DNA from: Actinospineispora acaciae DSM 45401
Lineage (GTDB): Bacteria; Actinomycetota; Actinomycetes; Mycobacteriales; Pseudonocardiaceae
Direction: 5' to 3'
Length of the DNA stretch: 64,000 nt
Assembly: GCF_000620785.1 (NCBI RefSeq)
Contig: NZ_JIAI01000002.1
Location: 1,246,177 to 1,310,176, forward strand
The translations under genes were made by a program, and so were the position numbers. This document shows, piece after piece, positions 1-64,000 of this stretch (position 1 is its first letter; every line of letters starts with the position of its first letter). The notes below the pieces were generated by a model. The model was not told the DNA's origin, did not search any database, and saw only the letters and a program-made list of their open reading frames with translations.

Positions 1-383
1 AGTGCCGACGTGAAGTAAGACGCCGGTTTCATGTCCGCCCAGGATCCGCACGTGGTTGTTCGAGAAGCCGCTCCCGCTGGCCCGTCCGCGCCGGCTTTGC
101 GCGGCTCGAACAGCTGCTCGACCGTGTAGCCGGGGAACATCGCCTCCAGCACAGCACAGGGCTCCGAGCGCGGAATACCACCAATCCGGCCGCTGAGCCA
201 GCGCCGGTAGGTGGCCTCACTGGGGTACGTCCCCACCAACTCGCGGTCGACCTCGGCCGCCACCCGGTCGTACTCCCGGCGAAACCGCGGGTACGCCTGC
301 CAGCGCCGTTGCCGGACGAGCGCCTTCAACAACGTGGGTCGGCTTGGTTCCGGCGTGTCTGGGGCGTTCGTGGGACCGGTCAT
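1..383 (-). CDS. HTH-type DNA-binding protein, partial (cut by left edge)
   Basis: The frame opens at an ATG read leftward from 383 and stays open to the edge (127 codons visible). Residues about 18-95 are rich in Arg and aromatic residues and resemble the N-terminal helical DNA-binding module of small actinobacterial HTH regulators (LLKALVRQRRWQ near 18, TYRRWLSG near 64, FPGYTVEQLFEP near 83). No target is known and the C-terminal part is missing. Past about residue 96 the codons lose their G/C third-position bias, while another frame gains it, so a frameshift near positions 80-100 is possible. The start is the first ATG before the conserved stretch; I see no strong ribosome binding site. 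Confidence 0.55.
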   Translation of the reverse strand, partial: MTGPTNAPDTPEPSRPTLLKALVRQRRWQAYPRFRREYDRVAAEVDRELVGTYPSEATYRRWLSGRIGGIPRSEPCAVLEAMFPGYTVEQLFEPRKAGADGPAGAASRTTTCGSWADMKPASYFTSA

Positions 384-613
384 CTCCGAGCTCGTTCCTC
401 GGGCCGTCTCTCGGGCTGTTGACGCCGTGCCGGGGGCCTCGTCTCCGGGGTGTAGGAGCCTACTCGCCTCGGATATGACGCGAATGTTGATCTGCTGTAC
501 GTCAGGTTGGTGCTATTTCTCTAATTCCCGTGCTCGTCGGGTTGTACCCAGCGGATCCGTCGCGGATCTTGCGCCCCGAGCACCCGTTCCATCGAGGTTC
601 TCGGACAGTGCGT

Positions 614-2296
614 TCAGCGGGCGGCGGGGGCGTGGTCGGGGACGGCCGGATGTTTCGGCGCGACCGGGCTTTCGCGGCGGTAGGGGGCGCCGAGGGGCGG
701 GCGCGGGTCGGGCTGGTCGCGGTTGGGCCAGAGGGCCATGGCGCGCTCGGCCTGGGCGGTGATGGTCAGCGACGGGTTCACGCCCAGGTTGGCGGAGATC
801 GTCGAGCCGTCGACCACGTGCAGGCCGGGGTGGCCGTAGAGCCGGTGATAGGGATCGACGACCCCGGTCTCCGGCGAGTCTCCGATGGCGCAGCCGCCGA
901 TGAAGTGCGCGGTCATCGGGATGTTCGCGATCTCGCCGATGGTCCCGCCCGCGACGCCGTCGATCTTCTCCGCGACCCGGCGGGCGGCCTCGTTGCCGGC
1001 CGGGATCCAGGTCGGGTTGGGTGCGCCGTGGCCCTGGGTCGAGGTGAGCTTGTAACCCCCGAGCCTGGTCCTCCGCCCGGACACGGTGATCGAGTTGTCC
1101 AGCGTCTGCATCACCAGCAGGATGATCGTCCGCTCCGACCAGCGCCGGACGGACAGCCAGCTCAGGACGCGGGGGTGCTTGGCCATCTCGGCCAGCCAGG
1201 TCATCCAGCGCGGATGCGGGCGGTCGCCGTCGGTGAGGACCGTCTGCAGCAGGCCCATGGCGTTGCTGCCCTTGCCGTAGCGGACCGGCTCGATGTGGGT
1301 GTGCTCGTCGGGGTGGAACGAGGAGGTGATCGCCACCCCTCGGCTGTAGTCGACGTCGGTGCCCTTGGCCTTGGCGCCCAGGATGGACTCGGAGTTGGTC
1401 CTGGTCAGGCTGCCCAGCCGGGCCGAGATGTGGGGGAGCGTGCCGGTGTCGCGCATCCGGTGCAGCAGCTTCTGCGTGTTGTAGGTGCCGGCGGAGAAGA
1501 TCACCTGTTCGGCGGTGAGGGTGCGCCGGTTCGCGCGCCGCCTCGGCGAGCGGCCGGTGCGCACGGCGTCCACCGCGTACCCGCCGCCGGGCAGCGGGCG
1601 CACGGCGGTCACCGTGGTGAGCGGGTGCACCCGCGCGCCGCCCTGTTCGGCCAGGTACAGGTAGTTGCGGTCCAGGGTGTTCTTCGCGCCGTGGCGGCAG
1701 CCGGTCATGCACGCGCCGCAGCCCAGGCAGGTCCGCCGCCGCGGGCCCGCGCCGCCGAAGTACGGGTCGTCCACCTCGGTGCCCGGCGGCGTGCCCGGCT
1801 CGCCGAAGAACACCCCCACCGGGGTGGGGTGGACGCGGTCGCCCGCGCCCATGTCCTCGGCGACCTCCTTGACGACCCGGTCGGCGGCGGTCACCAGCGG
1901 GTTCGTGACGACCCCGAGCATGTGTTCGGCCCGGTGGTAGTGCGGGGCCAGCTCGGCGCGCCAGTCGGTGATGTGGGACCACTGCGGGTCGTCGTAGAAC
2001 GGGGCCAGCGGCTCGTAGAGGGTGTTGGCGTAGACCAGCGAGCCGCCGCCCACCCCGGCCGCGGCCAGGATCACCACGTCCTTGAGCAGGTGGATGCGCT
2101 GGATGCCGTAGCAGCCCAGCTTCGGCGCCCACAGGAACCGGCGCACGTCCCACGACGTTTTCGGGTAGCCGTCGGCGTCGAAGCGCCGCCCGGCCTCCAG
2201 CACGCCGACCCGGTAGCCCTTCTCCGTCAGGCGCAGCGCGGACACCGACCCGCCGAAGCCGGAGCCGATGATCAGCACGTCGTAGTCGTGACTCAT
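614..2296 (-). CDS. choD: GMC-type FAD oxidoreductase, ChoD-like cholesterol oxidase family
   Basis: This 560-residue flavoprotein opens with an FAD-binding Rossmann motif (GSGFGGSVSALRLTEKGYRV, near residue 11). It carries the Cys-rich signature CLGCGACMTGCRHGAKNTL around residue 203, typical of mycobacterial ChoD and related sterol/alcohol oxidoreductases. A C-terminal GMC block with HFIGGCAIG and NPSLTITAQAERAMALWP completes the FAD and active site. Family members oxidise a hydroxyl group, for ChoD-like proteins a sterol 3-hydroxyl, using FAD; the true substrate here is unknown. The start at 2296 follows GAGGTGA by 6 bases, which excludes an upstream in-frame ATG at 2359. A small hypothetical gene lies upstream in the same direction. 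Confidence 0.8.
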   Translation of the reverse strand: MSHDYDVLIIGSGFGGSVSALRLTEKGYRVGVLEAGRRFDADGYPKTSWDVRRFLWAPKLGCYGIQRIHLLKDVVILAAAGVGGGSLVYANTLYEPLAPFYDDPQWSHITDWRAELAPHYHRAEHMLGVVTNPLVTAADRVVKEVAEDMGAGDRVHPTPVGVFFGEPGTPPGTEVDDPYFGGAGPRRRTCLGCGACMTGCRHGAKNTLDRNYLYLAEQGGARVHPLTTVTAVRPLPGGGYAVDAVRTGRSPRRRANRRTLTAEQVIFSAGTYNTQKLLHRMRDTGTLPHISARLGSLTRTNSESILGAKAKGTDVDYSRGVAITSSFHPDEHTHIEPVRYGKGSNAMGLLQTVLTDGDRPHPRWMTWLAEMAKHPRVLSWLSVRRWSERTIILLVMQTLDNSITVSGRRTRLGGYKLTSTQGHGAPNPTWIPAGNEAARRVAEKIDGVAGGTIGEIANIPMTAHFIGGCAIGDSPETGVVDPYHRLYGHPGLHVVDGSTISANLGVNPSLTITAQAERAMALWPNRDQPDPRPPLGAPYRRESPVAPKHPAVPDHAPAAR

Positions 2297-2385
2297 CTCG
2301 TTCACCTCAGTCCCGCCGGGCGCGGGACCGCTCGACGTCCGCGAGCAGGATCTCATCACCGGCCCGGCGGCGCTCGGCGCCGCGC

Positions 2386-2712
2386 TCAGGCGGTGGCGCC
2401 GCCGCCGCGAACCAGGATGGACAGCCCGGGGAGCGCCTCCGTGATCGACTCCGGGGTCAGCTCGCTGGTCTTTCCGCCCCGCTCGACCAGGGCTAAGGCG
2501 ACGATCGTCGAGGTGAGCTCCTGCTGGGCCCCGGACAACCCGTCCTGGGGGCCGTTCGTGATGAGCCGGCGGGTGATGTCGAACGCCGTGCGCGCCATGT
2601 CGTCGGAGGACGGGAGCTGATCGAAGTGGACCCGATCGTTCCCTTCGGTCATGGCGAGCGCGAAGCCCCCATAGATTCCTCGGAACACCCGCACGCTGTC
2701 GATGTCGGCCAT
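2386..2712 (-). CDS. hypothetical protein, 108 aa
   Basis: I do not recognise a family. The product starts MADIDSVRVFRGIYGGFAL and is about 108 residues, soluble, mildly acidic in the N-terminal half, with no signal peptide or membrane segment. It lies 89 bases upstream of the ChoD-like gene in the same direction and could be co-transcribed with it. The ATG at 2712 is chosen because the conserved-looking reading starts there; an upstream ATG at 2751 would add 13 poor-looking residues. Third-position GC fits coding sequence. Confidence 0.6.
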   Translation of the reverse strand: MADIDSVRVFRGIYGGFALAMTEGNDRVHFDQLPSSDDMARTAFDITRRLITNGPQDGLSGAQQELTSTIVALALVERGGKTSELTPESITEALPGLSILVRGGGATA

Positions 2713-2865
2713 GTTTCCAGCATCTCTCGCCCTACCGGTGGTCGCTTGCATGGGGACGATCGCGGCATGGCGGGCAGATCCGAGGTGTTGATTCGCGGGA
2801 ACGGGGTACTTGGGTGGTACGCGTGTTGACGCGGCGGCACGAGATGGAGGACAGCGGATGGGTGA

Positions 2866-3903
2866 GTGCCCTCAACGGCGGGTCTTACGAGTGTGATCAC
2901 GACAAGACCGGTGTTGCTCGCGCTGCGCGCGCTGGGCCTTGGTGACCTGCTCGCGGCGGTGCCGGCGCTGCGAGGACTCCGCTCGGCGTTTCCCGAGCAC
3001 CGCAGGCTGTTGGCCACCCCGTCCTGGCTGCATCCGCTGTGTGAGCTGATCGGCGGCTGGGAGCCCGTGCCGATGCCGGACCTGGCCGCCAAGCCGCCGC
3101 CGCTGGCCGGGCATCTGGACGTCGCGGTGAACCTGCACGGCAACGGGCCGCGCAGCGCGTCCGTGCTGGACTCGCTGCTGCCTCGGCACCGCATCGGGCA
3201 CCGCCGCCCTGGCTGGCCGGGGCCGGACTGGATTCGACAGCTCCCGGAACGGCACAGGTGGTGCCGGTTGCTCACCGCGCACGGCATCGTCGCCGACGAG
3301 CTGGACCTGCGGCTGCACCACCCGCGTCGGCCGGCCGCCGCCGAGGGGGCGATCCTGGTCCACCCGGGTTCGGCCCGCGCCGCCAAGCGGTGGCCGCTGT
3401 CCCGATTCGCCGAGGTCGCGGCGGCCTACTCCGCCGCCGGCCATCGGGTCGTGATCACCGGTAGCGCCGCCGAGCGCGAGCTGGCCGACCGGGTGGCAGA
3501 CCTGGCCGGACCTGGGCCGGAGGTGCTCGCCGGCCGGACCGACCTGCGTCGCCTCGCCGCGCAGGTCTTCGCGTCGCGGCTGGTGATCAGCGGCGACACC
3601 GGGATCGCGCACCTGGCCTACGCCTACCGCACGCCGACCGTCACCCTGTTCGGCCCGGTCGAGCCGTGGCTGTCCGGTCCGCCGCCGGTCGGCCCGCACC
3701 GCACGCTGGGCGGCACCCACCCGCGCGGCGACCTCCTCGCCGACCAGCCGGACCCGTCGCTGCTCGAGATCACCGTCGACGACGTGCTCGCCTCCGGCTC
3801 CGAGCTGGGGGTACCGCCCTCGGCCGTCCCCGACGACGAGTACGCCGAGCCCGCCCCGGCGTCGGCGCTGGTCGGCTCCGAGCCGGTCGCGCGCTCGTCC
3901 TGA
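2866..3903 (+). CDS. glycosyltransferase family 9 (heptosyltransferase-like)
   Basis: This 345-residue enzyme has the two-domain GT-B layout of ADP-heptose:LPS heptosyltransferases. The N-terminal motif LLALRALGLGDLLAAVPALR (near residue 17) binds acceptor or phosphate. The C-terminal donor site shows VHPGSARAAKRWPLSRFAEV (near 166) and ISGDTGIAHLAYAYRTPTVTLFGP (near 242). Actinobacteria lack LPS, so the acceptor is probably a cell-envelope glycan or a glycolipid; that is inference. The GTG at 2866 follows GGAGG by 15 bases, rather far; a GTG at 2893 is the alternative start. The gene converges on the DoxX gene. Confidence 0.8.
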   Translation: MPSTAGLTSVITTRPVLLALRALGLGDLLAAVPALRGLRSAFPEHRRLLATPSWLHPLCELIGGWEPVPMPDLAAKPPPLAGHLDVAVNLHGNGPRSASVLDSLLPRHRIGHRRPGWPGPDWIRQLPERHRWCRLLTAHGIVADELDLRLHHPRRPAAAEGAILVHPGSARAAKRWPLSRFAEVAAAYSAAGHRVVITGSAAERELADRVADLAGPGPEVLAGRTDLRRLAAQVFASRLVISGDTGIAHLAYAYRTPTVTLFGPVEPWLSGPPPVGPHRTLGGTHPRGDLLADQPDPSLLEITVDDVLASGSELGVPPSAVPDDEYAEPAPASALVGSEPVARSS

Positions 3904-3939
3904 GGCCTGGCCCGGTCACTCGGTCACTAGGTCGCTCGG

Positions 3940-4689
3940 TCAGGAGCCGACCGTGGACCGCACGGTGGCGGCGAGCCGGTCCGCTCGCTTCGACACCTGG
4001 GCGGCCTGGGCTCGGGCCCGCTTGCGGGCTCGCTTCGCGGTCTTGCGGGTCCGCTTGGCGGCCCGGCGGGTCATGCCCTCGGCCTCGGCGCGCAGCCGGG
4101 CGGTCCGGTCGGTGACCCGCTCGCTGGCCCGCTCCACCAGGTCCGAGGCCCGCTCGCCGGAGTGGCTGGCCGCCCCGGCGGCGCGCTCGCCCGCCCGGCC
4201 GACCTTCTCGGCGAGCCGTTCGACCCTCTCGGCAGGGGGCCGCAGCAAGCGCCGGCCGTCGACCCGCCGCGCCCGCCAGGACAGCGACGGCTTGCCGCCG
4301 GTGTCCGCCGCGGCCAGCATCAGGCCGCCGAGCAGGCCCATGTTCTTGAGGAAGTGGATTTGTTCGGCCACCCGCCGGTCCGGGTCGTCCAGCTCCCAGA
4401 ACCGGTGCTGGGCCAGGGTGGTCGGGACCAGGCTGGCGGACAGCGCGGCGGCGGCCAGCCTGGGCATAGTGCCGAGCGCGAGCATCGAGCCCGCGCCGAT
4501 CTTCACGCCGGCGTCCAGTTTGACCAGCGTCTGGTAGGAGACGTTCTCCGGTACGGGCACGGTCCTGGTGAACTGGTCCAGTACCGGACGGGCGGCCTTC
4601 TCGTGGCCCTCCGGGTCGCGTAGCGCACCGATTCCGCCGTAGATGAAGATCCCGGCGAGCAAGGGCCGTGCGATACGACGTAGCAACAT
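3940..4689 (-). CDS. DoxX-family membrane protein with long basic C-terminal tail
   Basis: Residues 1-130 form a DoxX-type four-helix membrane domain: a hydrophobic start (MLLRRIARPLLAGIFIYGG), a central AGVKIGAGSMLALG segment, and RFWELDDPDRR...FLKNMGLLGGLML near 96-125. DoxX proteins are inner-membrane proteins tied to redox balance or thiosulfate metabolism, but the role is unsettled. The last 100 or so residues are unusual: a charged, probably helical tail very rich in Arg, Lys and Ala (AAKRTRKTAKRARKRARAQA near 211), reminiscent of histone H1-like tails. It may bind nucleic acid or acidic lipid headgroups. Length (249) is well above the 130-170 usual for DoxX. No good ribosome binding site is seen at this ATG. 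Confidence 0.75.
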   Translation of the reverse strand: MLLRRIARPLLAGIFIYGGIGALRDPEGHEKAARPVLDQFTRTVPVPENVSYQTLVKLDAGVKIGAGSMLALGTMPRLAAAALSASLVPTTLAQHRFWELDDPDRRVAEQIHFLKNMGLLGGLMLAAADTGGKPSLSWRARRVDGRRLLRPPAERVERLAEKVGRAGERAAGAASHSGERASDLVERASERVTDRTARLRAEAEGMTRRAAKRTRKTAKRARKRARAQAAQVSKRADRLAATVRSTVGS

Positions 4690-5086
4690 GACGTCGGGTT
4701 CCCGGAGAAAAGCAGGTCAAACCACCGAGGGCGGTCGAACCGAGTGCCAGTTGGTTTTCGGTCGGGCGCGGCCGATCGGGGGAGCCCGCCGCGCGTTCGA
4801 CGCATCGGTGATCCCTTCGAGCTTCGGCCGGCTCCGCGAGGATATTGCCCGGACCCGAACGCCCGTTTCTGTGCGCGGACTATTGGTGTGAGTGTCCCCT
4901 GTTTGGGGGGCAGGCCGCCTTGAGGGTGACTCTAGTGGTGGAGATTCCGTGAGTTGAGTCTCGCGACGGTGAGCTGGTTGGACTTGGTGGGCGAATTCGG
5001 TCTAGCATTCCGGCCAGGCCGGGCGGGTCACGCCCGCTGCGATGGTTCGAGATTCATTCTCTCTGGATGGGTGGAGGTGTGCCGCG
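4690..5086. other. non-coding gap between doxX and lsr2
   Basis: About 400 bases without a credible gene. It must hold the lsr2 promoter. The best pair I can find is TTGGAC at 4978-4983 and TAGCAT at 5003-5008, with a 19-base spacer, which is weak. The part nearest lsr2 is less GC-rich than the surrounding genes. I see no repeat or hairpin of note. Confidence 0.4.
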
Positions 5087-5440
5087 ATGGCGCAGAAGGT
5101 CACGGTTTCGCTGGTTGACGACCTCGACGGGGGTACCGCCGAGGAGACCGTCGGGTTCGGCTTGGACGGCAAGAACTACGAGATCGACCTGTCCAGCGCG
5201 AATGCCAACAAGCTGCGGGACGCGCTGAACGAGTTCGTCGCGGCCGCCCGCCGGGCCGGCAGCGGCCGCCGGGGCCGTCGGGCGTCCGGCGCGGCCGCGA
5301 GCGGCGCTTCCCGCGGCGCGGGAGACCGCGAGCAGAGCCAGGCGATTCGCGAGTGGGCGCGAAAGCAGGGCATGAACGTCTCCGACCGCGGCCGCATTCC
5401 GGCCGACGTGCTGGAGGCCTACCACAACGCTCAGAAATAA
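5087..5440 (+). CDS. lsr2: Lsr2 nucleoid-associated protein
   Basis: Lsr2 is the actinobacterial H-NS analogue: it binds AT-rich DNA in the minor groove, bridges it, and silences foreign or secondary-metabolite genes. The 117-residue product matches end to end. An N-terminal dimerisation strand region ([28 protein letters not shown]) is followed by a basic Gly/Ala linker (residues 62-85) and a C-terminal DNA-binding domain ([19 protein letters not shown]) with the RGR motif that inserts in the minor groove. ATG 5087 follows GGAGGTG by 8 bases and matches the family start, so the in-frame ATG at 5042 is rejected. A strong hairpin follows the stop. Confidence 0.96.
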
Positions 5441-5461
5441 GAGATAACCTGCGCAGCGGGG

Positions 5462-5505
5462 TCGTGAGTGGCGAGTGTCGCGATGGCCATACTCGCCACT
5501 CACGA
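5462..5505 (+). terminator. 15-bp stem hairpin after lsr2
   Basis: The arms TCGTGAGTGGCGAGT (5462-5476) and ACTCGCCACTCACGA (5491-5505) are perfectly complementary over 15 bp with a 14-base loop. It starts 21 bases after the lsr2 stop and lies before the converging TetR remnant, so it most likely ends lsr2 transcripts. There is no U-run, which is common for actinobacterial terminators. Confidence 0.75.
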
Positions 5506-5522
5506 GCACACCGGAGGCGCAT

Positions 5523-5819
5523 CTAGCCTCCGGCGACCGCCGTCTTGAGCCGGTCGAGCGATTCCTGTACGAGCGCTGTGAGGCCCCCGGGCTCGGCCCC
5601 GTCGGCGACCCAGCGCGTGAAGGCGACCTTGAACACCGCGAAGCCCGCCTCGGCCGTGAGGCTCGCGGTCGGTTCGGTAACGCCCCGGTGACGTAACGCG
5701 GCGGCCATGGACGAGGCCAGCGCCGCATTCTTCAGCGGCTCGCGCTCTTGCGGATCCGCATTCTCGGCGATCACCGCCTGACGCTGCCGGATGAGCTCGC
5801 CGCGTTCTTCGTGCGGCAG
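5523..5819 (-). pseudogene. TetR-family regulator remnant (C-terminal domain only)
   Basis: The frame encodes about 98 residues that look like the ligand-binding C-terminal half of a TetR regulator (ELIRQRQAVIAENADPQERE, then NAALASSMAAALRHRGV and FAVFKVAFTRWVADG). No start codon, ribosome site or helix-turn-helix segment precedes it, and the frame upstream turns into low-quality sequence. I read it as the 3' remnant of a decayed regulator rather than a working gene. Confidence 0.6.
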
Positions 5820-5825
5820 TGCGGC

Positions 5826-5932
5826 ACCGCCGCCGCCCTCGGCGCGTCGATCGGCGCCCCGCCGGCCGGGGCGTTCGCAATGGCGCCGGTGTAGAGGTGC
5901 CGGGCCGCATGCTCCAGCCGCCCACGCGCGTC
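5826..5932 (-). pseudogene. unidentified coding remnant
   Basis: Directly after the DUF2000 stop, the same minus-strand frame continues with high GC3 codons and a protein-like reading (RLEHAARHLYTGAIANAPAG) for about 35 codons, then loses coding character where the TetR remnant begins in another frame. It has no start codon of its own. I cannot name the parent gene. Confidence 0.3.
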
Positions 5933-5941
5933 CGGCGGTCG

Positions 5942-6361
5942 TCAGCGCAGCAGCGGCAGCGAGCCGACGAGCTTGTTGACCTGCTTGCGCGGGCCGTAGA
6001 GGCCTACACCGACGCTGGTCAGCTCGGCGGTCGGGGTGGCGCCCATCTTGTCGATGTACTCCTCGTAGGTCCGGCAGGCCTGGGCCAGCGAGCTGAAGCC
6101 GACGAAGAACATGTCGTCCCGCCCGGCCGAGGCCCGCGCGATGGTGTTCACCCGCTCGCGCGGCGCCACCAGGATCGGCAGCGGGGTGTGGATGATGCCG
6201 GGGTGGGTCACGCCGTCGGCGTCCTTCACGTCCACCCCGACGAGCCCGTCGACGCGGTGCCCCATGGTCAGCGAGAGCACGCTCGCCGCGTTGACCGCGA
6301 GCCCGGTGGGCAGCTCGTCGCTGACCACGATCGCGCACTTGAACCCTGGCTGGTCTGTCAT
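5942..6361 (-). CDS. DUF2000 domain protein
   Basis: The 139-residue product matches the DUF2000 family throughout: FKCAIVVSDELPTGLAVNAA at the start, SLTMGHRVDGLVGVDVKDADG in the middle, and EYIDKMGATPTAELTSVGVGL near the end. The family adopts a peptidyl-tRNA-hydrolase-like fold; its activity is not established. ATG 6361 starts the conserved part. An ATG at 6391, preceded by AGAGAG, is a possible alternative that adds 10 residues. The Lrp-type gene is divergent, a common arrangement for a regulator and its target. Confidence 0.8.
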   Translation of the reverse strand: MTDQPGFKCAIVVSDELPTGLAVNAASVLSLTMGHRVDGLVGVDVKDADGVTHPGIIHTPLPILVAPRERVNTIARASAGRDDMFFVGFSSLAQACRTYEEYIDKMGATPTAELTSVGVGLYGPRKQVNKLVGSLPLLR

Positions 6362-6468
6362 GGCGCCCAACGTAGTGAAGGCTGCGGACATTCGACTCTC
6401 TTGCCGTGATAAGTTCGGCATCTCATCGTAAAGTCCGAAATTCACACGGAGGCGAGGCGCTGGCGACG

Positions 6469-6924
6469 GTGCTGGACGAACTTGACACGGTGCTGCTGAG
6501 GCTCCTGCAGGAGGACGCCGGGCTGACGAACAAGGAGCTGGCCGCGCGGCTGCACGTGGCGCAGTCCACCTGCCTGGAGCGCATCCGCAGGCTGACCAGG
6601 CGCGGCATCCTGCGCGGCCGGCACGCCGAGGTGGACCTGCGGGGGATCGGGCGCGGCACCCAGGCGATGGTGGCCGTGCAGCTGCGCCCGCCGGACCGCG
6701 CGGTGATCGACTCGTTCCAGGCGTTCGTGGCGGGGCTGCCGGAGGTGTTGGCGTACTTCGTCATGTCCGGCGGCGACGACTTCCTGCTGCACGTCGCGGT
6801 GGCCGACAACGACCAGCTCAGCTCGTTCGTCCTGGACCGGCTCACCCAGCGGCGGGAGATCGTGCACGTGCGGACGTCGGTGATCTTCGGTCACGTCCGG
6901 CGCCCGGTGGTCCTGCCGCTGTAG
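6469..6924 (+). CDS. Lrp/AsnC-family transcriptional regulator
   Basis: Residues 1-60 form the AsnC-type helix-turn-helix (LDELDTVLLRLLQEDAGLTN, then ELAARLHVAQSTCLERIRRL). The rest is the RAM ligand-binding domain with MVAVQLRPPDRAVIDSF and VLAYFVMSGGDDFLLHVAV. Such proteins are amino-acid-responsive octamers that regulate their own and neighbouring genes. The start is set at GTG 6469, 11 bases after GAGG; an ATG at 6406 would add 21 non-conserved residues. Probable targets are the divergent DUF2000 gene and the amino-acid-type transporter downstream. Length is normal (about 151). Confidence 0.88.
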   Translation: MLDELDTVLLRLLQEDAGLTNKELAARLHVAQSTCLERIRRLTRRGILRGRHAEVDLRGIGRGTQAMVAVQLRPPDRAVIDSFQAFVAGLPEVLAYFVMSGGDDFLLHVAVADNDQLSSFVLDRLTQRREIVHVRTSVIFGHVRRPVVLPL

Positions 6925-6929
6925 CGCGG

Positions 6930-8222
6930 CTACCGCATCCCGAGCCGCTTGCGGATGACGATCAGGCTGGTCAGGCTGACCACCCCGGCGACGATCACCC
7001 AGAAGCTGGGGGCCACGCTCAGCGAGGTGGTCTTGATCAGCCAGGTGGCGACCAGCGGGGTGAACCCGCCGAAGATGGCCACGCCGATGTTGTAGCCCAC
7101 CGCCTGCCCGGTGGCGCGGGTGCCGGTCGGGAAGAGCATCGCCAGCACGGCGGCCATCGGGCCGAAGTAGGCGCCCTTGAGCAGCGAGAGCAGGCCCACC
7201 ACGACCAGCAGCACGCCCAGCGTCGGCAGGCCGACCATCAGCGCGAACATCGGGAAGATCAGCACCAGCAGCAGTATCGAGGCCGGGATCATGATGTTCA
7301 GCTGGCCGTAGCGGTCCGAGAGGTGCCCGACCACCGGCGTGACCGCGATGAGCAGCACCGCCGAGACGATCAGGCAGACGAACGAGCTGGACGCCGGCAA
7401 CTTGAGCTGCTGCACCGAGAACGTCGGGATGTAGGTGATCATGTAGTTCACGCAGGTGGTGACCGCCATGATCCCGATCGCCAGCAGCACCAGCAGCTTC
7501 TGCTGGGCGAACAGCGTGGTGACCGGCGTGGCCCGCTCGCCGGACGCGATCACCCGCTCGGCCTCGGCCGACTCCGGCATGTGCCGCCGGATGTAGAGCC
7601 CGACCGGGCCGACCAGCAGCCCGAAGATGAACGGCACGCGGAAGCCCCAGGAGTCGAGCTGCTCCGGGGTGAGCGTGTTGGTGAGCGCGGTGCCGATCAG
7701 CCCGGACAGCAGCGTGCTCATCGACTGGCTGGTGAACTGCCAGCTCGCCGCGAACCCGCGCCGGTGCGGCATGTGCTCCACCATCAGCGCGGTCGCGCTG
7801 CCGTACTCGCCGCCGGCCGCGAACCCCTGGATCAGCCGGGCCAGCAGGATCCCGATCGGCGCCGCGACGCCGATCGCCGCGTAGGTGGGCATCACGCAGA
7901 TGAGCAGCGTGCCGACCATCATCAGCCCCAGCGACAGGGTGAGCGCGGGCTTGCGGCCCTTCCGGTCGGCGTACCCGCCGATCGCCAGCGCGCCGATCGG
8001 ACGGATGAGGAACGAGACGGCGAACGTGCCGAGCGCGAGCATCAGCGAGACGGCCGGGTCGCTGTTGGTGAAGAAGGCCTTGGAGATGTAGACGGCGAAC
8101 ACCGCGTACGCCGAGATGTCGTACCACTCCAGGGCGTTGCCGATCGACGCGGCGGCGATGATCCGCGTCGAGCTGATCTTCCTGCCGCCGGTGTCGGTGG
8201 TCGCGGACCCGGGTGCCGCCAT
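6930..8222 (-). CDS. MHS-family MFS transporter (metabolite:H+ symporter)
   Basis: The 430-residue membrane protein has 12 predicted helices. It shows the MHS-subfamily start ASIGNALEWYDISAYAVFAV (near residue 25), the loop GGYADRKGRKPAL between helices 2 and 3, and LARLIQGFAAGGEYGSATAL in helix 4. Members include proline/betaine, shikimate and 2-oxoglutarate permeases; the substrate cannot be called. ATG 8222 follows AAGGAG by 6 bases. It lies 17 bases downstream of the M20 peptidase in the same direction, so the pair probably imports and hydrolyses a peptide-like or acylated amino-acid substrate. Confidence 0.88.
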   Translation of the reverse strand: MAAPGSATTDTGGRKISSTRIIAAASIGNALEWYDISAYAVFAVYISKAFFTNSDPAVSLMLALGTFAVSFLIRPIGALAIGGYADRKGRKPALTLSLGLMMVGTLLICVMPTYAAIGVAAPIGILLARLIQGFAAGGEYGSATALMVEHMPHRRGFAASWQFTSQSMSTLLSGLIGTALTNTLTPEQLDSWGFRVPFIFGLLVGPVGLYIRRHMPESAEAERVIASGERATPVTTLFAQQKLLVLLAIGIMAVTTCVNYMITYIPTFSVQQLKLPASSSFVCLIVSAVLLIAVTPVVGHLSDRYGQLNIMIPASILLLVLIFPMFALMVGLPTLGVLLVVVGLLSLLKGAYFGPMAAVLAMLFPTGTRATGQAVGYNIGVAIFGGFTPLVATWLIKTTSLSVAPSFWVIVAGVVSLTSLIVIRKRLGMR

Positions 8223-8239
8223 GGCACGCTCCTTGATGT

Positions 8240-9625
8240 CTAGGGGACTCTGTCGATCTCGCCGAGGTCCCAGAAGAGCCCGGCCATGATTTGCAGCGCC
8301 TCGCGGGTGAGCGAGCCCAGCAGGTGTTCGTTCGGCGCGTGCTGGGCGCAGCCGGCGTACGAGTGCGGGATCCAGATGGTGGGCAGGCCCAGCACGTCGG
8401 CGAAGGCCTCGTTGGGCAGCGAGCCGCCGAGGTTGGGCAGCAGCCCCGGCTCCTTGCCGGTGGTGCGTTCCAGCGAGCCGAGCGCCCAGTGGATCCACGG
8501 GTGCTCGGGGTCGAGCCGGGTGGCCGCCATCCGGTGCTGCACCGACACCTCGACCATCGGGTAGCCGTGCGCGTCCAGGTGGGCGCGCACGATCGGCTCC
8601 AGGTCCGCCGCGTCGGTGCCGACCACGTACCGCAGCTGGCAGTGCGCCCGCGCCTCGCCGGGGATGGCGTTCACCGGGCCGTCCGGGTCGCCCGCGGTCA
8701 TCGCCAGGACCTCCAGGGTGTTCCAGCCGAACAGCCGCTCGGACGGGGTCAGCCCGGGCTCGCCCCAGTCCGGGTCGATGGCCGGGCTGCCCGGCGAGGC
8801 GTCCACCTCGATCTTGCCGAGAGCGGCGCGCACCGAGTCCGGGATCGGCGGCGGCCGCAGGCCCTCCACGAGCAGCCGACCATCCCCGCTGACCATCGTG
8901 GCCAGCGCGCCCACCAGCACGGTCGCCGGGTTGCGCAGCACGCCGCCCCAGTTGCCGGAGTGGTGGCTGCCCACCCGCGCCCGGTAGCGCAGGGTGAAGT
9001 TCGTGCAGCCGCGCGAGCCGAGGAACAGCGTCGGCCGCTCGGCCGCCAGCCGGGGGCCGTCCGAGGCGATCAGCAGGTCGGCGCGTAGCTCGTCGGCCAG
9101 CCGCGCGCACACCTCGGGCAGGCCCGGCGAGCCGGTCTCCTCGCCGGTCTCCAGCAGTAGCTTCACGTTGAACCCGAGCCGGCCGCCCCGGGCGCGCAGC
9201 ACCTGCTCCAGCGCGGCCAGGTTCACCGTGTGCTGGCCCTTGTTGTCCGCCGTGCCCCGCCCGTACCACCTGTCGCCCTCGATGGTCAGCCGCCACGGGT
9301 CCAGCCCGTCGCGCCACTGGTCGGGGTGCGCGAGCTGCACGTCGCCGTGCCCGTAGGTGAGCACTGTCGGCAGGCCGTCGCCCTCGTGGCGGTGCGCGAT
9401 GAGGAACGGGTGGGCGGGGGAGACGGGGTTCTCCTCGATGCGCGCGGTGAACCCGAGCCGCTCGGTGTCCGGGATGATCTGGGTGGCCAGGTACTCGCGC
9501 TGGATCGGGCCGGACGCCGGGTCCTGGCTCTGCGTCGGCACGGCGACCCGGCGCGCGAGGTCATCGCGGAAATGGCCGGAGTCGAAGTAGTCGACGGCGA
9601 GTTCCAGTGCGGTGTCGCGGCTCAT
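8240..9625 (-). CDS. M20-family metallopeptidase / dipeptidase
   Basis: This 461-residue enzyme is a two-zinc M20 hydrolase. Visible metal and catalytic motifs are YGHGDVQ (His and Asp, near 91), GRGTADNKGQ (bridging Asp, near 122) and LLETGEETGSPG (catalytic Glu pair, near 159). A lid domain in the middle contains RYRARVGSHHSGNWGG, and the C-terminal PNLGGSLPNEAF and YAGCAQHAPNEH supply the last His ligand. Family members cleave dipeptides or N-acyl amino acids in the cytoplasm. It heads a two-gene operon with the MHS transporter and is divergent from a LysR gene, its likely regulator. Confidence 0.9.
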   Translation of the reverse strand: MSRDTALELAVDYFDSGHFRDDLARRVAVPTQSQDPASGPIQREYLATQIIPDTERLGFTARIEENPVSPAHPFLIAHRHEGDGLPTVLTYGHGDVQLAHPDQWRDGLDPWRLTIEGDRWYGRGTADNKGQHTVNLAALEQVLRARGGRLGFNVKLLLETGEETGSPGLPEVCARLADELRADLLIASDGPRLAAERPTLFLGSRGCTNFTLRYRARVGSHHSGNWGGVLRNPATVLVGALATMVSGDGRLLVEGLRPPPIPDSVRAALGKIEVDASPGSPAIDPDWGEPGLTPSERLFGWNTLEVLAMTAGDPDGPVNAIPGEARAHCQLRYVVGTDAADLEPIVRAHLDAHGYPMVEVSVQHRMAATRLDPEHPWIHWALGSLERTTGKEPGLLPNLGGSLPNEAFADVLGLPTIWIPHSYAGCAQHAPNEHLLGSLTREALQIMAGLFWDLGEIDRVP

Positions 9626-9730
9626 GCACGTCCTTTGGCTCGGGCAACCAGAGACTGAAAAGTGACACGGGTCACCGCCGGGAGCAAGGCCGACCAGGGG
9701 ATATAGCGCTAGCTTTTTGCGCTCGTGGGC

Positions 9731-9747
9731 GTTGCCGTTGCGGCAAC
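9731..9747. promoter_or_regulatory. inverted repeat, candidate LysR operator
   Basis: GTTGCC and GGCAAC form a perfect 6-bp inverted repeat with a 5-base spacer, in the 140-base gap between the divergent M20 peptidase and lysR. For lysR, TTGCCG (9732-9737) and TACGGT (9754-9759) make a -35/-10 pair with a 16-base spacer, so the repeat covers the -35 and fits autoregulation. TACGGT ends 6 bases before the ATG, so the lysR mRNA may be leaderless. Confidence 0.55.
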
Positions 9748-9765
9748 GCTCGCTACGGTGCGGTC

Positions 9766-10668
9766 ATGGCGCTGTACGAGCCGGCGTTGCGGTACTTCCT
9801 CGCCGTGTACGAGACCGGGTCGGTGAACGCGGCGGCCCGGCGGCTGTTCGTGGCGGGCTCGGCGGTCAGCCGGCAGGTCGCGCGGCTGGAGAAGGAGGCG
9901 GGCGCGCCGCTGTTCGTACGGCTGCCCAGCGGCGTGGTGCCCACCGAGGCCGGGCACGCGTTCGCCGGCTTCGCGCGGCGGGTGATCCGCGACGCCGGGC
10001 GGCTGGTGGACCAGATCCACGAGCGGCGCGGCGCGGACACGCTGATCTCGCTGGCCTCCTCCAGCGGCATCGGGTACGAGTTCCTGCCCAGGGTGGCCGC
10101 CGACTACCGGGGGTTGCACGGCGGCGTGCGGTTCGAGCTGCACGTCACCGACCCGCTCGCGGCCACCCACATGGTGCGCGACGGCGCCGCCGACGTGGCG
10201 GTCACGTTCAACATCGCCATCGAGCGCGGGGTGCGCATCGCGTACTCCACGCCGGCGCCGCTGCGCGCGGTGGTCCGCGCCGGGCACGAGCTGGCCGGGC
10301 GGGCCAGTGTGAACCTCGCCGAGCTGCTGCCCTACCCGCTGGTGCTCAACCCGCCGCGCACCACCAACCGCCAGCTCCTCGACGTGCTGAGCGCGGCCCA
10401 GGGCACGCCCATCGAACCGGTGCTGGTCTGCGACAACCCGGGCGCGATGGTGCGGTTCATCGGCCGGGGCGACGCCGTCGGGGTGATCGGCATGATCTCG
10501 GTCGGCGCGCACGTGGCGGCCGGGGAGGTGGTGGCGATCAGGCTGCGCGACCGGGAGCTGCGCCAGCGCACCCTCCAGGTGCAGACCCAGGCCGGCCGGC
10601 ACCTGCCCGCCGCCGTCCAGGAGTTCGTCGACACCCTGGTCGCCGCCCTGGAGACGACCGAGGTGTAG
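9766..10668 (+). CDS. LysR-family transcriptional regulator
   Basis: The 300-residue product has a LysR winged-helix N-terminus (ALRYFLAVYETGSVNAAARR, then GSAVSRQVARLEKEAG) and a periplasmic-binding-like effector domain from about residue 90 (HVTDPLAATHMVRDGAADVA). The DNA-binding domain looks closest to the regulators of amino-acid or dipeptide hydrolases. Divergent orientation to the M20 peptidase-transporter operon and the inverted repeat between them make that operon the likely target. ATG 9766 is the family-consistent start. Confidence 0.88.
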   Translation: MALYEPALRYFLAVYETGSVNAAARRLFVAGSAVSRQVARLEKEAGAPLFVRLPSGVVPTEAGHAFAGFARRVIRDAGRLVDQIHERRGADTLISLASSSGIGYEFLPRVAADYRGLHGGVRFELHVTDPLAATHMVRDGAADVAVTFNIAIERGVRIAYSTPAPLRAVVRAGHELAGRASVNLAELLPYPLVLNPPRTTNRQLLDVLSAAQGTPIEPVLVCDNPGAMVRFIGRGDAVGVIGMISVGAHVAAGEVVAIRLRDRELRQRTLQVQTQAGRHLPAAVQEFVDTLVAALETTEV

Positions 10669-10671
10669 CCG

Positions 10672-11592
10672 TCAGGGGAGCAGTCCGTCCAGGTGACCGA
10701 GGACCACCCGGGCGTACTTGTCGGCGGCGTCCACCAGGCCGAGGAAGCCGAAGTAGCCGTGGATCAGCCCGGCGGCGGGGACGTGCTCCACCCGGACTCC
10801 GGCGGCGCGCAGCCGTTCGGCGTAGGCGTCGCCCTCGTCGCGCAGCGGGTCGAACTCGGCGGTGGTGACCACCGAGGGTGGGAGGTTGTCGAGGTCGGCG
10901 GCGTGCAGCAGGTCGATCACGGGTTCGGTGCGGTGCTCGGCCGGTACGTAGCGGTCGTAGAACCAGGCGACGTCGCGGCCGGTGAGGAAGAAGCCCTCGG
11001 CGTTGTCCCGCATCGAGGGTTGGCGCAGCGTGGGATCGGTGGCCGGGTAGATGAGCAGCTGCGCGGCGAGCCGGGGTCCGCCGGCGTCCCGGGCGCGCAG
11101 TGCCGCGCCGGCGGCGAGGCTGCCCCCGGCGCTGTCGCCGCCGACCACGTGCGGGCGGCCGGGGAACTCGGCGGCGGTCCAGGCGAGCGCGGCCATGGTG
11201 TCGTCCAGCGCGGCCGGGTGGGGGTGCTCGGGCGCGAGCCGGTAGTCGACGGCGACCACGGTGGCGCCCAGCGAGTTCGCCAGCGCCCGGCACACCGGGT
11301 CGTGCGTGTCCAGGTCGCCGACCACCCAGCCGCCGCCGTGCAGGAAGGTGAACACCCGGCCTCGGTCGACCGCCGGGGTGTAGACCCGCAGCGGCAGCGG
11401 GCCGCCAGGCCCGTCGATGGCGTGGTCCGCGACGCCTGCCACCGGCTCCGGGCGGTAGCCGTCGCCGCGCCGGGCCATCGCGAGCGTCCGGTAGTGCTCG
11501 CGGGTCTCCCGGGCGCTGCCCCGGACGAGGGGGATGGCGCCGGCCGAGGCCAGCTGGTCGAGGAGCGCGCGGACCTGGGGATCTATCGGCAT
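10672..11592 (-). CDS. alpha/beta hydrolase, HSL/lipase-esterase family
   Basis: The 306-residue esterase carries the hormone-sensitive-lipase oxyanion motif FLHGGGWVVGD (near residue 80), the nucleophile elbow VGGDSAGGS (Ser near 146), an acidic residue in ATTAEFDPLRDEG (near 240) and the catalytic His in LIHGYFGF (near 275). HSL esterases hydrolyse short- or medium-chain esters or aryl esters in the cytosol. ATG 11592 begins the conserved cap (MPIDPQVRALLDQL). A TetR gene starts 32 bases away on the other strand and is the likely regulator. Confidence 0.88.
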   Translation of the reverse strand: MPIDPQVRALLDQLASAGAIPLVRGSARETREHYRTLAMARRGDGYRPEPVAGVADHAIDGPGGPLPLRVYTPAVDRGRVFTFLHGGGWVVGDLDTHDPVCRALANSLGATVVAVDYRLAPEHPHPAALDDTMAALAWTAAEFPGRPHVVGGDSAGGSLAAGAALRARDAGGPRLAAQLLIYPATDPTLRQPSMRDNAEGFFLTGRDVAWFYDRYVPAEHRTEPVIDLLHAADLDNLPPSVVTTAEFDPLRDEGDAYAERLRAAGVRVEHVPAAGLIHGYFGFLGLVDAADKYARVVLGHLDGLLP

Positions 11593-11601
11593 GCCTGTGC
11601 A

Positions 11602-11617
11602 TACTAGTAGGTACAAT
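11602..11617 (+). promoter_or_regulatory. TACTAGTA palindrome and -10 box between esterase and tetR
   Basis: The 32-base gap between the divergent genes holds the palindrome TACTAGTA (11602-11609) and TACAAT (11612-11617), which ends 7 bases before the GTG of tetR. The TACAAT fits a -10 box for a leaderless tetR transcript; the overlapping palindrome is a candidate operator. I see no convincing -35. Confidence 0.4.
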
Positions 11618-11624
11618 TCTGGGC

Positions 11625-12185
11625 GTGGGTACGGAGGAGCGGCTGATCGAGAGCACCCGCGCGCTGCTGTGGGAGCGCGGCTACGTGGGCACCAGCCCGA
11701 AGGCCATCCAGCGCCGCGCCGATGCCGGGCAGGGCAGCATGTACCACCACTTCGCCGGCAAGCACGACCTGGCGCTGGCCGCGATCCGCCGCACCGCCGA
11801 GGAGCTGCGGGCCTCGATCGAGGAGCCGCTGTCCGGGCCCGGCACGGCCGTCGACCGCATCACGGCGTACCTGCGGCGCGACCGCGACGTGCTGAGGGGC
11901 TGCCCGGTCGGCAGGCTGACCCAGGACCCGGACGTGATGGCCGACCCGGCGCTGCGCGAGCCGGTCGAGGGGTTGTTCGAGTGGCTGCACGCCCGGCTGG
12001 CGCGGGTGCTCGACGAGGGCCGCGAGGCGGGCGAGCTGGGCTCCGCGCTGGACCCCGCGACCACCGCCTCGGCCATCATCGCCGCGCTGCAGGGCGGGTA
12101 CGTGCTGGCCCGCGCCTCGGGCACCGCCGAGCCGTTCGACCAGGCCGTCTCCGGACTGCTCGCCCTGCTGGCCGCCCACGCCTGA
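11625..12185 (+). CDS. TetR-family regulator
   Basis: This 186-residue protein has a canonical TetR N-terminus: LIESTRALLWERGYVGTSPK and IQRRADAGQGSMYHHFAGKHDL form the three-helix DNA-binding domain (residues 5-50). The C-terminal all-helical domain (GCPVGRLTQDPDVM, LREPVEGLFEWL) is of the LmrA/YxaF type, which often senses antibiotics or aromatic compounds. It is divergent from the HSL esterase. The GTG start lies right after a -10-like TACAAT. Confidence 0.87.
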   Translation: MGTEERLIESTRALLWERGYVGTSPKAIQRRADAGQGSMYHHFAGKHDLALAAIRRTAEELRASIEEPLSGPGTAVDRITAYLRRDRDVLRGCPVGRLTQDPDVMADPALREPVEGLFEWLHARLARVLDEGREAGELGSALDPATTASAIIAALQGGYVLARASGTAEPFDQAVSGLLALLAAHA

Positions 12186-12191
12186 GCGGGC

Positions 12192-12455
12192 TCACGCCGC
12201 CCTGCGGGGACGGCGGGGACGGCCCCGGCCGCGCTTGGTTGGGACGATGCGGCCACGCTCGAAGATGTGGCCGCCCCACACGCCCCAGGGTTCGCCGCGA
12301 GCCAGCGCGTCGGCCAGGCAGGTAACTCGCAGCGGACATTCGCGGCACAGCGCCTGGGCTCGGGCGAGCTGATGCGGGAACTCGGCGAACCACAGGTCGG
12401 GATCGGCCGTGGTGCAGGGCAGCGCGGCGTCTGCCTCGGGAGCGCTCGGTGACAT
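12192..12455 (-). CDS. whiB7: WhiB7-type iron-sulfur transcription factor
   Basis: WhiB7 drives intrinsic multidrug resistance in actinomycetes by binding the primary sigma factor through a 4Fe-4S cluster. The 87-residue product has the four cluster cysteines (C14, C37, C40, C46 in ALCRECPLRVTC), the sigma-binding turn GEPWGVWGGHIFERG (54-68), and a C-terminal AT-hook RGRGRPRR (about 75-82). That AT-hook is the hallmark that separates WhiB7 from other Wbl proteins. Known whiB7 genes are autoregulated and have a long attenuated leader; here only 124 bases separate it from the divergent deaminase gene and I could not define a leader peptide. ATG 12455 has a weak ribosome binding site. Confidence 0.87.
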   Translation of the reverse strand: MSPSAPEADAALPCTTADPDLWFAEFPHQLARAQALCRECPLRVTCLADALARGEPWGVWGGHIFERGRIVPTKRGRGRPRRPRRAA

Positions 12456-12579
12456 GATTCGGTGTCCGGGGGTTCGGCGAAGGTGACGGGGACCGCTCGA
12501 ACACCAGTGAACCGAGCCGGCATGAGAAACCCCTGAACGTGGCCTGGGCATCGCCTGGCACTGTGAGAGGAGTTGCGCG

Positions 12580-13002
12580 GTGGACGAAGAGCACCTGCGG
12601 CGGGCGATCGCGTTGGCCGGCGAGGCGCGGTCGAGCGGGAACCCGCCGTTCGGGTCGTTGCTGGTCGGGCCGGACGGGTCGGTGCTGGCGGAGGACCGCA
12701 ACTCCAGCGTGAGCGACGGCGACATCACCGCGCACCCGGAGCTGAAGCTGGCCCGCTGGGCGGGCCGGGAGCTGGACGCGGACACGGCGGCGCGCACCAC
12801 CATGTACACCAGCTGCGAGCCGTGCGGGATGTGCGCGGGGGCGATCGCCCGGTCCGGGCTCGGGCGGGTGGTGTTCGCGCTGTCGTCCGGCCAGCTCGAC
12901 GGGCTGCGCACGTCCGGCGGCGGGTTCCCGGCGGTGCCGACCGACGGGCCGCACCTCTACGACGAGGCGAAGGTGCCGATCGAGGGGTACTACGACGTTT
13001 AG
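12580..13002 (+). CDS. nucleoside/cytidine-type deaminase
   Basis: This 140-residue zinc deaminase shows the two motifs of the CMP/dCMP-tRNA adenosine deaminase superfamily: ITAHPELKLAR (zinc His and catalytic Glu, near residue 50) and TSCEPCGMCAGAI (two zinc Cys, near 80). The N-terminal AIALAGEARSSGNPPFGSLL is typical of nucleoside or guanine deaminases. Which base it acts on cannot be told. GTG 12580 lies 7 bases after GAGAGGAG. Its stop overlaps the stop region of the convergent RibD-like gene by 4 bases. Confidence 0.85.
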   Translation: MDEEHLRRAIALAGEARSSGNPPFGSLLVGPDGSVLAEDRNSSVSDGDITAHPELKLARWAGRELDADTAARTTMYTSCEPCGMCAGAIARSGLGRVVFALSSGQLDGLRTSGGGFPAVPTDGPHLYDEAKVPIEGYYDV

Positions 13003-13595
13003 CGCTTGACCTTGTAGCGCAGGTGCATCACGCGGTCGCCCTGGACCACCTGGTAGGGGTCGCCGAGGAGCACGGTTCCGGTGTGGCCGCCGAAGAAGCG
13101 CACGCCTTCGCCCATGACCACCGGGACGACGTCCATCGCCACCTCGTCGACCAGCCCGGCGGAGAACGCCTGCCCGCCGAGGTCGCCGGCGGTCACGTCG
13201 ACGATGCCGTCGCCCGCGAGCTTCTTGGCGAGCGCGATGCCCGACTCGACCGAGTCGGCGGTGTGGAACGGTGCGTCCGGGTGGTCGGCGAGCCACCGCT
13301 GCGGCAACGGCCGGTGGGTGACGACGACCAGCTCGTCCCCGGCCGCCGGGTTGCCGTCCCAGCCGTTCGTGGTGTCGAACAGGTGGCGGCCGATCACGGT
13401 GACCTTGATGGCGTCCCAGAACGGCTGGACGTGCTCCGCGGACGTCCGCGAGACGTTGAACGTCCAGCCGCTCGGCCTGGCGGTCAACTCGTGGTCGCCG
13501 TTGCCGTACCAGTCGAACAGCGGCCCGACCGTGTCGTCGGGATAGGCGATGAAGCCGTCCACCGACACGACGGCCTGCATGACAACCGTGGCCAT
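12999..13595 (-). CDS. dihydrofolate reductase-like protein (RibD C-terminal domain)
   Basis: The 198-residue product starts VVMQAVVSVDGFIAYPDD and continues with the NADPH-binding motif VTVIGRHLFD, then GDGIVDVTAGDLGGQAFSAG. This is the pattern of stand-alone RibD C-terminal / YyaP-type reductases, whose substrates are mostly unknown. The ATG at 13595 follows GAGGAG. It lies 4 bases downstream of the epimerase gene, so both are probably translated from one mRNA. Confidence 0.85.
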   Translation of the reverse strand: MATVVMQAVVSVDGFIAYPDDTVGPLFDWYGNGDHELTARPSGWTFNVSRTSAEHVQPFWDAIKVTVIGRHLFDTTNGWDGNPAAGDELVVVTHRPLPQRWLADHPDAPFHTADSVESGIALAKKLAGDGIVDVTAGDLGGQAFSAGLVDEVAMDVVPVVMGEGVRFFGGHTGTVLLGDPYQVVQGDRVMHLRYKVKR

Positions 13596-13599
13596 CTCT

Positions 13600-14538
13600 C
13601 TACTCCTCGTGGTGTCGCAGCCAGCCGACGTAGTCGGACACGGCGCGGTCGACGTCGTACTCGGGACGGAAGCCGGTGTCCGCCTGTAGCCGGGTGATGT
13701 CCAGGTACGTGTCCGGGGGCCTTTCGGGGTTGCGGCCCGCCGGGAGGGTGAGGTTTGCGCCCGGCACGGCGGCGTTGATCGCGTCGACCACCTCGCCGTA
13801 GCGCACCGGCCGTCCCGACGAGACGTTGTAGGTGCGGTGGTTGAGCCGGTCGGCGAGCATGAGCAGCGCGATGGCCCGCCCGCAGTCCTTGACGTAGCAG
13901 AGGTCCGTGGCGTCCTCGGCGTACGCCGGTGGCCGGGGCGGGGTGAGGTCGGGGTCCTCGCCCCGGACCGCCGCGTTGACCAGGCGGGGCAGCGGGGTGA
14001 ACGGGTTGTCGGGCACGCCGAGAGGCCCCCAGACGGTGCCGATGCGCAGGGCCACCGTGTCGAACCCGGCGCTGTCGCCGGCCAGCGCGGCGAACAGCTC
14101 GGCCGTCTTCTTGAACACCGGGATCTGGTGGGCCGCCAGCACCGGCAGCGGGGCGTCCTCCCGCAGCGGGACCTCGTCCACACCCATGTACACGGCGATG
14201 CTGCTGGCGACGGAGAACCGCCGCACGCCCCACGCGGTGGCGGCATTGAGCGCGTTGAGCAGCGCGAGGGAGTCGGCGCGCAGGTAGGCGACCGGGTCGG
14301 GCAGGTCGTAGCGGGCCGCCGCGAGGTGCACGATGCCGGTGATCTCGTGCCGCGTGCCGATGTCGAGGAAGCTCGCCCGGTCGGTGGTGTCCAGCGGCTC
14401 GACGACGACCCGGCCGGCGAGGTGCTCGGGCAGCGCGGTGGACCGGTGCGCGGTGACCACGACGGACTCGCCCAGGTCCAGCAGTGCCCGTGCGGTGTGT
14501 GACCCGATCGAACCCAGGCCACCGGTAACAAGAATCAC
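13600..14538 (-). CDS. NAD-dependent epimerase/dehydratase (extended SDR)
   Basis: The 312-residue enzyme has the extended-SDR cofactor motif [20 protein letters not shown] (residues 1-20), [13 protein letters not shown] (near 73), a catalytic region [16 protein letters not shown] (near 107) and a C-terminal [19 protein letters not shown]. The usual YxxxK dyad is not obvious: the expected position reads [11 protein letters not shown] (near 136), with Phe in place of Tyr. It may therefore be a reductase-like protein with altered chemistry. GTG 14538 follows GGAGGGA by 6 bases, which fixes the start. It forms a tight operon with the RibD-like gene. Confidence 0.82.
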
Positions 14539-14579
14539 GCGCGTCCCTCCACAGCGTCTCGAACCGTGCGACAGCGACG

Positions 14580-14748
14580 CTAGCGCCGCGACACGAAAGG
14601 TTCGGCACGTTTCTCGGCGGCCCAGACGCCGCCTGGCGGCGTTGTCGTCGCCCCAGATACAACCCCGGTATCTGGGGCTCCTCCGCCTTGCCAGCCGACG
14701 CCTGGATCCACCGAATAAACGCACCAACCTTCCGTGTCACGACGCTAG
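14580..14748. mobile_element. CTAG-bounded palindromic element, copy 1 (MITE-like)
   Basis: The 169-base element begins and ends with CTAG. Its ends are imperfect inverted repeats of about 33 bases, including GACACGAAAGGTT (14590-14602) against AACCTTCCGTGTC (14727-14739), with 12 of 13 paired. Inside is a perfect 10-bp hairpin, CCCCAGATAC / GTATCTGGGG (14651-14677), next to a 19-base block shared with the element at 29743. The right CTAG contains the TAG stop of the AraC gene. There is no coding frame. The features fit a non-autonomous insertion or a structured 3' untranslated element. Confidence 0.65.
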
Positions 14749-15587
14749 GCCGGAACCGACCGCCGCTCTTGTACAGAACGGCCATCCTCGGGGCGCAGCA
14801 TCGGGACGTAGGACGCGGCATGGTCGTGCCCGCAGGCGCAGGTGGCGGTCGACTGCGCGAGGAACTCGCCGGGCGTCACCCCGAGCAGCCGGCGGCACTC
14901 GCGGGTCAGGTGCGCCTGGTCGTGGTACCCGGTCTCGACGGCCCACCGGGCGAGGTCGACGTCCGAGCCTCGGGCGATGGACGCCTGGACGCGCGCGCTG
15001 AAGCCCCGCAGGCGCAGGATGCGGTGCAGCTCCTTCGGGCCGACCCCGACCGCCGCCCGGCACCGGCGCCGCAGCTGCCGTTCCGAGATCGAAAGCAGCG
15101 CGGGCAGGGTGGCCGTCCCGCCGCCGTGCCACGGCATGAGGCGCCGGACGGCCTCGTCGACCAGCGGGTCCGGGTCGCCGGCGGACCGCGCGACGAACGA
15201 CTGGAGCGTGGCCAGCGCGGCCTTCGGCGTGGCGGCGCCGCCGAGGCTGTCGGTCAGGCGGGTCATGTCGCGCCAGAGGTCGGCGCCGGGGACGTCCAGG
15301 TCGGTGAGCTCGTCGGCCGGCATGCCGACCAGGCCGCCGAGCACCCCCGGGCGCAGCCGCATCCCGATCACGGTGCCGCCCGCCGGGATCTCCCGGTGCG
15401 TCGCGGTGGTCAGCGGCCCGAGCAGCCGGGGCGCCTCGCCGAGCACGCACCGCACCTCGGCGCCGCCGTGTGGCTCGTGCCGCTGCGTCACGGGTTCGTT
15501 ACCCACCCGCTGGATCCAGACGGACGAGGCGAGCGCCGCCAGCGCGGGCGCCGGCGCACGCTCCACATAGGAGGATTCTCCAGCCAC
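14745..15587 (-). CDS. AraC-family transcriptional regulator
   Basis: The 280-residue protein has an AraC-type C-terminal DNA-binding domain with two helix-turn-helix segments: LPALLSISERQLRRRCRAAV (near 160) and LARWAVETGYHDQAHLTREC (near 215), followed by RRLLGVTPGEFL. The N-terminal half (EVRCVLGEAPRLLGPLTTAT) is a cupin-like effector domain common in actinobacterial AraC proteins. The last 25 residues include a His/Cys-rich stretch (TCACGHDH) that could bind a metal. Its stop codon lies in the end of the CTAG element. Confidence 0.85.
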   Translation of the reverse strand: MAGESSYVERAPAPALAALASSVWIQRVGNEPVTQRHEPHGGAEVRCVLGEAPRLLGPLTTATHREIPAGGTVIGMRLRPGVLGGLVGMPADELTDLDVPGADLWRDMTRLTDSLGGAATPKAALATLQSFVARSAGDPDPLVDEAVRRLMPWHGGGTATLPALLSISERQLRRRCRAAVGVGPKELHRILRLRGFSARVQASIARGSDVDLARWAVETGYHDQAHLTRECRRLLGVTPGEFLAQSTATCACGHDHAASYVPMLRPEDGRSVQERRSVPA

Positions 15588-15769
15588 CCCGCCATTCTGC
15601 CAACCCGGTGTGGATCACGAACTCGGGCGTCCGTCGGACGAGAACCGGTGCGAGTAATGGTGACGGGGAATGTCGATGTGCGAGCATGGATACGGGCTGG
15701 TCAATAAGTGACAAGAAATGCTCCGGCCGTCCCCGTAAAGCGTCGGAAAATGTGACGGAGGGCGGCGTG

Positions 15770-18095
<2,326 letters not shown>

Positions 18096-18109
<14 letters not shown>

Positions 18110-18899
18110 GCGGGACGCTGGACTCGGCGGTCAGGGCCAGGAACGTGAGCGACTCCTGCAGGTAGAGCTCGACGTGGCCGGCGTCGTGGGAGCTGTAGCC
18201 GATGGACAGGTCCTGGCCCAGGTGCAGCTCGTAGTCCCCGCCCCGGGTGGAGATGAGCAGGGCGCCGTCCAGCGCGGGCGCCCAGATGATCTCGCCGTCG
18301 CGCAGCAGCCGCGCGAGGTGGTCGCGGATCGGGTAGCCGTGGTCGGTGGTCTCGACGACCTCGGTGTACGCCTCGGCGGACAGCAGCAGGCTGTACGGGC
18401 CGCCGACGCCGGCCAGCCGCAGCGCGCTCACCGCCTGCGCGACGGTGGTGGGGATCTGCCGGATGTCCGCCGGCAGCGGCAGCGGCGGGTTCGAGCTGCC
18501 CGGGGCGATGCCGGTGATCCCGGCCGGGCCGGAGCCGTGGAAGATCGTCCGGTCCTCGACCAGCGCGATCTTCCGCGCGGCGTCCTTCACCGGCTGCCAG
18601 TCGGAGTCCTTGGAGCCGCGCTCGACGTCGTCCACGGCCTGGCGGTCCACCGAGAACGGCACCCGCAGCTCGATGACCGGCTGGGCCTCGCGGCGGTGCA
18701 CGCTCACGCCCTCGGCGGGGGCGTCGAGCGCGCGCAGGTGCCCGGTGCCGACGGCGGACAGCGTCGGGCCGGCCGGGCCGACCACGTCCACCACCCGGCG
18801 GGCCGCGACGTGGCGGGTGAAGGTGCGGCGCGCCTCCTCCTCGATCTCGGCCCAGGCGGCGTCGGAGATCGGGGCCAGCTCGCGGTGCAGGTTGTTCAC
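18096..18899 (-). CDS. encapsulin shell protein, family 1
   Basis: Encapsulins are HK97-fold proteins that assemble into 24-42 nm protein compartments. The 267-residue product matches family 1: NNLHRELAPISDAAWAEIEE at the start, RTFTRHVAARRVVDVVGPAG, then ALVEDRTIFHGSGPAGITGI (E-loop region) and YTEVVETTDHGYPIRDHLAR plus WAPALDGALLISTRGGDYEL (A-domain). GTG 18899 overlaps the DyP stop codon by 4 bases (GTGA), showing translational coupling, and GGAG lies 8 bases upstream. Its cargo is the preceding DyP peroxidase, which ends with the targeting peptide. Confidence 0.94.
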
Positions 18900-19894
18900 G
18901 GTGAGTGCTCCTTGCTGCTCAGGCCGCCGATGCCCAGCGAGCCGTCCTCGGCCTCGGTGCGCGGTGGGGGCGGGTCTTCGAGGAAGTCGGCGGTGGGTAC
19001 GAAGAACAGCCCGCCCGTCACCGCGGTGGAGAAGTCCAGGATCCGGTCGTGGTTGCCCGGCGGGTCGCCGATGAACATGTTGGTCAGCATCTGCTCGATC
19101 ACGTCGGGGGTGGCGGCGTAGCCGATGAAGTAGGTGCCGAACTCCCGGGCGCCGACCGCGCCGAACGCCATGTTGTCGCGCACGATCTGCCGTTCCGTGC
19201 CGTCCGGGTCCTCGATCGTGGTCAGCGCGACGTGGGAGTTGGTCGGCTTCACCGCGTCGGGCAGCTCGATGTCGTTGAGCTTGCGCCGGCCGATGGCCCG
19301 CTCCTGCTCCTCGACCGGCAGCGCGTTCCAGGCGTCCAGGTCGTGCAGGTACTTCTGCACGATGACGTAGCTGCCGCCGGCGAAGTCGGGGTCCTCGTCG
19401 CCGATGGTCACCGCGGCGCTCGCCTCGTCGCCGGTCGGGTTCTCGGTGCCGTCGACGAAGCCCAGCAGGTCCCGTTCGTCGAAGTACCGGAAGCCGTGCA
19501 CCTCGTCGACCACGTCGGCCAGCCCTTCGAGCCGGGCCATGAGCTGGCCGGCCAGCTCGAAGCACAGGTCCAGGCGCCCGGCGCGCAGGTGGAACAGCAG
19601 GTCACCGGGGGTCGAGACCGCCGTGTGCACGGCGCCGGCCAGCGGCCGGAACGGGTGCAGGCCGGCCGGGCGCGGCGAGCCGTAGAGCCGGTCCCAGAGC
19701 CGGGCGCCGACCCCGACCACGCAGCTCAGGCCCTCCTCCGGGACCCGGAACCCCACCGCCCGGGTCAACCCCGCGACGTCGGCCAGCAGGTCGTTCACCT
19801 CGGCCTCGGCGCCCGCCCGCACGGTGACCACCATGAAGATCGCCGCCCGCGCGGGCGGCGCCAACACGTCCTGCGTTCGTTCCCGCCGTGCCAT
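18896..19894 (-). CDS. DyP-type haem peroxidase, encapsulin cargo
   Basis: The 332-residue enzyme has the DyP signature GFVDG (145-149, distal Asp148), the proximal haem ligand His221 in PTNSHVAL, and RDNMAFG (239-245). DyP peroxidases use H2O2 to oxidise dyes, phenols and other bulky substrates. The extreme C-terminus, after a Pro-rich linker (DPPPPR), reads DGSLGIGGLSS (317-327). This is the conserved cargo-loading peptide that docks enzymes inside family 1 encapsulins. With the shell gene overlapping by 4 bases, this is a complete encapsulated peroxidase operon, probably for oxidative stress. Confidence 0.95.
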   Translation of the reverse strand: MARRERTQDVLAPPARAAIFMVVTVRAGAEAEVNDLLADVAGLTRAVGFRVPEEGLSCVVGVGARLWDRLYGSPRPAGLHPFRPLAGAVHTAVSTPGDLLFHLRAGRLDLCFELAGQLMARLEGLADVVDEVHGFRYFDERDLLGFVDGTENPTGDEASAAVTIGDEDPDFAGGSYVIVQKYLHDLDAWNALPVEEQERAIGRRKLNDIELPDAVKPTNSHVALTTIEDPDGTERQIVRDNMAFGAVGAREFGTYFIGYAATPDVIEQMLTNMFIGDPPGNHDRILDFSTAVTGGLFFVPTADFLEDPPPPRTEAEDGSLGIGGLSSKEHSP

Positions 19895-20095
19895 GGCATC
19901 ACCCCGCGCTGATCGTCCGTGTTCCGACGATCAGCCTGGCACAGCGGCGGACGCCCGGCCCGCCTTGGGCGGCCGTCGACCAGCCGGTCCAGTGATGGCA
20001 GCCGGACTCGCCCGCCGGGTAGCGTCGGCGACGTTATATCGCTGTGAGGTGGGTCACGCGCGATGGGGCAGGGGGCGGACGAGCGGAGGTAGGCG

Positions 20096-22573
<2,478 letters not shown>

Positions 22574-22579
<6 letters not shown>

Positions 22580-22595
22580 ACACTAGTGTCTGGCC
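22574..22595 (+). promoter_or_regulatory. near-perfect palindrome with -10 box before DUF1345 gene
   Basis: A 22-base palindrome (one mismatch per arm) runs from the clpC-like stop codon to the base before the next ATG and is centred on ACTAGT. TAGTGT (22584-22589) ends 6 bases before the ATG at 22596, as for a leaderless promoter. The palindrome could also act as a hairpin terminator or operator. Confidence 0.45.
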
Positions 22596-23231
22596 ATGCG
22601 TAGGTGGTTGCCGCTGTCGGCGGTCGCCCGGCTGGCCGGTGCGGTTGTTGTCGGGGCGGTTGTCGGCGTGGTCGTCGGAATTGCGGCGGGCGTGCCGTTG
22701 GGGGTTCTCTCCGGTATCGCGACGACCGCGGCGGCTTTTGTTGTGGCCGGGTGGACGGTGCTGTGGCCGATGGACGCGGCGACCACCCGTCGGAATGTCT
22801 CCCGTGAGGACTTCCGGCCGGTCGCCGAGGAGCTGGTCGTCGTCGGGGCCGCGCTTGCGGGGTTGATCATGATCGTGGTTTTGCTGGTCAGCGGGCGTTC
22901 GGAGTCCGGGCATGCCACGGCCGCGACGGCGCTGGCCGGGGTGTTCACCGCGTGGGCGGCGTTGCATCTGATGTATGCCACGCGGTATGCGTACCTTTAT
23001 TATGCGGAGACCGAGGGCGGCATCGACTTCAACTCCCAGGAGTCGCCGACGTACCGTGACTTTCTGTATTTCAGCTACAACCTCGGCATGACGTATCAGG
23101 TGTCGGACACCGGGGTTTCGAGTACGACGATTCGAGCGGTGGTGTTACGGCACTGCCTGTTGTCCTACGTGTTCGGGACGGTCATTCTGGCCACCACGAT
23201 CAACCTGGTCGCCGGGATCGTCACCGGTTGA
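22596..23231 (+). CDS. DUF1345 membrane protein
   Basis: The 211-residue protein has five or so hydrophobic segments: residues 10-32, 36-56, 80-98, 103-123 and 188-208. The DUF1345 signature is [20 protein letters not shown] (near 150). Function is unknown; the family is widespread in bacteria as a small integral membrane protein. It follows the clpC-like gene by 16 bases but seems to have its own leaderless start. Its stop abuts the stop of the convergent ptsH gene. Confidence 0.85.
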
Positions 23232-23498
23232 TCACTCGTCGAGCTCGCGGGCGAGCAGGGCGGCGAGGTCGTCGAGCGCTGGCTCGGCGCCGTCGCCCTC
23301 GGCGGAGAGGGTCACCAGGTCGCCATGCTGGACGCCCAGGGTGAGCAGGCTGATCAGGCTGCGGGCGCTGACCGGGGGTTTTCCGTTGGCCGCGACCCGG
23401 ACCGGGACGGGCGCGGCGGCGGCCGCCTTGGCGAAGACCGCGGCCGGCCGGGCGTGCAGGCCGACCTTGGACGCGACGCGAACCTGACGTTCGATCAT
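23232..23498 (-). CDS. ptsH: phosphocarrier protein HPr
   Basis: HPr relays phosphate from enzyme I to EIIA proteins of the PTS. The 88-residue product has the active-site His15 in VGLHARPAAVF and the second helix region ARSLISLLTLGVQHGD, in which Ser47 occupies the place of the regulatory serine of Gram-positive HPr. ATG 23498 lies 7 bases after GGAGG. It is divergent from ptsI, 81 bases away, so the two general PTS genes share a control region. Confidence 0.95.
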   Translation of the reverse strand: MIERQVRVASKVGLHARPAAVFAKAAAAAPVPVRVAANGKPPVSARSLISLLTLGVQHGDLVTLSAEGDGAEPALDDLAALLARELDE

Positions 23499-23579
23499 GG
23501 ACAAACCTCCGGGGGTCGTTGCGGGCCGACTATCGCCGGTCGGGTTCGTGAATGGCAAGCGCGGGGCATGATGGCGGCC

Positions 23580-25244
23580 ATGTCTCAGGTACTGCGCGGC
23601 ATCGGAGTCAGCCCCGGCGCGGCGTCCGGGCCGGTGGTCCGGCTCGCCCCGCCGCCGCCCGACCCGGACCCCGGGCCGTCGGGGGGTGTTCCGGCGCAGG
23701 ACACCGCGCGGGCGGTGGGGGCGCTCGCGGAGGTGGCGCGGCTGCTGCGGGCTCGGGGGGAGGCGGCCGGCGGCGGTGCCGAGGACGTGCTGGAGGCGAC
23801 GGCCATGATGGCCGAGGACCCCGAGCTGGCGGCGCGCGTCGAGGCGCTGGTGGGTGAGGGGCGCACGGCCGCTCGGGCGGTGCACGAGGCGCTGGTCGAG
23901 TTCGCCGAGTCGCTGCGGGCGGTGGGTGGCTACCTGGGCGAGCGGGTGGCCGACCTGGAGGACGTGCGGATGCGCGCGGTCGCGCTGCTGACCGGCGCGC
24001 CGATGCCCGGGGTGCCCACGCTGGCCCGGCCGTCGGTGCTGGTCGCCCGCGACCTCGCGCCGGCCGACACCGCCGTGCTCGACCCGGCCAGGGTGCTCGG
24101 TTTCGTCACCGAGCTGGGCACCCCGACCAGCCACACCGCGATCCTGGCCAAGCAGCTCGGGATCCCGGCGGTGGTCGGCTGCCCGGGCGCGGCGGCGCTG
24201 GCCGACGGGGTCACCGTGGCCGTCGACGGGTCCGCCGGCGAGGTGACCGTCGACCCGCCCGCCGCCACGCTGGCCAGGGTGGCCGCCCGGAGCGCGACCC
24301 GGGCCGTCACCGATGCCGACACCGGACCCGGGCGGACCGCCGACGGCCTGCCGGTCGCGCTGCTGGTGAACGTGGGGACTGTCGCGGACGCGCGCGCCGC
24401 CGCGACCGTCCCGTCCGAGGGCGTCGGCCTGTTCAGAACCGAGATGCTCTACCTCAGCCGGCACACGCCGCCGCCGGTGTCGGTGCAGGTCGAGGCGTAC
24501 CGGGCGGTGCTGGACGCGTTCGCCGGGCGCAAGGTCGTCATCCGCACCCTGGACGCGGGCGCGGACAAGCCGTTGCCGTTCCTGGATCAAGGTGACGAGG
24601 CGAACCCCGCGCTCGGGGTGCGCGGGCTGCGGGTGGCGCGCCGGCGGCCCGAGCTGCTGGACGACCAGCTCGCCGCGATCGCCGAGGCCGCCGCCGGCCG
24701 CGAGGCGCAGGCCTGGGTGATGGCGCCGATGGTGTCCACCCCGGCCGAGGCCTCGACCTTCGTCGAACGCGCCCGGGCGGCCGGTCTGCCGACCGTCGGG
24801 GCGATGATCGAGGTGCCGGCCGCCGCGCTGCACGCCTCCCGCCTGCTGCGGCACTGCGACTTCGTCAGCCTCGGCACCAACGACCTGGCCCAGTACTGCC
24901 TCGCCGCAGACCGGATGCAGGGCGCGCTGGCCGATCTGCTCGACATCTGGCAGCCCGCCCCGCTGGAGCTGATCGCGATGACCGCCGACGCCGGCCGCCT
25001 GGCGAACCGTCCGGTCGGGGTGTGCGGGGAGGCGGCCGGCGATCCCCTGATGGCGCTCGTGCTCGTCGGCCTGGGCGTCACCAGCCTGTCCATGGCGCCG
25101 GCGTCCCTGCCGCTGGTCAGGCGCGCGCTCGCAACCCACACCGTCGCCGAATGCCAGGCCATGGCGGGAGCGGCCCGGGAGGCCGACGACCCGGCGGCCG
25201 CCCGCGACGCCGTCCGCCAACTCGCCTCACCCGAGCTGCTGTGA
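23580..25244 (+). CDS. ptsI: PTS enzyme I (PEP-protein phosphotransferase)
   Basis: Enzyme I takes phosphate from phosphoenolpyruvate and passes it to HPr in the cytosol. The 554-residue protein shows the start LRGIGVSPGAASGPV, the phospho-His motif GTPTSHTAILAKQLGIPAVVG (His near 184), the PEP-site regions FRTEMLYL and ALGVRGLRVARRRPELL, and the catalytic Cys in GVCGEAAGD (near 481). The length is close to the family norm. Three in-frame ATGs lie at 23568, 23571 and 23580 with no strong ribosome site; 23580 fits the family best. Very Ala/Pro-rich segments occur after residue 15. Confidence 0.93.
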   Translation: MSQVLRGIGVSPGAASGPVVRLAPPPPDPDPGPSGGVPAQDTARAVGALAEVARLLRARGEAAGGGAEDVLEATAMMAEDPELAARVEALVGEGRTAARAVHEALVEFAESLRAVGGYLGERVADLEDVRMRAVALLTGAPMPGVPTLARPSVLVARDLAPADTAVLDPARVLGFVTELGTPTSHTAILAKQLGIPAVVGCPGAAALADGVTVAVDGSAGEVTVDPPAATLARVAARSATRAVTDADTGPGRTADGLPVALLVNVGTVADARAAATVPSEGVGLFRTEMLYLSRHTPPPVSVQVEAYRAVLDAFAGRKVVIRTLDAGADKPLPFLDQGDEANPALGVRGLRVARRRPELLDDQLAAIAEAAAGREAQAWVMAPMVSTPAEASTFVERARAAGLPTVGAMIEVPAAALHASRLLRHCDFVSLGTNDLAQYCLAADRMQGALADLLDIWQPAPLELIAMTADAGRLANRPVGVCGEAAGDPLMALVLVGLGVTSLSMAPASLPLVRRALATHTVAECQAMAGAAREADDPAAARDAVRQLASPELL

Positions 25245-25247
25245 GCC

Positions 25248-26006
25248 CTATTCGGTGACGACGCCAACCCCGGCGTCATCGATCTTGTCCCGAAGCTCGG
25301 GATCCACGTCGTCGGCGGTGAGCAGCTCGGCCACCTCGGCGAGCGGGCAGATCCGCGCGAACGCCGTGCGGCCCACCTGCGGGGCGTCGAACACCGCGAC
25401 CGCGCGCCGCGAGACGTCCCTGAACACCCGCGCGGCGTGCGCGACCAGCGGATCCTCGGCGGTCAGGCCGGATTCCGGGTCGATCCCGTCGCCCCCGATG
25501 ATCACCAGGTCGAGATGCACCTCGCGCAGGCTGGACTCGACCATCGGCCCGGTCAGCACCGGACTCCCCGAGAACGCCACGCCGCCGGTGACCATCACCG
25601 TCACGCCCTCGCGCAGCGACAGCTCGTGCGCCGCGTCGAGCTGGTTGGTCACCACCGTGAGCGACGCGCGCCCGGCCAGCGCCCGGGCTATCGCCACCGA
25701 CAGCCCGCCCGCCGCCAGCCCGACCCGCGCTCCCTCCGGCACCCGCTCCGCGGCCAGCCGGCCGATCTCGAACCGCTCGGCCTGACGCCTCGCCGGCGCG
25801 CTGGGCAGCGACAACCCGACCGGCAGCGACCGCACGACCGCGCCGCCATGGGTCCGCGACAGCCAGCGCTGGGCCTCCAGGAACGACAGGTCGCGCCGCA
25901 CCGACGCCTCGGAGACGCCCAGCCCGTGCGACAGCGCGGACACCGCCACGCTGCCGTCCTTCGCGAGGCGTTCCATGATCGCATGCAATCGATCAGAGCG
26001 ACGCAC
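25248..26006 (-). CDS. DeoR-family regulator of the PTS operon
   Basis: The 252-residue repressor has a DeoR winged helix (RLHAIMERLAKDGSVAVSAL, then SEASVRRDLSFLEAQRWLSR) and a sugar-phosphate sensor domain with TVVTNQLDAAHEL, IIGGDGIDPESGLTAEDP and VAVFDAPQVGR. Such proteins bind phosphorylated sugars and release DNA. It is divergent from the EIICD-EIIA-EIIB-SIS operon and lies just downstream of ptsI on the opposite strand. GTG 26006 starts the conserved HTH. Four CGAGC repeats in the gap are its candidate operators. Confidence 0.9.
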   Translation of the reverse strand: MRRSDRLHAIMERLAKDGSVAVSALSHGLGVSEASVRRDLSFLEAQRWLSRTHGGAVVRSLPVGLSLPSAPARRQAERFEIGRLAAERVPEGARVGLAAGGLSVAIARALAGRASLTVVTNQLDAAHELSLREGVTVMVTGGVAFSGSPVLTGPMVESSLREVHLDLVIIGGDGIDPESGLTAEDPLVAHAARVFRDVSRRAVAVFDAPQVGRTAFARICPLAEVAELLTADDVDPELRDKIDDAGVGVVTE

Positions 26007-26010
26007 GCGA

Positions 26011-26094
26011 CGAGCATAACGAGCCGCGATCTACCGCCAAAACGAGCAGAACCGAGCAGATTGGTTGCCTGATTTTGCGCGGTGGTGTTACGTT
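26011..26094 (+). promoter_or_regulatory. PTS operon promoter with CGAGC direct repeats
   Basis: The gap between the DeoR gene and the EIICD gene has four direct repeats of CGAGC (near 26011, 26020, 26043 and 26053). The last pair is extended to CGAGCAGA with exactly 10-base spacing, one helical turn. A plausible promoter follows: TTGCCT (26065-26070), an 18-base spacer and TACGTT (26089-26094). Direct repeats upstream of the promoter fit DeoR-type binding. Confidence 0.45.
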
Positions 26095-26144
26095 GCGCTC
26101 TCCTTGAGCGCCGCCCTCGATGGCGAGGCGGTGAAAGGGGGGTC

Positions 26145-27749
26145 ATGTCCGTCAGCCAGTCCCTCTTGCTCGCGTTCATCGCCGGGTTCGCCTACTTCAC
26201 GCGGCGCTTCATGGGCGACCTGTTCCTGGAGCGCGCGGTCGTGCTCGGCCCGCTGACCGGGCTGATCCTCGGCGACCTCACCACCGGCCTGGTGGTCGGC
26301 GCCTCCCTGGAGCTGATCTTCATCGGGGCGGCCGACATCGGCGGTTCGGTGCCGCCCAACCTGCCCATCGGCAGCATCGTGGGCACCGCGCTGGCCATCG
26401 AGTCGGGCCTGCAACCGGCGCAGGCGCTGGTCATCGCGGTCCCGGCGGCGCTGCTCGGCTCGTTCGGGGAGCTGCTCGCCAAGGCCGTGAGCACCGTGTT
26501 CGTGAACGGCGCGGAGCGGTTCGCGGCGGCCGGCAACACCCGGGGGATATCGGCGATGTTGCACCTGGGCAACCTGGTGCACTTCCTGTGCATCGCGGTG
26601 CCCGCCTACCTCGGGCTCACCCTGGGCCACGACGTGGTGAGCGGGCTGGCCGCGAGCACCAAGGGGCCGATCGGCACCGGGCTCGCGGTGGCCGGCGCGG
26701 TGCTGCCCGCGCTCGGGTTCGCGCTGCTGATGAACAGCCTGGTCACCTCGGCGCTGATGCCGTTCTTCTTCATCGGCTTCCTGCTGGCCGCCTACACCGG
26801 CTTCGGCGTGCTCGGGGTGGCGCTGCTCGGCGTCATGATCGCCGCGCTGTGGATCAGCCGCCAGGGCGGGCTCACCCTGCTGCGGGCGGACGACGAGGAT
26901 GCCGGCCGGTCCGGCGAGGTGGTGCCGGTGCGCGACCAGCGGCGGCTGTTCTGGCGTTCGTTCGCCACCCAGTCGGCGTTCAGCTTCGACCGCATGCAGG
27001 CGATCGGCTTCACCTGGGGGCTGATGCCGCTGCTCAAGCGGCTCTACCCGGAGCGGGCACGGCTCAGCGAGGCGCTGCGGCGCCACCTGGTCTTCTTCAA
27101 CACCCACCCGTGGCTGCCCGGGCCGATCTACGCGCTGGTGGCCGAGATGGAGACCCGGCACGCCGCCGCGAAGGAACCCGAGGGCGTGAACGGTGCCGAG
27201 GCGGTCAACGTACAGACCATCCAGGGCGCCAAGGGCTCGCTGATGGGGCCGCTGGCCGGGGTGGGCGACTCGGCGATCCACGGCACGCTGCGCCCGATCT
27301 TCTCCGGCATCGGGGCCTCGCTGGGGATGCAGGCGAACTACCTGGCGCCGTTCGTGTTCCTGCTCCCGGTCAACGCCGTGCACCTGGTACTGCGCTGGCT
27401 GACTGTGCGGTGGGGTTTCCGGTGGGGGAGCCGGCTGTTCGAGCGGATGGACGCGGGCGCGCTGCGGCGGTTGATGGAGGGCGCCTCGATCACCGGCCTG
27501 ATGGGCGTCGGCGCGCTGGTGGGCACCTGGCTGGTGATCAAGGTGCCGATCACGTACACCGAGGGCAAGGCGACGGTCAAGCTGCAGGAGATGCTCGATC
27601 ACATCATGCCCAAGCTGGTCCCGCTGTTGATCACGCTGGCGGTGTTCTGGCTGGTCCGGCGGCGGGCGAACGCCGTGCTGGTGCTGATCGGGCTGGCCGT
27701 CGGCGGGTTCGCGCTCGGCGCGCTGGGGGTGCTCGGTGTCCCGTCCTGA
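26145..27749 (+). CDS. fused PTS EIIC-EIID, mannose/fructose/sorbose family
   Basis: The 534-residue membrane protein joins two subunits normally encoded separately. Residues 1 to about 260 are EIIC (GLILGDLTTGLVVGASLELI near 42, GAADIGGSVPPNLPIGSIVG near 64). From about 270 it is EIID (RRLFWRSFATQSAFSFDRMQ, LRRHLVFFNTHPW and LMGPLAGVGDSAIHGTLRPI near 370). The pair forms the sugar-translocating channel. A charged linker (ADDEDAGRSGEVVPVRDQ, near 250) separates the halves. ATG 26145 follows AAAGGGGGG. It heads an operon with EIIA, EIIB and a SIS enzyme. Confidence 0.93.
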   Translation: MSVSQSLLLAFIAGFAYFTRRFMGDLFLERAVVLGPLTGLILGDLTTGLVVGASLELIFIGAADIGGSVPPNLPIGSIVGTALAIESGLQPAQALVIAVPAALLGSFGELLAKAVSTVFVNGAERFAAAGNTRGISAMLHLGNLVHFLCIAVPAYLGLTLGHDVVSGLAASTKGPIGTGLAVAGAVLPALGFALLMNSLVTSALMPFFFIGFLLAAYTGFGVLGVALLGVMIAALWISRQGGLTLLRADDEDAGRSGEVVPVRDQRRLFWRSFATQSAFSFDRMQAIGFTWGLMPLLKRLYPERARLSEALRRHLVFFNTHPWLPGPIYALVAEMETRHAAAKEPEGVNGAEAVNVQTIQGAKGSLMGPLAGVGDSAIHGTLRPIFSGIGASLGMQANYLAPFVFLLPVNAVHLVLRWLTVRWGFRWGSRLFERMDAGALRRLMEGASITGLMGVGALVGTWLVIKVPITYTEGKATVKLQEMLDHIMPKLVPLLITLAVFWLVRRRANAVLVLIGLAVGGFALGALGVLGVPS

Positions 27750-28152
27750 GCCGCCCTCGGCCGGGGTTGTCGTCGCCGGCCACGGGGAGTTCGCCACCGG
27801 GCTGGCCAGCGCCGTCGAGGTGATCATCGGGCCGCAGGCCGCGTTCCGGGCGGTGGCGCTGGCCGAGCACGACTCGCCCGAGCGGTTCGGGGTATACCTG
27901 CTGGCGGCCGTCGAGGACGTGGACCGGGGCGCCGGCGTCCTCGTCCTGACCGACCTTCCCGGCGCCACCCCGTTCTCGGCCGCCGCCCGCGTCGCGCACG
28001 AGCGGCCGGGCGTGGAGGTGGTCAGCGGCGCGAACCTGCCGATGCTGCTGGAGGCGCTGACCCAACGCGACGGCCAGACCCTGGACGCGACTACCACCAC
28101 CGCCGCAGATGCCGGCGCCCTCGGGATCCGCCGCTGGGCGCCGCCCGCCTGA
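27736..28152 (+). CDS. PTS EIIA, mannose family
   Basis: The 138-residue cytosolic EIIA subunit accepts phosphate from HPr. The active-site His16 is in VVVAGHGEFATGL, and the fold is completed by VLVLTDLPGATPFSAAARVA and VVSGANLPMLLEALTQ, typical for ManX-type IIA domains. The GTG at 27736 overlaps the EIICD gene by 14 bases, so translation is probably coupled. The phosphate goes next to the EIIB product encoded 11 bases downstream. Confidence 0.92.
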   Translation: MSRPEPPSAGVVVAGHGEFATGLASAVEVIIGPQAAFRAVALAEHDSPERFGVYLLAAVEDVDRGAGVLVLTDLPGATPFSAAARVAHERPGVEVVSGANLPMLLEALTQRDGQTLDATTTTAADAGALGIRRWAPPA

Positions 28153-28163
28153 AAGGAGTGTCC

Positions 28164-28643
28164 GTGCCGATCGCGATGGTGCGTGTCGACCATCGGCTGA
28201 TACACGGCCAGGTCACGCTGGGCTGGTCCCGCGCCGTGCGCGCCGACGTGCTGCTGCTGGTCAGCGACCGGGTCGCGGCCAGCCCGCTGGACACCAGCCT
28301 GATGGAGATGGCCGCGCCGCCGGGTATCACCGTGCGGGTCTGGGACGTCGAGCGGGCGCGGGCGGCCGCGACCGGCGGCGACTGGCCGTCCGGCCGCACG
28401 CTGGTGCTGGTCGCCAACCCGCTGGACCTGGAACGGCTGGTCGAGGCCGGCCTCGACGTCACCGAGGTGAACATCGGCGGCGTGCGCTCCGACGGCGCCC
28501 GGCACAAGCTGACCAAGGAGGTGCACGCCACCGACGACGAGCTGGCCGCGTGGCGCCGGCTGGCCGGGCGCGGCATCAAGCTGTCCGTCCAATGGCTGCC
28601 CGGCCAGCGCCGCAAGCTGCTCAACGACGTGGTCGCCCCGTGA
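28164..28643 (+). CDS. PTS EIIB, mannose/sorbose family
   Basis: The 159-residue subunit transfers phosphate from EIIA to the incoming sugar. The hallmark VRVDHRLIHGQVTLGW has the phosphorylated His14; later blocks are VNIGGVRSDGARHKLTKEV and a C-terminal basic stretch. Two GTG codons, 28158 and 28164, are in frame; the ribosome site AAAGGAG ends 5 bases before 28164 and overlaps the other, so 28164 is preferred. Its stop overlaps the start of the SIS gene (GTGA). Confidence 0.92.
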   Translation: MPIAMVRVDHRLIHGQVTLGWSRAVRADVLLLVSDRVAASPLDTSLMEMAAPPGITVRVWDVERARAAATGGDWPSGRTLVLVANPLDLERLVEAGLDVTEVNIGGVRSDGARHKLTKEVHATDDELAAWRRLAGRGIKLSVQWLPGQRRKLLNDVVAP

Positions 28644-29746
28644 CGACGACGGCCGGCCCTCGGTCGGCGCACCCGTTCCACATGTGGGACGGCATCCGCG
28701 CCATCCCCGACGCCCTGCGGGCCGAGCCCGCGTGGCTGGCCGAGGCCGAGGCGGCCGCCGGCGCGATGCTCACCCGCCCCGCCGTCGACCTGGTGGGCTG
28801 CGGGACCTCGTACTTCGCCGCGATCGCCATCGCGCACGTCGTCAACCAGGTCGCCGGCGTGCCGGCGCGCGCCCACAACGCCTTCGAGTACGCCGCCTAC
28901 CCGCCGCCGCCCTCCGGGCGAGGCACGCTGGTCGCGATCTCCCACACCGGCACCACCCCGGACGTGGTGGCCGCCGTCGCCGCCCACGGCGACGCCGGAC
29001 CGACGCTCGCGCTCACCGACGCCGCCGGCTCGCCGCTGGCCCAGGCCTGCGACCACGTCCTGGTCGAGCCCGGTGGCCTGGAGCCGGCCCTGACCAAGAC
29101 CCGCAGCTACGCCACCACCCTGCGCCGGGGCTACGCGCTGGCGCTGGCGCTGGCCCGGCGCCTCGGCCGCCGCGCATCGGCACTGGAGCGGGCGCTGGAC
29201 CGGGCCGGTGAGGCGGCCGCCGCCGCCCTCGCCGCCGCCGAGGCCGACGACTCGGGGGCCGCCGCCCGGTTCGCCTCGGCGCCGCGCGTCCTGGTCATCG
29301 GCGGCGGCCCCGAGCTGGCCACCGCGAACGAGGCCGCCCTGAAGATCACCGAAGCCGCGTCAGTGCACGCCGTGGCGCTGCAGGTGGAGGAGGCCGCGCA
29401 CGGCGCCTGGGCCAGCACACGCCCCGGCGAGCTGGCCATCCTGCTGGCCCCCGCCGGCCCGACCGCCGCCCACGCCGACCGCGTCGCCCACGGCATGCGC
29501 ACGCTCGGCGCGCACACCTGGATGCTCACCAACCGCGCCGCCCCGCCGGCCGAGGTGGACGCCCTCACCCGCCTCCCGGACCTGGACGAACCACTGATGC
29601 CGCTGGTGAGCGTGATCCCGCTGCAGGTCTTCGCCTATCGGCTGGCGCTGGCGCGCGGCCTCGACCCCGACACCATGGGCACCGACGACCCGCGCCGCTC
29701 GCAGGCCCGCACGATCATGCGCCGCTCGCTGGCTGCCCGTCCCTAG
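28640..29746 (+). CDS. double-SIS-domain sugar-phosphate isomerase/deglycase
   Basis: The 368-residue protein has two SIS (sugar isomerase) domains: DLVGCGTSYFAAIAIAHVVN with the phosphate-binding VAISHTGTTPDVVAAVAAHG (near 98), then VLVIGGGPELATANEAALKI (near 218) and EEAAHGAWASTRPGELAIL. It resembles AgaS and fructoselysine-6-phosphate deglycases, which process the phosphosugar delivered by a mannose-family PTS. The substrate is therefore probably an amino sugar or Amadori compound. GTG 28640 overlaps the EIIB stop, so the operon is tightly coupled. The TAG stop is part of the CTAG element that follows. Confidence 0.87.
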   Translation: MTTTAGPRSAHPFHMWDGIRAIPDALRAEPAWLAEAEAAAGAMLTRPAVDLVGCGTSYFAAIAIAHVVNQVAGVPARAHNAFEYAAYPPPPSGRGTLVAISHTGTTPDVVAAVAAHGDAGPTLALTDAAGSPLAQACDHVLVEPGGLEPALTKTRSYATTLRRGYALALALARRLGRRASALERALDRAGEAAAAALAAAEADDSGAAARFASAPRVLVIGGGPELATANEAALKITEAASVHAVALQVEEAAHGAWASTRPGELAILLAPAGPTAAHADRVAHGMRTLGAHTWMLTNRAAPPAEVDALTRLPDLDEPLMPLVSVIPLQVFAYRLALARGLDPDTMGTDDPRRSQARTIMRRSLAARP

Positions 29747-29919
29747 GAGGGTCCTGAACAATGCCGCTCGTCGCGAGCGGCGATCCAGCCGGATGCATCG
29801 CAAGGCTGTGTCTGATTCGGAGTCCCCGATACCGCTGTTGTATCGGGGGCGACGACAACGCCGCGAGGCGCCGGCTGGGCGCCGCGCAGCAGAGCATGCA
29901 TTGTTCAGGGCGCTCCTAG
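29743..29919. mobile_element. CTAG-bounded palindromic element, copy 2 (MITE-like)
   Basis: The element starts with CTAG (29743, including the stop of the SIS gene) and ends with CTAG (29916). Its terminal inverted repeats contain CCTGAACAATGC (29753-29764) against GCATTGTTCAGG (29898-29909), extended by TAGGAG / CTCCTA after a 3-base mismatch. Inside are hairpins CCGCTCG/CGAGCGG, CCCCGATAC/GTATCGGGG (29824-29848) and GGCGCC/GGCGCC. The block GGGGCGACGACAACGCCGC is shared with copy 1, in the same orientation relative to the upstream gene. It carries no gene. Confidence 0.7.
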
Positions 29920-29930
29920 AATTGCCGTCC

Positions 29931-30254
29931 ATGGCCGCCGAGCACGTCATCGTCACCTCGACAACCGACAGCGAGCAGGCCGCCCGCGCGCTGGCCGCCG
30001 GCGCGATCGAGGCGAACCTCGGCGCCTGTGCCCAGGTGGTCGGGCCGATCACCAGCGTGTTCCGGTGGGAGGGTTCGGTCCAGACCGAGCAGGAGTGGCG
30101 CGTGGAGATCAAAACCGCCGCCGACCGGGTCGCGCCCCTGGTCGAGCACATCAAGGCCGCGCACGCCTACGACGTGCCGGAGATCATCGCGACCCCGATC
30201 ACCGCCGGCAGCGCGGAGTACTTGACCTGGCTGGTGGACGAGACCCGGGGCTAG
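29931..30254 (+). CDS. cutA: CutA divalent-cation tolerance protein
   Basis: The 107-residue product is a full-length CutA: VIVTSTTDSEQAARALAAGA, NLGACAQVVGPITSVFRWEG, EWRVEIKTAADRVAPLVEHI and HAYDVPEIIATPITAGSAEYLTW. CutA forms very stable trimers and was linked to copper tolerance, though its role is not clear. No ribosome site precedes ATG 29931; instead TAGAAT (29917-29922) ends 8 bases before it, suggesting a leaderless transcript whose -10 box overlaps the end of the CTAG element. Confidence 0.93.
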   Translation: MAAEHVIVTSTTDSEQAARALAAGAIEANLGACAQVVGPITSVFRWEGSVQTEQEWRVEIKTAADRVAPLVEHIKAAHAYDVPEIIATPITAGSAEYLTWLVDETRG

Positions 30255-30333
30255 ACGCTCACCCGGCGCACACCTACCTGGGCCGCCGCATACCCGCACC
30301 CCAACACGCTCTGCGAGACCCCGGCCAGCACCT

Positions 30334-31677
30334 TCACCGCAGCAGCGCGCTGAGCGCGGCGAGCGACACGCCGAGCCCCGCCGCGATGAGGAAGACCGCG
30401 TCGAAGCCGCCGGCCGTGGCCAGCACCGCCAGCCCGACCGACCCGCCCACCTGGCTGGCGGTGTTGGCCAGCCCGCCCGCGATCCCCGCGTCGGCGGCGG
30501 GGACGCCGGCGGTCGCGGCGGCCATCAGGGTGGGGAACACCAGCCCGATGCCGACCGCGACCAGCAGCGTCGGCCCGAGCACGCCCGCGAGGTAGCCGCT
30601 GCCCGCGTCCGCCCGGGCGAGCCAGCCGAAACCGGCCACGAAGCACCCGCAGCCGGCCAGCACCAGCGCCCGCACCCCGGTCGTCGGCAGCAGCGCGGCG
30701 GCCAGGCGCGCGATCACCACGAACGTCACCGCCGCCGGCGTCTGCCCCAGCCCGGCCGCCAGCGCGCTGTAGCCGAGCACGTTCTGCAGCAACAGCGACG
30801 TGAAGTACCACATCGCGATCGCGATCCCGCCGAACAGCAGCAGCATGCCGTTGCCGACGGCCACGTTCCGGACCCTGAACAGCCGAAGCGGCATCATCGG
30901 CCGGGCCGCGACCCGGGCCTGCACCACGGCGAACCCGACGAGCAGCAGCACCCCCGCCCCGACCGGCACGAGCACCTCCGAGGACGTCCAGCCGTGCTCG
31001 GCGCCGCCCATGACCCCGTAGACCAGCGCGCCCAGCCCCGCCGTCCCGGTGAGCGCTCCGGCCAGGTCGAGCGGCTCCCGCCGGCCCGTTCGGGCGCCGG
31101 CCAGCGCGGTCGCGGCCACCGCGACCAGCACCGCGCCGATCGGCACGTTGATCAGGAAGACCCACCGCCAGGACAGGCCGGTGGTCAGCGCGCCGCCCGC
31201 GAGCGCCCCGGCCATCCCGCCCACGCCGCCCGAGGCCGACCACGCCCCGAACGCACGGGCCCGCGCGCGCCCCTCGGTGAAGCTGGTGTTGATCACGGCC
31301 AGCGTCGCCGGGGCCAGCACCGCCGCCCCCACGCCCTGCGCGACGCGGGCCGCCACCAGCACATGCGGCGCGGTCGCCAGGCCGCCGACCAGGCTCGCGG
31401 CGGAGAACAGCACCAGCCCGGCGGCCAGCGCCCGCCGATGCCCGAACAGGTCAGAGGCTCGCCCGCCCAGCAGCATGAAGCCGGCGAAGGTGAACAGGTA
31501 GCCGTTCACCACCCAGGCCAGGCCGGTGGCGGTGAAGCCGAGGTCGCGCTGGACGGACGGCAGGGCGACGTTCACGATGGACGCGTCCAAGATCACCATG
31601 AACTGGCAGGCGCAGGCCAGCGCCAGGACCGTCCAGGTGGGTCCGACGCGGCCGCGGGTCAGGGCTGGTTCGGTCAC
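30334..31677 (-). CDS. MFS drug-efflux transporter, DHA2 type
   Basis: The 447-residue protein has about 14 hydrophobic segments. It carries the DHA2 start FMVILDASIVNVALPSVQRD (near 26), the loop motif LLGGRASDLFGHRRAL (near 68) and the helix 5 motif C-like GALAGGALTTGLSWRWVFLI (near 157). These proteins export antibiotics or other toxic small molecules by proton antiport. GTG 31677 follows GGGAG. It is divergent from a MarR regulator, with two identical palindromes in the gap that fit repressor sites. Confidence 0.92.
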   Translation of the reverse strand: MTEPALTRGRVGPTWTVLALACACQFMVILDASIVNVALPSVQRDLGFTATGLAWVVNGYLFTFAGFMLLGGRASDLFGHRRALAAGLVLFSAASLVGGLATAPHVLVAARVAQGVGAAVLAPATLAVINTSFTEGRARARAFGAWSASGGVGGMAGALAGGALTTGLSWRWVFLINVPIGAVLVAVAATALAGARTGRREPLDLAGALTGTAGLGALVYGVMGGAEHGWTSSEVLVPVGAGVLLLVGFAVVQARVAARPMMPLRLFRVRNVAVGNGMLLLFGGIAIAMWYFTSLLLQNVLGYSALAAGLGQTPAAVTFVVIARLAAALLPTTGVRALVLAGCGCFVAGFGWLARADAGSGYLAGVLGPTLLVAVGIGLVFPTLMAAATAGVPAADAGIAGGLANTASQVGGSVGLAVLATAGGFDAVFLIAAGLGVSLAALSALLR

Positions 31678-31705
31678 CGCGGGCTCCCTTGTCCTGAAAG
31701 ATTAG

Positions 31706-31731
31706 TTATGCGCATAATGTTATGCGCATAA
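31706..31731. promoter_or_regulatory. doubled TTATGCGCATAA operator in face-to-face promoters
   Basis: Two identical perfect 12-bp palindromes, TTATGCGCATAA, occupy 31706-31717 and 31720-31731. The first overlaps the spacer and -10 of a marR promoter (TTGTCC 31689-31694, 18-base spacer, CATAAT 31713-31718). The second lies in the spacer of the efflux promoter on the minus strand (TTGACA at 31743-31738, 18-base spacer, CATTAT). One MarR dimer per site would block both promoters. Confidence 0.8.
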
Positions 31732-31753
31732 CGAACCTGTCAAGGAGCCGTCC

Positions 31754-32263
31754 GTGGACTTCGAGCAAGCCGATGCCGTCAACCAGGCCATCCGCCTGCT
31801 GAGCCTGCGCCACCGGGCCAGGGCGGCGGCGCTGCTGTCCCCGCTGGGCCTGCACCCCGGCCAGGAGGCGCTGCTGCTCGAGCTGGCCCGGACCGGCCCG
31901 ATGATCCAGGCGCAGCTCAGCGAGGCGCTCGGCTGCGAGCCGCCCAGCGTCACGCTCATGACCCGCAAGCTGGAGGCCTCCGGCCACATCCGCCGCGGTC
32001 CCGCCCCGTCCGACCGGCGCGCCACCGTCGTCGAGCTCACCGACAGCGGCCGCGCACTGGCCGACCAGGTCAAACGCCTGTGGTGCGCGCTGGCCGAGGA
32101 GACCGTGACCGGCCTGCCCGCCCGGACCGTGGCCGAGCTGCCCGGCCTGCTCACGGCGCTGACCGACAACGTCGACACCCGGCGGGCGGGCAAAGTCCGT
32201 GGCGGCGTCGCACCACCGCCGAGATACTCCAGCCGTGTTCCTGACGATCTCGACCACGGGTAG
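31754..32263 (+). CDS. MarR-family regulator of the efflux pump
   Basis: The 169-residue protein has the MarR winged helix: LGLHPGQEALLLELARTGPM, QAQLSEALGCEPPSVTLMTR and RRGPAPSDRRATVVELTDSG (the wing, near 90). MarR dimers bind palindromes and let go on binding drugs or phenolics. GTG 31754 follows AAGGAG. The doubled palindrome upstream and the divergent MFS pump make this a classical self-controlled efflux pair. Its 3' end overlaps the start of hen1 by 29 bases. Confidence 0.9.
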   Translation: MDFEQADAVNQAIRLLSLRHRARAAALLSPLGLHPGQEALLLELARTGPMIQAQLSEALGCEPPSVTLMTRKLEASGHIRRGPAPSDRRATVVELTDSGRALADQVKRLWCALAEETVTGLPARTVAELPGLLTALTDNVDTRRAGKVRGGVAPPPRYSSRVPDDLDHG

Positions 32264-33653
32264 CGACGAGCGACCGGCCACCGACCTCGGGTTCCTGCTG
32301 CACAAGCATCCCGACCGGGCGCAGCGGTTCGCGACCGCGCACGGGGACGCGCACGTGTTCTACCCCGAGGCGTCCGCGTCGCGCTGCCGGGCCGCGCTGC
32401 TGCTGGAGGTCGACCCGGTCGCGCTGGCCCGAGCGGGCGCTCCGGACGGCGCCCGGTACGTCAACGACCGGCCGTATGCCGCGTCCTCGCTGCTGGCGGT
32501 GGCGCTGCGCACGGTGTTCGGCACCGCGCTGCGGGGCGAGTGCCGGGAGATGCCGGAGCGCGCCGCCGAGCCGCTGCCGCTGCGCATCGAGGTGCCCGCG
32601 TTGCCCGCGCGCGGCGGCGCCGAGCTGGTGCGGCGGCTGTTCGAGCCGCTGGGCTGGACGGTGCTGGCCGAGCCGGTCGCGTTGGACCGCCGGTTCCCGG
32701 AGTGGGGCGAGTCGCGCTACGTGCGGCTGGAGCTGGCCGGGGAACTGCGGCTGGCCGACGCGCTGCGCCACCTGTACGTGCTGATGCCGGTGCTGGACGG
32801 CGCCAAGCACTACTGGGCGGCCCCGGACGAGGTGGACAAGCTGCTGCGGATGGGGGAGGGGTGGCTGGCCACCCACCCGGAGCGGGGGCTGATCACCAAC
32901 AGGTACCTGATGCGGCGCCGCGCGCTGACCGAGCGGGCGCGCGAACGGCTGGAGCTGGCCAGGCTCGCGGAGTCCGACGACGCCGGCGCCGACGAGATCG
33001 ACAACGCGGTCGACGAGGACACCGACACCGAGGAGCGGCCGGTCCCGCTGGCCGTGCGGCGCCGCGAGGCGATCCTGGGCGCGCTGGCCGAGGCGGGCGC
33101 GGCCCGGGTGCTCGACCTGGGCTGCGGGCAGGGCCAGCTGCTGCGCGAGCTGCTCAAGGACGCCCGCTACACCGAGATCGTGGGGATGGACGTCTCCGCG
33201 CGGGCGCTGGGCGCGGCCGCCCGCCGGCTGCGCCTGGACCGGATGAGCGAGCGGCGGGCGGCGCGGGTGCGGCTGCTGCAGGGCTCGCTGGCCTACACCG
33301 ACGCGCGGCTGTCCGGCTACGACGCGGCGGTGCTCTGCGAGGTCGTCGAGCACGTGGACCCGCCCCGGCTGCCCGACCTGGAGTACGCCGTGTTCGGCGC
33401 CGCCCGGCCCCGCACGGTGCTGGTGACCACGCCGAACGTCGAGTACAACGTGCGCTACGAGACGCTGCCCGCCGGCCACGCGCGGCATCCCGACCACCGC
33501 TTCGAGTGGACCCGCGCGCAGTTCCGGGACTGGGCGGACGCGGTCGCACACCGCCACGGCTACCGCGTCGGCTACCGGCCGGTCGGGCCGGAGGACCCCG
33601 AGGTCGGGCCGTCCACCCAGATGGCCGTGTTCACCCTGGAGGTGGCCACATGA
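32235..33653 (+). CDS. hen1: bacterial Hen1: RNA 3'-terminal 2'-O-methyltransferase
   Basis: Bacterial Hen1 methylates the 2'-OH at the 3' end of cleaved RNA before Pnkp ligates it, making the repaired RNA resistant to recutting. The 472-residue product has the Hen1 N-terminal domain (FLTISTTG, then DLGFLLHKHPDR, near 30), an acidic linker (near 255-275) and a SAM domain with VLDLGCGQGQLL (near 291) and CEVVEHVDP (metal-ligand Glu/His, near 373). GTG 32235 is preceded by GATACT 6 bases upstream, fitting a leaderless transcript. Its stop overlaps the pnkp start (ATGA). Confidence 0.93.
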   Translation: MFLTISTTGSDERPATDLGFLLHKHPDRAQRFATAHGDAHVFYPEASASRCRAALLLEVDPVALARAGAPDGARYVNDRPYAASSLLAVALRTVFGTALRGECREMPERAAEPLPLRIEVPALPARGGAELVRRLFEPLGWTVLAEPVALDRRFPEWGESRYVRLELAGELRLADALRHLYVLMPVLDGAKHYWAAPDEVDKLLRMGEGWLATHPERGLITNRYLMRRRALTERARERLELARLAESDDAGADEIDNAVDEDTDTEERPVPLAVRRREAILGALAEAGAARVLDLGCGQGQLLRELLKDARYTEIVGMDVSARALGAAARRLRLDRMSERRAARVRLLQGSLAYTDARLSGYDAAVLCEVVEHVDPPRLPDLEYAVFGAARPRTVLVTTPNVEYNVRYETLPAGHARHPDHRFEWTRAQFRDWADAVAHRHGYRVGYRPVGPEDPEVGPSTQMAVFTLEVAT

Positions 33654-36172
33654 CCCAGCTCGGCGTGCCGGACCTGTGCCTGGTCGTGCTGGTCGGCTGC
33701 ACCGGCTCGGGCAAGTCCACCTTCGCCCGGACCCACTTCCGGTCCACCGAGGTCATCTCCTCGGACTTCTGCCGGGGCCTCGTCTCCGACGACGAGAACG
33801 ACCAGACCGCGACCGGCGACGCCTTCGACGTGCTGCACTACATCGCCGGCAAGCGGCTCGCGGCCGGGCGGCTGACCGTGGTGGACGCCACGAACGTCCA
33901 GCCCGACGCGCGGCGACCGCTGGTGCGGCTGGCCCGCGAGCACGACGTGCTGCCGGTGGCCATCGTGCTCGACGTGCCGGAGCGGGTCTGCGCGGACCGC
34001 AACGCCGTCCGCCCCGACCGGGCGGACCTGCCCCGTCACGTCATCCCCCGCCAGCAGCGCGAGCTGCGCCGCTCGCTGCGGATGCTGGCCCGCGAGGGCT
34101 TCCGCAAGGTCCACCACCTGCGCGGCGTCGACCAGGTCGCGGCCGCCGAGATCGTGCGGGAGCGCCGCTACAACGACCTGCGGCACCTGGCCGGCCCGTT
34201 CGACATCGTCGGTGACGTGCACGGCTGCGCCACCGAGCTGGAGGCGCTGCTGGCCAAGCTCGGCTACGTCGACGGCGCGCACCCCGAGGGCCGCACCGCC
34301 GTGTTCGTCGGCGACCTGGTGGACCGCGGCCCGGACACCCCCGCCGTGCTGCGCCGGGTGATGGACATGGTCGACGCCGGCGCCGCGCTGTGCGTGCCGG
34401 GCAACCACGAGAACAAGCTGGGCCGCCACCTGTCCGGCCGCACGGTCCAGCTCACCCACGGCCTGGCCGACACCGTCGAGCAGCTGGAGCGCCACGGCGA
34501 GCCGTTCCGCGACCGGGTGCGGGCGTTCATCGACGGGCTGATCAGCCACTACGTGCTCGACGGCGGCGCGCTCGTGGTCTGCCACGCCGGGCTTCCGGAG
34601 CGCTACCACGGCCGCACCTCCGGGCGGGTGCGCTCGCACGCCCTGTACGGCGACACCACCGGGGAGACCGACGAGTTCGGGCTGCCGGTGCGCTACCCGT
34701 GGGCGGAGGACTACCGGGGGCGGGCGGCGGTGGTGTACGGACACACGCCGGTGCCGACCGCGAGCTGGGTCAACAACACGCTGTGCGTGGACACCGGCTG
34801 CGTGTTCGGCGGCCAGCTCACCGCGCTGCGCTGGCCGGAGCGCGAGCTGGTCGCGGTGCCCGCCGAGCGGGTCTGGTACGAGCCGGCCCGCCCGCTGGCG
34901 GACCCACCGGCCCGGGGCCCGCGCCCGCTGGACCTCGCCGACGTCACCGGCCGGCGGGTGGTGGAGACGGCCGAGCACGGCGGGGTGGCCGTCCGCGAGG
35001 AGAACGCCGCCGCCGCGCTGGAGGTGATGAGCCGGTTCGCCGTGGACCCCCGGCTGCTGGTGTACCTGCCGCCGACCATGGCGCCGTGCGCCACCTCCCG
35101 GCTGGACGGCCACCTGGAGCACCCGCACGAGGCGTTCGCCGGCTACCGGGAGGCCGGCGTGCGCGAGGTGGTGTGCGAGGAGAAGCACATGGGCTCGCGC
35201 GCGGTCGCGCTGGTCTGCCGGGACGCGGGCGTCGCCGCCGAGCGCTTCGGGGTCACCGACGGCGTCACGTCCGGCGCCGTGCACACCCGCACCGGCCGCC
35301 CGTTCTTCACCGACCCGGAGCTGACCGAGCGGCTGCTGGCCCGGCTGCGTGACGCGGTGGCCGGGGCCGGGCTGTGGGACGAGCTGGACACCGACTGGCT
35401 GTTGCTGGACGCCGAGCTGCTGCCCTGGTCGGTGAAGGCGATGGGGCTGCTGCGCGACCAGTACGCGGCCGTCGGGGCGGCGTCCGGCGCGGTGTTCCCG
35501 GGCGCGATCGCCGCCCTGGAAGCGGCCGCCGCCCGGGGCCCCGACGTGACCGAGCTGCTCGCCCGCCAGCGGGAGCGGGCGTCCGACGCGGCGGCGTTCA
35601 CGGCCGCGTACGGCGGGTACTGCTGGCCGGTCGACGGGCTGGACGGGGTGCGGCTGGCCCCGTTCCAGATCCTGGCCGCGCGGGGCCGCACCCTTGCCGG
35701 CGTCCCGCACGACCGGCAGCTCGCGATGGTCGACAGGCTGGTCGCCTCGGACGCCAGTGGCCTGCTGCGCGGCACGGGGCGGATGGTCGTGGACGTGACC
35801 GACGAGTCGTCGATCGCGGCGGGGACCGACTGGTGGCTGGGCCTCACGGACGCCGGCGGCGAGGGGATGGTGGTCAAGCCGCTGGCCGCGCTGGTGCGGG
35901 CCGAGGACGGCCGGCTGGTGCAGCCCGGCGTGAAGTGCCGGGGCCGGGAGTACCTGCGGATCATCTACGGCCCGGAGTACGCCCGGCCGGCCCACCTGGA
36001 CAAGCTGCGCTCGCGCGCCCTGGGCCGCAAGCGTTCGCTGGCGCTGCGGGAGTACGCGCTCGGCCTGGAGGCGCTGCGCCGGCTGGCGTCCGGGGAGCCG
36101 CTCTGGCGGGTCCACGAGGCGGTCTTCGCCGTGCTCGCGCTCGAGTCCGAGCCCGTCGACCCGCGTCTCTAG
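33650..36172 (+). CDS. pnkp: polynucleotide kinase-phosphatase-ligase Pnkp
   Basis: Pnkp heals and seals broken RNA: 5'-OH kinase, 2',3'-phosphatase and ligase in one 840-residue protein. The kinase P-loop GCTGSGKST is at 16-24. The metallophosphatase motifs are GDVHGC (near 188), GDLVDRGP (near 222) and GNHE (near 250). The C-terminal nucleotidyltransferase has EEKHMGSR with the AMP-accepting Lys near 512 and GGEGMVVKP near 743. The ligase needs Hen1, encoded just upstream with a 4-base overlap. The pair likely repairs tRNA cut by ribotoxins. Confidence 0.96.
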   Translation: MTQLGVPDLCLVVLVGCTGSGKSTFARTHFRSTEVISSDFCRGLVSDDENDQTATGDAFDVLHYIAGKRLAAGRLTVVDATNVQPDARRPLVRLAREHDVLPVAIVLDVPERVCADRNAVRPDRADLPRHVIPRQQRELRRSLRMLAREGFRKVHHLRGVDQVAAAEIVRERRYNDLRHLAGPFDIVGDVHGCATELEALLAKLGYVDGAHPEGRTAVFVGDLVDRGPDTPAVLRRVMDMVDAGAALCVPGNHENKLGRHLSGRTVQLTHGLADTVEQLERHGEPFRDRVRAFIDGLISHYVLDGGALVVCHAGLPERYHGRTSGRVRSHALYGDTTGETDEFGLPVRYPWAEDYRGRAAVVYGHTPVPTASWVNNTLCVDTGCVFGGQLTALRWPERELVAVPAERVWYEPARPLADPPARGPRPLDLADVTGRRVVETAEHGGVAVREENAAAALEVMSRFAVDPRLLVYLPPTMAPCATSRLDGHLEHPHEAFAGYREAGVREVVCEEKHMGSRAVALVCRDAGVAAERFGVTDGVTSGAVHTRTGRPFFTDPELTERLLARLRDAVAGAGLWDELDTDWLLLDAELLPWSVKAMGLLRDQYAAVGAASGAVFPGAIAALEAAAARGPDVTELLARQRERASDAAAFTAAYGGYCWPVDGLDGVRLAPFQILAARGRTLAGVPHDRQLAMVDRLVASDASGLLRGTGRMVVDVTDESSIAAGTDWWLGLTDAGGEGMVVKPLAALVRAEDGRLVQPGVKCRGREYLRIIYGPEYARPAHLDKLRSRALGRKRSLALREYALGLEALRRLASGEPLWRVHEAVFAVLALESEPVDPRL

Positions 36173-36501
36173 TGGCGCGTCGTGGTGGTGAGCAGCACCG
36201 CGGAGTCCTCCAGCGCGAGCAGGGCGTGCCGTTGCGGGGGGATGCTGATCAGGTCGCCGTCGCGGGCTTCCCAGCTGTCGTTCCCGGCGTCCAGGCGCAC
36301 CCGCCCGCGCAGGACGTGCACGGTGGCCTCGCCGGGGCTGTCGTGCTCGGCCAGGCTGGAGCCGGCGGTGAGGGCGACCAGGGTCTGGCGCAGGGTGTGC
36401 TCGTGCCCGCCGTAGACGCTCTGGGCGCTGCGCCCGGAGCTCGCCTCGCGCGCCCGGGCCAGGTGGTCACGCGCGAGCGCTACCAGTGAGATCTTCCGCA
36501 T
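36169..36501 (-). CDS. cupin-domain protein
   Basis: The 110-residue product is a single cupin: GSSLAEHDSPGEATVHVLRG (metal-binding motif 1) and WEARDGDLISIPPQRHALLA (motif 2). Such small proteins often bind a metal and act as detoxification or regulatory factors; no reaction can be named. ATG 36501 follows AGGAG by 8 bases. It overlaps the upstream HxlR gene by 22 bases, so both are one operon, and its stop overlaps that of pnkp by 4 bases. Confidence 0.82.
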   Translation of the reverse strand: MRKISLVALARDHLARAREASSGRSAQSVYGGHEHTLRQTLVALTAGSSLAEHDSPGEATVHVLRGRVRLDAGNDSWEARDGDLISIPPQRHALLALEDSAVLLTTTTRH

Positions 36502-36932
36502 GCGTTGCGCTCCTGTTCGCCGGTGTCGACCGTCCGAGCCGATCGTTGCGCACCACCCGGGGGTCGTTGTGACGAACTCACCGGTCCGGGGGAGGAACGC
36601 GCCCACTTCACCGACCACCGTTGAAGCGCAGAGATGGCCTCGCCGAGCTCGCGCCCGAGGTCGGTGAGCAGGTAGGAGCCGTCCGGCAGCCGTTGCGCCA
36701 GGCCGGACCGCTCGAGGTCGCGGATCCGGCGGTAGAGCACCGAGGACGACAGGCCCTCGCAGTTGGCCAGGATCGCCCGAGGGCCCAGCGGGCCGTCCCG
36801 CAGCTCCCACAGCAGCCGCAGCGTCCAGCGTCGCCCCAGCAGGTCCAAGGCCGCCATCAGGGGCCGGCCGGTTGTCGAGCCGCGGACCGGCTTACCCGGC
36901 TCGGGCGTGGTGGAACGGGCCACGTGCGGCAT
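36480..36932 (-). CDS. HxlR-type winged-helix regulator
   Basis: HxlR proteins are small winged-helix factors that respond to aldehydes, redox state or phenolics. The product has the core AALDLLGRRWTLRLLWELRD (near 27), LSSSVLYRRIRDLERSGLAQ and LTDLGRELGEAISALQRW. ATG 36932 is directly abutted by AGGAG (no spacing), while a GTG at 36923 has ideal 8-9 base spacing and may be the true start. It is divergent from a carboxymuconolactone-decarboxylase-like gene, a usual HxlR target. Confidence 0.85.
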   Translation of the reverse strand: MPHVARSTTPEPGKPVRGSTTGRPLMAALDLLGRRWTLRLLWELRDGPLGPRAILANCEGLSSSVLYRRIRDLERSGLAQRLPDGSYLLTDLGRELGEAISALQRWSVKWARSSPGPVSSSQRPPGGAQRSARTVDTGEQERNACGRSHW

Positions 36933-36969
36933 CTCCTGGTGTTGCTGAAAAAGAAACGATAGCATCCGA

Positions 36970-36994
36970 CGGCGTTGCTGTTTTGAAAACGCCG
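36970..36994. promoter_or_regulatory. inverted repeat, candidate HxlR operator
   Basis: CGGCGTT (36970-36976) and AACGCCG (36988-36994) are perfect 7-bp inverted arms with an 11-base spacer that itself holds the small palindrome TTTTGAAAA. It lies in the 73-base gap between hxlR and the divergent decarboxylase-like gene. Confidence 0.5.
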
Positions 36995-37005
36995 AGGAGG
37001 CCGCC

Positions 37006-37566
37006 GTGACGCCGCGCATCGAGCCGCTGTCCGAGCCGTACACCCCGGAGGTCGCCGAGCGGCTCCGCGCGCTGATGCCGGGCGGCGGGGAGCCCATCCG
37101 GCTGTTCCGCACGTTCGTGCGCAACCTGCCGATGGCCGCCGGCCTCAACGCCTGGGGTGGCTACTACCTGAGCCGGCAACTGTCGCTGACGATGCGCGAG
37201 CGCGAGCTGGTGATCGACCGCACCACCGCGCGGTGCGGCTGCGACTACGAGTGGGGCGTGCACATCGCCGTCTACGGCGAGCGTGTCGGGCTGACGCCTG
37301 ACCAAATAGGCTCGATCGCCCACGGCGCGGCGTCCGACCCGTGCTGGGACGCCCACGACGCGCTGGTGATCGAGGCGGTGGACGCGCTGCACGACACCGC
37401 GACGATCGGCGACGATCTCTGGGGGCGCCTGGCCGGGGAGTTCACCGAGGCACAGCTGCTGGACCTGCTGCTGCTCACCGGCTGGTACCACGCGATCAGC
37501 TTCGCGGCGAACGCCGCCGGGGTGGAGCCGGAGGACTGGGCGCCGAGGCTGGCCGACGCGCGGTGA
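37006..37566 (+). CDS. carboxymuconolactone decarboxylase-family protein (AhpD-like)
   Basis: The 186-residue protein fits the AhpD/CMD family: AGLNAWGGYYLSRQLSLTMR, RERELVIDRTTARCGCDYEWGVH (near 64) and VDALHDTATIGDDLW. The Cys-Gly-Cys-Asp stretch replaces the usual CxxC, with only one residue between cysteines, followed by the conserved His. Relatives detoxify peroxides or decarboxylate aromatic intermediates. GTG 37006 follows GAGGAGG. The divergent HxlR regulator is the likely controller. Confidence 0.85.
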   Translation: MTPRIEPLSEPYTPEVAERLRALMPGGGEPIRLFRTFVRNLPMAAGLNAWGGYYLSRQLSLTMRERELVIDRTTARCGCDYEWGVHIAVYGERVGLTPDQIGSIAHGAASDPCWDAHDALVIEAVDALHDTATIGDDLWGRLAGEFTEAQLLDLLLLTGWYHAISFAANAAGVEPEDWAPRLADAR

Positions 37567-37570
37567 GTGC

Positions 37571-38872
37571 TCACGCGTTGGCCAGGGCGGGCTGGGCGGG
37601 CGCCTCCGGTTCGGGGGTGCGGGTGCGCAGCACGCGGTTGACCCGGGCGGTGTCGAGCACGCGCTCCCAGCGGGCGACGACCAGCGAGGCGACGCTGTTG
37701 CCGGCCAGGTTGGTCAGCGCGCGGCACTCGGACATGAACTTGTCGATGCCGAAGATGAGCATGATGCCGGCGGCGGGCAGGGTGCCCACGGTGGACAGGG
37801 TGGCGGCCAGCGCGATGAACCCGGCGCCGGTGACGCCGCCGGAGCCCTTGGAGGTCAGCAGCATGACGGCCAGCAGGCCGAGCTGTTGGGCGACGGTGAG
37901 CGGGGTGTCGGTGGCCTGCGCGATGTAGACGGCGGCCAGCGAGAGGTAGATGGAGCTGCCGTCGAGGTTGAACGAGTAGCCGGTGGGCACGGTGAGGCCG
38001 ACGATCTCGCGGCGGATGCCGAGGCCTTCGAGCTTGGCCATCAGCCGAGGCAGCACGCTCTCCGAGGAGGAGGTGCCGAGCACGATCAGGAACTCCTCGC
38101 GCAGGTAGCGCAGCAGCCGGAAGATGTTGACCTTGAGTAGCGCGGTGACGCCGCCGAGGATGACCAGCACGAAGAACAGCGAGGTGCCGTAGAACAGCGC
38201 GATGAGCTGGCCGAGGCTGGTCAGGGTGGAGATCCCGTACTTGCCGATGGTGAAGGCCATCGCGCCGAACGCGCCGACCGGGGCCGCGAGCATGATGTAG
38301 TGCAGGATCTTGAAGACCACCGCGCTGAGCCGGTTGACGCCCTCGACGATCGGCCGGCCCACCGGACCGACGGCCTTGAGCGCGACGCCGAACAGCGCCG
38401 CGAAGAAGATGACCTGCAGGATGTTGCCCTCGGCAAAGGCGCCGACCGCGCTGGTCGGCACGATGTCGGTGAGGAAGTGCCACCAGCTCTGCTCCTGGCC
38501 GGACTGGGCGTACTGGGCGGCGCTGCCGGACAGGCGCAGCTGGCCGGGGTGGGCGTGGACGCCCTCGCCGGGGCGGAAGGCGTTCACGGCGGCCAGCCCG
38601 ACGAGGAGCGCGACCAGGGTGCCGGCCTGGAAGTAGACCAGGGCCTTGACGCCGACCCGGCCGACGCGGCGCAGGCTGTCCACGCCGCCGATCCCGGCCA
38701 CGATGGTCAGGAACACGATCGGGGTGATGAGCATCTTGATGGCGGCCACGAACGTGGTGCCGACCGGTTCCAGCGCGACCCCGGCCGCCGGCCAGAGCCA
38801 TCCGGTCGCGATGCCGGCCGCGATCGCGGTGAGCACCCAGAAGTAGAGCTGTCTGTACCAGGGGCGTGCCAT
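37571..38872 (-). CDS. dctA: C4-dicarboxylate/glutamate:cation symporter DctA
   Basis: The 433-residue membrane protein belongs to the SDF family. Its signatures are GTSSSESVLPRLMAKLEGLG (the Ser-rich reentrant loop, near 270), GLTVPTGYSFNLDGSSIYLS (near 298) and LLTSKGSGGVTGAGFIALAA (near 342). DctA-type carriers take up malate, fumarate, succinate or glutamate with protons. ATG 38872 follows AGGAG by 7 bases. It lies 23 bases after a tartrate/malate dehydrogenase gene in the same direction, so imported dicarboxylate is probably oxidised by that enzyme. Confidence 0.93.
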   Translation of the reverse strand: MARPWYRQLYFWVLTAIAAGIATGWLWPAAGVALEPVGTTFVAAIKMLITPIVFLTIVAGIGGVDSLRRVGRVGVKALVYFQAGTLVALLVGLAAVNAFRPGEGVHAHPGQLRLSGSAAQYAQSGQEQSWWHFLTDIVPTSAVGAFAEGNILQVIFFAALFGVALKAVGPVGRPIVEGVNRLSAVVFKILHYIMLAAPVGAFGAMAFTIGKYGISTLTSLGQLIALFYGTSLFFVLVILGGVTALLKVNIFRLLRYLREEFLIVLGTSSSESVLPRLMAKLEGLGIRREIVGLTVPTGYSFNLDGSSIYLSLAAVYIAQATDTPLTVAQQLGLLAVMLLTSKGSGGVTGAGFIALAATLSTVGTLPAAGIMLIFGIDKFMSECRALTNLAGNSVASLVVARWERVLDTARVNRVLRTRTPEPEAPAQPALANA

Positions 38873-38895
38873 GGCGTTTCTCCTCGTCGAGAACG

Positions 38896-39951
38896 TCAGA
38901 GGTGTTCGAGCAGCTTGTCGGTAAGCTCGTCGGTGGTGGCGCCGCCGCCGAGGTCGGGGGTGCGCACGTCGGTCTTGGCCAGCACGGCGGCGATCGCGTC
39001 GGTGATGTCCTTGGCCGCCTCGGGGTGGCCGAGGTGGTCGAGCATCAGGGCGGCCGACCAGATGGCGCCGAGCGGGTTGGCGATGCCCAGGCCGGCGATG
39101 TCCGGCGCGGAGCCGTGCACCGGCTCGAACATCGAAGGGAACGCGCGCTCGGGGTTGAGGTTGGCCGCCGGGGCGAGGCCGATCGAGCCGGCCACGGCGG
39201 CGGCGAGGTCGCTGAGGATGTCGCCGAAGAGGTTGGACGCGACCACCACGTCGAACCGGGCCGGGTCCAGCACGAGCTTCGCGGCCAGCGCGTCGACGTG
39301 CTCCGCCGCCCACCTGACCTGGGGAAACGACCCGCTGCGCTCGGCGACCAGCTCGTCCCAGAACGGCATGGTGTGCACGATGCCGTTGGACTTGGTCGCC
39401 GAGGTGAGGTGGCCCCGGCGGCGGGCGGCCAGGTCGAACGCGTAGTCCAGCACCCGGGTCACCCCGGGCCGGGTGAACACCGCCTCCTGCGCGGCCATCT
39501 CGTCGGGGAACCCCCGGTTGAGCCGGCCGCCGATCTCGCTGTACTCGCCTTCCACGTTCTCCCGGACCACGACCAGGTCGACCTCGCCGGCGACGGCCGC
39601 GCGCAGCGGGCTCTCCACCCCCTCGAAGACCCGGATCGGACGGAGGTTGACGTACTGGCGAAAGCCCCGGCGGATCGGGATCAGCAGCCCCCACAGGGAG
39701 ACGTGGTCGGGCACCCTCGGATCGCCCACGGCGCCGAGCAGGACGGCGTCGCTGTCGCGCAGCCGGTCCAGCCCGTCGGACGGCATCATGGCGCCCTCGC
39801 GCAGGTATCGGGCGCAGGACCAGTCGTAGCCGGTGTAGGTCAGGCCGAAGCCGTGCCGGGCGCCGACCGCGTCCAGGACCCGCCGGGCCGGCGGCAGCAC
39901 CTCGGCACCGATCCCGTCGCCGGGTATCAGCGCGATCCGATGGTTCGTCAT
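38896..39951 (-). CDS. tartrate / D-malate dehydrogenase (isopropylmalate DH family)
   Basis: The 351-residue enzyme is a metal- and NAD-dependent beta-decarboxylating dehydrogenase: IALIPGDGIGAEVLPPARRV at the start, VNLRPIRVFEGVESPLR (substrate Arg), VVVRENVEGEYSEIGGR, SATKSNGIVHTMPFWDE (catalytic Lys), NLFGDILSDLAAAVAG and FEPVHGSAPDIAGLGIANP. The EGEYS segment and the pairing with dctA fit tartrate dehydrogenase/D-malate dehydrogenase rather than LeuB. It is downstream of a LysR gene in the same direction. Confidence 0.9.
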   Translation of the reverse strand: MTNHRIALIPGDGIGAEVLPPARRVLDAVGARHGFGLTYTGYDWSCARYLREGAMMPSDGLDRLRDSDAVLLGAVGDPRVPDHVSLWGLLIPIRRGFRQYVNLRPIRVFEGVESPLRAAVAGEVDLVVVRENVEGEYSEIGGRLNRGFPDEMAAQEAVFTRPGVTRVLDYAFDLAARRRGHLTSATKSNGIVHTMPFWDELVAERSGSFPQVRWAAEHVDALAAKLVLDPARFDVVVASNLFGDILSDLAAAVAGSIGLAPAANLNPERAFPSMFEPVHGSAPDIAGLGIANPLGAIWSAALMLDHLGHPEAAKDITDAIAAVLAKTDVRTPDLGGGATTDELTDKLLEHL

Positions 39952-40007
39952 GCGGTGATTCGAACAACCCCGCCCCGGGGGCGTCCAAGACGCAGATACG
40001 GCCTGCC

Positions 40008-40892
40008 TTATAGGCCAGGCTTATCGGTGGCGCCGTCCAGGAAGGCACGGGCGGCGGGGGACGGCTCCGCGCGGCGGGCGACCAGGCCGATCCGCAGGGT
40101 GGTCTTCGGCTCCACGTCGTGCACCAGCGCGCCGGCCCGCTCGGCGAGGGCTCGCCACGACTCGGTGACCACCGCGAGCCCGACCCCGGCCAGGACCAGC
40201 GGCAGGATCGCCACCCGGTGCTCGGTCTCGACCACCATGCCGATGCCGATGCCCTGTTCGCGCAGGCCGTCGACGTACGCGCGCATCCCGGTGCCGGGCT
40301 GGCCGACGATCAGCCGGTGCCCGGCCAGCTCCTCGCGGGCGACCGCCCGCCCGGCCGGGAACGGGCCGTCGGGCGGGCCGACCACCACGAACCGCCGCTC
40401 GCCGACCAGGTGGGAGCGCACCTCCCTGTCCGGCAGCGGCCCCGTGGTGGCCAGCAGGCCCAGCTCGGCCGAGCCGGTGCGCACCATGTCGACGACGTCG
40501 CGCGGGGTGAACGCCGCCCGGATGCTCACCGACACCCCGGGGTGGCGGCCGCTGAACTCGCTGATCATCGTGGTCAGCGGCTCCACCGCCTGGGACGGCA
40601 TCGCGGCGATGTCCAGCGCCCCCTCGCGCAGCCCGTGCACGGCCGCGACCCGGGCGCGGGCGGTGTCCAGGCTGCGCACCGCCTCCCGCGCGGGCTCGAT
40701 CAGGGCCTTGCCGGCCTCGGTGAGCACCGCCCGGCGCCCGATCCGGAAGAACAGCTCGCTGCCCAGGTCGCGCTCCAGCGACCGCACGGTCTGCGACAGC
40801 GAGGGCTGCGAGACGTACAGCGCCGACGCCGCCCGGTTGAACCCCCCGTGGTCCACGATGGCCAGGAAGTACACCAGCTGCCGGATGTCCAT
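40008..40892 (-). CDS. LysR-family regulator of the dicarboxylate genes
   Basis: The 294-residue protein has a standard LysR helix-turn-helix (MDIRQLVYFLAIVDHGGFNR, then SQPSLSQTVRSLERDLGSEL) and an effector domain (GALDIAAMPSQAVEPL, FTPRDVVDMVRTGSAELGLL). It precedes the dehydrogenase and dctA genes in the same direction; a palindromic stretch around 40001-40020 overlaps its stop codon and could serve as operator or terminator for the downstream pair. A LuxR-type gene ends 16 bases upstream. Confidence 0.88.
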   Translation of the reverse strand: MDIRQLVYFLAIVDHGGFNRAASALYVSQPSLSQTVRSLERDLGSELFFRIGRRAVLTEAGKALIEPAREAVRSLDTARARVAAVHGLREGALDIAAMPSQAVEPLTTMISEFSGRHPGVSVSIRAAFTPRDVVDMVRTGSAELGLLATTGPLPDREVRSHLVGERRFVVVGPPDGPFPAGRAVAREELAGHRLIVGQPGTGMRAYVDGLREQGIGIGMVVETEHRVAILPLVLAGVGLAVVTESWRALAERAGALVHDVEPKTTLRIGLVARRAEPSPAARAFLDGATDKPGL

Positions 40893-40908
40893 CCGACGAT
40901 TCTGCTGG

Positions 40909-41982
40909 TTAGTGCCGGACGGAGTAGTGCTCGGTGAACAGGCGCGCGACCAGCTCGCCCCGGCTGGACACCGCCGTCTTGTCGAAGATCACCTTGAGGT
41001 GGTCGCGGACGGTGTGCGGCGAGATGAACAGCCGGGCGGCGATCTGTCCGGTGGGCAGGCCGCGCGCGACCTCCTGCGCGACCTGCAGCTCGCGCGGGGT
41101 CAGCTCGTAGGCCTCGGCGACGAGCACCCCCAGGTCGGACGCGGTCGCGGGCTCGATCACCAGCGCGACCGGGCCGGGTCGCCCGTCCGCGCCGGTGAGG
41201 GCGGACGCGTGGCAGGCCAGCCACCGGCCCCGGTCGGTGCGGATGCGGGTGCGGGCGGGCGCCCGGTCGTGACCGCTCGCCACCGCGCGCGCCTGCAGGG
41301 CCGTGCCGAGCACCCAGATCGGCAGTCGCACGCCGAGCGCGGACGGCACGGACGGGCCGTCGGGCAGGCTCGCCAGGTGCTCGCGGGCCTCGTCGTTGAT
41401 CGACGTCGCGGTGCCGTCCTGGTCGAAGAGCACCAGCCCGGTGCCCGGCGGCGGCTCGCCGGTCACGGGTAGCGGCCGGGCCAGGCGCCGCAGCCGGGTG
41501 GCCAGCGGCGCCGACAGCGCGGCGAGGAGGTCGACCTCGTCGCGGCCGAACGGCGCGCCGCGGTCCCGGAACAGGCTCACCACCGCCCAGGGCCGGCCTC
41601 CGGCGCGCGCCACGCCGCGCAGCTCGTCGTGCACGCCCTGGCCCCGGAGCAGCCGGCGGTACCGCGCGCAGCGGGCGGGCAGGTCGTCGGTGGCCGCCCT
41701 GAGTCCGGCGGCCGGGACCGGCGCGCGGGCCAGGTCCCGGAACGGGAGGACGTTCTCCTCCAGCAGCTCGCTCTCCCAGTACTCGGCGCAGCGCTCCCGC
41801 CCGCCGAGGCCCTCCACCACCATCGGCGCGGTGACCAACCCGGTCTCCGGGTCGGTGGCCGCCCACACCGCCGCGTCGAAGGGCAGCGCGCGGCGCAGCC
41901 GTTCCGACACCTGTGTGAACACGCCCTCAGCGTCTGCCGCCCGCTCGGCGCCGGCCAGCACCCGCGCGACCCGCCCGCCCAT
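40909..41982 (-). CDS. LuxR-type regulator with GAF-like sensor
   Basis: The 357-residue protein ends in a LuxR helix-turn-helix: AYELTPRELQVAQEVARGLP, TGQIAARLFISPHTVRDHLK. The N-terminal region (LRRALPFDAAVWAATDPETG, WAVVSLFRDRGAPFGRDEVD) resembles a GAF domain and the middle segment (GLVLFDQDGTATSINDEARE) a PAS-like fold. It therefore probably senses a small molecule or redox cue. ATG 41982 follows GGGAGGA. The target is unknown; the neighbouring FAD protein is divergent. Confidence 0.85.
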   Translation of the reverse strand: MGGRVARVLAGAERAADAEGVFTQVSERLRRALPFDAAVWAATDPETGLVTAPMVVEGLGGRERCAEYWESELLEENVLPFRDLARAPVPAAGLRAATDDLPARCARYRRLLRGQGVHDELRGVARAGGRPWAVVSLFRDRGAPFGRDEVDLLAALSAPLATRLRRLARPLPVTGEPPPGTGLVLFDQDGTATSINDEAREHLASLPDGPSVPSALGVRLPIWVLGTALQARAVASGHDRAPARTRIRTDRGRWLACHASALTGADGRPGPVALVIEPATASDLGVLVAEAYELTPRELQVAQEVARGLPTGQIAARLFISPHTVRDHLKVIFDKTAVSSRGELVARLFTEHYSVRH

Positions 41983-42126
41983 GACGTCCTCCCGTGTCCC
42001 CTCCGCGGTCCAGCGTGCGCGGCCGGCACCGTTCGCGCCAACCCCTCAGGTGAGGGGGTCATTCCCGACGAGGTCACCCGTGCTTGCGGGATGGGGACAC
42101 GGCCCGGTGGCGCCGAGGCTTGCCGC

Positions 42127-43632
42127 ATGAGCATCGGAGTCATTGGAGTCATCGGAGCCGGCGCGGCCGCCGCAGGGCTGCTGGACGCGCTGGCGAGCAA
42201 CGCCGGAACCGACGGGGCGGTGACCGTGTTCGAGCCGTCGGCGAACCTCTGGCGTGGCCGACCGTACGCGCCGGACCTGGACTCGGTGCTGGTCAACGCC
42301 CCGCCCGCGATCATGTCCATCCGCCACGGGGACCACGGCCACTACACCGCGTGGCTGGGCGCGCGCGGCGACGAGCACCTGGACCCGGGGATGGGCACGC
42401 CGCTGGTGCCCCGCGCCTTCTACGGCGAGTACCTGGAGCACACCGCCGAGAAGGCGGTCGCGGCGCTGCGCGAACGCGGCTGGCGCGTGCAGGTCGTCCC
42501 CTCGGCCGTCCTCGCGGCGGCACCCACCGCCGGCCGGTTGGCACTGCGGACCGCCGACGGCCGCGAGCACCTCGTCGACCGGGTCGCGCTGTGCGTCGGC
42601 GGCGGCACGCCCCACGACCACTACGGGCTGGCGGGCGCGCCCGGGTTCGTCGCTGATCCCTACCCGCTCGCGCGCACCCTGGACTCCGTACCCCCAGACC
42701 GCCACATAGCGGTGATCGGCAGCGGCCTGACCGCGGTGGACGTCGCCGTCTCCCTCGCCGCGCGCCGCCACACCGGCCGGATCAGCCTGCTCTCACGCAC
42801 CGGCATGCTCCCGCACGTCTGGCAGCGTCCGAACGCCCACCAGCCGCGACACCTGACCATCGCCCGGATCGAGCAGCGACGGGGCGGGATCACCCTCGAC
42901 CACCTGGCCGCCCTGCTGCGCGAGGAGATGGCGGATGCGGGCGAGGACTTCGACGCGCTGGTCGCCGACCTGTGCGCGGCCCGATCCGAAGCGCCAACCG
43001 CCCGGCTGCGTCGCCAGGTCGCCGCGATCACTGCCCCCAAGATCGGCCGGCGGGTGCTCCAACAGGCCTCCCACACCGTCGGCCCGCACGCCTGGGCGCT
43101 GCTGCCCGAGCGGGACCGGGACCGGCTGCGCGCCTGGTCCCGCACCGCGACCAGCGTCGCCTCGCCCATGATCCCGGTGAACGCCGTGCGGCTGCTCGAG
43201 CTGCTCGACTCCGGCCAGCTCGACATCCTGGCCGGAACCCGCCGGATCACCCACCGCGACGGTGGCTTCGCCGTCGAGACGACCCGCGCCGGCGAACGCC
43301 GCGCCGACGTCGTCATCAACGCGGTGAACCCCCCACCGCACGCCGTCCCCCACACCGCGGCGGCGCTGGTAACCACCCTGGTCGACGCCCGCATCGCCAC
43401 CCACCACCCGTCCGGCGGCGTCGTCCCCGCCGACCCGCGGCTGCACGTCGTGGGCGACCTCGCCGGCGGCGGCCCGTTCCTCACATCGAGCATCCCGGGC
43501 CTCGCCGCCGGGGCGGCCGCCGCCGCCCGCGCCCTGCTCCCCGCCGCCTGGACCGGCCTCACCACGCGTCCCAGTGCAGGACCTGGTCGCGGTCGATGCG
43601 CGCGGCCGGCCGGAAGTCGGTGCCGAGGGTGA
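42127..43632 (+). CDS. FAD/NAD(P)-binding protein (HI0933/YdhS-like)
   Basis: The 501-residue flavoprotein begins with a dinucleotide-binding motif (IGVIGAGAAAAGLLDALAS) and has LWRGRPYAPDLDSVLVNAPP near 39, a second nucleotide motif HIAVIGSGLTAVDVAVSLAA (near 195) and RISLLSRTGMLPHVWQ. This is the FAD-NAD(P)-binding family found near nitroreductases and in secondary metabolism; no reaction can be named. The last 25 codons overlap the convergent nitroreductase by 74 bases and turn Arg-rich, so the natural stop may have shifted downstream. Confidence 0.8.
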   Translation: MSIGVIGVIGAGAAAAGLLDALASNAGTDGAVTVFEPSANLWRGRPYAPDLDSVLVNAPPAIMSIRHGDHGHYTAWLGARGDEHLDPGMGTPLVPRAFYGEYLEHTAEKAVAALRERGWRVQVVPSAVLAAAPTAGRLALRTADGREHLVDRVALCVGGGTPHDHYGLAGAPGFVADPYPLARTLDSVPPDRHIAVIGSGLTAVDVAVSLAARRHTGRISLLSRTGMLPHVWQRPNAHQPRHLTIARIEQRRGGITLDHLAALLREEMADAGEDFDALVADLCAARSEAPTARLRRQVAAITAPKIGRRVLQQASHTVGPHAWALLPERDRDRLRAWSRTATSVASPMIPVNAVRLLELLDSGQLDILAGTRRITHRDGGFAVETTRAGERRADVVINAVNPPPHAVPHTAAALVTTLVDARIATHHPSGGVVPADPRLHVVGDLAGGGPFLTSSIPGLAAGAAAAARALLPAAWTGLTTRPSAGPGRGRCARPAGSRCRG

Positions 43633-44206
43633 AGGCCAGCGGGATCAGGGCGGCGAGCATGATCCTGTCGTGCGGGACGCCGAGGACCGAGGCCAGCTCG
43701 CGCTCCAGCGGGGCTTGTGCGGTGGTCCAGGCCGTGCCGAGGCCGCGAGCGCGGGCGGCGAGCATGAAGCTCCACACGGCGGGCAGGATCGAGCCCCAGG
43801 TGCCGGCCTGCTCGGTCACGTCCGCGCGGTCGGTGCGGCCCTCGACGGCCGGGATGACCAGGGCGGGCACCCGGTGGATGTGCTCGTAGAGGTGGCGCGA
43901 CCCGTCCGCGATCCGCTCCCACGAGCCGGGGTGGGCGGTCATCCGGCGCAGGTCGCGCTCGGTCAGCGGGGTGCCGTGGGCGAGCTGGACGGCCGCCCGG
44001 TAGACGTCGGCGACGGCGCGGCGGCGGGCCTCGTCGGTGACGACCAGGAAGTGCCAGCGCTGGCGGTTGCGCCCGGTGGGGGCCTGGGTGGCCAGGTCGA
44101 CGCACTCCTCGATGAGGCGGCGCGGCACCGGCCTGGTCAGGTCGAGCCGCTTGCGCACCGCGCGGGTGGTGGACAGCACGTCGTCGGCGGACAGGTTCAG
44201 CGACAT
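43559..44206 (-). CDS. nitroreductase-family FMN protein
   Basis: The 215-residue protein has a nitroreductase N-terminus (DDVLSTTRAVRKRLDLTRPV, near 8), the FMN site LATQAPTGRNRQRWHFLVVT (near 41) and a C-terminal segment ARGLGTAWTTAQAPLE and LIPLAFTLGTDFRPA. Such dimers reduce nitroaromatics, quinones or flavins with NAD(P)H. ATG 44206 follows AAAGGA by 8 bases; an upstream ATG at 44230 is rejected. It is divergent from a MarR gene, its likely repressor. Confidence 0.88.
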   Translation of the reverse strand: MSLNLSADDVLSTTRAVRKRLDLTRPVPRRLIEECVDLATQAPTGRNRQRWHFLVVTDEARRRAVADVYRAAVQLAHGTPLTERDLRRMTAHPGSWERIADGSRHLYEHIHRVPALVIPAVEGRTDRADVTEQAGTWGSILPAVWSFMLAARARGLGTAWTTAQAPLERELASVLGVPHDRIMLAALIPLAFTLGTDFRPAARIDRDQVLHWDAW

Positions 44207-44219
44207 CGAGGCGTCCTTT

Positions 44220-44280
44220 CGTCTGTCCATAAATCATCTGTACTAAGAAGGTCTCTTGTCAAACGATCGGCGGACAGACG
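44220..44280. promoter_or_regulatory. 9-bp inverted arms flanking the nitroreductase/marR promoters
   Basis: CGTCTGTCC (44220-44228) and GGACAGACG (44272-44280) are perfectly inverted over 9 bp, 43 bases apart, one next to each gene. TAGCGT (44289-44294) ends 6 bases before the marR ATG. The paired arms could bind two MarR dimers or support looping. Confidence 0.4.
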
Positions 44281-44300
44281 GCCTGTGCTAGCGTGCGGGC

Positions 44301-44753
44301 ATGCCGACCAGGACGGGTGCCGCCTACTTCGGCCGGCTCGCGGCGGAACGCCCGGACATCGCCCTGTGTCGCGCCTCGGCGGACGTGGCGCGCGCCGCGG
44401 AGGCGGCGGCCGGGAAGAGCGGCCTCGGGGTGGGCCATCACCTGGTGCTGAAGATGCTCGCGGCCGTCGGACCCTGCTCGCAGCGGGTGCTCGGTGAGGA
44501 ACTGCGGATCGACCGGAGCGTCATGGTCGGCATCGCCGACGAGCTGGAGCGGTCCGGCTATGTCCGCCGCGAGCGCGACCCCGGGGACCGGCGCGCCTAC
44601 GCGGTCACCGTCACCGAGGCGGGCCGGCGGGCGCTGGCCGAGGCGGAGCGGGCCGTGCCCGAGTTCCTGGACAGCACCTTCGCCGCCCTCACCGCCGCCG
44701 AGCGCGACCAGCTCACCTCCCTGTTGGGCAAGCTGCTGGTGACGGTCTCCTAA
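44301..44753 (+). CDS. MarR-family regulator
   Basis: The 150-residue protein shows a MarR fold: LGVGHHLVLKMLAAVGPCSQ, RVLGEELRIDRSVMVGIADE and RRERDPGDRRAYAVTVTEAG (the wing). A single Cys at GPCSQ (near 58) could respond to oxidants, as in OhrR-like proteins, but no second Cys is seen. It is divergent from the nitroreductase and probably represses it. The ATG directly follows a TAGCGT box by 6 bases. Confidence 0.88.
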   Translation: MPTRTGAAYFGRLAAERPDIALCRASADVARAAEAAAGKSGLGVGHHLVLKMLAAVGPCSQRVLGEELRIDRSVMVGIADELERSGYVRRERDPGDRRAYAVTVTEAGRRALAEAERAVPEFLDSTFAALTAAERDQLTSLLGKLLVTVS

Positions 44754-44841
44754 CGGTTGCCGATCGGGCGCGCCCTCGGGGGGCCGTGCCCGGTTAGGCA
44801 CCGTGGATGGGGGTCGTTCCAGGCAAGGGGGAGGGTGACAC

Positions 44842-44877
44842 ATGGACAGGGGCACATCGGCTGGCGGGCGCCCATGA
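44842..44877 (+). CDS. short leader ORF coupled to the HTTM-like gene
   Basis: A strong ribosome site (GGGGGAGG, about 8 bases upstream) precedes an ATG that encodes MDRGTSAGGRP. Its TGA overlaps the ATG of the membrane-protein gene (ATGA, 44874-44877). The main gene has no ribosome site of its own, so its translation may depend on this leader by stop-start coupling. It may be an accident of composition; the spacing is persuasive but short. Confidence 0.4.
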   Translation: MDRGTSAGGRP

Positions 44878-46343
44878 CGAGGTCCGTCTTACCGGCGTCC
44901 GAGCACACGGCCGAGCCGGGCCCGGACCCGGAGGAGCTGGGGACCCGCGAACAGCTGCGGTGGTTCGGCACGCTGTGGGTGATCGCGGCGGCCGCGCACT
45001 TCACGGACGAGCGCCCGCTCGGGGTGTTGTCCGCGCTGGCCTTCGGCCTGCCGCTGCTGGCGTACCCGACGTCGGCCGCGGCGTTCGGCCTGTTCGTGGC
45101 CGGCGCGGCGGTGACCGCGGCGATGGCCCTGCCCGAGGCGGCCAACCACCACGTGCTGAGCCTGTTCGTCGCGCTCGCGTTCGGCGGGGCGGCCGCAAGG
45201 GCGTGGGCGAGGAGGAACCGCGCGGACGGCCGCGGCGGGTTCCTGGTCCGCTGGTTCCAGGCCGCCCGCACCCCGGCGATGCTCACCCTGCTCGTGGTCT
45301 ACCTGTTCACCGTCTTCCACAAGCTGAACACCGCCTTCTTCGACCCGGCCACGTCCTGCGCGGGCGCCCTGCTGGGCAACATGATCAAGGACAACGGGCT
45401 GGCCATCGGCGTCGATCCGGCGGTGGTGTGGGTCGCGGCGATCGGCACGGTGCTGGTCGAGACGGCCATCCTGGTCCTGCTGGCGGTGCCCCGGACGCGG
45501 CGCTGGGGCCTGCTGCTCGGGATCGGGTTCCACCTGGTGCTGGCGCCCGCGTCGTTCTGGGACTTCGCCACCATGGTGTTCGCGCTGTACCTGCTGTTCG
45601 TCCCGACCCGGGTGTTCGCCGGCCTGGCGCCCCGGGCGGTCAGGGCCCGCAGGATCGCGCTGATCGCCTTCGGGGTGCACCTGCTGCTGTCCGTCGCGGT
45701 GAGCCTGAGCGGCGGCGCGAGCGCGAACAGCCTGTTCGGCCTTCGCTCGCACACGCTGATCGTGCTGGCCTGGTACGTGGCGGTCATCCCGATGCTGGTC
45801 GCGCTGCTGCGGGCCTGCTTCGCCGACCGGGGACCCTGGCCGGGCTACCGGCTGCGCCCGGCCTGGCTGCTGGTCGTCCCGCTGCTCGCGTTCGTCAACG
45901 GCGCCGTGCCTTACCTCGGGCTCAAGACGGTGTCCAGCTACAACATGTTCAGCAACCTGCACACCGAGCAGGGCGCCACCAACCACCTGCTGCCCGGCCT
46001 CGTCGGACTGCAGCTCGCGCCGTACCAGCTCGACACCGTCACCCTGACCAGGGTCGACCTGCGCACCGACCAGAACACCGGGCCGGTGTCCGAGCCCAAC
46101 TGGGTGCGGGAGAAGCCGCCGACCACCGTGCCGTGGCTGGAGCTGCGGCTGCTGGTGGCGGACTGGCGCGACGACGGTGTCGCGGGCGTGCGCCTGGAGT
46201 ACGAACGCGGGGGACAGGCGCACGTGGTGCCCGACGCGCTCACCGACCCGGAGCTGGGCGAGCCGCCGGCCTGGTGGCAGCGGCACCTGCTGGCCTTCCG
46301 GGCGATCTCGTCGGGCGACGGCCCGGACAAGTGCCGGTGGTGA
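44874..46343 (+). CDS. HTTM-like integral membrane protein
   Basis: The roughly 489-residue protein has about ten hydrophobic segments and a C-terminal soluble part (from about 405). It resembles HTTM/vitamin K-dependent gamma-carboxylase-like proteins: LFTVFHKLNTAFFDPATSCA (near 147), ETAILVLLAVPRTRRWGLLL and LGLKTVSSYNMFSNLHTE (near 348). The catalytic Lys of true carboxylases cannot be assigned. Function is unknown; some relatives belong to surface-lipid or natural-product loci. A FemAB-like gene follows 53 bases downstream. Confidence 0.7.
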   Translation: MTRSVLPASEHTAEPGPDPEELGTREQLRWFGTLWVIAAAAHFTDERPLGVLSALAFGLPLLAYPTSAAAFGLFVAGAAVTAAMALPEAANHHVLSLFVALAFGGAAARAWARRNRADGRGGFLVRWFQAARTPAMLTLLVVYLFTVFHKLNTAFFDPATSCAGALLGNMIKDNGLAIGVDPAVVWVAAIGTVLVETAILVLLAVPRTRRWGLLLGIGFHLVLAPASFWDFATMVFALYLLFVPTRVFAGLAPRAVRARRIALIAFGVHLLLSVAVSLSGGASANSLFGLRSHTLIVLAWYVAVIPMLVALLRACFADRGPWPGYRLRPAWLLVVPLLAFVNGAVPYLGLKTVSSYNMFSNLHTEQGATNHLLPGLVGLQLAPYQLDTVTLTRVDLRTDQNTGPVSEPNWVREKPPTTVPWLELRLLVADWRDDGVAGVRLEYERGGQAHVVPDALTDPELGEPPAWWQRHLLAFRAISSGDGPDKCRW

Positions 46344-46396
46344 GTACCCCCCGGGTGTGACTCTCAGGAACGGTACGGGATGCTCGGTTACCGACA

Positions 46397-47611
46397 GTGG
46401 TTACACCGCCGGCCTCCCTGGAGGGGTGCCCTATCGCTCTGTGCAGCCCCGCGACCGATGTCACCGTCGAGCTGACGGACAGTCCTCCCCCCGACGCCCT
46501 CGCGGGCTGGCGCCGCCTGGTCGCCGAGTCGCCCGGCGGTGACGTCACCCAGCTGCCCGGCTGGGCCAGCGTGCGTGCCGAGGCGGGGTTCTCCGCTCGG
46601 TACCTGCTGGCGTACCGGGGTTCGCGGGCCGAGTCCGAGCTGGTCGGCGGCGCGCAGGTGCTGGAGCGGCGGTTGCCGGTCGTGGGCCGGGTGGGCTACA
46701 TCGCGTACGGCCCGCTGCTGGCCGCGCACCTGGGCGGCGGAGACAGCGGCGACGGCGGGGACGGCGAGCCGGCCGCCTCGGTGCGGCGCGCACTCGGCGC
46801 GGCAGTGGCCGAGCTGGGCCGGCGCGAGGAGCGGATGCTGTTCGTGCAGCCGCCGCCCGGCGCGGACGTGCTCGGCGCCGACCTGTTGGAACGCGGTTTC
46901 CGGCGCTCCGAGGCCGGCATCGCGCCGGGCCAGTCGCTGCGGCTGGACCTGACAGCCTCGCCGGACCGGCTGCGCGCCGGGCTGAGCCGTCGGCTGCGGA
47001 CCTGGACCAACCGGTGGGCCAGCCGGGGCATCACGGTCCGGGCGGGCACCCAGGACGACCTCCCGGTGCTGGCGCGGATGGTGGCGAGCTCCGGGCAGCA
47101 CCAGGGCTTCATGCCGATGTCGGAGGAGTACCTGCGCACGCTGGTCACCGAGCTCGGCGACGCCGCCGTGCTGTTCGTCGGCGAGCTGGAGGGCCGGCCG
47201 GTGGCGGCCGCGCTGTTCACCCGGTGCGCCGGCGTGCTGCGGCTGCGGTTCGCCGGGATGGACCGCGACGACGCCGTCGGGCGGTACAACGTGCCGGCCG
47301 CCGTGCAATGGCACGCGATCAGGTGGGCGCGCTCGGTCGGGCTGCGGTGGTTCGACTTCGGCGGCATCAGCGTCGAGGCCGCCGACCTGCTGGACGACGG
47401 CGGCCGCCGCGACGAGCTGCGCGGGGTGGACAGGTTCAAGGCCGGCTTCGGCGGCGAGCTGTACCGCTGCCCGCCGGCCGTCGAGCTGATCTCCTCGGCG
47501 CCGCTGCGGATGTGCTACGACGTGTCCCGCCGCGCCCCCGCCGGCCGTCGGGGGATCGCGCTGGCCAAACGCGCGCTGCGCACCGGGCGGCCGCTAGCGT
47601 GGCGCAAGTAA
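46397..47611 (+). CDS. FemAB-like / GNAT-fold acyl- or aminoacyltransferase
   Basis: The 404-residue protein has two GNAT-like halves: VTQLPGWASVRAEAGFSARY and GAQVLERRLPVVGRVGYIAYGPLL in the first; MVASSGQHQGFMPMSEEYLR and AAALFTRCAGVLRLRFAGMD plus FDFGGISVEAADLLDDGG in the second. That pattern fits FemA/BAcAT2-type proteins that add amino acids to peptidoglycan precursors or modify lipids. The GTG at 46397 has no clear ribosome site; GGAGGGG lies just inside the frame at 46420, so the true start may differ. Confidence 0.72.
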   Translation: MVTPPASLEGCPIALCSPATDVTVELTDSPPPDALAGWRRLVAESPGGDVTQLPGWASVRAEAGFSARYLLAYRGSRAESELVGGAQVLERRLPVVGRVGYIAYGPLLAAHLGGGDSGDGGDGEPAASVRRALGAAVAELGRREERMLFVQPPPGADVLGADLLERGFRRSEAGIAPGQSLRLDLTASPDRLRAGLSRRLRTWTNRWASRGITVRAGTQDDLPVLARMVASSGQHQGFMPMSEEYLRTLVTELGDAAVLFVGELEGRPVAAALFTRCAGVLRLRFAGMDRDDAVGRYNVPAAVQWHAIRWARSVGLRWFDFGGISVEAADLLDDGGRRDELRGVDRFKAGFGGELYRCPPAVELISSAPLRMCYDVSRRAPAGRRGIALAKRALRTGRPLAWRK

Positions 47612-47620
47612 GCTGGTCGG

Positions 47621-48076
47621 ATGCTCGGTCGGACCTACGGCAACCAGAACTGCTCGGCCGCGCGCGCCCTGGAGGCCGTGGGGGAGCGGTGGAGCCTGCT
47701 GATCATCCGGGACGCCATGTTCGGCGGCGTCACCAGGTACACCGACTTCCAGCGCAACCTGGGCATCGCGCCCAACATCCTGGCCGCTCGGCTGGACGGG
47801 TTCGTCGAGGCCGGGCTCATGCGCACCCGCCAGTACTCCGACCAGCACCGCGAGTACCTGCTCACCGACAAGGGCTGGGACCTGCAGCCGGCGATCATCG
47901 CGCTGACCGAATGGGGTGACCGGTGGGCGGCCCCCGCCGGCCCGCCCGCCGTCTACCGACACCGCGACTGCGGCGGCCACGTCCAACTCCGTACCCACTG
48001 CTCGACCTGCGGCCAAACGCCACCGCCCGCCCAGGTCGCCGCCCACCCCGGCCCCGGCCGAGACCCGGCCAGCTGA
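47621..48076 (+). CDS. HxlR-type winged-helix regulator
   Basis: The 151-residue product has the HxlR core: LEAVGERWSLLIIRDAMFGG (near 17), TDFQRNLGIAPNILAARLDG and VEAGLMRTRQYSDQHREYLLTDKG. The C-terminal tail holds a zinc-ribbon-like HRDCGGHVQLRTHCSTCGQT (Cys near 116, 127 and 130), an addition seen in some actinobacterial HxlR proteins. ATG 47621 lies 6 bases after TAAGCT, suggesting a leaderless mRNA. Its target is unknown. Confidence 0.87.
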   Translation: MLGRTYGNQNCSAARALEAVGERWSLLIIRDAMFGGVTRYTDFQRNLGIAPNILAARLDGFVEAGLMRTRQYSDQHREYLLTDKGWDLQPAIIALTEWGDRWAAPAGPPAVYRHRDCGGHVQLRTHCSTCGQTPPPAQVAAHPGPGRDPAS

Positions 48077-48087
48077 TCGACCCTCCC

Positions 48088-48184
48088 GCGAGTCGGGCGT
48101 CTGGGCACACCGAGTCGGGCGTTTCGGCACATCCGCGTGGTGTGCTGGAACGCGCGACTCAGGGTGCTGACACGCCCGACTCGC
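48088..48184. repeat. nested inverted repeat, 97 bp
   Basis: Outer arms GCGAGTCGGGCGT (48088-48100) and ACGCCCGACTCGC (48172-48184) are perfectly inverted over 13 bp. Inner arms CGAGTCGGGCGT (48111-48122) and ACGCGCGACTC (48150-48160) repeat the same unit with one mismatch. The four units form concentric hairpins just after the hxlR stop. It probably acts as a terminator or is a small dispersed repeat family. Confidence 0.6.
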
Positions 48185-48231
48185 GGATGGGTCTTGGCGG
48201 GCGTTCACCCGTGGGTCGCGGACTCCACGAC

Positions 48232-48282
48232 TTGACCTGTGAATCTGGATTCACGTACGGTGTTGCGTGAATCCAGATTCAC
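48232..48282 (+). promoter_or_regulatory. P450-tetR promoter with two GTGAATC palindromes
   Basis: TTGACC (48232-48237), an 18-base spacer and TACGGT (48256-48261) form a promoter. GTGAATCTGGATTCAC (48239-48254) fills the spacer; GTGAATCCAGATTCAC (48267-48282) lies 28 bases on, about the transcription start. Each is a palindrome with 7-bp arms, and each is the reverse complement of the other. They are the obvious operators of the TetR encoded downstream. Confidence 0.85.
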
Positions 48283-48299
48283 ATCGCGGGGAGGCGACG

Positions 48300-49682
48300 A
48301 TGAGGTCAGCGACTCCGACGGCGGCCGCGCCGGGGCGAGCCGGGTTCCCGCCCGGCCCGCGCCTGCCGGCCCCGCTGCAGGCCATCGACTGGCTGCGGGG
48401 TTCCACGTCGGTGCTGCGGCGCTGCCACCGGCGCTACGGCGACATGTTCACGGTGAACCTGGTCGCGAAGGTGGCCGCCGGGCCGGCCGCCGACGCCGAG
48501 CACGGCCGCTGGGTCTTCCTCGCGCATCCCGACCACGTCAAACAGTTGCTCACCGCCGACCCCTCGGCCGTGCGCACCGGCGAGACCAACAGGTTCCTGG
48601 AGCCGCTGGTCGGGCCGCGCTCGATCCTGGTGCTGGACGGGCAGGAGCACCGGGCGCAGCGCCGGCTGATGCTGCCGCCGCTGCACGGCGACCACATCGC
48701 GGGCTACGGCGAGCTGATGTCCGAGGTCGCCGAGGCCGAGCTGCGGCGCTGGCCGGTGGGGGAGCCGTTCGGACTGTGGCCGAGCATGCAGGCGATCACC
48801 CTGGAGATCATCGTCCGCGCTGTGTTCGGCGTCCGCGACCCCGACCGGGTGCGGCACGTGACGGGCGTGCTGCGCACCCTGCTCAACCGGATGACCAGCC
48901 CGGCATGGCTGGCCGCCCACGCCGCGCTGGCCACCGTGGCGGGGTCGAGCCCGGCGGGGTTCTCCCGCGCCGGCCGCCGCCTGATCGACCCGGTCGACGA
49001 CGTGATCAACGACGAGATCGCCCGCCGCCGCGTCGCCCCCGACCTGGAGGACCGCACGGACATCCTGTCGCTGCTGGTCAGGGCGCGCTACAAGGACGGC
49101 TCCGCGATGACCGACCGGGAGCTGCGCGACGAGCTGATGACGCTGCTGATCGCCGGCCACGAGTCCACCGCCACGGCGCTGGCCTGGGCGTTCGAGCGGC
49201 TGCTGCGGCATCCGGACGCGCTGGAGCGGGCGCGCGCGGAGGCCGACACCGGCGGCGAGGACTACGCCGGCGCCGTCGCGAAGGAGGCCCTGCGGCTGCG
49301 CCCGGTGCTGCCGTTCGTGCTGCGCGCGCTGGGCCGGCCGATGGAGATCGGCGGGCACGCGCTGCCGGCCGGCGCCTGGCTCGCACCGTGCGCGTACCTG
49401 ATCCACCGCCGCCCGGACGTCTACCCGGAGCCGCTGCGGTTCCGCCCGGAGCGGTTCCTGGAACGGCCGGAGGGCGCGTACACCTGGATGCCGTTCGGCG
49501 GCGGCGTGCGGCGGTGCCTGGGCGCGAGCTTCGCCCAGTTGGAGATGCGGCGGGTGCTGCGGGCCGTGCTCCGCCACGCCGACCTGGAGCCGGCCGACCC
49601 GGAGGCGGAGCGGATCAGCGCGCGGTTCATCACGCTGGCGCCCGCGCGCGGGGCCAGGGTGGTCCTGCGGGGGCGCCGGTGA
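48300..49682 (+). CDS. cytochrome P450 (CYP138-like class)
   Basis: The 460-residue monooxygenase has all P450 landmarks: the proline-rich start FPPGPRLPAPLQAIDWLRG, the I-helix oxygen motif LLIAGHESTATALAWA (near 294), the EALRLRP (ExxR) of the K-helix (near 333), the PERF motif RFRPERFLERPEG and the haem-ligand region MPFGGGVRRCLGASFAQ (Cys near 411). It resembles the actinobacterial CYP138 group. Substrate unknown. ATG 48300 follows GGGGAGGCG. It is translated with the TetR repressor (stop/start overlap). Confidence 0.92.
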   Translation: MRSATPTAAAPGRAGFPPGPRLPAPLQAIDWLRGSTSVLRRCHRRYGDMFTVNLVAKVAAGPAADAEHGRWVFLAHPDHVKQLLTADPSAVRTGETNRFLEPLVGPRSILVLDGQEHRAQRRLMLPPLHGDHIAGYGELMSEVAEAELRRWPVGEPFGLWPSMQAITLEIIVRAVFGVRDPDRVRHVTGVLRTLLNRMTSPAWLAAHAALATVAGSSPAGFSRAGRRLIDPVDDVINDEIARRRVAPDLEDRTDILSLLVRARYKDGSAMTDRELRDELMTLLIAGHESTATALAWAFERLLRHPDALERARAEADTGGEDYAGAVAKEALRLRPVLPFVLRALGRPMEIGGHALPAGAWLAPCAYLIHRRPDVYPEPLRFRPERFLERPEGAYTWMPFGGGVRRCLGASFAQLEMRRVLRAVLRHADLEPADPEAERISARFITLAPARGARVVLRGRR

Positions 49683-50263
49683 GCACCCGCGACCGGCTGC
49701 TGCGCGCGGCGGCCGAGCTGATCGAGGACAGCGGCTACGCCCACGCGTCCGTCGGCGCGGTCGCCGAGCGCGCCGGGCTGGCCGCGGGCGCGCTGTACCG
49801 GCACTTCCCGTCCAAGGCCGAGCTGTTCGCCACGGTGTTCCGGGCGGAGGCCGAACGGGAGCTGGCCGCGATGGTGGCGGCGGCCGGCCGGTCCTCGGAC
49901 TTCCCCGACCGGCTGGACGCGGTGATCAGCACCTACGCGACGGGCGCGCTCGGCAACCGCCGGCTGGCCTGGGCGCTGGTGTACGAGCCGGTGGACGCGC
50001 TGGTCGACGCCGAGCGCCTGACCTACCGGCGGCGCTACCGCGACGGGATGGCCGAGCTGCTGCGCGAGGGGGTACGGGCTTGGGCGATCCCCGAGCAGGA
50101 CGTGGACCTGGCCGCGGCGGCGGTGGTCGGGGCGATCGCCGAGGCGCTGGTCGGGCCGCTGTCGCCGGTGGCGGGCGCGACCCCTCCGGACGCCCAGATC
50201 ATCGACGCGATCATCGCGTTCTGCCGCCGCGCGGTCGGACTGCCGGTCGTCAGCCGGGCGTGA
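49679..50263 (+). CDS. TetR-family repressor of the P450 operon
   Basis: The 194-residue protein has a TetR helix-turn-helix (LLRAAAELIEDSGYAHASVG, then VAERAGLAAGALYRHFPSKA) and an all-helical ligand domain of the TetR_C_11 type (IISTYATGALGNRRLAWALVYEP region). GTG 49679 overlaps the P450 stop codon (GTGA), so the repressor is made in step with the enzyme. The twin palindromes at the operon promoter match a TetR dimer site and imply autoregulation induced by the P450 substrate. Confidence 0.9.
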   Translation: MSTRDRLLRAAAELIEDSGYAHASVGAVAERAGLAAGALYRHFPSKAELFATVFRAEAERELAAMVAAAGRSSDFPDRLDAVISTYATGALGNRRLAWALVYEPVDALVDAERLTYRRRYRDGMAELLREGVRAWAIPEQDVDLAAAAVVGAIAEALVGPLSPVAGATPPDAQIIDAIIAFCRRAVGLPVVSRA

Positions 50264-50696
50264 CCTCGCCGGCGGGCGTGGCGTCCCGCCGCAGGCCACG
50301 GGACAACCGGCGCAGCAGGTCGTCGAGCAGGTCGGCGTCCGTACCCAGGATCTCCCGCAGCTGTTGCTGGACCTCGGCCACTGCCTCGTCCCACCTGGCG
50401 AGCGCCTGGTGCCCGCGCGGGGCGGCGAAGACGAGCACCCGCCTGCGGTCGGCCTCGTCGGAGCGGCGCGACACCAGGTTCGCCGACACCATCCGGTCGA
50501 CCAGCTTGCTCAGCTTCGGTGGCAGCAGCATGGCGTGCTCGGCGACCACGTTCATCGGGCAGCCGCCCCGCTCGACCAGCAGCGACAGGACCCGCCACTG
50601 GTCGATCTCCGCGCCGTGCACCTTGAGCGCCTCGTCGAGACGCTGGGTGACGGCGCGCTCCACCATCGAGAGCTGCCGAAGGGACTCATCACTCAT
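50250..50696 (-). CDS. MarR-family regulator
   Basis: The 148-residue protein has the MarR fold: VERAVTQRLDEALKVHGAEI, WRVLSLLVERGGCPMNVVAE, MLLPPKLSKLVDRMVSANLV and RRSDEADRRRVLVFAAPRGH (the wing). ATG 50696 is preferred over one at 50729, which would add 11 atypical residues. It converges on the tetR gene (14-base overlap) and is divergent from the AmiC-like sensor gene, so it might control the latter. Confidence 0.88.
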   Translation of the reverse strand: MSDESLRQLSMVERAVTQRLDEALKVHGAEIDQWRVLSLLVERGGCPMNVVAEHAMLLPPKLSKLVDRMVSANLVSRRSDEADRRRVLVFAAPRGHQALARWDEAVAEVQQQLREILGTDADLLDDLLRRLSRGLRRDATPAGEVTPG

Positions 50697-50789
50697 CGGG
50701 GGTGTGCGAGCCGGGCGCGCCCTCATCAACGAATGCTATCCCTGCGTTTGGAGTAACACGACACGTGCGCGAATGGCTAGCGTATCGCC

Positions 50790-51884
50790 ATGACCCCGGT
50801 GGTGCCGGCGCACCTGACGGTGCCGCCGCAGCGCGGGCGCGATGTGCTCAACATGGCGCTCGTCATTCCGCTGCAGGGGCCCGCCGGCATCTTCGGGCCG
50901 TCCTGCGAGAGCTGCGCGGCGCTCGCCATGGAGGAGGTCAACGCCGAGGGCGGCGTGCTGGGGCGCGAGCTGAACCTGGTGCCGGTGGACGGCGGGACGG
51001 CCCCCTCGGTGGTCGCCACGGACGTCGACGCGCTGATCCGCGCCGGCGCCGTGGAGGCCGTCACCGGGTGGCACATCTCCGCGGTGCGGGAGGCCGTGGC
51101 GCCCCGGATCGACGGGCGGGTGCCGTACGCGTACACCGCCCTGTACGAGGGCGGCGAGCGCCGGCCGGGGGTGTTCCTGACCGGTGAGACGCCCGACCGC
51201 CAGCTCGCTCCGACGCTGGAGTGGTTCGCCGGCTCGGCGGGGGTCCGGCGCTGGACGATCGTCGGCGACGACTACGTGTGGCCGCGCGGGTCCGCGCGGG
51301 CCGCGCACCGCTACCTGCGGCGGATCGGCGGGACCGTCTGCGACGAGATGTACGTCCCGCTCGGGACCTCGGACTTCTCCGGGGTGCTGCGCCGGGTGGA
51401 GGCCAGCGGCTGTGAGGCCGTGCTGATGCTGCTGATCGGCGACGACGCCGTCGAGTTCAACAGGGCGTTCAGCGCCAGCGGGCTGGACAGGGACGTGCTG
51501 CGGTTCAGCTCGCTGATCGACGAGAACGTGCTGCTCGCGTCGGGGGCGGACAACACGCGCGGGCTGATGACCTCCGCCGGGTACTTCGAGGACCTGGCGA
51601 CGACGTCGGGCATGGACTTCGCGGCCACCTACTTCCGCCGGTTCGGCCCGGACGCGCCGGTGCTCAACAGCCTGGGCGAGTCCTGCTACGAGGGCGTGCG
51701 GATGCTCACCGAGCTGATGCGCCGCGCCGGCTCGGTCGAGGTGCCGCCGGTGATGGCGGTGTCCGAGGGGCTGGCCTACGAGAGCCCGCGCGGCACCGTC
51801 GAGGTCCGCGACCGGCACCTGCGGCAGCGGGTCTTCCTCGCCGTCGCCGACGGGCTGTTCTGGGACGTCATCCAGGAGCTCTGA
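50790..51884 (+). CDS. AmiC/UrtA-like amide-sensing binding protein (cytoplasmic)
   Basis: The 364-residue protein has a type 1 periplasmic-binding fold closest to AmiC and urea/short-chain amide receptors: ALVIPLQGPAGIFGPSCESCA, VTGWHISAVREAVAPRIDGR, WTIVGDDYVWPRGSARAAHR and FSSLIDENVLLASGADNTRG. There is no signal peptide or lipobox, so it stays in the cytosol as a sensor, as AmiC does with its partner AmiR. No AmiR-like ANTAR protein is encoded here. It precedes fmdB-fmdA-amiS. The ATG lies 6 bases after TAGCGT. Confidence 0.85.
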   Translation: MTPVVPAHLTVPPQRGRDVLNMALVIPLQGPAGIFGPSCESCAALAMEEVNAEGGVLGRELNLVPVDGGTAPSVVATDVDALIRAGAVEAVTGWHISAVREAVAPRIDGRVPYAYTALYEGGERRPGVFLTGETPDRQLAPTLEWFAGSAGVRRWTIVGDDYVWPRGSARAAHRYLRRIGGTVCDEMYVPLGTSDFSGVLRRVEASGCEAVLMLLIGDDAVEFNRAFSASGLDRDVLRFSSLIDENVLLASGADNTRGLMTSAGYFEDLATTSGMDFAATYFRRFGPDAPVLNSLGESCYEGVRMLTELMRRAGSVEVPPVMAVSEGLAYESPRGTVEVRDRHLRQRVFLAVADGLFWDVIQEL

Positions 51885-51902
51885 CCCCGGCGGGTGTGAC
51901 CG

Positions 51903-51948
51903 TTGACACCCACGATGACGCAGAGTACTTTTTTTGGAAACTATTTCC
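51903..51948 (+). promoter_or_regulatory. strong promoter with operator for fmdB-fmdA-amiS
   Basis: TTGACA (51903-51908), a 17-base spacer and TACTTT (51926-51931) match the vegetative consensus closely, the best in the window. GGAAA-CTA-TTTCC (51936-51948) is a palindrome at the expected start site and a candidate repressor site. The local sequence is unusually AT-rich. Confidence 0.8.
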
Positions 51949-52030
51949 GTCGATTGTGATCTCCTTGTGCAGCTCACGAGGCTGCCGAGGGACGTGGTTC
52001 TCCAGGCTCGGGTGCGGAAGGTAAGCCGCC

Positions 52031-52315
52031 ATGGCGACGTACGCGTATCGATGCGACAGCGACGGTCCGATCGAGGTTCGCCGGCCGATCGGCACCGCGC
52101 CGGACACCGTCGCCTGCCCGAGCTGCGGCGGGCCGTCAGCCCGGGTCTTCAGCCCACCGATGCTCGGCCTGGCCGACCGGGGGCGCATGGCCGTGATCGA
52201 CCGCGCCGAGGCGTCCGGCTCAGAGCCCGCCGTGGTGTCCTCACCGCCGCCGTCCCGCCGCCGTGCCCCGGCCGCACGCCCGGACCCCAGGACCCGAGGA
52301 CTGCCGCGTCCCTGA
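52031..52315 (+). CDS. fmdB: FmdB-family zinc-ribbon-like regulatory protein
   Basis: FmdB is a small zinc-ribbon protein associated with formamidase operons. The 94-residue product begins MATYAYRCDSDGPIEV, has one intact CPSCGG (residues 29-34) and then a Pro/Arg-rich tail. The first zinc knuckle reads CDSD, with Asp in place of Cys, so metal binding may be weakened. It lies 62 bases before fmdA, and the strong promoter upstream would drive both. Confidence 0.82.
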   Translation: MATYAYRCDSDGPIEVRRPIGTAPDTVACPSCGGPSARVFSPPMLGLADRGRMAVIDRAEASGSEPAVVSSPPPSRRRAPAARPDPRTRGLPRP

Positions 52316-52376
52316 CCGCGCACCGGTTTCGAGTTTTCCGCACACAGGTTTCTCACAACACCTGAGGAGTTCTGCC

Positions 52377-53630
52377 ATGCCCGAGGTCGTGTTCCCGCTC
52401 GACTCCCAGAAGAAGTTCACCGAGCAGCGCATCGTCGGTCACAACCGCTGGCACCCGGACATCCCGGCCCTGGTCCAGGTCAGGCCGGGCGACACGTTCC
52501 GGGTGCACTGCCGCGAATGGTTCGACGGCGCCATCCACAACAACGACTCCGCCGACGACATCCTGAACGCCCCGCTGGCCGGCGTGCACGTGCTGTCCGG
52601 CCCGATCGCCGTGCAGGGTGCCCAGCCCGGTGACCTGCTCATCGTCGACATCCTGGACGTAGGCCCGATCCCGCAGGAGGACTCCGGCCCGCTGGCCGGC
52701 CAGGGCTGGGGCTACACGGGGGTGTTCGCCACCCGCAACGGCGGCGGGTTCCTCACCGAGCAGTTCCCGGACGCCTACAAGGTGATCTGGGACTTCCAGG
52801 GCGGCGTCGCGACCTCGCGGCACGTGCCCGACGTGTCGTTCACCGGCATCGTGCACCCCGGCCTGATGGGCACCGCGCCCTCGGCGGACCTGCTGTCGAA
52901 GTGGAACGCCCGCGAGGGCGACCTGATCGCCACCGACCCGGCCAGGGTGCCGCCGCTGGCGCTGCCGCCGCTGCCGGAGTCGGCGATCCTGGGCAACCTG
53001 ACCGGCGACGAGTTCGACCGGATCGCCGCCGAGGCCGCCCGCACCGCGCCGCCCAGGGAGAACGGCGGCAACCAGGACATCAAGAACCTCACCAAGGGCT
53101 CGCGGGTGTTCTACCCGGTGTTCGTCGACGGCGCCAAGCTGTCCATGGGCGACCTGCACTTCTCCCAGGGCGACGGCGAGATCACGTTCTGCGGCGCGAT
53201 CGAGATGGGCGGGTTCATGGACCTGCACGTGGACGTGATCAAGAACGGCATGGAGCTGTACGGGGTGTCGGAGAACGCCGTGTTCATGCCGGGCCGGACC
53301 GACCCGCAGTACAGCGAGTGGCTGGCCTTCTCCGGCACCTCGGTGACCCTCGACGGCGAGCAGCGCTACCTCGACTCGCACCTGTCGTACCAGCGCGCCT
53401 GCCTGCACGCCATCGACTACCTGACCAAGTTCGGCTACAGCGACATCCAGGCGTACATGATCCTGGGCGCCGCGCCGATCGAGGGCCGGCTGTCCGGGGT
53501 GGTGGACATCCCGAACTCCTGCTCGACCGTCTACATCCCGACCGAGATCTTCGACTTCAACGTCCGGCCCGGCAAGGAAGGGCCGCACAAGATCGACCCC
53601 GGGATGGGCGTCCCCAGGGCCGCGGCGTGA
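52377..53630 (+). CDS. fmdA: acetamidase/formamidase FmdA
   Basis: FmdA hydrolyses formamide or short amides to ammonia and the acid in the cytosol. The 417-residue protein has the family blocks NRWHPDIPALVQVRPGDTFR, FDGAIHNNDSADDILN (near 50), TGIVHPGLMGTAPSADLL, NGGNQDIKNLTKGSRVFYPV (near 227) and AIEMGGFMDLHVDVI, ending with ILGAAPIEGRLSGVVDIPNS. ATG 52377 follows TGAGGAG by 7 bases. AmiS lies 18 bases downstream and imports the amide. Confidence 0.95.
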   Translation: MPEVVFPLDSQKKFTEQRIVGHNRWHPDIPALVQVRPGDTFRVHCREWFDGAIHNNDSADDILNAPLAGVHVLSGPIAVQGAQPGDLLIVDILDVGPIPQEDSGPLAGQGWGYTGVFATRNGGGFLTEQFPDAYKVIWDFQGGVATSRHVPDVSFTGIVHPGLMGTAPSADLLSKWNAREGDLIATDPARVPPLALPPLPESAILGNLTGDEFDRIAAEAARTAPPRENGGNQDIKNLTKGSRVFYPVFVDGAKLSMGDLHFSQGDGEITFCGAIEMGGFMDLHVDVIKNGMELYGVSENAVFMPGRTDPQYSEWLAFSGTSVTLDGEQRYLDSHLSYQRACLHAIDYLTKFGYSDIQAYMILGAAPIEGRLSGVVDIPNSCSTVYIPTEIFDFNVRPGKEGPHKIDPGMGVPRAAA

Positions 53631-53648
53631 CCTGAGAGGTCCGGACTC

Positions 53649-54281
53649 ATGGGATCCGTGGGACTGCTGTTCGTCGGGGCCGTGCTGTTCATCAACGGAG
53701 CGATGCTGCTGGGCTGGGTCGACGCCAAGTCGGCCGCGCCGATCAACTTCTTCGTCGGCGGCCTGCAGATCATCACCCCGACCTACCTGATATTCACCGC
53801 CAACGGCAACGCCGACACCATCCTGTCGGCGGCGGGCCTGTACCTGTTCGCGTTCACCTACCTCTACGTCGGGCTCAACCTGGTGTTCGACCTGGACGGG
53901 ACGGGCCTGGGGTACTTCTGCTTCTTCGTGGTGCTGTCCGCCCTGGTCTACTCGGGCCTGAACTTCGTCCGCTTCGGCGATCCCGGTTTCGGCGTCATCT
54001 GGCTGTACTGGGCGTTCCTGTGGCTGTTGTTCTTCCTCGTGCTGGGCCTGAAGCGGGAGAGCCTGAGCCGCTACACCGGCGCGGTGTGTGCCATCCAGGG
54101 CTGGGTCACGGCGTGGCTGCCGGCGTTCCTGCTGCTCACCGGGCGGTACAACGACTACGTCGGGCCGCTCACGATCGCGCTCGTAGTGTTCGGCGTGGTG
54201 GTGTTCGTGGGCTTGTACGTACGGATGAGAAAGGGGGGCGCACAGCCGGTGGAGCCGGCCGCGCAGCACGCTCCGGCCTGA
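53649..54281 (+). CDS. amiS: AmiS/UreI-family amide/urea channel
   Basis: The 210-residue membrane protein has six predicted helices and the family motifs LLFVGAVLFINGAMLLGWVD, AAPINFFVGGLQIITPTYLI and FAFTYLYVGLNLVFDLDGTG. AmiS/UreI proteins conduct urea or short amides across the membrane. The basic tail (MRKGGAQPVEPAAQHAPA) is typical. Spacing of 18 bases to fmdA shows one operon for uptake and hydrolysis of formamide-like compounds. Confidence 0.93.
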   Translation: MGSVGLLFVGAVLFINGAMLLGWVDAKSAAPINFFVGGLQIITPTYLIFTANGNADTILSAAGLYLFAFTYLYVGLNLVFDLDGTGLGYFCFFVVLSALVYSGLNFVRFGDPGFGVIWLYWAFLWLLFFLVLGLKRESLSRYTGAVCAIQGWVTAWLPAFLLLTGRYNDYVGPLTIALVVFGVVVFVGLYVRMRKGGAQPVEPAAQHAPA

Positions 54282-54308
54282 GCCAGGCCGCGTGCCAGAC
54301 TGGCGGGC

Positions 54309-55019
54309 GTGGCGAACGGGACGGTGACACTGGACCGGGTCGTCGACACCGTCGTGACGCTGGCCGACCAGCGCGGCGCCGTGGTGTTCGCCGCGGTGCT
54401 CGCGCTGGTCGCGGTCGGGTGGACGGCGGTGTGGCGCTGGGCGCGCACGGTCGTGACGATCGCCCACGAGGGCGGGCACGCGATCGTCGCGGTGCTGGCC
54501 GGCCGGGGGCTGACCGGCATCCGGCTGCACGCCGACACCTCGGGGTTGACCGTCTCGACCGGTGCCCGCCGGGGGCCGGGGCTGGTGTTCACCATTCTGG
54601 GCGGCTATCCGGCGCCGTCGGTGCTCGGGCTGGGCGGGGCGGCGCTGGTGGCGGCCGACCGCGCGGCGCTGATGCTGTGGATCGCGATCGGGCTGCTGGT
54701 GGCCGCGCTGGTGCACGTGCGCAACGCGTACGGGGTGTTCGCCGTGGTGGTCACCGGGGGGTTGGTCGGCGCCGTCGCGGGGTGGGGCGGGCCGGGGCTG
54801 CGTGACGGGTTCGCCGCCGCGCTGTGCTGGTTCCTGCTGTTCGGCGGCGTGCGGGCGGTGCGGGAGCTGTGGCGCACCACGCGGTGGACGCGCGGCACCT
54901 CGGACGCGGACCTGCTCGGCGCGCTCACCTGGCTGCCCCGGTCGCTGTGGGTGATCCTGTTCGGGCTGGTCGCCGCGGCCGCTGTGGTCGCGGCGGGTGG
55001 GTTGCTGCTGTTCAGCTGA
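54309..55019 (+). CDS. M50-like membrane metalloprotease homologue
   Basis: The 236-residue protein has six or so hydrophobic segments. A zinc motif HEGGH lies at the start of helix 2 (VTIAHEGGHAIVAVLAGRGL, near 51). A second segment DLLGALTWLPRSLWVIL may hold a metal-ligand Asp, as in M50 proteases. The family (M50B-like) is often annotated by this motif only, so intramembrane proteolysis is inferred, not shown. It starts 28 bases after amiS and may be in the same transcript. Confidence 0.8.
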   Translation: MANGTVTLDRVVDTVVTLADQRGAVVFAAVLALVAVGWTAVWRWARTVVTIAHEGGHAIVAVLAGRGLTGIRLHADTSGLTVSTGARRGPGLVFTILGGYPAPSVLGLGGAALVAADRAALMLWIAIGLLVAALVHVRNAYGVFAVVVTGGLVGAVAGWGGPGLRDGFAAALCWFLLFGGVRAVRELWRTTRWTRGTSDADLLGALTWLPRSLWVILFGLVAAAAVVAAGGLLLFS

Positions 55020-56340
55020 CCGGCGCGCGGTCGGCGCCCTCGGTGACGGCGACGCCCACGCCGCGCACCCAGCCCAGGCGGCCGGCGGCCACGTAGAGGA
55101 CGAACGCCAGCACCAGCGCGTTGACCGTCCCGATGCCGATCGGTACGAACATGCCGACCAGCGTGGACGCCAGCCAGATGAGCAGGCTGGCCGGCACCCA
55201 CACCGGGGCATGACCAGGGGCTCGGGTCTCGTCGGCGCCGCTCTGGCGCAGGTCGTCGCGCCAGGTTCGGACCACGAAGTACTCCGCGAGCATGATGCCG
55301 GCCACGGGGGAGAAGGTGTCGCCGAGCAGCGTCAGGAACGTGGCGAACGACCCGATGACGTTCGCGGCGGCCAGGACGGACCCGACGACGCCCATCGCGA
55401 GCGCCACCGCGCCCCGGTGCACCTTCCGGCCGAAGACGGCGTCGGCGAAGATCACGAACCCGAGGCTCGCGGAGTAGAGGTTCCAGTCGTTGATCTTCAG
55501 CGCGGACAGGACGGTGACCAGGACGCCGATCCAGCCCACCGCCGAGAGCACGATGACGACGACGTTCTCGGTGCGGGTGGCGTGGGCGAGGAGCACCCCG
55601 GACAGGCCGATGAAGAACTCGCCGAGCGTGATCCCCAGGACGGTCTGCTTCACCACGTCGCCGACCGTGCGGTTGAACCGCGTCATGTCGCAGGTGATCA
55701 CCGCGGTCAGCATCGTTCCGCCGGCGACCAGGCCGGCGCCCTGCGCCACGCTCATCGCCGGCCCCGGCGCGGGCGAGGCCACCAGCGCGGCGAGCGGGTG
55801 GTCGGTCAGCGTGGAAGCGATCGCCCAGCCGACGAGGATCACGAACGGCGGCACCGTCAGGTAGGCCGTCCACGCCATGGAGTTGAAGCCGAACACCACG
55901 ATCAGCGTGACGACCAGGCCGAACACCAGCGACCACGCCCACTCGGGCAGGCCGCCGAGCAATTGGGTGAGGCCCTGCGCGGAGATCTGGGTCTGCACGC
56001 CGAACCAGCCGATCAGCGAGATGCCGATGATCAGCCCGATCAGGCTCGCCCCGCCCTTCCCGAAGCCGGCCCAGCGGGCGATCATCGAGGTGGACATGCC
56101 CTCGCGCACGCCCAGGACCCCGACCAGGATCGTGATCAGCTCGAAGACCACCGACCCGCAGACGAACGCCCAGAACGCCTCCCAGAACGTCATCCCGACA
56201 CCGAGCGTCGAACCGAGCAGGAACAGCGGCAGCGACGACATGGTGCCGAACCGCTGCATCGCGACGGACAACCATCCGTGCCGGCGTTCGCGCGGAATCC
56301 GCCCCGCCGCGAAGTCGTCGGCCCCAATGTGTCGGGACAT
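55012..56340 (-). CDS. NCS1-family permease (CodB-like)
   Basis: The 442-residue transporter has 12 predicted helices and NCS1 hallmarks: RERRHGWLSVAMQRFGTMSS, MTFWEAFWAFVCGSVVFELI, STSMIARWAGFGKGGASLIG and ISLIGWFGVQTQISAQGLTQ. The family imports cytosine, purines, allantoin or hydantoins. The 4-base spacing to the preceding TetR gene shows one operon, and the divergent hyuAB genes suggest a substrate such as a cyclic amide, but this is inference. Its end overlaps the M50 gene by 8 bases. Confidence 0.9.
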   Translation of the reverse strand: MSRHIGADDFAAGRIPRERRHGWLSVAMQRFGTMSSLPLFLLGSTLGVGMTFWEAFWAFVCGSVVFELITILVGVLGVREGMSTSMIARWAGFGKGGASLIGLIIGISLIGWFGVQTQISAQGLTQLLGGLPEWAWSLVFGLVVTLIVVFGFNSMAWTAYLTVPPFVILVGWAIASTLTDHPLAALVASPAPGPAMSVAQGAGLVAGGTMLTAVITCDMTRFNRTVGDVVKQTVLGITLGEFFIGLSGVLLAHATRTENVVVIVLSAVGWIGVLVTVLSALKINDWNLYSASLGFVIFADAVFGRKVHRGAVALAMGVVGSVLAAANVIGSFATFLTLLGDTFSPVAGIMLAEYFVVRTWRDDLRQSGADETRAPGHAPVWVPASLLIWLASTLVGMFVPIGIGTVNALVLAFVLYVAAGRLGWVRGVGVAVTEGADRAPVS

Positions 56341-56343
56341 TCC

Positions 56344-56943
56344 TCAGCTCCTTGGCGAGTGCCGGAGAATGACGTCCAGCCCGAACTCGAACCGTTCCGG
56401 GAAGGCCGTTGTGGCGATCTCTTCGGAGACTTCGTGCAGGGCCGGGTGCTCCTCGGTCGAGGCGATCTGGAGCGACCCGTCGGCGCGTCTCTGTTCCTCG
56501 CCGACCAGGCCCTGCACGAAGTAGGTCAGCGTCCAGCTCGTCCAGACCGCCTCGCGCCGGGGCAGGCCGTCGAGCAGCGCGCTGATCAGCTCGTTCTCGA
56601 ATCGGAGCACGTTCGGGTCGATGCTCGGCATGCCGGTCATCAGCTGGGCGCTGTCCCGGTGGGAGAGCAGGGTGGCGCGCAGCCGGCGCATGATCTCCCG
56701 GGTGCGGCTCTCCCAGTGGTCGGGGAGGTCGTCGTAGCTGACCTCGCCGATGATTCTGTCGATGAGCAGTTCCAGGAGGCGGCGTTTGTCCTTGACGTGC
56801 CAGAGGACGGTTTGCATGGACACGTCGAGGCGCGCGGCAATGGCGCGGGTGGAAAGGCCGTCGAGCCCTTCGGCGTCGAGCACCGCCAATGCGGCGTCGA
56901 GCACGGCGGTCACCGTGAGTCCTTTGGGGACGGTGCGCGCCAT
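56344..56943 (-). CDS. TetR-family regulator with TetR_C domain
   Basis: The 199-residue protein has a TetR DNA-binding domain (GLTVTAVLDAALAVLDAEGL, then AIAARLDVSMQTVLWHVKDKRRL) and a C-terminal domain like that of TetR itself (LIDRIIGEVSYDDLPDHWES, TLTYFVQGLVGEEQRRADGS). It is co-transcribed with the NCS1 permease and divergent from hyuA. A perfect palindrome in the gap is its probable operator, controlling both transport and catabolism. Confidence 0.9.
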   Translation of the reverse strand: MARTVPKGLTVTAVLDAALAVLDAEGLDGLSTRAIAARLDVSMQTVLWHVKDKRRLLELLIDRIIGEVSYDDLPDHWESRTREIMRRLRATLLSHRDSAQLMTGMPSIDPNVLRFENELISALLDGLPRREAVWTSWTLTYFVQGLVGEEQRRADGSLQIASTEEHPALHEVSEEIATTAFPERFEFGLDVILRHSPRS

Positions 56944-56967
56944 CGGCCGAACCTAGCCATGACCGTT

Positions 56968-56988
56968 CACTCTGTCAACGACAGAGTG
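56968..56988. promoter_or_regulatory. perfect palindrome, TetR operator before hyuA
   Basis: CACTCTGTC (56968-56976) and GACAGAGTG (56980-56988) are exact 9-bp inverted arms around AAC, 21 bp in all. It sits 8 bases before the hyuA ATG and 25 bases from the tetR start, placed to shut both promoters. Confidence 0.85.
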
Positions 56989-56996
56989 TTCGCCGT

Positions 56997-59057
56997 ATGC
57001 TGCTCGCCGTGGATGCGAGGTCGGTGCGGGTCGCGGTGGACATCGGCGGGACGTTCGTGGACGCGATGGAGCTGGACGGGCGGACCGGGGCGGTGCGGTT
57101 CCGGAAGGCGTCCACCACGCCGGCGCGGCCGGCCGAGGGGGTGCTCAATGCGATCACCGCGCTGGGTACGGACCTGGCCGGGGCGGAGCTGTTCATCCAC
57201 GGCACGACGCTGGGGTTGAACGCGGTGCTGGAGCGGCGCGGCGAGACCACCGGGATCATCACCAACGAGGGCCTACGGGACGTCTTCCTGCTCGGGCGGG
57301 GCAACGTCCCGGACGCGCACATGTACGACTTTCAGTACGGGCGGCCGGCTGGGCTGGTGGAACGGCGCAACACGGTCGGCGTCCGGGGGCGGATGGACTA
57401 CCGGGGCAACGTCCTGGACGAGCTGGACGAGGACGGCGTGCGGGAGGCCGCGCGGGTGCTCGTGGAGGAGCACGGGGTGGGGTCGGTCGCTGTCTGTTTC
57501 CTGCACGCGTTCCGCGACCCGTCGCACGAGCGGCGCGCGGCGGAGCTGGTCCGGGAGGCGTATCCGCACGTCACGGTGTCCGTATCGACCGACATCGCGC
57601 GGGAGTACCGGGAGTACGAGCGCACCAGCACCACGGTGCTCGACGCGTACATCCGGCCGATCTTCGAGCGGTACGTGGGGGAGCTGGAGCGTTCGCTGTC
57701 CGTGCGCGGGTTCGCCGGGCGGTTCCGGATCATGCGCTCCGGTGGCGGGTCGATGTCGGCCGAGGCGGCGAAGGTGTCGCCGACGCACACGATCCTGTCC
57801 GGGCCGGCGGGCGGGGTGGTGGGCGCGGCGTTCCTGGCCGAGGCGCTGGGGCGGCGCGATCTTCTGACGTTCGACGTGGGCGGCACGTCGCTGGACACCT
57901 GCGTGATCGAGCGCGGCGGCGCGGTGACCGCGCACGAGGCGAGGCTGGAGGACTACCCGCTGCTGGTGCCGACCTACGACATCCGCACCATCGGCGCTGG
58001 CGGCGGGTCGGTGGCCTGGCTGGACGGTGGGCTGCTCAAGGTCGGGCCGCACAGCGCGGGCGCGGATCCCGGGCCGGTCTGTTACGGGCGGGGTGGGACC
58101 GAGCCGACGGTCACGGACGCGGCGGTCTGCCTGGGTTACGTGGATCCGAAGAGCTTCCTGTCCGGCGAGATGGACCTGCACGCGGACGCCGCGCGCGCCG
58201 CTCTGCGCGGGGAGATCGCCGGGCCGTTGGGGATGGACGTCCAGGCCGCGGCGGCGGGGGTGTTCGACGTGCTGTTGGCGCGCACCGTCGGCGCGGTCCG
58301 GCAGATCACCGTGGAGCGCGGGCACGACCCCCGGGAGTTCTCGCTGCTGGCCTTCGGCGGCGCCGGGCCGCTGCTGGCGCCGCTGTTGGCCAGGGAGATG
58401 GGCATCCGGGAGGTGATCGTGCCGTTCGCGCCGTCCGGGTTCTCGGCGTGGGGGATGCTCAGCGCGGACGTCGTGGAGGACGTCTCGCGCACGGTGATGT
58501 CGCCGCTGGACGAGCTGGACATGTCCGCTCTTCAGGGGATGTTCGACGAGCTGGGCGCGCAGGCGTCGGCGTCGGTCGCGGCGCAGGGCGTACCGGCCGG
58601 CCGGGCGGTGCTGGAGCGCCACCTGGAGATCCGCTACCTCGGCCAGGAGCACACCCTGCCGGTCCCGGTCGCGCAGGGGGTGCCGGACGCGGCGGCGGTG
58701 CGGGCGGAGTTCGAGCGGCTGCACCGGCTGCGCTACGGGCACGTCATGAACGACCGCCTGCAGGTGCTCACCGTGCGGGTGCGCGGCATCGGCCGGAGTG
58801 AGCCGCTGCAGGTCCCGGTGCTGCCCGCCGGCGACGGCTCCCCGGGGCGGGCACTCACCGGCAGCCGAGACGCGTTCGACTTCGACACCCGCGGCACGGC
58901 GTCGTTCGCGGTCTACGACCGTTCGCTGCTGGAGCCCGGTGACGTCTTCCCCGGGCCGGCGCTCGTCGACGAAGGAACCTCGACCACCGTGGTGCACGGC
59001 GGCCAGTCAGTGCACGTGGACGAACACGGTTATCTGACGGTACGGGAGGCCCGGTAG
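56997..59057 (+). CDS. hyuA: hydantoinase/oxoprolinase subunit A (HyuA)
   Basis: The 686-residue subunit belongs to the ATP-dependent N-methylhydantoinase/5-oxoprolinase/acetophenone-carboxylase family. It has ASKHA-fold motifs: VRVAVDIGGTFVDAMELDG (near 10), LFIHGTTLGLNAVLERRGE (near 62), ILSGPAGGVVGAAFLAEALG (near 264) and FDVGGTSLDTCVIERGG. The C-terminal region binds ATP and links to subunit B. These enzymes open cyclic amides or carboxylate ketones. The ATG at 56997 is the first after the operator; stop and hyuB start overlap by one base (TAGTG). Confidence 0.92.
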   Translation: MLLAVDARSVRVAVDIGGTFVDAMELDGRTGAVRFRKASTTPARPAEGVLNAITALGTDLAGAELFIHGTTLGLNAVLERRGETTGIITNEGLRDVFLLGRGNVPDAHMYDFQYGRPAGLVERRNTVGVRGRMDYRGNVLDELDEDGVREAARVLVEEHGVGSVAVCFLHAFRDPSHERRAAELVREAYPHVTVSVSTDIAREYREYERTSTTVLDAYIRPIFERYVGELERSLSVRGFAGRFRIMRSGGGSMSAEAAKVSPTHTILSGPAGGVVGAAFLAEALGRRDLLTFDVGGTSLDTCVIERGGAVTAHEARLEDYPLLVPTYDIRTIGAGGGSVAWLDGGLLKVGPHSAGADPGPVCYGRGGTEPTVTDAAVCLGYVDPKSFLSGEMDLHADAARAALRGEIAGPLGMDVQAAAAGVFDVLLARTVGAVRQITVERGHDPREFSLLAFGGAGPLLAPLLAREMGIREVIVPFAPSGFSAWGMLSADVVEDVSRTVMSPLDELDMSALQGMFDELGAQASASVAAQGVPAGRAVLERHLEIRYLGQEHTLPVPVAQGVPDAAAVRAEFERLHRLRYGHVMNDRLQVLTVRVRGIGRSEPLQVPVLPAGDGSPGRALTGSRDAFDFDTRGTASFAVYDRSLLEPGDVFPGPALVDEGTSTTVVHGGQSVHVDEHGYLTVREAR

Positions 59058-60727
59058 TGACGACGCCCGATGGCGCCACCGTGGAGGTGGTGCGGTCGTA
59101 CCTGGTCGCCGCGGCGGAGGAGATGCGCGCGACGCTGATCCGCACCGCGTTCAACCCGGTGATCTACGAGGTGCTCGACTTCGGCATCTCCGTCTACGAC
59201 GCCCGGATGCGGCTGGTCGCCGAGGCGGCCGGGATGACGTTCTTCCTCGGCGCGAACGACTACTCGCTGGCCAAGGGCGTGGAGTACGTCGGCGCGCAGA
59301 ACCTGCACCCCGGCGACATCGTGCTGCTGAACTACCCGTACTGGAACGCCGCGCACGCCTCGGACGCGACGTTGTTTATGCCCGTCTTCCACGGCGACCC
59401 GCAAACCCTCGTCGGCTACCTGTGCGTGCGGGTGCACTGGATGGACCTGGGCGCCAAGGACCCCGGCTACGTCCTCGACTCCACCGACATGCACCAGGAA
59501 GGCGTGATCTTCCCGGGCACCAAGGTGTTCGAGCGCGGCGAACCGGACGAGAAGATCCTGGAGCTGCTCCGGTTCAACTCGCGCATGCCGGAGCTCGTGA
59601 TCGGCGACCTGCACGCCCAGGTCGCCGCCCTGCGGACCGGCGAGCACCGGTTCCACGAGATCCTGGCCAAGTTCGGCGCCGACACCGTGACGGCATGCGT
59701 GGACCGCTACCTGGAGGCGGCCGAGGTCAAGGCGCGGGCGAGGCTGCGGGAGCTGCCGCAGGGCTCCTGGACGGCCACCGACTGGCTCGACGACGACGGC
59801 ATCAGCGACGATCCGATCCTCATGCGGGTCACGGTGACGATCGCGGACGGCACGCTGACCTGCGACTTCACCGGTTCGGCCGGCGCGGCGCGGGGGCCTG
59901 TCAACATGCCGTTCGGGGCCACGCTGGCCATGTGCAAGGTGGTGCTCAAGGCGCTCACCTCGCCCGACGAGCCGACCAACGCCGGCACCACCGCCGCGCT
60001 GCGGGTCGTCGCCCCGCCCGGGTCGCTGTTCCACGCGGTGTACCCGGCGCCCACCTACACCCTGTGGACGGGCATCGTCGCGTTCGAGCTGATCTACAAG
60101 GCGCTCGCGCAGGGCATGCCCGAGCTGCTGGCGGCCAGCACCGGCGGGGACATGCCGGGGTTCATGATGGTCGGCGAGCACCCGGAGACCGGCGAGTTCT
60201 ACGCGATCAGCAACAACGAGCCGGTGGGCTGGGGCGCAAGCCCCGGGCACGACGGCAACCACGCCACCATCCACATCTCGGCCAGCACCTCGCGGAACAC
60301 GCCGCTCGAAGTGCTGGAGGCGCGCACCGGGATGATCTTCGAGCGGGTGGAGATCCGGGAGGACTCGTCGGGCGCCGGCCGGTTCCGGGGCGGGTGCGGG
60401 CTGCGCCGCGACATCCGGTTCCGCGCGCCGGGGGAGTTCCTGTCGGTGATCAAGAAGACGAAGACGCGGCCGTGGGCGATCGGCGGCGGACATGAGCCCG
60501 AGCCGAACCAGGTGGTCGTCTTCCCCGGCACCGACCGCGAGCACCGGGTGAGCACGAAACGGGTGGCGGTGGCGCCCGGTGACCGGATCACGGTGCTCAC
60601 CGCCGGCGGCGGTGGCCACGGCGACCCGCGCGAGCGGGATCCCGACCTGGTGCGCCGCGATGTCGCCCAGGGGTACGTCTCGCCGGCGGTCGCCCGCGAG
60701 GTCTACGGCGTGGAGGTGGATCGGTGA
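59057..60727 (+). CDS. hyuB: hydantoinase/oxoprolinase subunit B (HyuB)
   Basis: The 556-residue subunit has HyuB motifs: SYLVAAAEEMRATLIRTAFN (near 16), GDIVLLNYPYWNAAHASDATLF (near 90), MHQEGVIFPGTKVFERGEPD and TCDFTGSAGAARGPVNMPFG (near 271), and ends with GGGGHGDPRERDPDLVRRDVAQG. It forms the complex with HyuA. The start GTG 59057 shares a base with the hyuA stop and its own stop overlaps the amidohydrolase start (GTGA). The whole set is therefore a tightly coupled catabolic operon. Confidence 0.93.
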   Translation: MTTPDGATVEVVRSYLVAAAEEMRATLIRTAFNPVIYEVLDFGISVYDARMRLVAEAAGMTFFLGANDYSLAKGVEYVGAQNLHPGDIVLLNYPYWNAAHASDATLFMPVFHGDPQTLVGYLCVRVHWMDLGAKDPGYVLDSTDMHQEGVIFPGTKVFERGEPDEKILELLRFNSRMPELVIGDLHAQVAALRTGEHRFHEILAKFGADTVTACVDRYLEAAEVKARARLRELPQGSWTATDWLDDDGISDDPILMRVTVTIADGTLTCDFTGSAGAARGPVNMPFGATLAMCKVVLKALTSPDEPTNAGTTAALRVVAPPGSLFHAVYPAPTYTLWTGIVAFELIYKALAQGMPELLAASTGGDMPGFMMVGEHPETGEFYAISNNEPVGWGASPGHDGNHATIHISASTSRNTPLEVLEARTGMIFERVEIREDSSGAGRFRGGCGLRRDIRFRAPGEFLSVIKKTKTRPWAIGGGHEPEPNQVVVFPGTDREHRVSTKRVAVAPGDRITVLTAGGGGHGDPRERDPDLVRRDVAQGYVSPAVAREVYGVEVDR

Positions 60728-61947
60728 CAGACGTGCTGGTGCGCGGTGCGACGCTGGTCGACGCGGTCGGCGAGCGGACGGTGCCGGGCGCGGCGGTGTG
60801 GGTGCGCGACGGCCGGATCGTCCGGTGTGGGCCGGAACGGGATCTCAGCGTCCCGGCCGACCGGGTGGACGTCGACCTGGACGGCGGCTACCTGATGCCC
60901 GGACTGGTCAACATGCACACCCACCTGTCGCTGTCGCTGCCCGGGCGGGCGGGGGAGGAGATCCTCGCGCTGGATGCGTACGGGCTCGCCCTGTACATGG
61001 CGGCGGGCGCGCGCCGGACCCTGCACGGCGGGGTGACCACCGTGCGCTGCGTCGCGGAGAAGGACCACGCCGAGTTCGCGCTGCGGCGGGCCATCGAGCG
61101 CGGCGAGGTGCCCGGACCTCGGATCTTCACCGCGGGCCGGGGCCTGGCGTGCACCGGCGGGCACGGCCACTCCTCCACCGACACCCTGGAGTGCGACGGC
61201 CCCGACGGCTTCCGCCGAGGCACCCGGGAGCAGCTCAAGGTCGGCGCCGACCTGATCAAGGTGATGATCTCCGGCGGCATCGCGGGTGAGCACGAGGCGA
61301 TCCATACCCCCCAGCTGACCGGCGACGAGATGGCCGCCGTGATCGACACCGCGCACGCGTGGGGCCGCAAGGTCACCGCGCACGCCGGCCCGGCGCCGGT
61401 GATCGAGGAGGCGGTCCGCCTGGGGCTGGACTGCGTGGAGCACGGCTACCAGCTCACCGAGCCGGTGGTCGCGCTGATGGCCGAGCGCGGCGTGCACCTG
61501 GTGCCGACGCTCGTGGTCACCCGCTGCGGCGAGTTCTTCGACGAGCTGGGCGTGCCGCCGTGGATGCAGCGCCGCTCGCTGGACGCCGGGCCGCGTCACA
61601 TGGGCAGCTACCGGATGGCCCTGGCGGCCGGCGTGCCCGTCATGTTGGGTAGCGACATGCCGCCGTTCTGGCAGTTCGAGGGGACGAGCGCCACGGTCCG
61701 CGAGCTGGAGTACATGGCCGAGGGCGGGCTCGCGCCGTACCCCGCGCTGCGGGCGGCCACGATCGTCCCGGCGCGCTGGCTCGGCGCCGAGCACGACATC
61801 GGCACCGTCGAGGAGGGCAAGCTCGCCGACCTCATCGCGACCCGCGACGACCCCACCAGGGACATCTCCGCGCTGCGCACCCTGAACTGGGTGATGAAGG
61901 GCGGCGAGGTGGTGCGTGACGACCGTCGGGATTGGCGGTCGCCATGA
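60724..61947 (+). CDS. metal-dependent amidohydrolase (imidazolonepropionase-like)
   Basis: The 407-residue enzyme is an amidohydrolase-superfamily TIM barrel: metal His65 and His67 in MPGLVNMHTHLSL, LIKVMISGGIAGE with a probable carboxylated Lys (near 179), VTAHAGPAPVIEEAVRLGLD, CVEHGYQL and GVPVMLGSDMPPF (catalytic Asp). The group includes imidazolonepropionase-like and Xaa-Pro dipeptidase-like cyclic-amide hydrolases. It overlaps hyuB by 4 bases and the next gene by 4 (ATGA). It probably cleaves an amide in the same pathway. Confidence 0.9.
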   Translation: MTDVLVRGATLVDAVGERTVPGAAVWVRDGRIVRCGPERDLSVPADRVDVDLDGGYLMPGLVNMHTHLSLSLPGRAGEEILALDAYGLALYMAAGARRTLHGGVTTVRCVAEKDHAEFALRRAIERGEVPGPRIFTAGRGLACTGGHGHSSTDTLECDGPDGFRRGTREQLKVGADLIKVMISGGIAGEHEAIHTPQLTGDEMAAVIDTAHAWGRKVTAHAGPAPVIEEAVRLGLDCVEHGYQLTEPVVALMAERGVHLVPTLVVTRCGEFFDELGVPPWMQRRSLDAGPRHMGSYRMALAAGVPVMLGSDMPPFWQFEGTSATVRELEYMAEGGLAPYPALRAATIVPARWLGAEHDIGTVEEGKLADLIATRDDPTRDISALRTLNWVMKGGEVVRDDRRDWRSP

Positions 61948-63101
61948 CCGAGATCGCCGCCGTGGTGGAGGGGCTGTACCGCGCGCTCGGTGACCGGGCC
62001 GCGTTCGACGCGTACCTCGACCCCCGCATCACTATCTGGGAGAGCGACGCCGACCGGCTGCTGGACGGCCTGCCTTCGCTGGATGAGCTGCGCGACCGGC
62101 GGGCCGCGCGAGCGTCGGGTCCGTCGCCGGTGTCGGTCGCGCCCGAGGACATCCGGGCGGACGTCTGGGGCGACACCGCCGTCGCCCGGTACCTGCTGCG
62201 CGCCCGGTTCCCCGCGCCGTCGGCCGACCGCTGCTTCCGGGTCACCGACGTGCTGCGCCGCGACGACGAGCACGGCTGGCGGATCGTGCACCACCACGCC
62301 GAGGCGCTGTCGCTGCTCGACCGGTCGGTGCCCCCGCACGCCGGCGGGACGCTCACCTACGGCGGCTACCTGCGCCTGGACGAGCTGCTGGCCTGCCAGA
62401 CCCCGCTCACCGACGCGCACGACGAACTGCTGTTCGTGGTGATCCACCAGGTCTACGAGCTCTGGTTCGCGCAGATCCTGCACGAGGCGGCGCTGCTGCA
62501 GCGGCGGCTGGAGGACGGCGACAGCACCGGCGCGCTGCACACCGCCCGCCGCATCGCCAAGATCCTCAAGACCATCGTCGGCCAGCTCGACGTGCTGGAG
62601 ACGATGACCCCGCGCCAGTTCGCGTCCTTCCGCCCCGAGCTGGGCTCCTCCAGCGGCTTCCAGTCCCACCAGTTCCGCGAGCTGGAAGCGGTGCTCGGCC
62701 GGCGAGGGTTCGCCCGCGACGTGCTGGACGAACGACTGCGCGCGGCGACCACCCGCCGCTCGGTGTTCGACTCGCTGCTGCGCTACCTGGCCGGCACCGG
62801 GCTCGCCGTCCCGCCCGACGCGCTCGACCGCGACCCCGCCCAACCCTGGCGGCCTCGGGCCGACGTGCGCGCGGTCCTGGCCACCGCGTACGCCGACGAG
62901 CGCAACCCGGCGGCCGAGGTGTGCGAGGCGCTGGTGGACATCGACGAGGGCGTGCAGGAGTGGCGCTACCGCCACGTGAAGATGGTCGAACGGATCATCG
63001 GCAGCCGGACCGGGACCGGCGGCTCCTCCGGTGCGGACTACCTGCGCTCGACGCTGTTCCGCCCGGCGTTCCCCGAGCTGTGGGAGGTCCGGGGCGCCTG
63101 A
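61944..63101 (+). CDS. SnoaL-like domain fused to tryptophan 2,3-dioxygenase
   Basis: The 385-residue protein joins two domains. Residues 1-120 look like a SnoaL/NTF2-like fold (VVEGLYRALGDRAAFDAYLD, VTDVLRRDDEHGWRIVHHHA). From about 135 it is a tryptophan 2,3-dioxygenase: GGYLRLDELLACQTPLTDAH, LFVVIHQVYELWFAQIL (catalytic His near 167), QFASFRPELGSSSGFQSHQF, and YRHVKMVERIIGS (haem His near 342) with GTGGSSGADYLR. TDO opens the indole ring to N-formylkynurenine. ATG 61944 overlaps the amidohydrolase stop; known TDOs are 270-290 residues, so the N-terminal domain is extra. Confidence 0.93.
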   Translation: MTEIAAVVEGLYRALGDRAAFDAYLDPRITIWESDADRLLDGLPSLDELRDRRAARASGPSPVSVAPEDIRADVWGDTAVARYLLRARFPAPSADRCFRVTDVLRRDDEHGWRIVHHHAEALSLLDRSVPPHAGGTLTYGGYLRLDELLACQTPLTDAHDELLFVVIHQVYELWFAQILHEAALLQRRLEDGDSTGALHTARRIAKILKTIVGQLDVLETMTPRQFASFRPELGSSSGFQSHQFRELEAVLGRRGFARDVLDERLRAATTRRSVFDSLLRYLAGTGLAVPPDALDRDPAQPWRPRADVRAVLATAYADERNPAAEVCEALVDIDEGVQEWRYRHVKMVERIIGSRTGTGGSSGADYLRSTLFRPAFPELWEVRGA

Positions 63102-64000
63102 CCGGCCGCACCGGCCCATCGACGCAGGGTGGCGTCGAGGCCGGTGCCGTCGGGGATGTCGGTGGCCCAGGCGACCACACCGTCCGGGCGTACCAGCACC
63201 CCGGTCGGTGTCGCGGGCTCGTCCGTCACGCCGTGCACCCGCCCGGCCCAGGCCGAGGCGAGGCGGGCGAACGCGCCGTCCGGGGTGCGGTCGAGCAGCA
63301 CGAACCCGCCGCCGTGAGCGTGGAAGGCCAGCCGCGAGCCGTCCGCCAGCCGCAGGTCGGGGACGAACCCGCCGACCAGCGGATGGTCGCCGGGCAGGTC
63401 GATGCGCTGGGTGACGCCGGAGATCTTCTTGACCGCGTGGGTCGTGCCGTCCCGGGTGCCCAGCAGGTCGGCGACGACCCCGCGCAGCGCCCCCGACTTG
63501 GCGTCCCCGCGCAGCACCCCGATCTGTGCCCGCGTCCAGTCCAGCACCCAGGCACCGATCGGACGGCGCTCGTCGTCGTAGGTGTCGAGCAGCCCTTCGG
63601 GCGCCCACCCGGCGACCACCGCGCCGAGCTTCCACCCGAGGTTCACCGCGTCGCCGACCCCCAGGTTGAGCCCCTGGCCGCCGAACGGCGAGTGCACGTG
63701 CGCGGCATCGCCGGCCAGCAGCACCCGCCCCGACCGGTAGTTCGCGGCCTGGCGGGCGTTGTCGGACCAGCGGGTCGCCGGGCCGCGCAGCGCGGTCAGC
63801 GTGACGTCCGTGCTCGACACCCGCCGCAGGCTGGCCTGCACCTCGTCCAGCGTGACCGGTGCCGACCGGTCGTTGACGCGGTCGAACTCCAGGGTGGTCA
63901 CCCGCCCGGGCTGTGGCCCGCAGCGGTACACCCCCTGGGGAGACCACGTCCATCCGCTCGCGAGCTTCTCCGGATCGGCGATGTCGACGTTCGCCAGCAG
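63038..64000 (-). CDS. FAD-dependent monooxygenase, PHBH-type, partial (cut by right edge)
   Basis: The 3' two thirds of a class A flavin hydroxylase is visible and the frame is open to the edge. The second FAD motif is LLAGDAAHVHSPFGGQGLNLGVGDAVNLGWKL (Asp near the flavin), followed by LLDTYDDERRPIGAWVLDWT and a C-terminal thioredoxin-like domain (FVPDLRLADGSRLAFHAHGG). These enzymes hydroxylate phenols or indole-type rings with NAD(P)H. Its 3' end overlaps the TDO gene by 64 bases. Convergence with the hyu-TDO operon suggests a linked aromatic pathway. Confidence 0.9.
   Translation of the reverse strand: MLANVDIADPEKLASGWTWSPQGVYRCGPQPGRVTTLEFDRVNDRSAPVTLDEVQASLRRVSSTDVTLTALRGPATRWSDNARQAANYRSGRVLLAGDAAHVHSPFGGQGLNLGVGDAVNLGWKLGAVVAGWAPEGLLDTYDDERRPIGAWVLDWTRAQIGVLRGDAKSGALRGVVADLLGTRDGTTHAVKKISGVTQRIDLPGDHPLVGGFVPDLRLADGSRLAFHAHGGGFVLLDRTPDGAFARLASAWAGRVHGVTDEPATPTGVLVRPDGVVAWATDIPDGTGLDATLRRWAGAAGQAPRTSHSSGNAGRNSVERR

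What the first reader, a model, noticed from the sequence alone, without database searches (positions are those of the whole stretch)
55012..64000. Candidate catabolic island for an indole- or tryptophan-derived cyclic amide
A TetR-NCS1 permease operon faces a translationally coupled hyuA-hyuB-amidohydrolase-SnoaL/TDO operon, with a class A flavin monooxygenase converging at the end. NCS1 carriers include hydantoin permeases, hyuAB-type enzymes open cyclic amides and TDO opens indole rings. A route from an indolylmethyl-hydantoin or similar compound to kynurenine-type products is a reasonable, untested reading.
Basis: inference. Interest (0 to 1): 0.85.

Follow-up and report, generated by a model that had tools for sequence, protein, structure and literature searches.

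The report
Tryptophan dioxygenase fused inside hydantoinase-type operon
A bacterium carries a small operon in which enzymes of the kind that open cyclic amides are made together with a tryptophan-ring-opening enzyme welded to a small helper domain, perhaps to break down a tryptophan-containing amide, but the actual substrate is unknown.

Summary
The genes are there and tightly coupled: NCS1-TetR facing hyuA-hyuB-amidohydrolase-(SnoaL-TDO). SnoaL and TDO are one fused protein. The TDO half keeps the tryptophan-binding residues and GTGGS loop of L-tryptophan dioxygenases. It groups with standalone TDOs of other actinobacteria, not with the same-genus TDOs examined, and is the only TDO match in the held assembly; the best kynureninase match lies on another contig. 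A perfect tetO-like palindrome, with no second copy in the assembly, separates the divergent units. The hyuA-hyuB-amidohydrolase-SnoaL order recurs without TDO in 6 of 29 other genomes with this amidohydrolase; in 4 of the 29, kynurenine genes lie beside it, an independent link to tryptophan catabolism. NCS1 relatives sit beside a HyuA-like gene in 12 of 12 loci I chose. The flavin monooxygenase looks separate. Best reading: a locally regulated operon that hydrolyses an imported cyclic or acylated amide and passes released L-tryptophan to TDO. No other SnoaL-TDO fusion was found in the samples searched.

The parts
55012..56340 (-). NCS1-type permease (closest named model cytosine permease, below cut-off)
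   Evidence: PF02133 60 bits; NCBIfam PRK11017 135.6 bits, cut-off 326; relatives beside a HyuA-like gene in 12 of 12 chosen loci
56344..56943 (-). TetR-family repressor
   Evidence: PF02909 and PF00440; NCBIfam TetR model 106 bits, cut-off 265
56968..56988 (.). perfect palindrome (9-bp arms, 3-bp centre) in the 53-bp divergent gap; probable TetR operator
   Evidence: 14 of 16 arm positions equal tetO (tetO recalled), 0 of 20000 shuffles of the gap reach this; no second site with up to 2 mismatches in the held assembly
56997..59057 (+). HyuA, ATP-binding subunit of a hydantoinase/lactamase-type enzyme (start codon not certain)
   Evidence: PF05378, PF01968, PF19278; ATP motifs DIGGTFVD, FDVGGT, GADPGP
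59057..60727 (+). HyuB, metal-binding hydrolytic subunit
   Evidence: PF02538 531 bits; residues aligned with CapB Asp41, His99, Asp102, His124 kept
60724..61947 (+). amidohydrolase nearest to Cc2672 (Xaa-Pro dipeptidase / carboxypeptidase group)
   Evidence: PF01979 150.6 bits; XaaProDiPepCaul 277.2 bits, cut-off 500; 3mtw E 1.6e-59, HxH, Lys, His, His, Asp positions aligned by eye, their metal role recalled
61944..62333 (+). SnoaL-like domain (N-terminal part of the fusion) and linker; boundary approximate
   Evidence: PF13474 40.7 bits; up to 69% identity over the aligned stretch to standalone SnoaL genes of other cassettes; the eight closest end at HHHAEAVR or HHHAEAIR
62334..63101 (+). 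tryptophan 2,3-dioxygenase domain (C-terminal part of the fusion)
   Evidence: TIGR03036 255.1 bits, cut-off 390.7; PDB 2nox E 1.3e-51; residues; tree
63038..64000 (-). class A FAD monooxygenase (nearest model rifampin monooxygenase), converging and overlapping; probably a separate unit
   Evidence: PF01494, PF21274; whole gene NF033145 358.6 bits, cut-off 800; divergent TetR-family gene beyond the window

Best explanation
A locally regulated catabolic operon. The TetR protein represses both directions from one palindromic operator and is released by the substrate or a product (inferred). The NCS1 permease brings in a small cyclic or acylated amide (inferred). HyuAB opens a cyclic amide bond with ATP, and the Cc2672-type amidohydrolase cuts an amide bond to free an amino acid (enzyme class and catalytic motifs shown, substrate inferred). 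The freed L-tryptophan is opened to N-formylkynurenine by the TDO half of the SnoaL-TDO fusion (residues for L-Trp shown, activity inferred), and the kynureninase-like protein encoded on another contig continues toward anthranilate (gene shown, flow inferred). SnoaL is the operon's ancestral last gene, to which a TDO acquired from outside the genus was fused (inferred from other cassettes and from the tree); it may bind or convert an intermediate, or only hold TDO near the other enzymes.
For: Gene coupling and domains. TDO residues equivalent to Xc Y24, Y27, L28, F51, H55, F116, R117, L120, S124, G125, H240, T254 and the GTGGS loop kept (signature from passages of PMC11904535). TDO in a 24-row clade (100/100); 18 of its 23 other rows have a KMO-like FAD protein within 2.5 kb, and three of these (L021, L023, L026) also HAO, ACMSD-like and KynU genes. 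Only TDO match at E 0.001 in the assembly; best kynureninase match on another contig without TDO beside it. hyuA-hyuB-amidohydrolase-SnoaL order in 6 of 29 genomes plus one cut by a contig end. Kynurenine genes beside the amidohydrolase in 4 of 29 genomes, in two arrangements (KynU and HAO above cut-off in the one tested, G956). NCS1 beside a HyuA-like gene in 12 of 12 chosen loci. Operator.
Against: 25 of 29 genomes with the amidohydrolase show no TDO in the fetched stretch (up to 19.5 kb), so the cassette is not bound to tryptophan. The four with TDO are all of the window's family and three share one layout, so they may be one or two events. No kynurenine formamidase was recognised in or near the operon; the genome has 11 PF04199 matches, none assigned by me, and only weak matches (E 2.8e-8, 6.2e-5) to the alpha/beta hydrolase seen near Frankiaceae TDO genes. 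The kynureninase-like gene scores 239 bits, under its cut-off of 246.4. A lysine (Xc K63) found in 83 of 84 other TDOs (Arg in the 84th) is Ala here, so the TDO could be impaired. The TDO scores below its equivalog cut-off, though so do the TDOs of two kynurenine operons (265.1 for G278; 302.0 for G956). In the window the permease is divergent from hyuA, unlike in the 12 chosen loci, where the HyuA-like gene follows it. TDO and HyuAB may be co-transcribed without sharing a pathway.
Confidence: 0.45

Rival explanations
1. Two unrelated functions in one transcript: HyuAB, amidohydrolase, SnoaL and NCS1 degrade a non-indolic cyclic amide, as may be the case in the genomes without TDO nearby, and a transferred TDO was captured by fusion to the last gene, taking the place of a native TDO for general tryptophan breakdown.
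For: hyuA-hyuB-amidohydrolase-SnoaL in 6 genomes with no TDO in the fetched stretch; the TDO is a xenolog by the tree and the only TDO match in the assembly; the kynureninase-like gene stands without TDO.
Against: Kynurenine genes lie beside the same amidohydrolase in 4 of 29 other genomes. With an assumed 7 Mb genome and one TDO each, at least 2 of 29 has a chance of 0.003. A repressor with a single site in the genome suits inducible use.
Confidence: 0.35
2. One reading: an indolylmethyl-hydantoin enters through NCS1, HyuAB opens it to N-carbamoyl-tryptophan, the amidohydrolase removes the carbamoyl group, TDO opens tryptophan.
For: Same enzyme classes as the best explanation; relatives of the permease lie beside HyuA-like genes and, in the one locus tested, S-Me-THD-like proteins.
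Against: None of the operon's genes is an N-carbamoyl-amino-acid hydrolase by Pfam or NCBIfam; the nearest solved relatives of the amidohydrolase are named carboxypeptidase, dipeptidase and similar hydrolases. A natural source of the compound is not known to me (recall).
Confidence: 0.1
3. Oxindole route: the TDO domain works as a MarE-like monooxygenase making a 2-oxindole, whose lactam HyuAB then opens, as a HyuAB-like gamma-lactamase does in anaerobic indoleacetate breakdown.
For: A HyuAB-type gamma-lactamase serves indoleacetate breakdown in A. aromaticum (passages of PMC5214803 and PMC8453981); MarE shows that a TDO fold can make 2-oxindoles (passages of PMC11904535).
Against: The window TDO has GTGGS and an SSSG lid loop, not MarE's SLGGR and DATG, and is 77% identical to TDOs that sit beside a KMO-like gene.
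Confidence: 0.05

Closest known systems
Tryptophan 2,3-dioxygenase of the kynurenine pathway, actinobacterial type
   Same: Domain, substrate and heme residues, GTGGS loop, up to 77% identity to Actinomadura TDOs
   Different: N-terminal SnoaL fusion; hydantoinase-type operon instead of KynU/KMO-like neighbours; a near-invariant Lys replaced by Ala; below the equivalog cut-off
ATP-dependent lactamases/hydantoinases (caprolactamase CapAB, N-methylhydantoinase, IaaCE-type gamma-lactamase)
   Same: HyuA and HyuB layout, ATP motifs, four metal ligands, no gamma subunit
   Different: Well below the caprolactamase equivalog cut-offs (509.6 and 205.3 bits against 1000); substrate unknown; IaaCE sequences were not compared here
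Amidohydrolase-SnoaL-TIGR04076-LLM cassette of related actinobacteria (no description found; seen here)
   Same: HyuA, HyuB, amidohydrolase and SnoaL homologs in the same order in 6 genomes
   Different: Window has NCS1/TetR instead of the peptide ABC importer and XRE-cupin regulator, lacks TIGR04076, LLM and alpha/beta hydrolase next door, and adds TDO
MarE 2-oxindole-forming monooxygenase
   Same: TDO superfamily
   Different: Signature loops of MarE absent

Membership tests
Tryptophan 2,3-dioxygenase | Curated equivalog score TIGR03036 (390.7 bits) | tested here: not met
   255.1 bits. The TDOs of two kynurenine operons also miss it: G278 265.1 (short gene call), G956 302.0, so the cut-off is strict for this group
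Tryptophan 2,3-dioxygenase | Axial His, substrate His and Arg, Thr of the GTGGS loop | tested here: met
   Xc H240, H55, R117, T254 equivalents kept
Tryptophan 2,3-dioxygenase | Groups with TDOs of kynurenine-type loci in a tree | tested here: met
   24-row clade, 100/100; 18 of 23 other rows with a KMO-like gene within 2.5 kb
Tryptophan 2,3-dioxygenase | Converts L-Trp to N-formylkynurenine | not testable with these tools
   needs an assay
MarE-type oxindole monooxygenase | SLGGR and DATG loops | tested here: not met
   GTGGS and SSSG in the window; signatures from passages of PMC11904535
ATP-dependent hydantoinase/lactamase | ATP motifs in HyuA, Asp-His-Asp-His metal site in HyuB, two-gene layout without gamma subunit | tested here: met
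Caprolactamase | NCBIfam equivalog cut-offs; vicinal Cys pair in CapB | tested here: not met
   509.6 and 205.3 bits against 1000; no Cys-Cys in HyuB
Ketone (acetone/acetophenone) carboxylase | Extra gamma subunit; best similarity to Acx/Apc | tested here: not met
   no gamma gene in the operon; ApcC 329.1 against CapA 509.6 bits, ApcD 68.2 against CapB 205.3 bits
Cc2672-type dipeptidase/carboxypeptidase amidohydrolase | Equivalog score; nearest solved relative with the metal residues | tested here: inconclusive
   nearest is 3mtw (Cc2672) with the residues aligned by eye, but 277.2 bits against a cut-off of 500
Hydantoin permease (NCS1) | Named equivalog model | tested here: inconclusive
   no NCBIfam NCS1 model reaches its cut-off; HyuA-like neighbour in 12 of 12 chosen loci

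The most novel reading that the evidence does not exclude
The operon stands for an undescribed route in which an ATP-dependent lactamase and an amidohydrolase free tryptophan from a cyclic or acylated tryptophan natural product and hand it to a SnoaL-TDO fusion whose SnoaL domain takes part in the chemistry; the amidohydrolase cassettes beside kynurenine operons in related actinobacteria are versions of the same route.
Probability: 0.25. Interest if true: 0.65.

Novelty: new variant of a known kind. Interest (0 to 1): 0.5.

Why it matters
If true, it gives a natural substrate class to one of the many unassigned HyuAB and Cc2672-type enzymes, and a single-operator system in which that substrate can be sought by simple induction tests. 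The fusion ties a tryptophan-ring-opening enzyme to an amide-hydrolysis operon, and the recurring amidohydrolase cassette beside kynurenine genes offers further genomes for the test.

Tried and rejected
Considered and set aside: (a) An artefact for the fusion: one uninterrupted ORF on a 1.47 Mb contig with an intact SnoaL end and TDO start; the assembly is 98.11% complete and 7.34% contaminated, figures seen in other genomes of the genus too. (b) MarE-like chemistry: loops do not fit. (c) Ketone carboxylase: no gamma subunit, weaker similarity. (d) Formamidase FmdA at 52374-53630 as deformylase of N-formylkynurenine: it passes the formamidase equivalog (689.6 bits, cut-off 500) and lies with AmiS and a UrtA-like gene, so not assigned here. 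(e) The FAD monooxygenase as pathway member: other strand and own TetR-family gene. (f) Island by tRNA insertion: no tRNA gene found in the window. (g) Longer alignments that might be further fusions (G002, G008, G017, G020): fetched and read, plain TDO ORFs of 272-282 aa without SnoaL. (h) Structure prediction of the fusion: TDO part largely above pLDDT 84, SnoaL part not modelled, as the alignment held no SnoaL rows; not used further. (i) Paper searches, open-licence library only: 12 listed; 0; 0; 1, unrelated; 1, unrelated; 14 listed; 0; 8 of 47 listed; 6 of 27 listed. I saw passages only of PMC8453981, PMC5214803, PMC12633357 (iad auxin pathway; no hydantoinase mentioned) and PMC11904535, the rest as listings.

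Searches then showed HAO above its cut-offs (L023, L164), kynureninase above its cut-off in L023 (420.1) and L164 (391.2), below it in the window's genome (239.2) and G011 (222.8). The KMO-like proteins match only FAD_binding_3 and no KMO-specific model, the ACMSD-like ones only Amidohydro_2, and the PLP protein beside Amycolatopsis-type TDOs (L032) matches no NCBIfam model at 1e-20.
Full report
Observation. The operon is present as described. The permease and TetR genes read leftward from a 53-bp gap; hyuA, hyuB, the amidohydrolase and SnoaL-TDO read rightward with overlaps of 1, 4 and 4 bases. SnoaL and TDO are one protein of 385 residues from ATG 61944. In other amidohydrolase cassettes SnoaL is a separate gene; the eight closest SnoaL proteins end at HHHAEAVR or HHHAEAIR, and the window protein runs on from that point through a short linker into the TDO core.

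The TDO half. The held assembly has no other TDO match at E 0.001. Residues equivalent to X. campestris Y24, Y27, L28, F51, H55, F116, R117, L120, S124, G125, H240 and T254 are kept, Y113 is Phe, and Lys63, found in 83 of 84 other TDOs (Arg in one; the distant L130 row was left out), is Ala. The roles of these positions are partly recalled; His55 and the substrate Arg are supported by passages of PMC11904535, which also give GTGGS as the TDO loop against MarE's SLGGR. In an 86-row tree the window falls in a 24-row clade (100/100) with TDOs of Actinomadura, Spirillospora, Embleya, Frankiaceae and others; the ten same-genus rows fall in another, 14-row clade with some order and class mates. Other same-genus TDO matches were not in the tree.

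Neighbours of TDO elsewhere. Of the 80 TDO loci (best 80 of 586), 67 have one of three labelled genes within 2.5 kb and 13 do not. My breakdown of the 67: 18 with a KMO-like FAD protein, 7 with a kynureninase-like protein, 42 with a PLP protein like that of L032, which matches no NCBIfam model at 1e-20 and whose kynureninase role is therefore not shown. In L021, L023 and L026 the neighbours include HAO, an ACMSD-like protein, KynU and a KMO-like protein; HAO and KynU of L023 pass their cut-offs. Of nine same-genus loci listed and read, eight have a kynureninase-like gene in the short flank. In the window's genome the best kynureninase match (238.9 bits, cut-off 246.4) lies on contig 1 with no TDO beside it. 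None of the 80 loci showed HyuA, HyuB, this amidohydrolase or this SnoaL in the flank held (49 of 80 have 9.9 kb or more on both sides). No second fusion was seen in 60 relatives or 396 phylum genomes, counts that include the window's own genome. The phylum search scored up to 4 candidates a genome and listed only 7 of 396 genomes, at 1e-60 or better. Four longer alignments were read and are plain TDOs.

HyuAB. Both subunits score higher against caprolactamase than acetophenone carboxylase models, all below cut-off. The ATP motifs and four metal ligands described for CapAB (passages of PMC8453981) are kept, and the two-gene layout is the hydantoinase type by the criteria in PMC5214803 (passages). 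A cyclic-amide hydrolase is the better supported class; the substrate is open.

Amidohydrolase and its cassette. The nearest solved relative is Cc2672, named an L-arginine carboxypeptidase; ochratoxinase and other hydrolases follow. Homologs were listed in 23 of 298 order genomes at 1e-80 and in 9 of 390 family genomes at 1e-120, the window's own included in both (few candidates per genome were scored). I fetched 30 windows (7.9 to 19.5 kb) that cover all 29 other genomes of these two lists and labelled genes by a simple codon-usage caller and BLAST. SnoaL is in 18 of 29 genomes. Of the 30 windows, 9 have HyuA and/or HyuB, 14 a DUF885-like protein, 5 an Amidohydro_3-type protein (one of these also HyuB) and 3 none of these; family models were run on one DUF885 and one Amidohydro_3 protein only. 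The order hyuA-hyuB(-hyuB)-amidohydrolase-SnoaL is seen in 6, one more is cut by a contig end, and two have a distant amidohydrolase in another order. A peptide-type ABC importer, TIGR04076 and LLM genes and an XRE-cupin regulator are frequent. A TDO lies in the fetched stretch in 4 of 29 (G011, G278, G953, G956): 4 of 8 in the window's family, 0 of 21 outside. In G278, G953 and G956 TDO, KynU, KMO-like and HAO genes (ACMSD-like seen in G956) are divergent from an Lrp gene and the amidohydrolase; in G011 a KynU-TDO pair lies at the other end. With an assumed 7 Mb genome and one TDO each, at least 2 of 29 has a chance of 0.003 and at least 4 of 1.2e-6; as three share one layout, the first figure is the fairer. 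Whether each of the 29 has a TDO elsewhere was not tested.

Permease and regulator. Permease homologs at 1e-60 occur in 147 of 386 family genomes, own included. I chose 12 loci, ten in other genomes and two paralogs in the window's genome; in all 12 a HyuA-like gene (29-31% identity to the window HyuA) follows the permease. In the one locus tested by Pfam the next two genes are S-Me-THD-like; similar sequences were seen by eye in four others. In the window the permease is divergent from hyuA instead. The gap between TetR and HyuA holds CACTCTGTC AAC GACAGAGTG at 56968-56988. It equals the recalled tetO in 14 of 16 arm positions; 0 of 20000 shuffles of the gap reach that, and none of 1207 non-overlapping 53-base windows of the 64 kb exceeds 11 (the site straddles two of them). 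The assembly has no second site with up to 2 mismatches. A consensus scan found no sigma-70-type promoter or terminator.

Mechanism. I give the most weight to a tryptophan-amide salvage operon (0.45), because the enzyme classes present could do each step and because the same amidohydrolase lies beside kynurenine genes elsewhere. The main rival (0.35) is that HyuAB and the amidohydrolase serve a non-indolic amide and the TDO was captured. One test parts them: what induces the operon.

Novelty. TDO, HyuAB, NCS1 and Cc2672-type enzymes are known. The SnoaL-TDO fusion, its place in this operon and the amidohydrolase cassette did not turn up in the open-licence searches made; subscription papers were not searched. 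I rate it a new variant of a known kind.

Noticed in passing
window 50790-51884, 52374-53630, 53649-54281 (+): Formamide module: UrtA-like binding protein, formamidase above its equivalog cut-off, AmiS/UreI-type protein.
   Followed up: partly
L003:1215-2768(-) and 2819-3583(+), window 63038 onward: Rifampin-monooxygenase-like FAD enzyme (below cut-off) with a divergent TetR-family gene, converging on the operon.
   Followed up: partly
L003:3608-10887(-), just beyond the window: IclR-type regulator, HsaA-like monooxygenase homolog and a peptide/nickel-type ABC importer a few kb downstream of the operon.
   Followed up: partly
L205-L216: NCS1 permease followed by a HyuA-like protein in 12 of 12 chosen loci, two of them in the window's genome; S-Me-THD-like proteins next in the locus tested (L205).
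   Followed up: partly
L120-L136, L139, L162-L173: Cassette around the Cc2672-type amidohydrolase with frequent SnoaL, TIGR04076, LLM, XRE-cupin and peptide ABC importer genes, where HyuAB, DUF885 and Amidohydro_3 proteins seem to take each other's place.
   Followed up: partly
window 62469-62471 (codon 180 of the ORF from 61932; Xc TDO Lys63): Lysine found in 83 of 84 other TDOs is alanine in the fusion.
   Followed up: no
L130:6172-6876(-): Very divergent TDO (33% to the window TDO, long branch in the tree) in a kynurenine operon beside the amidohydrolase cassette.
   Followed up: no
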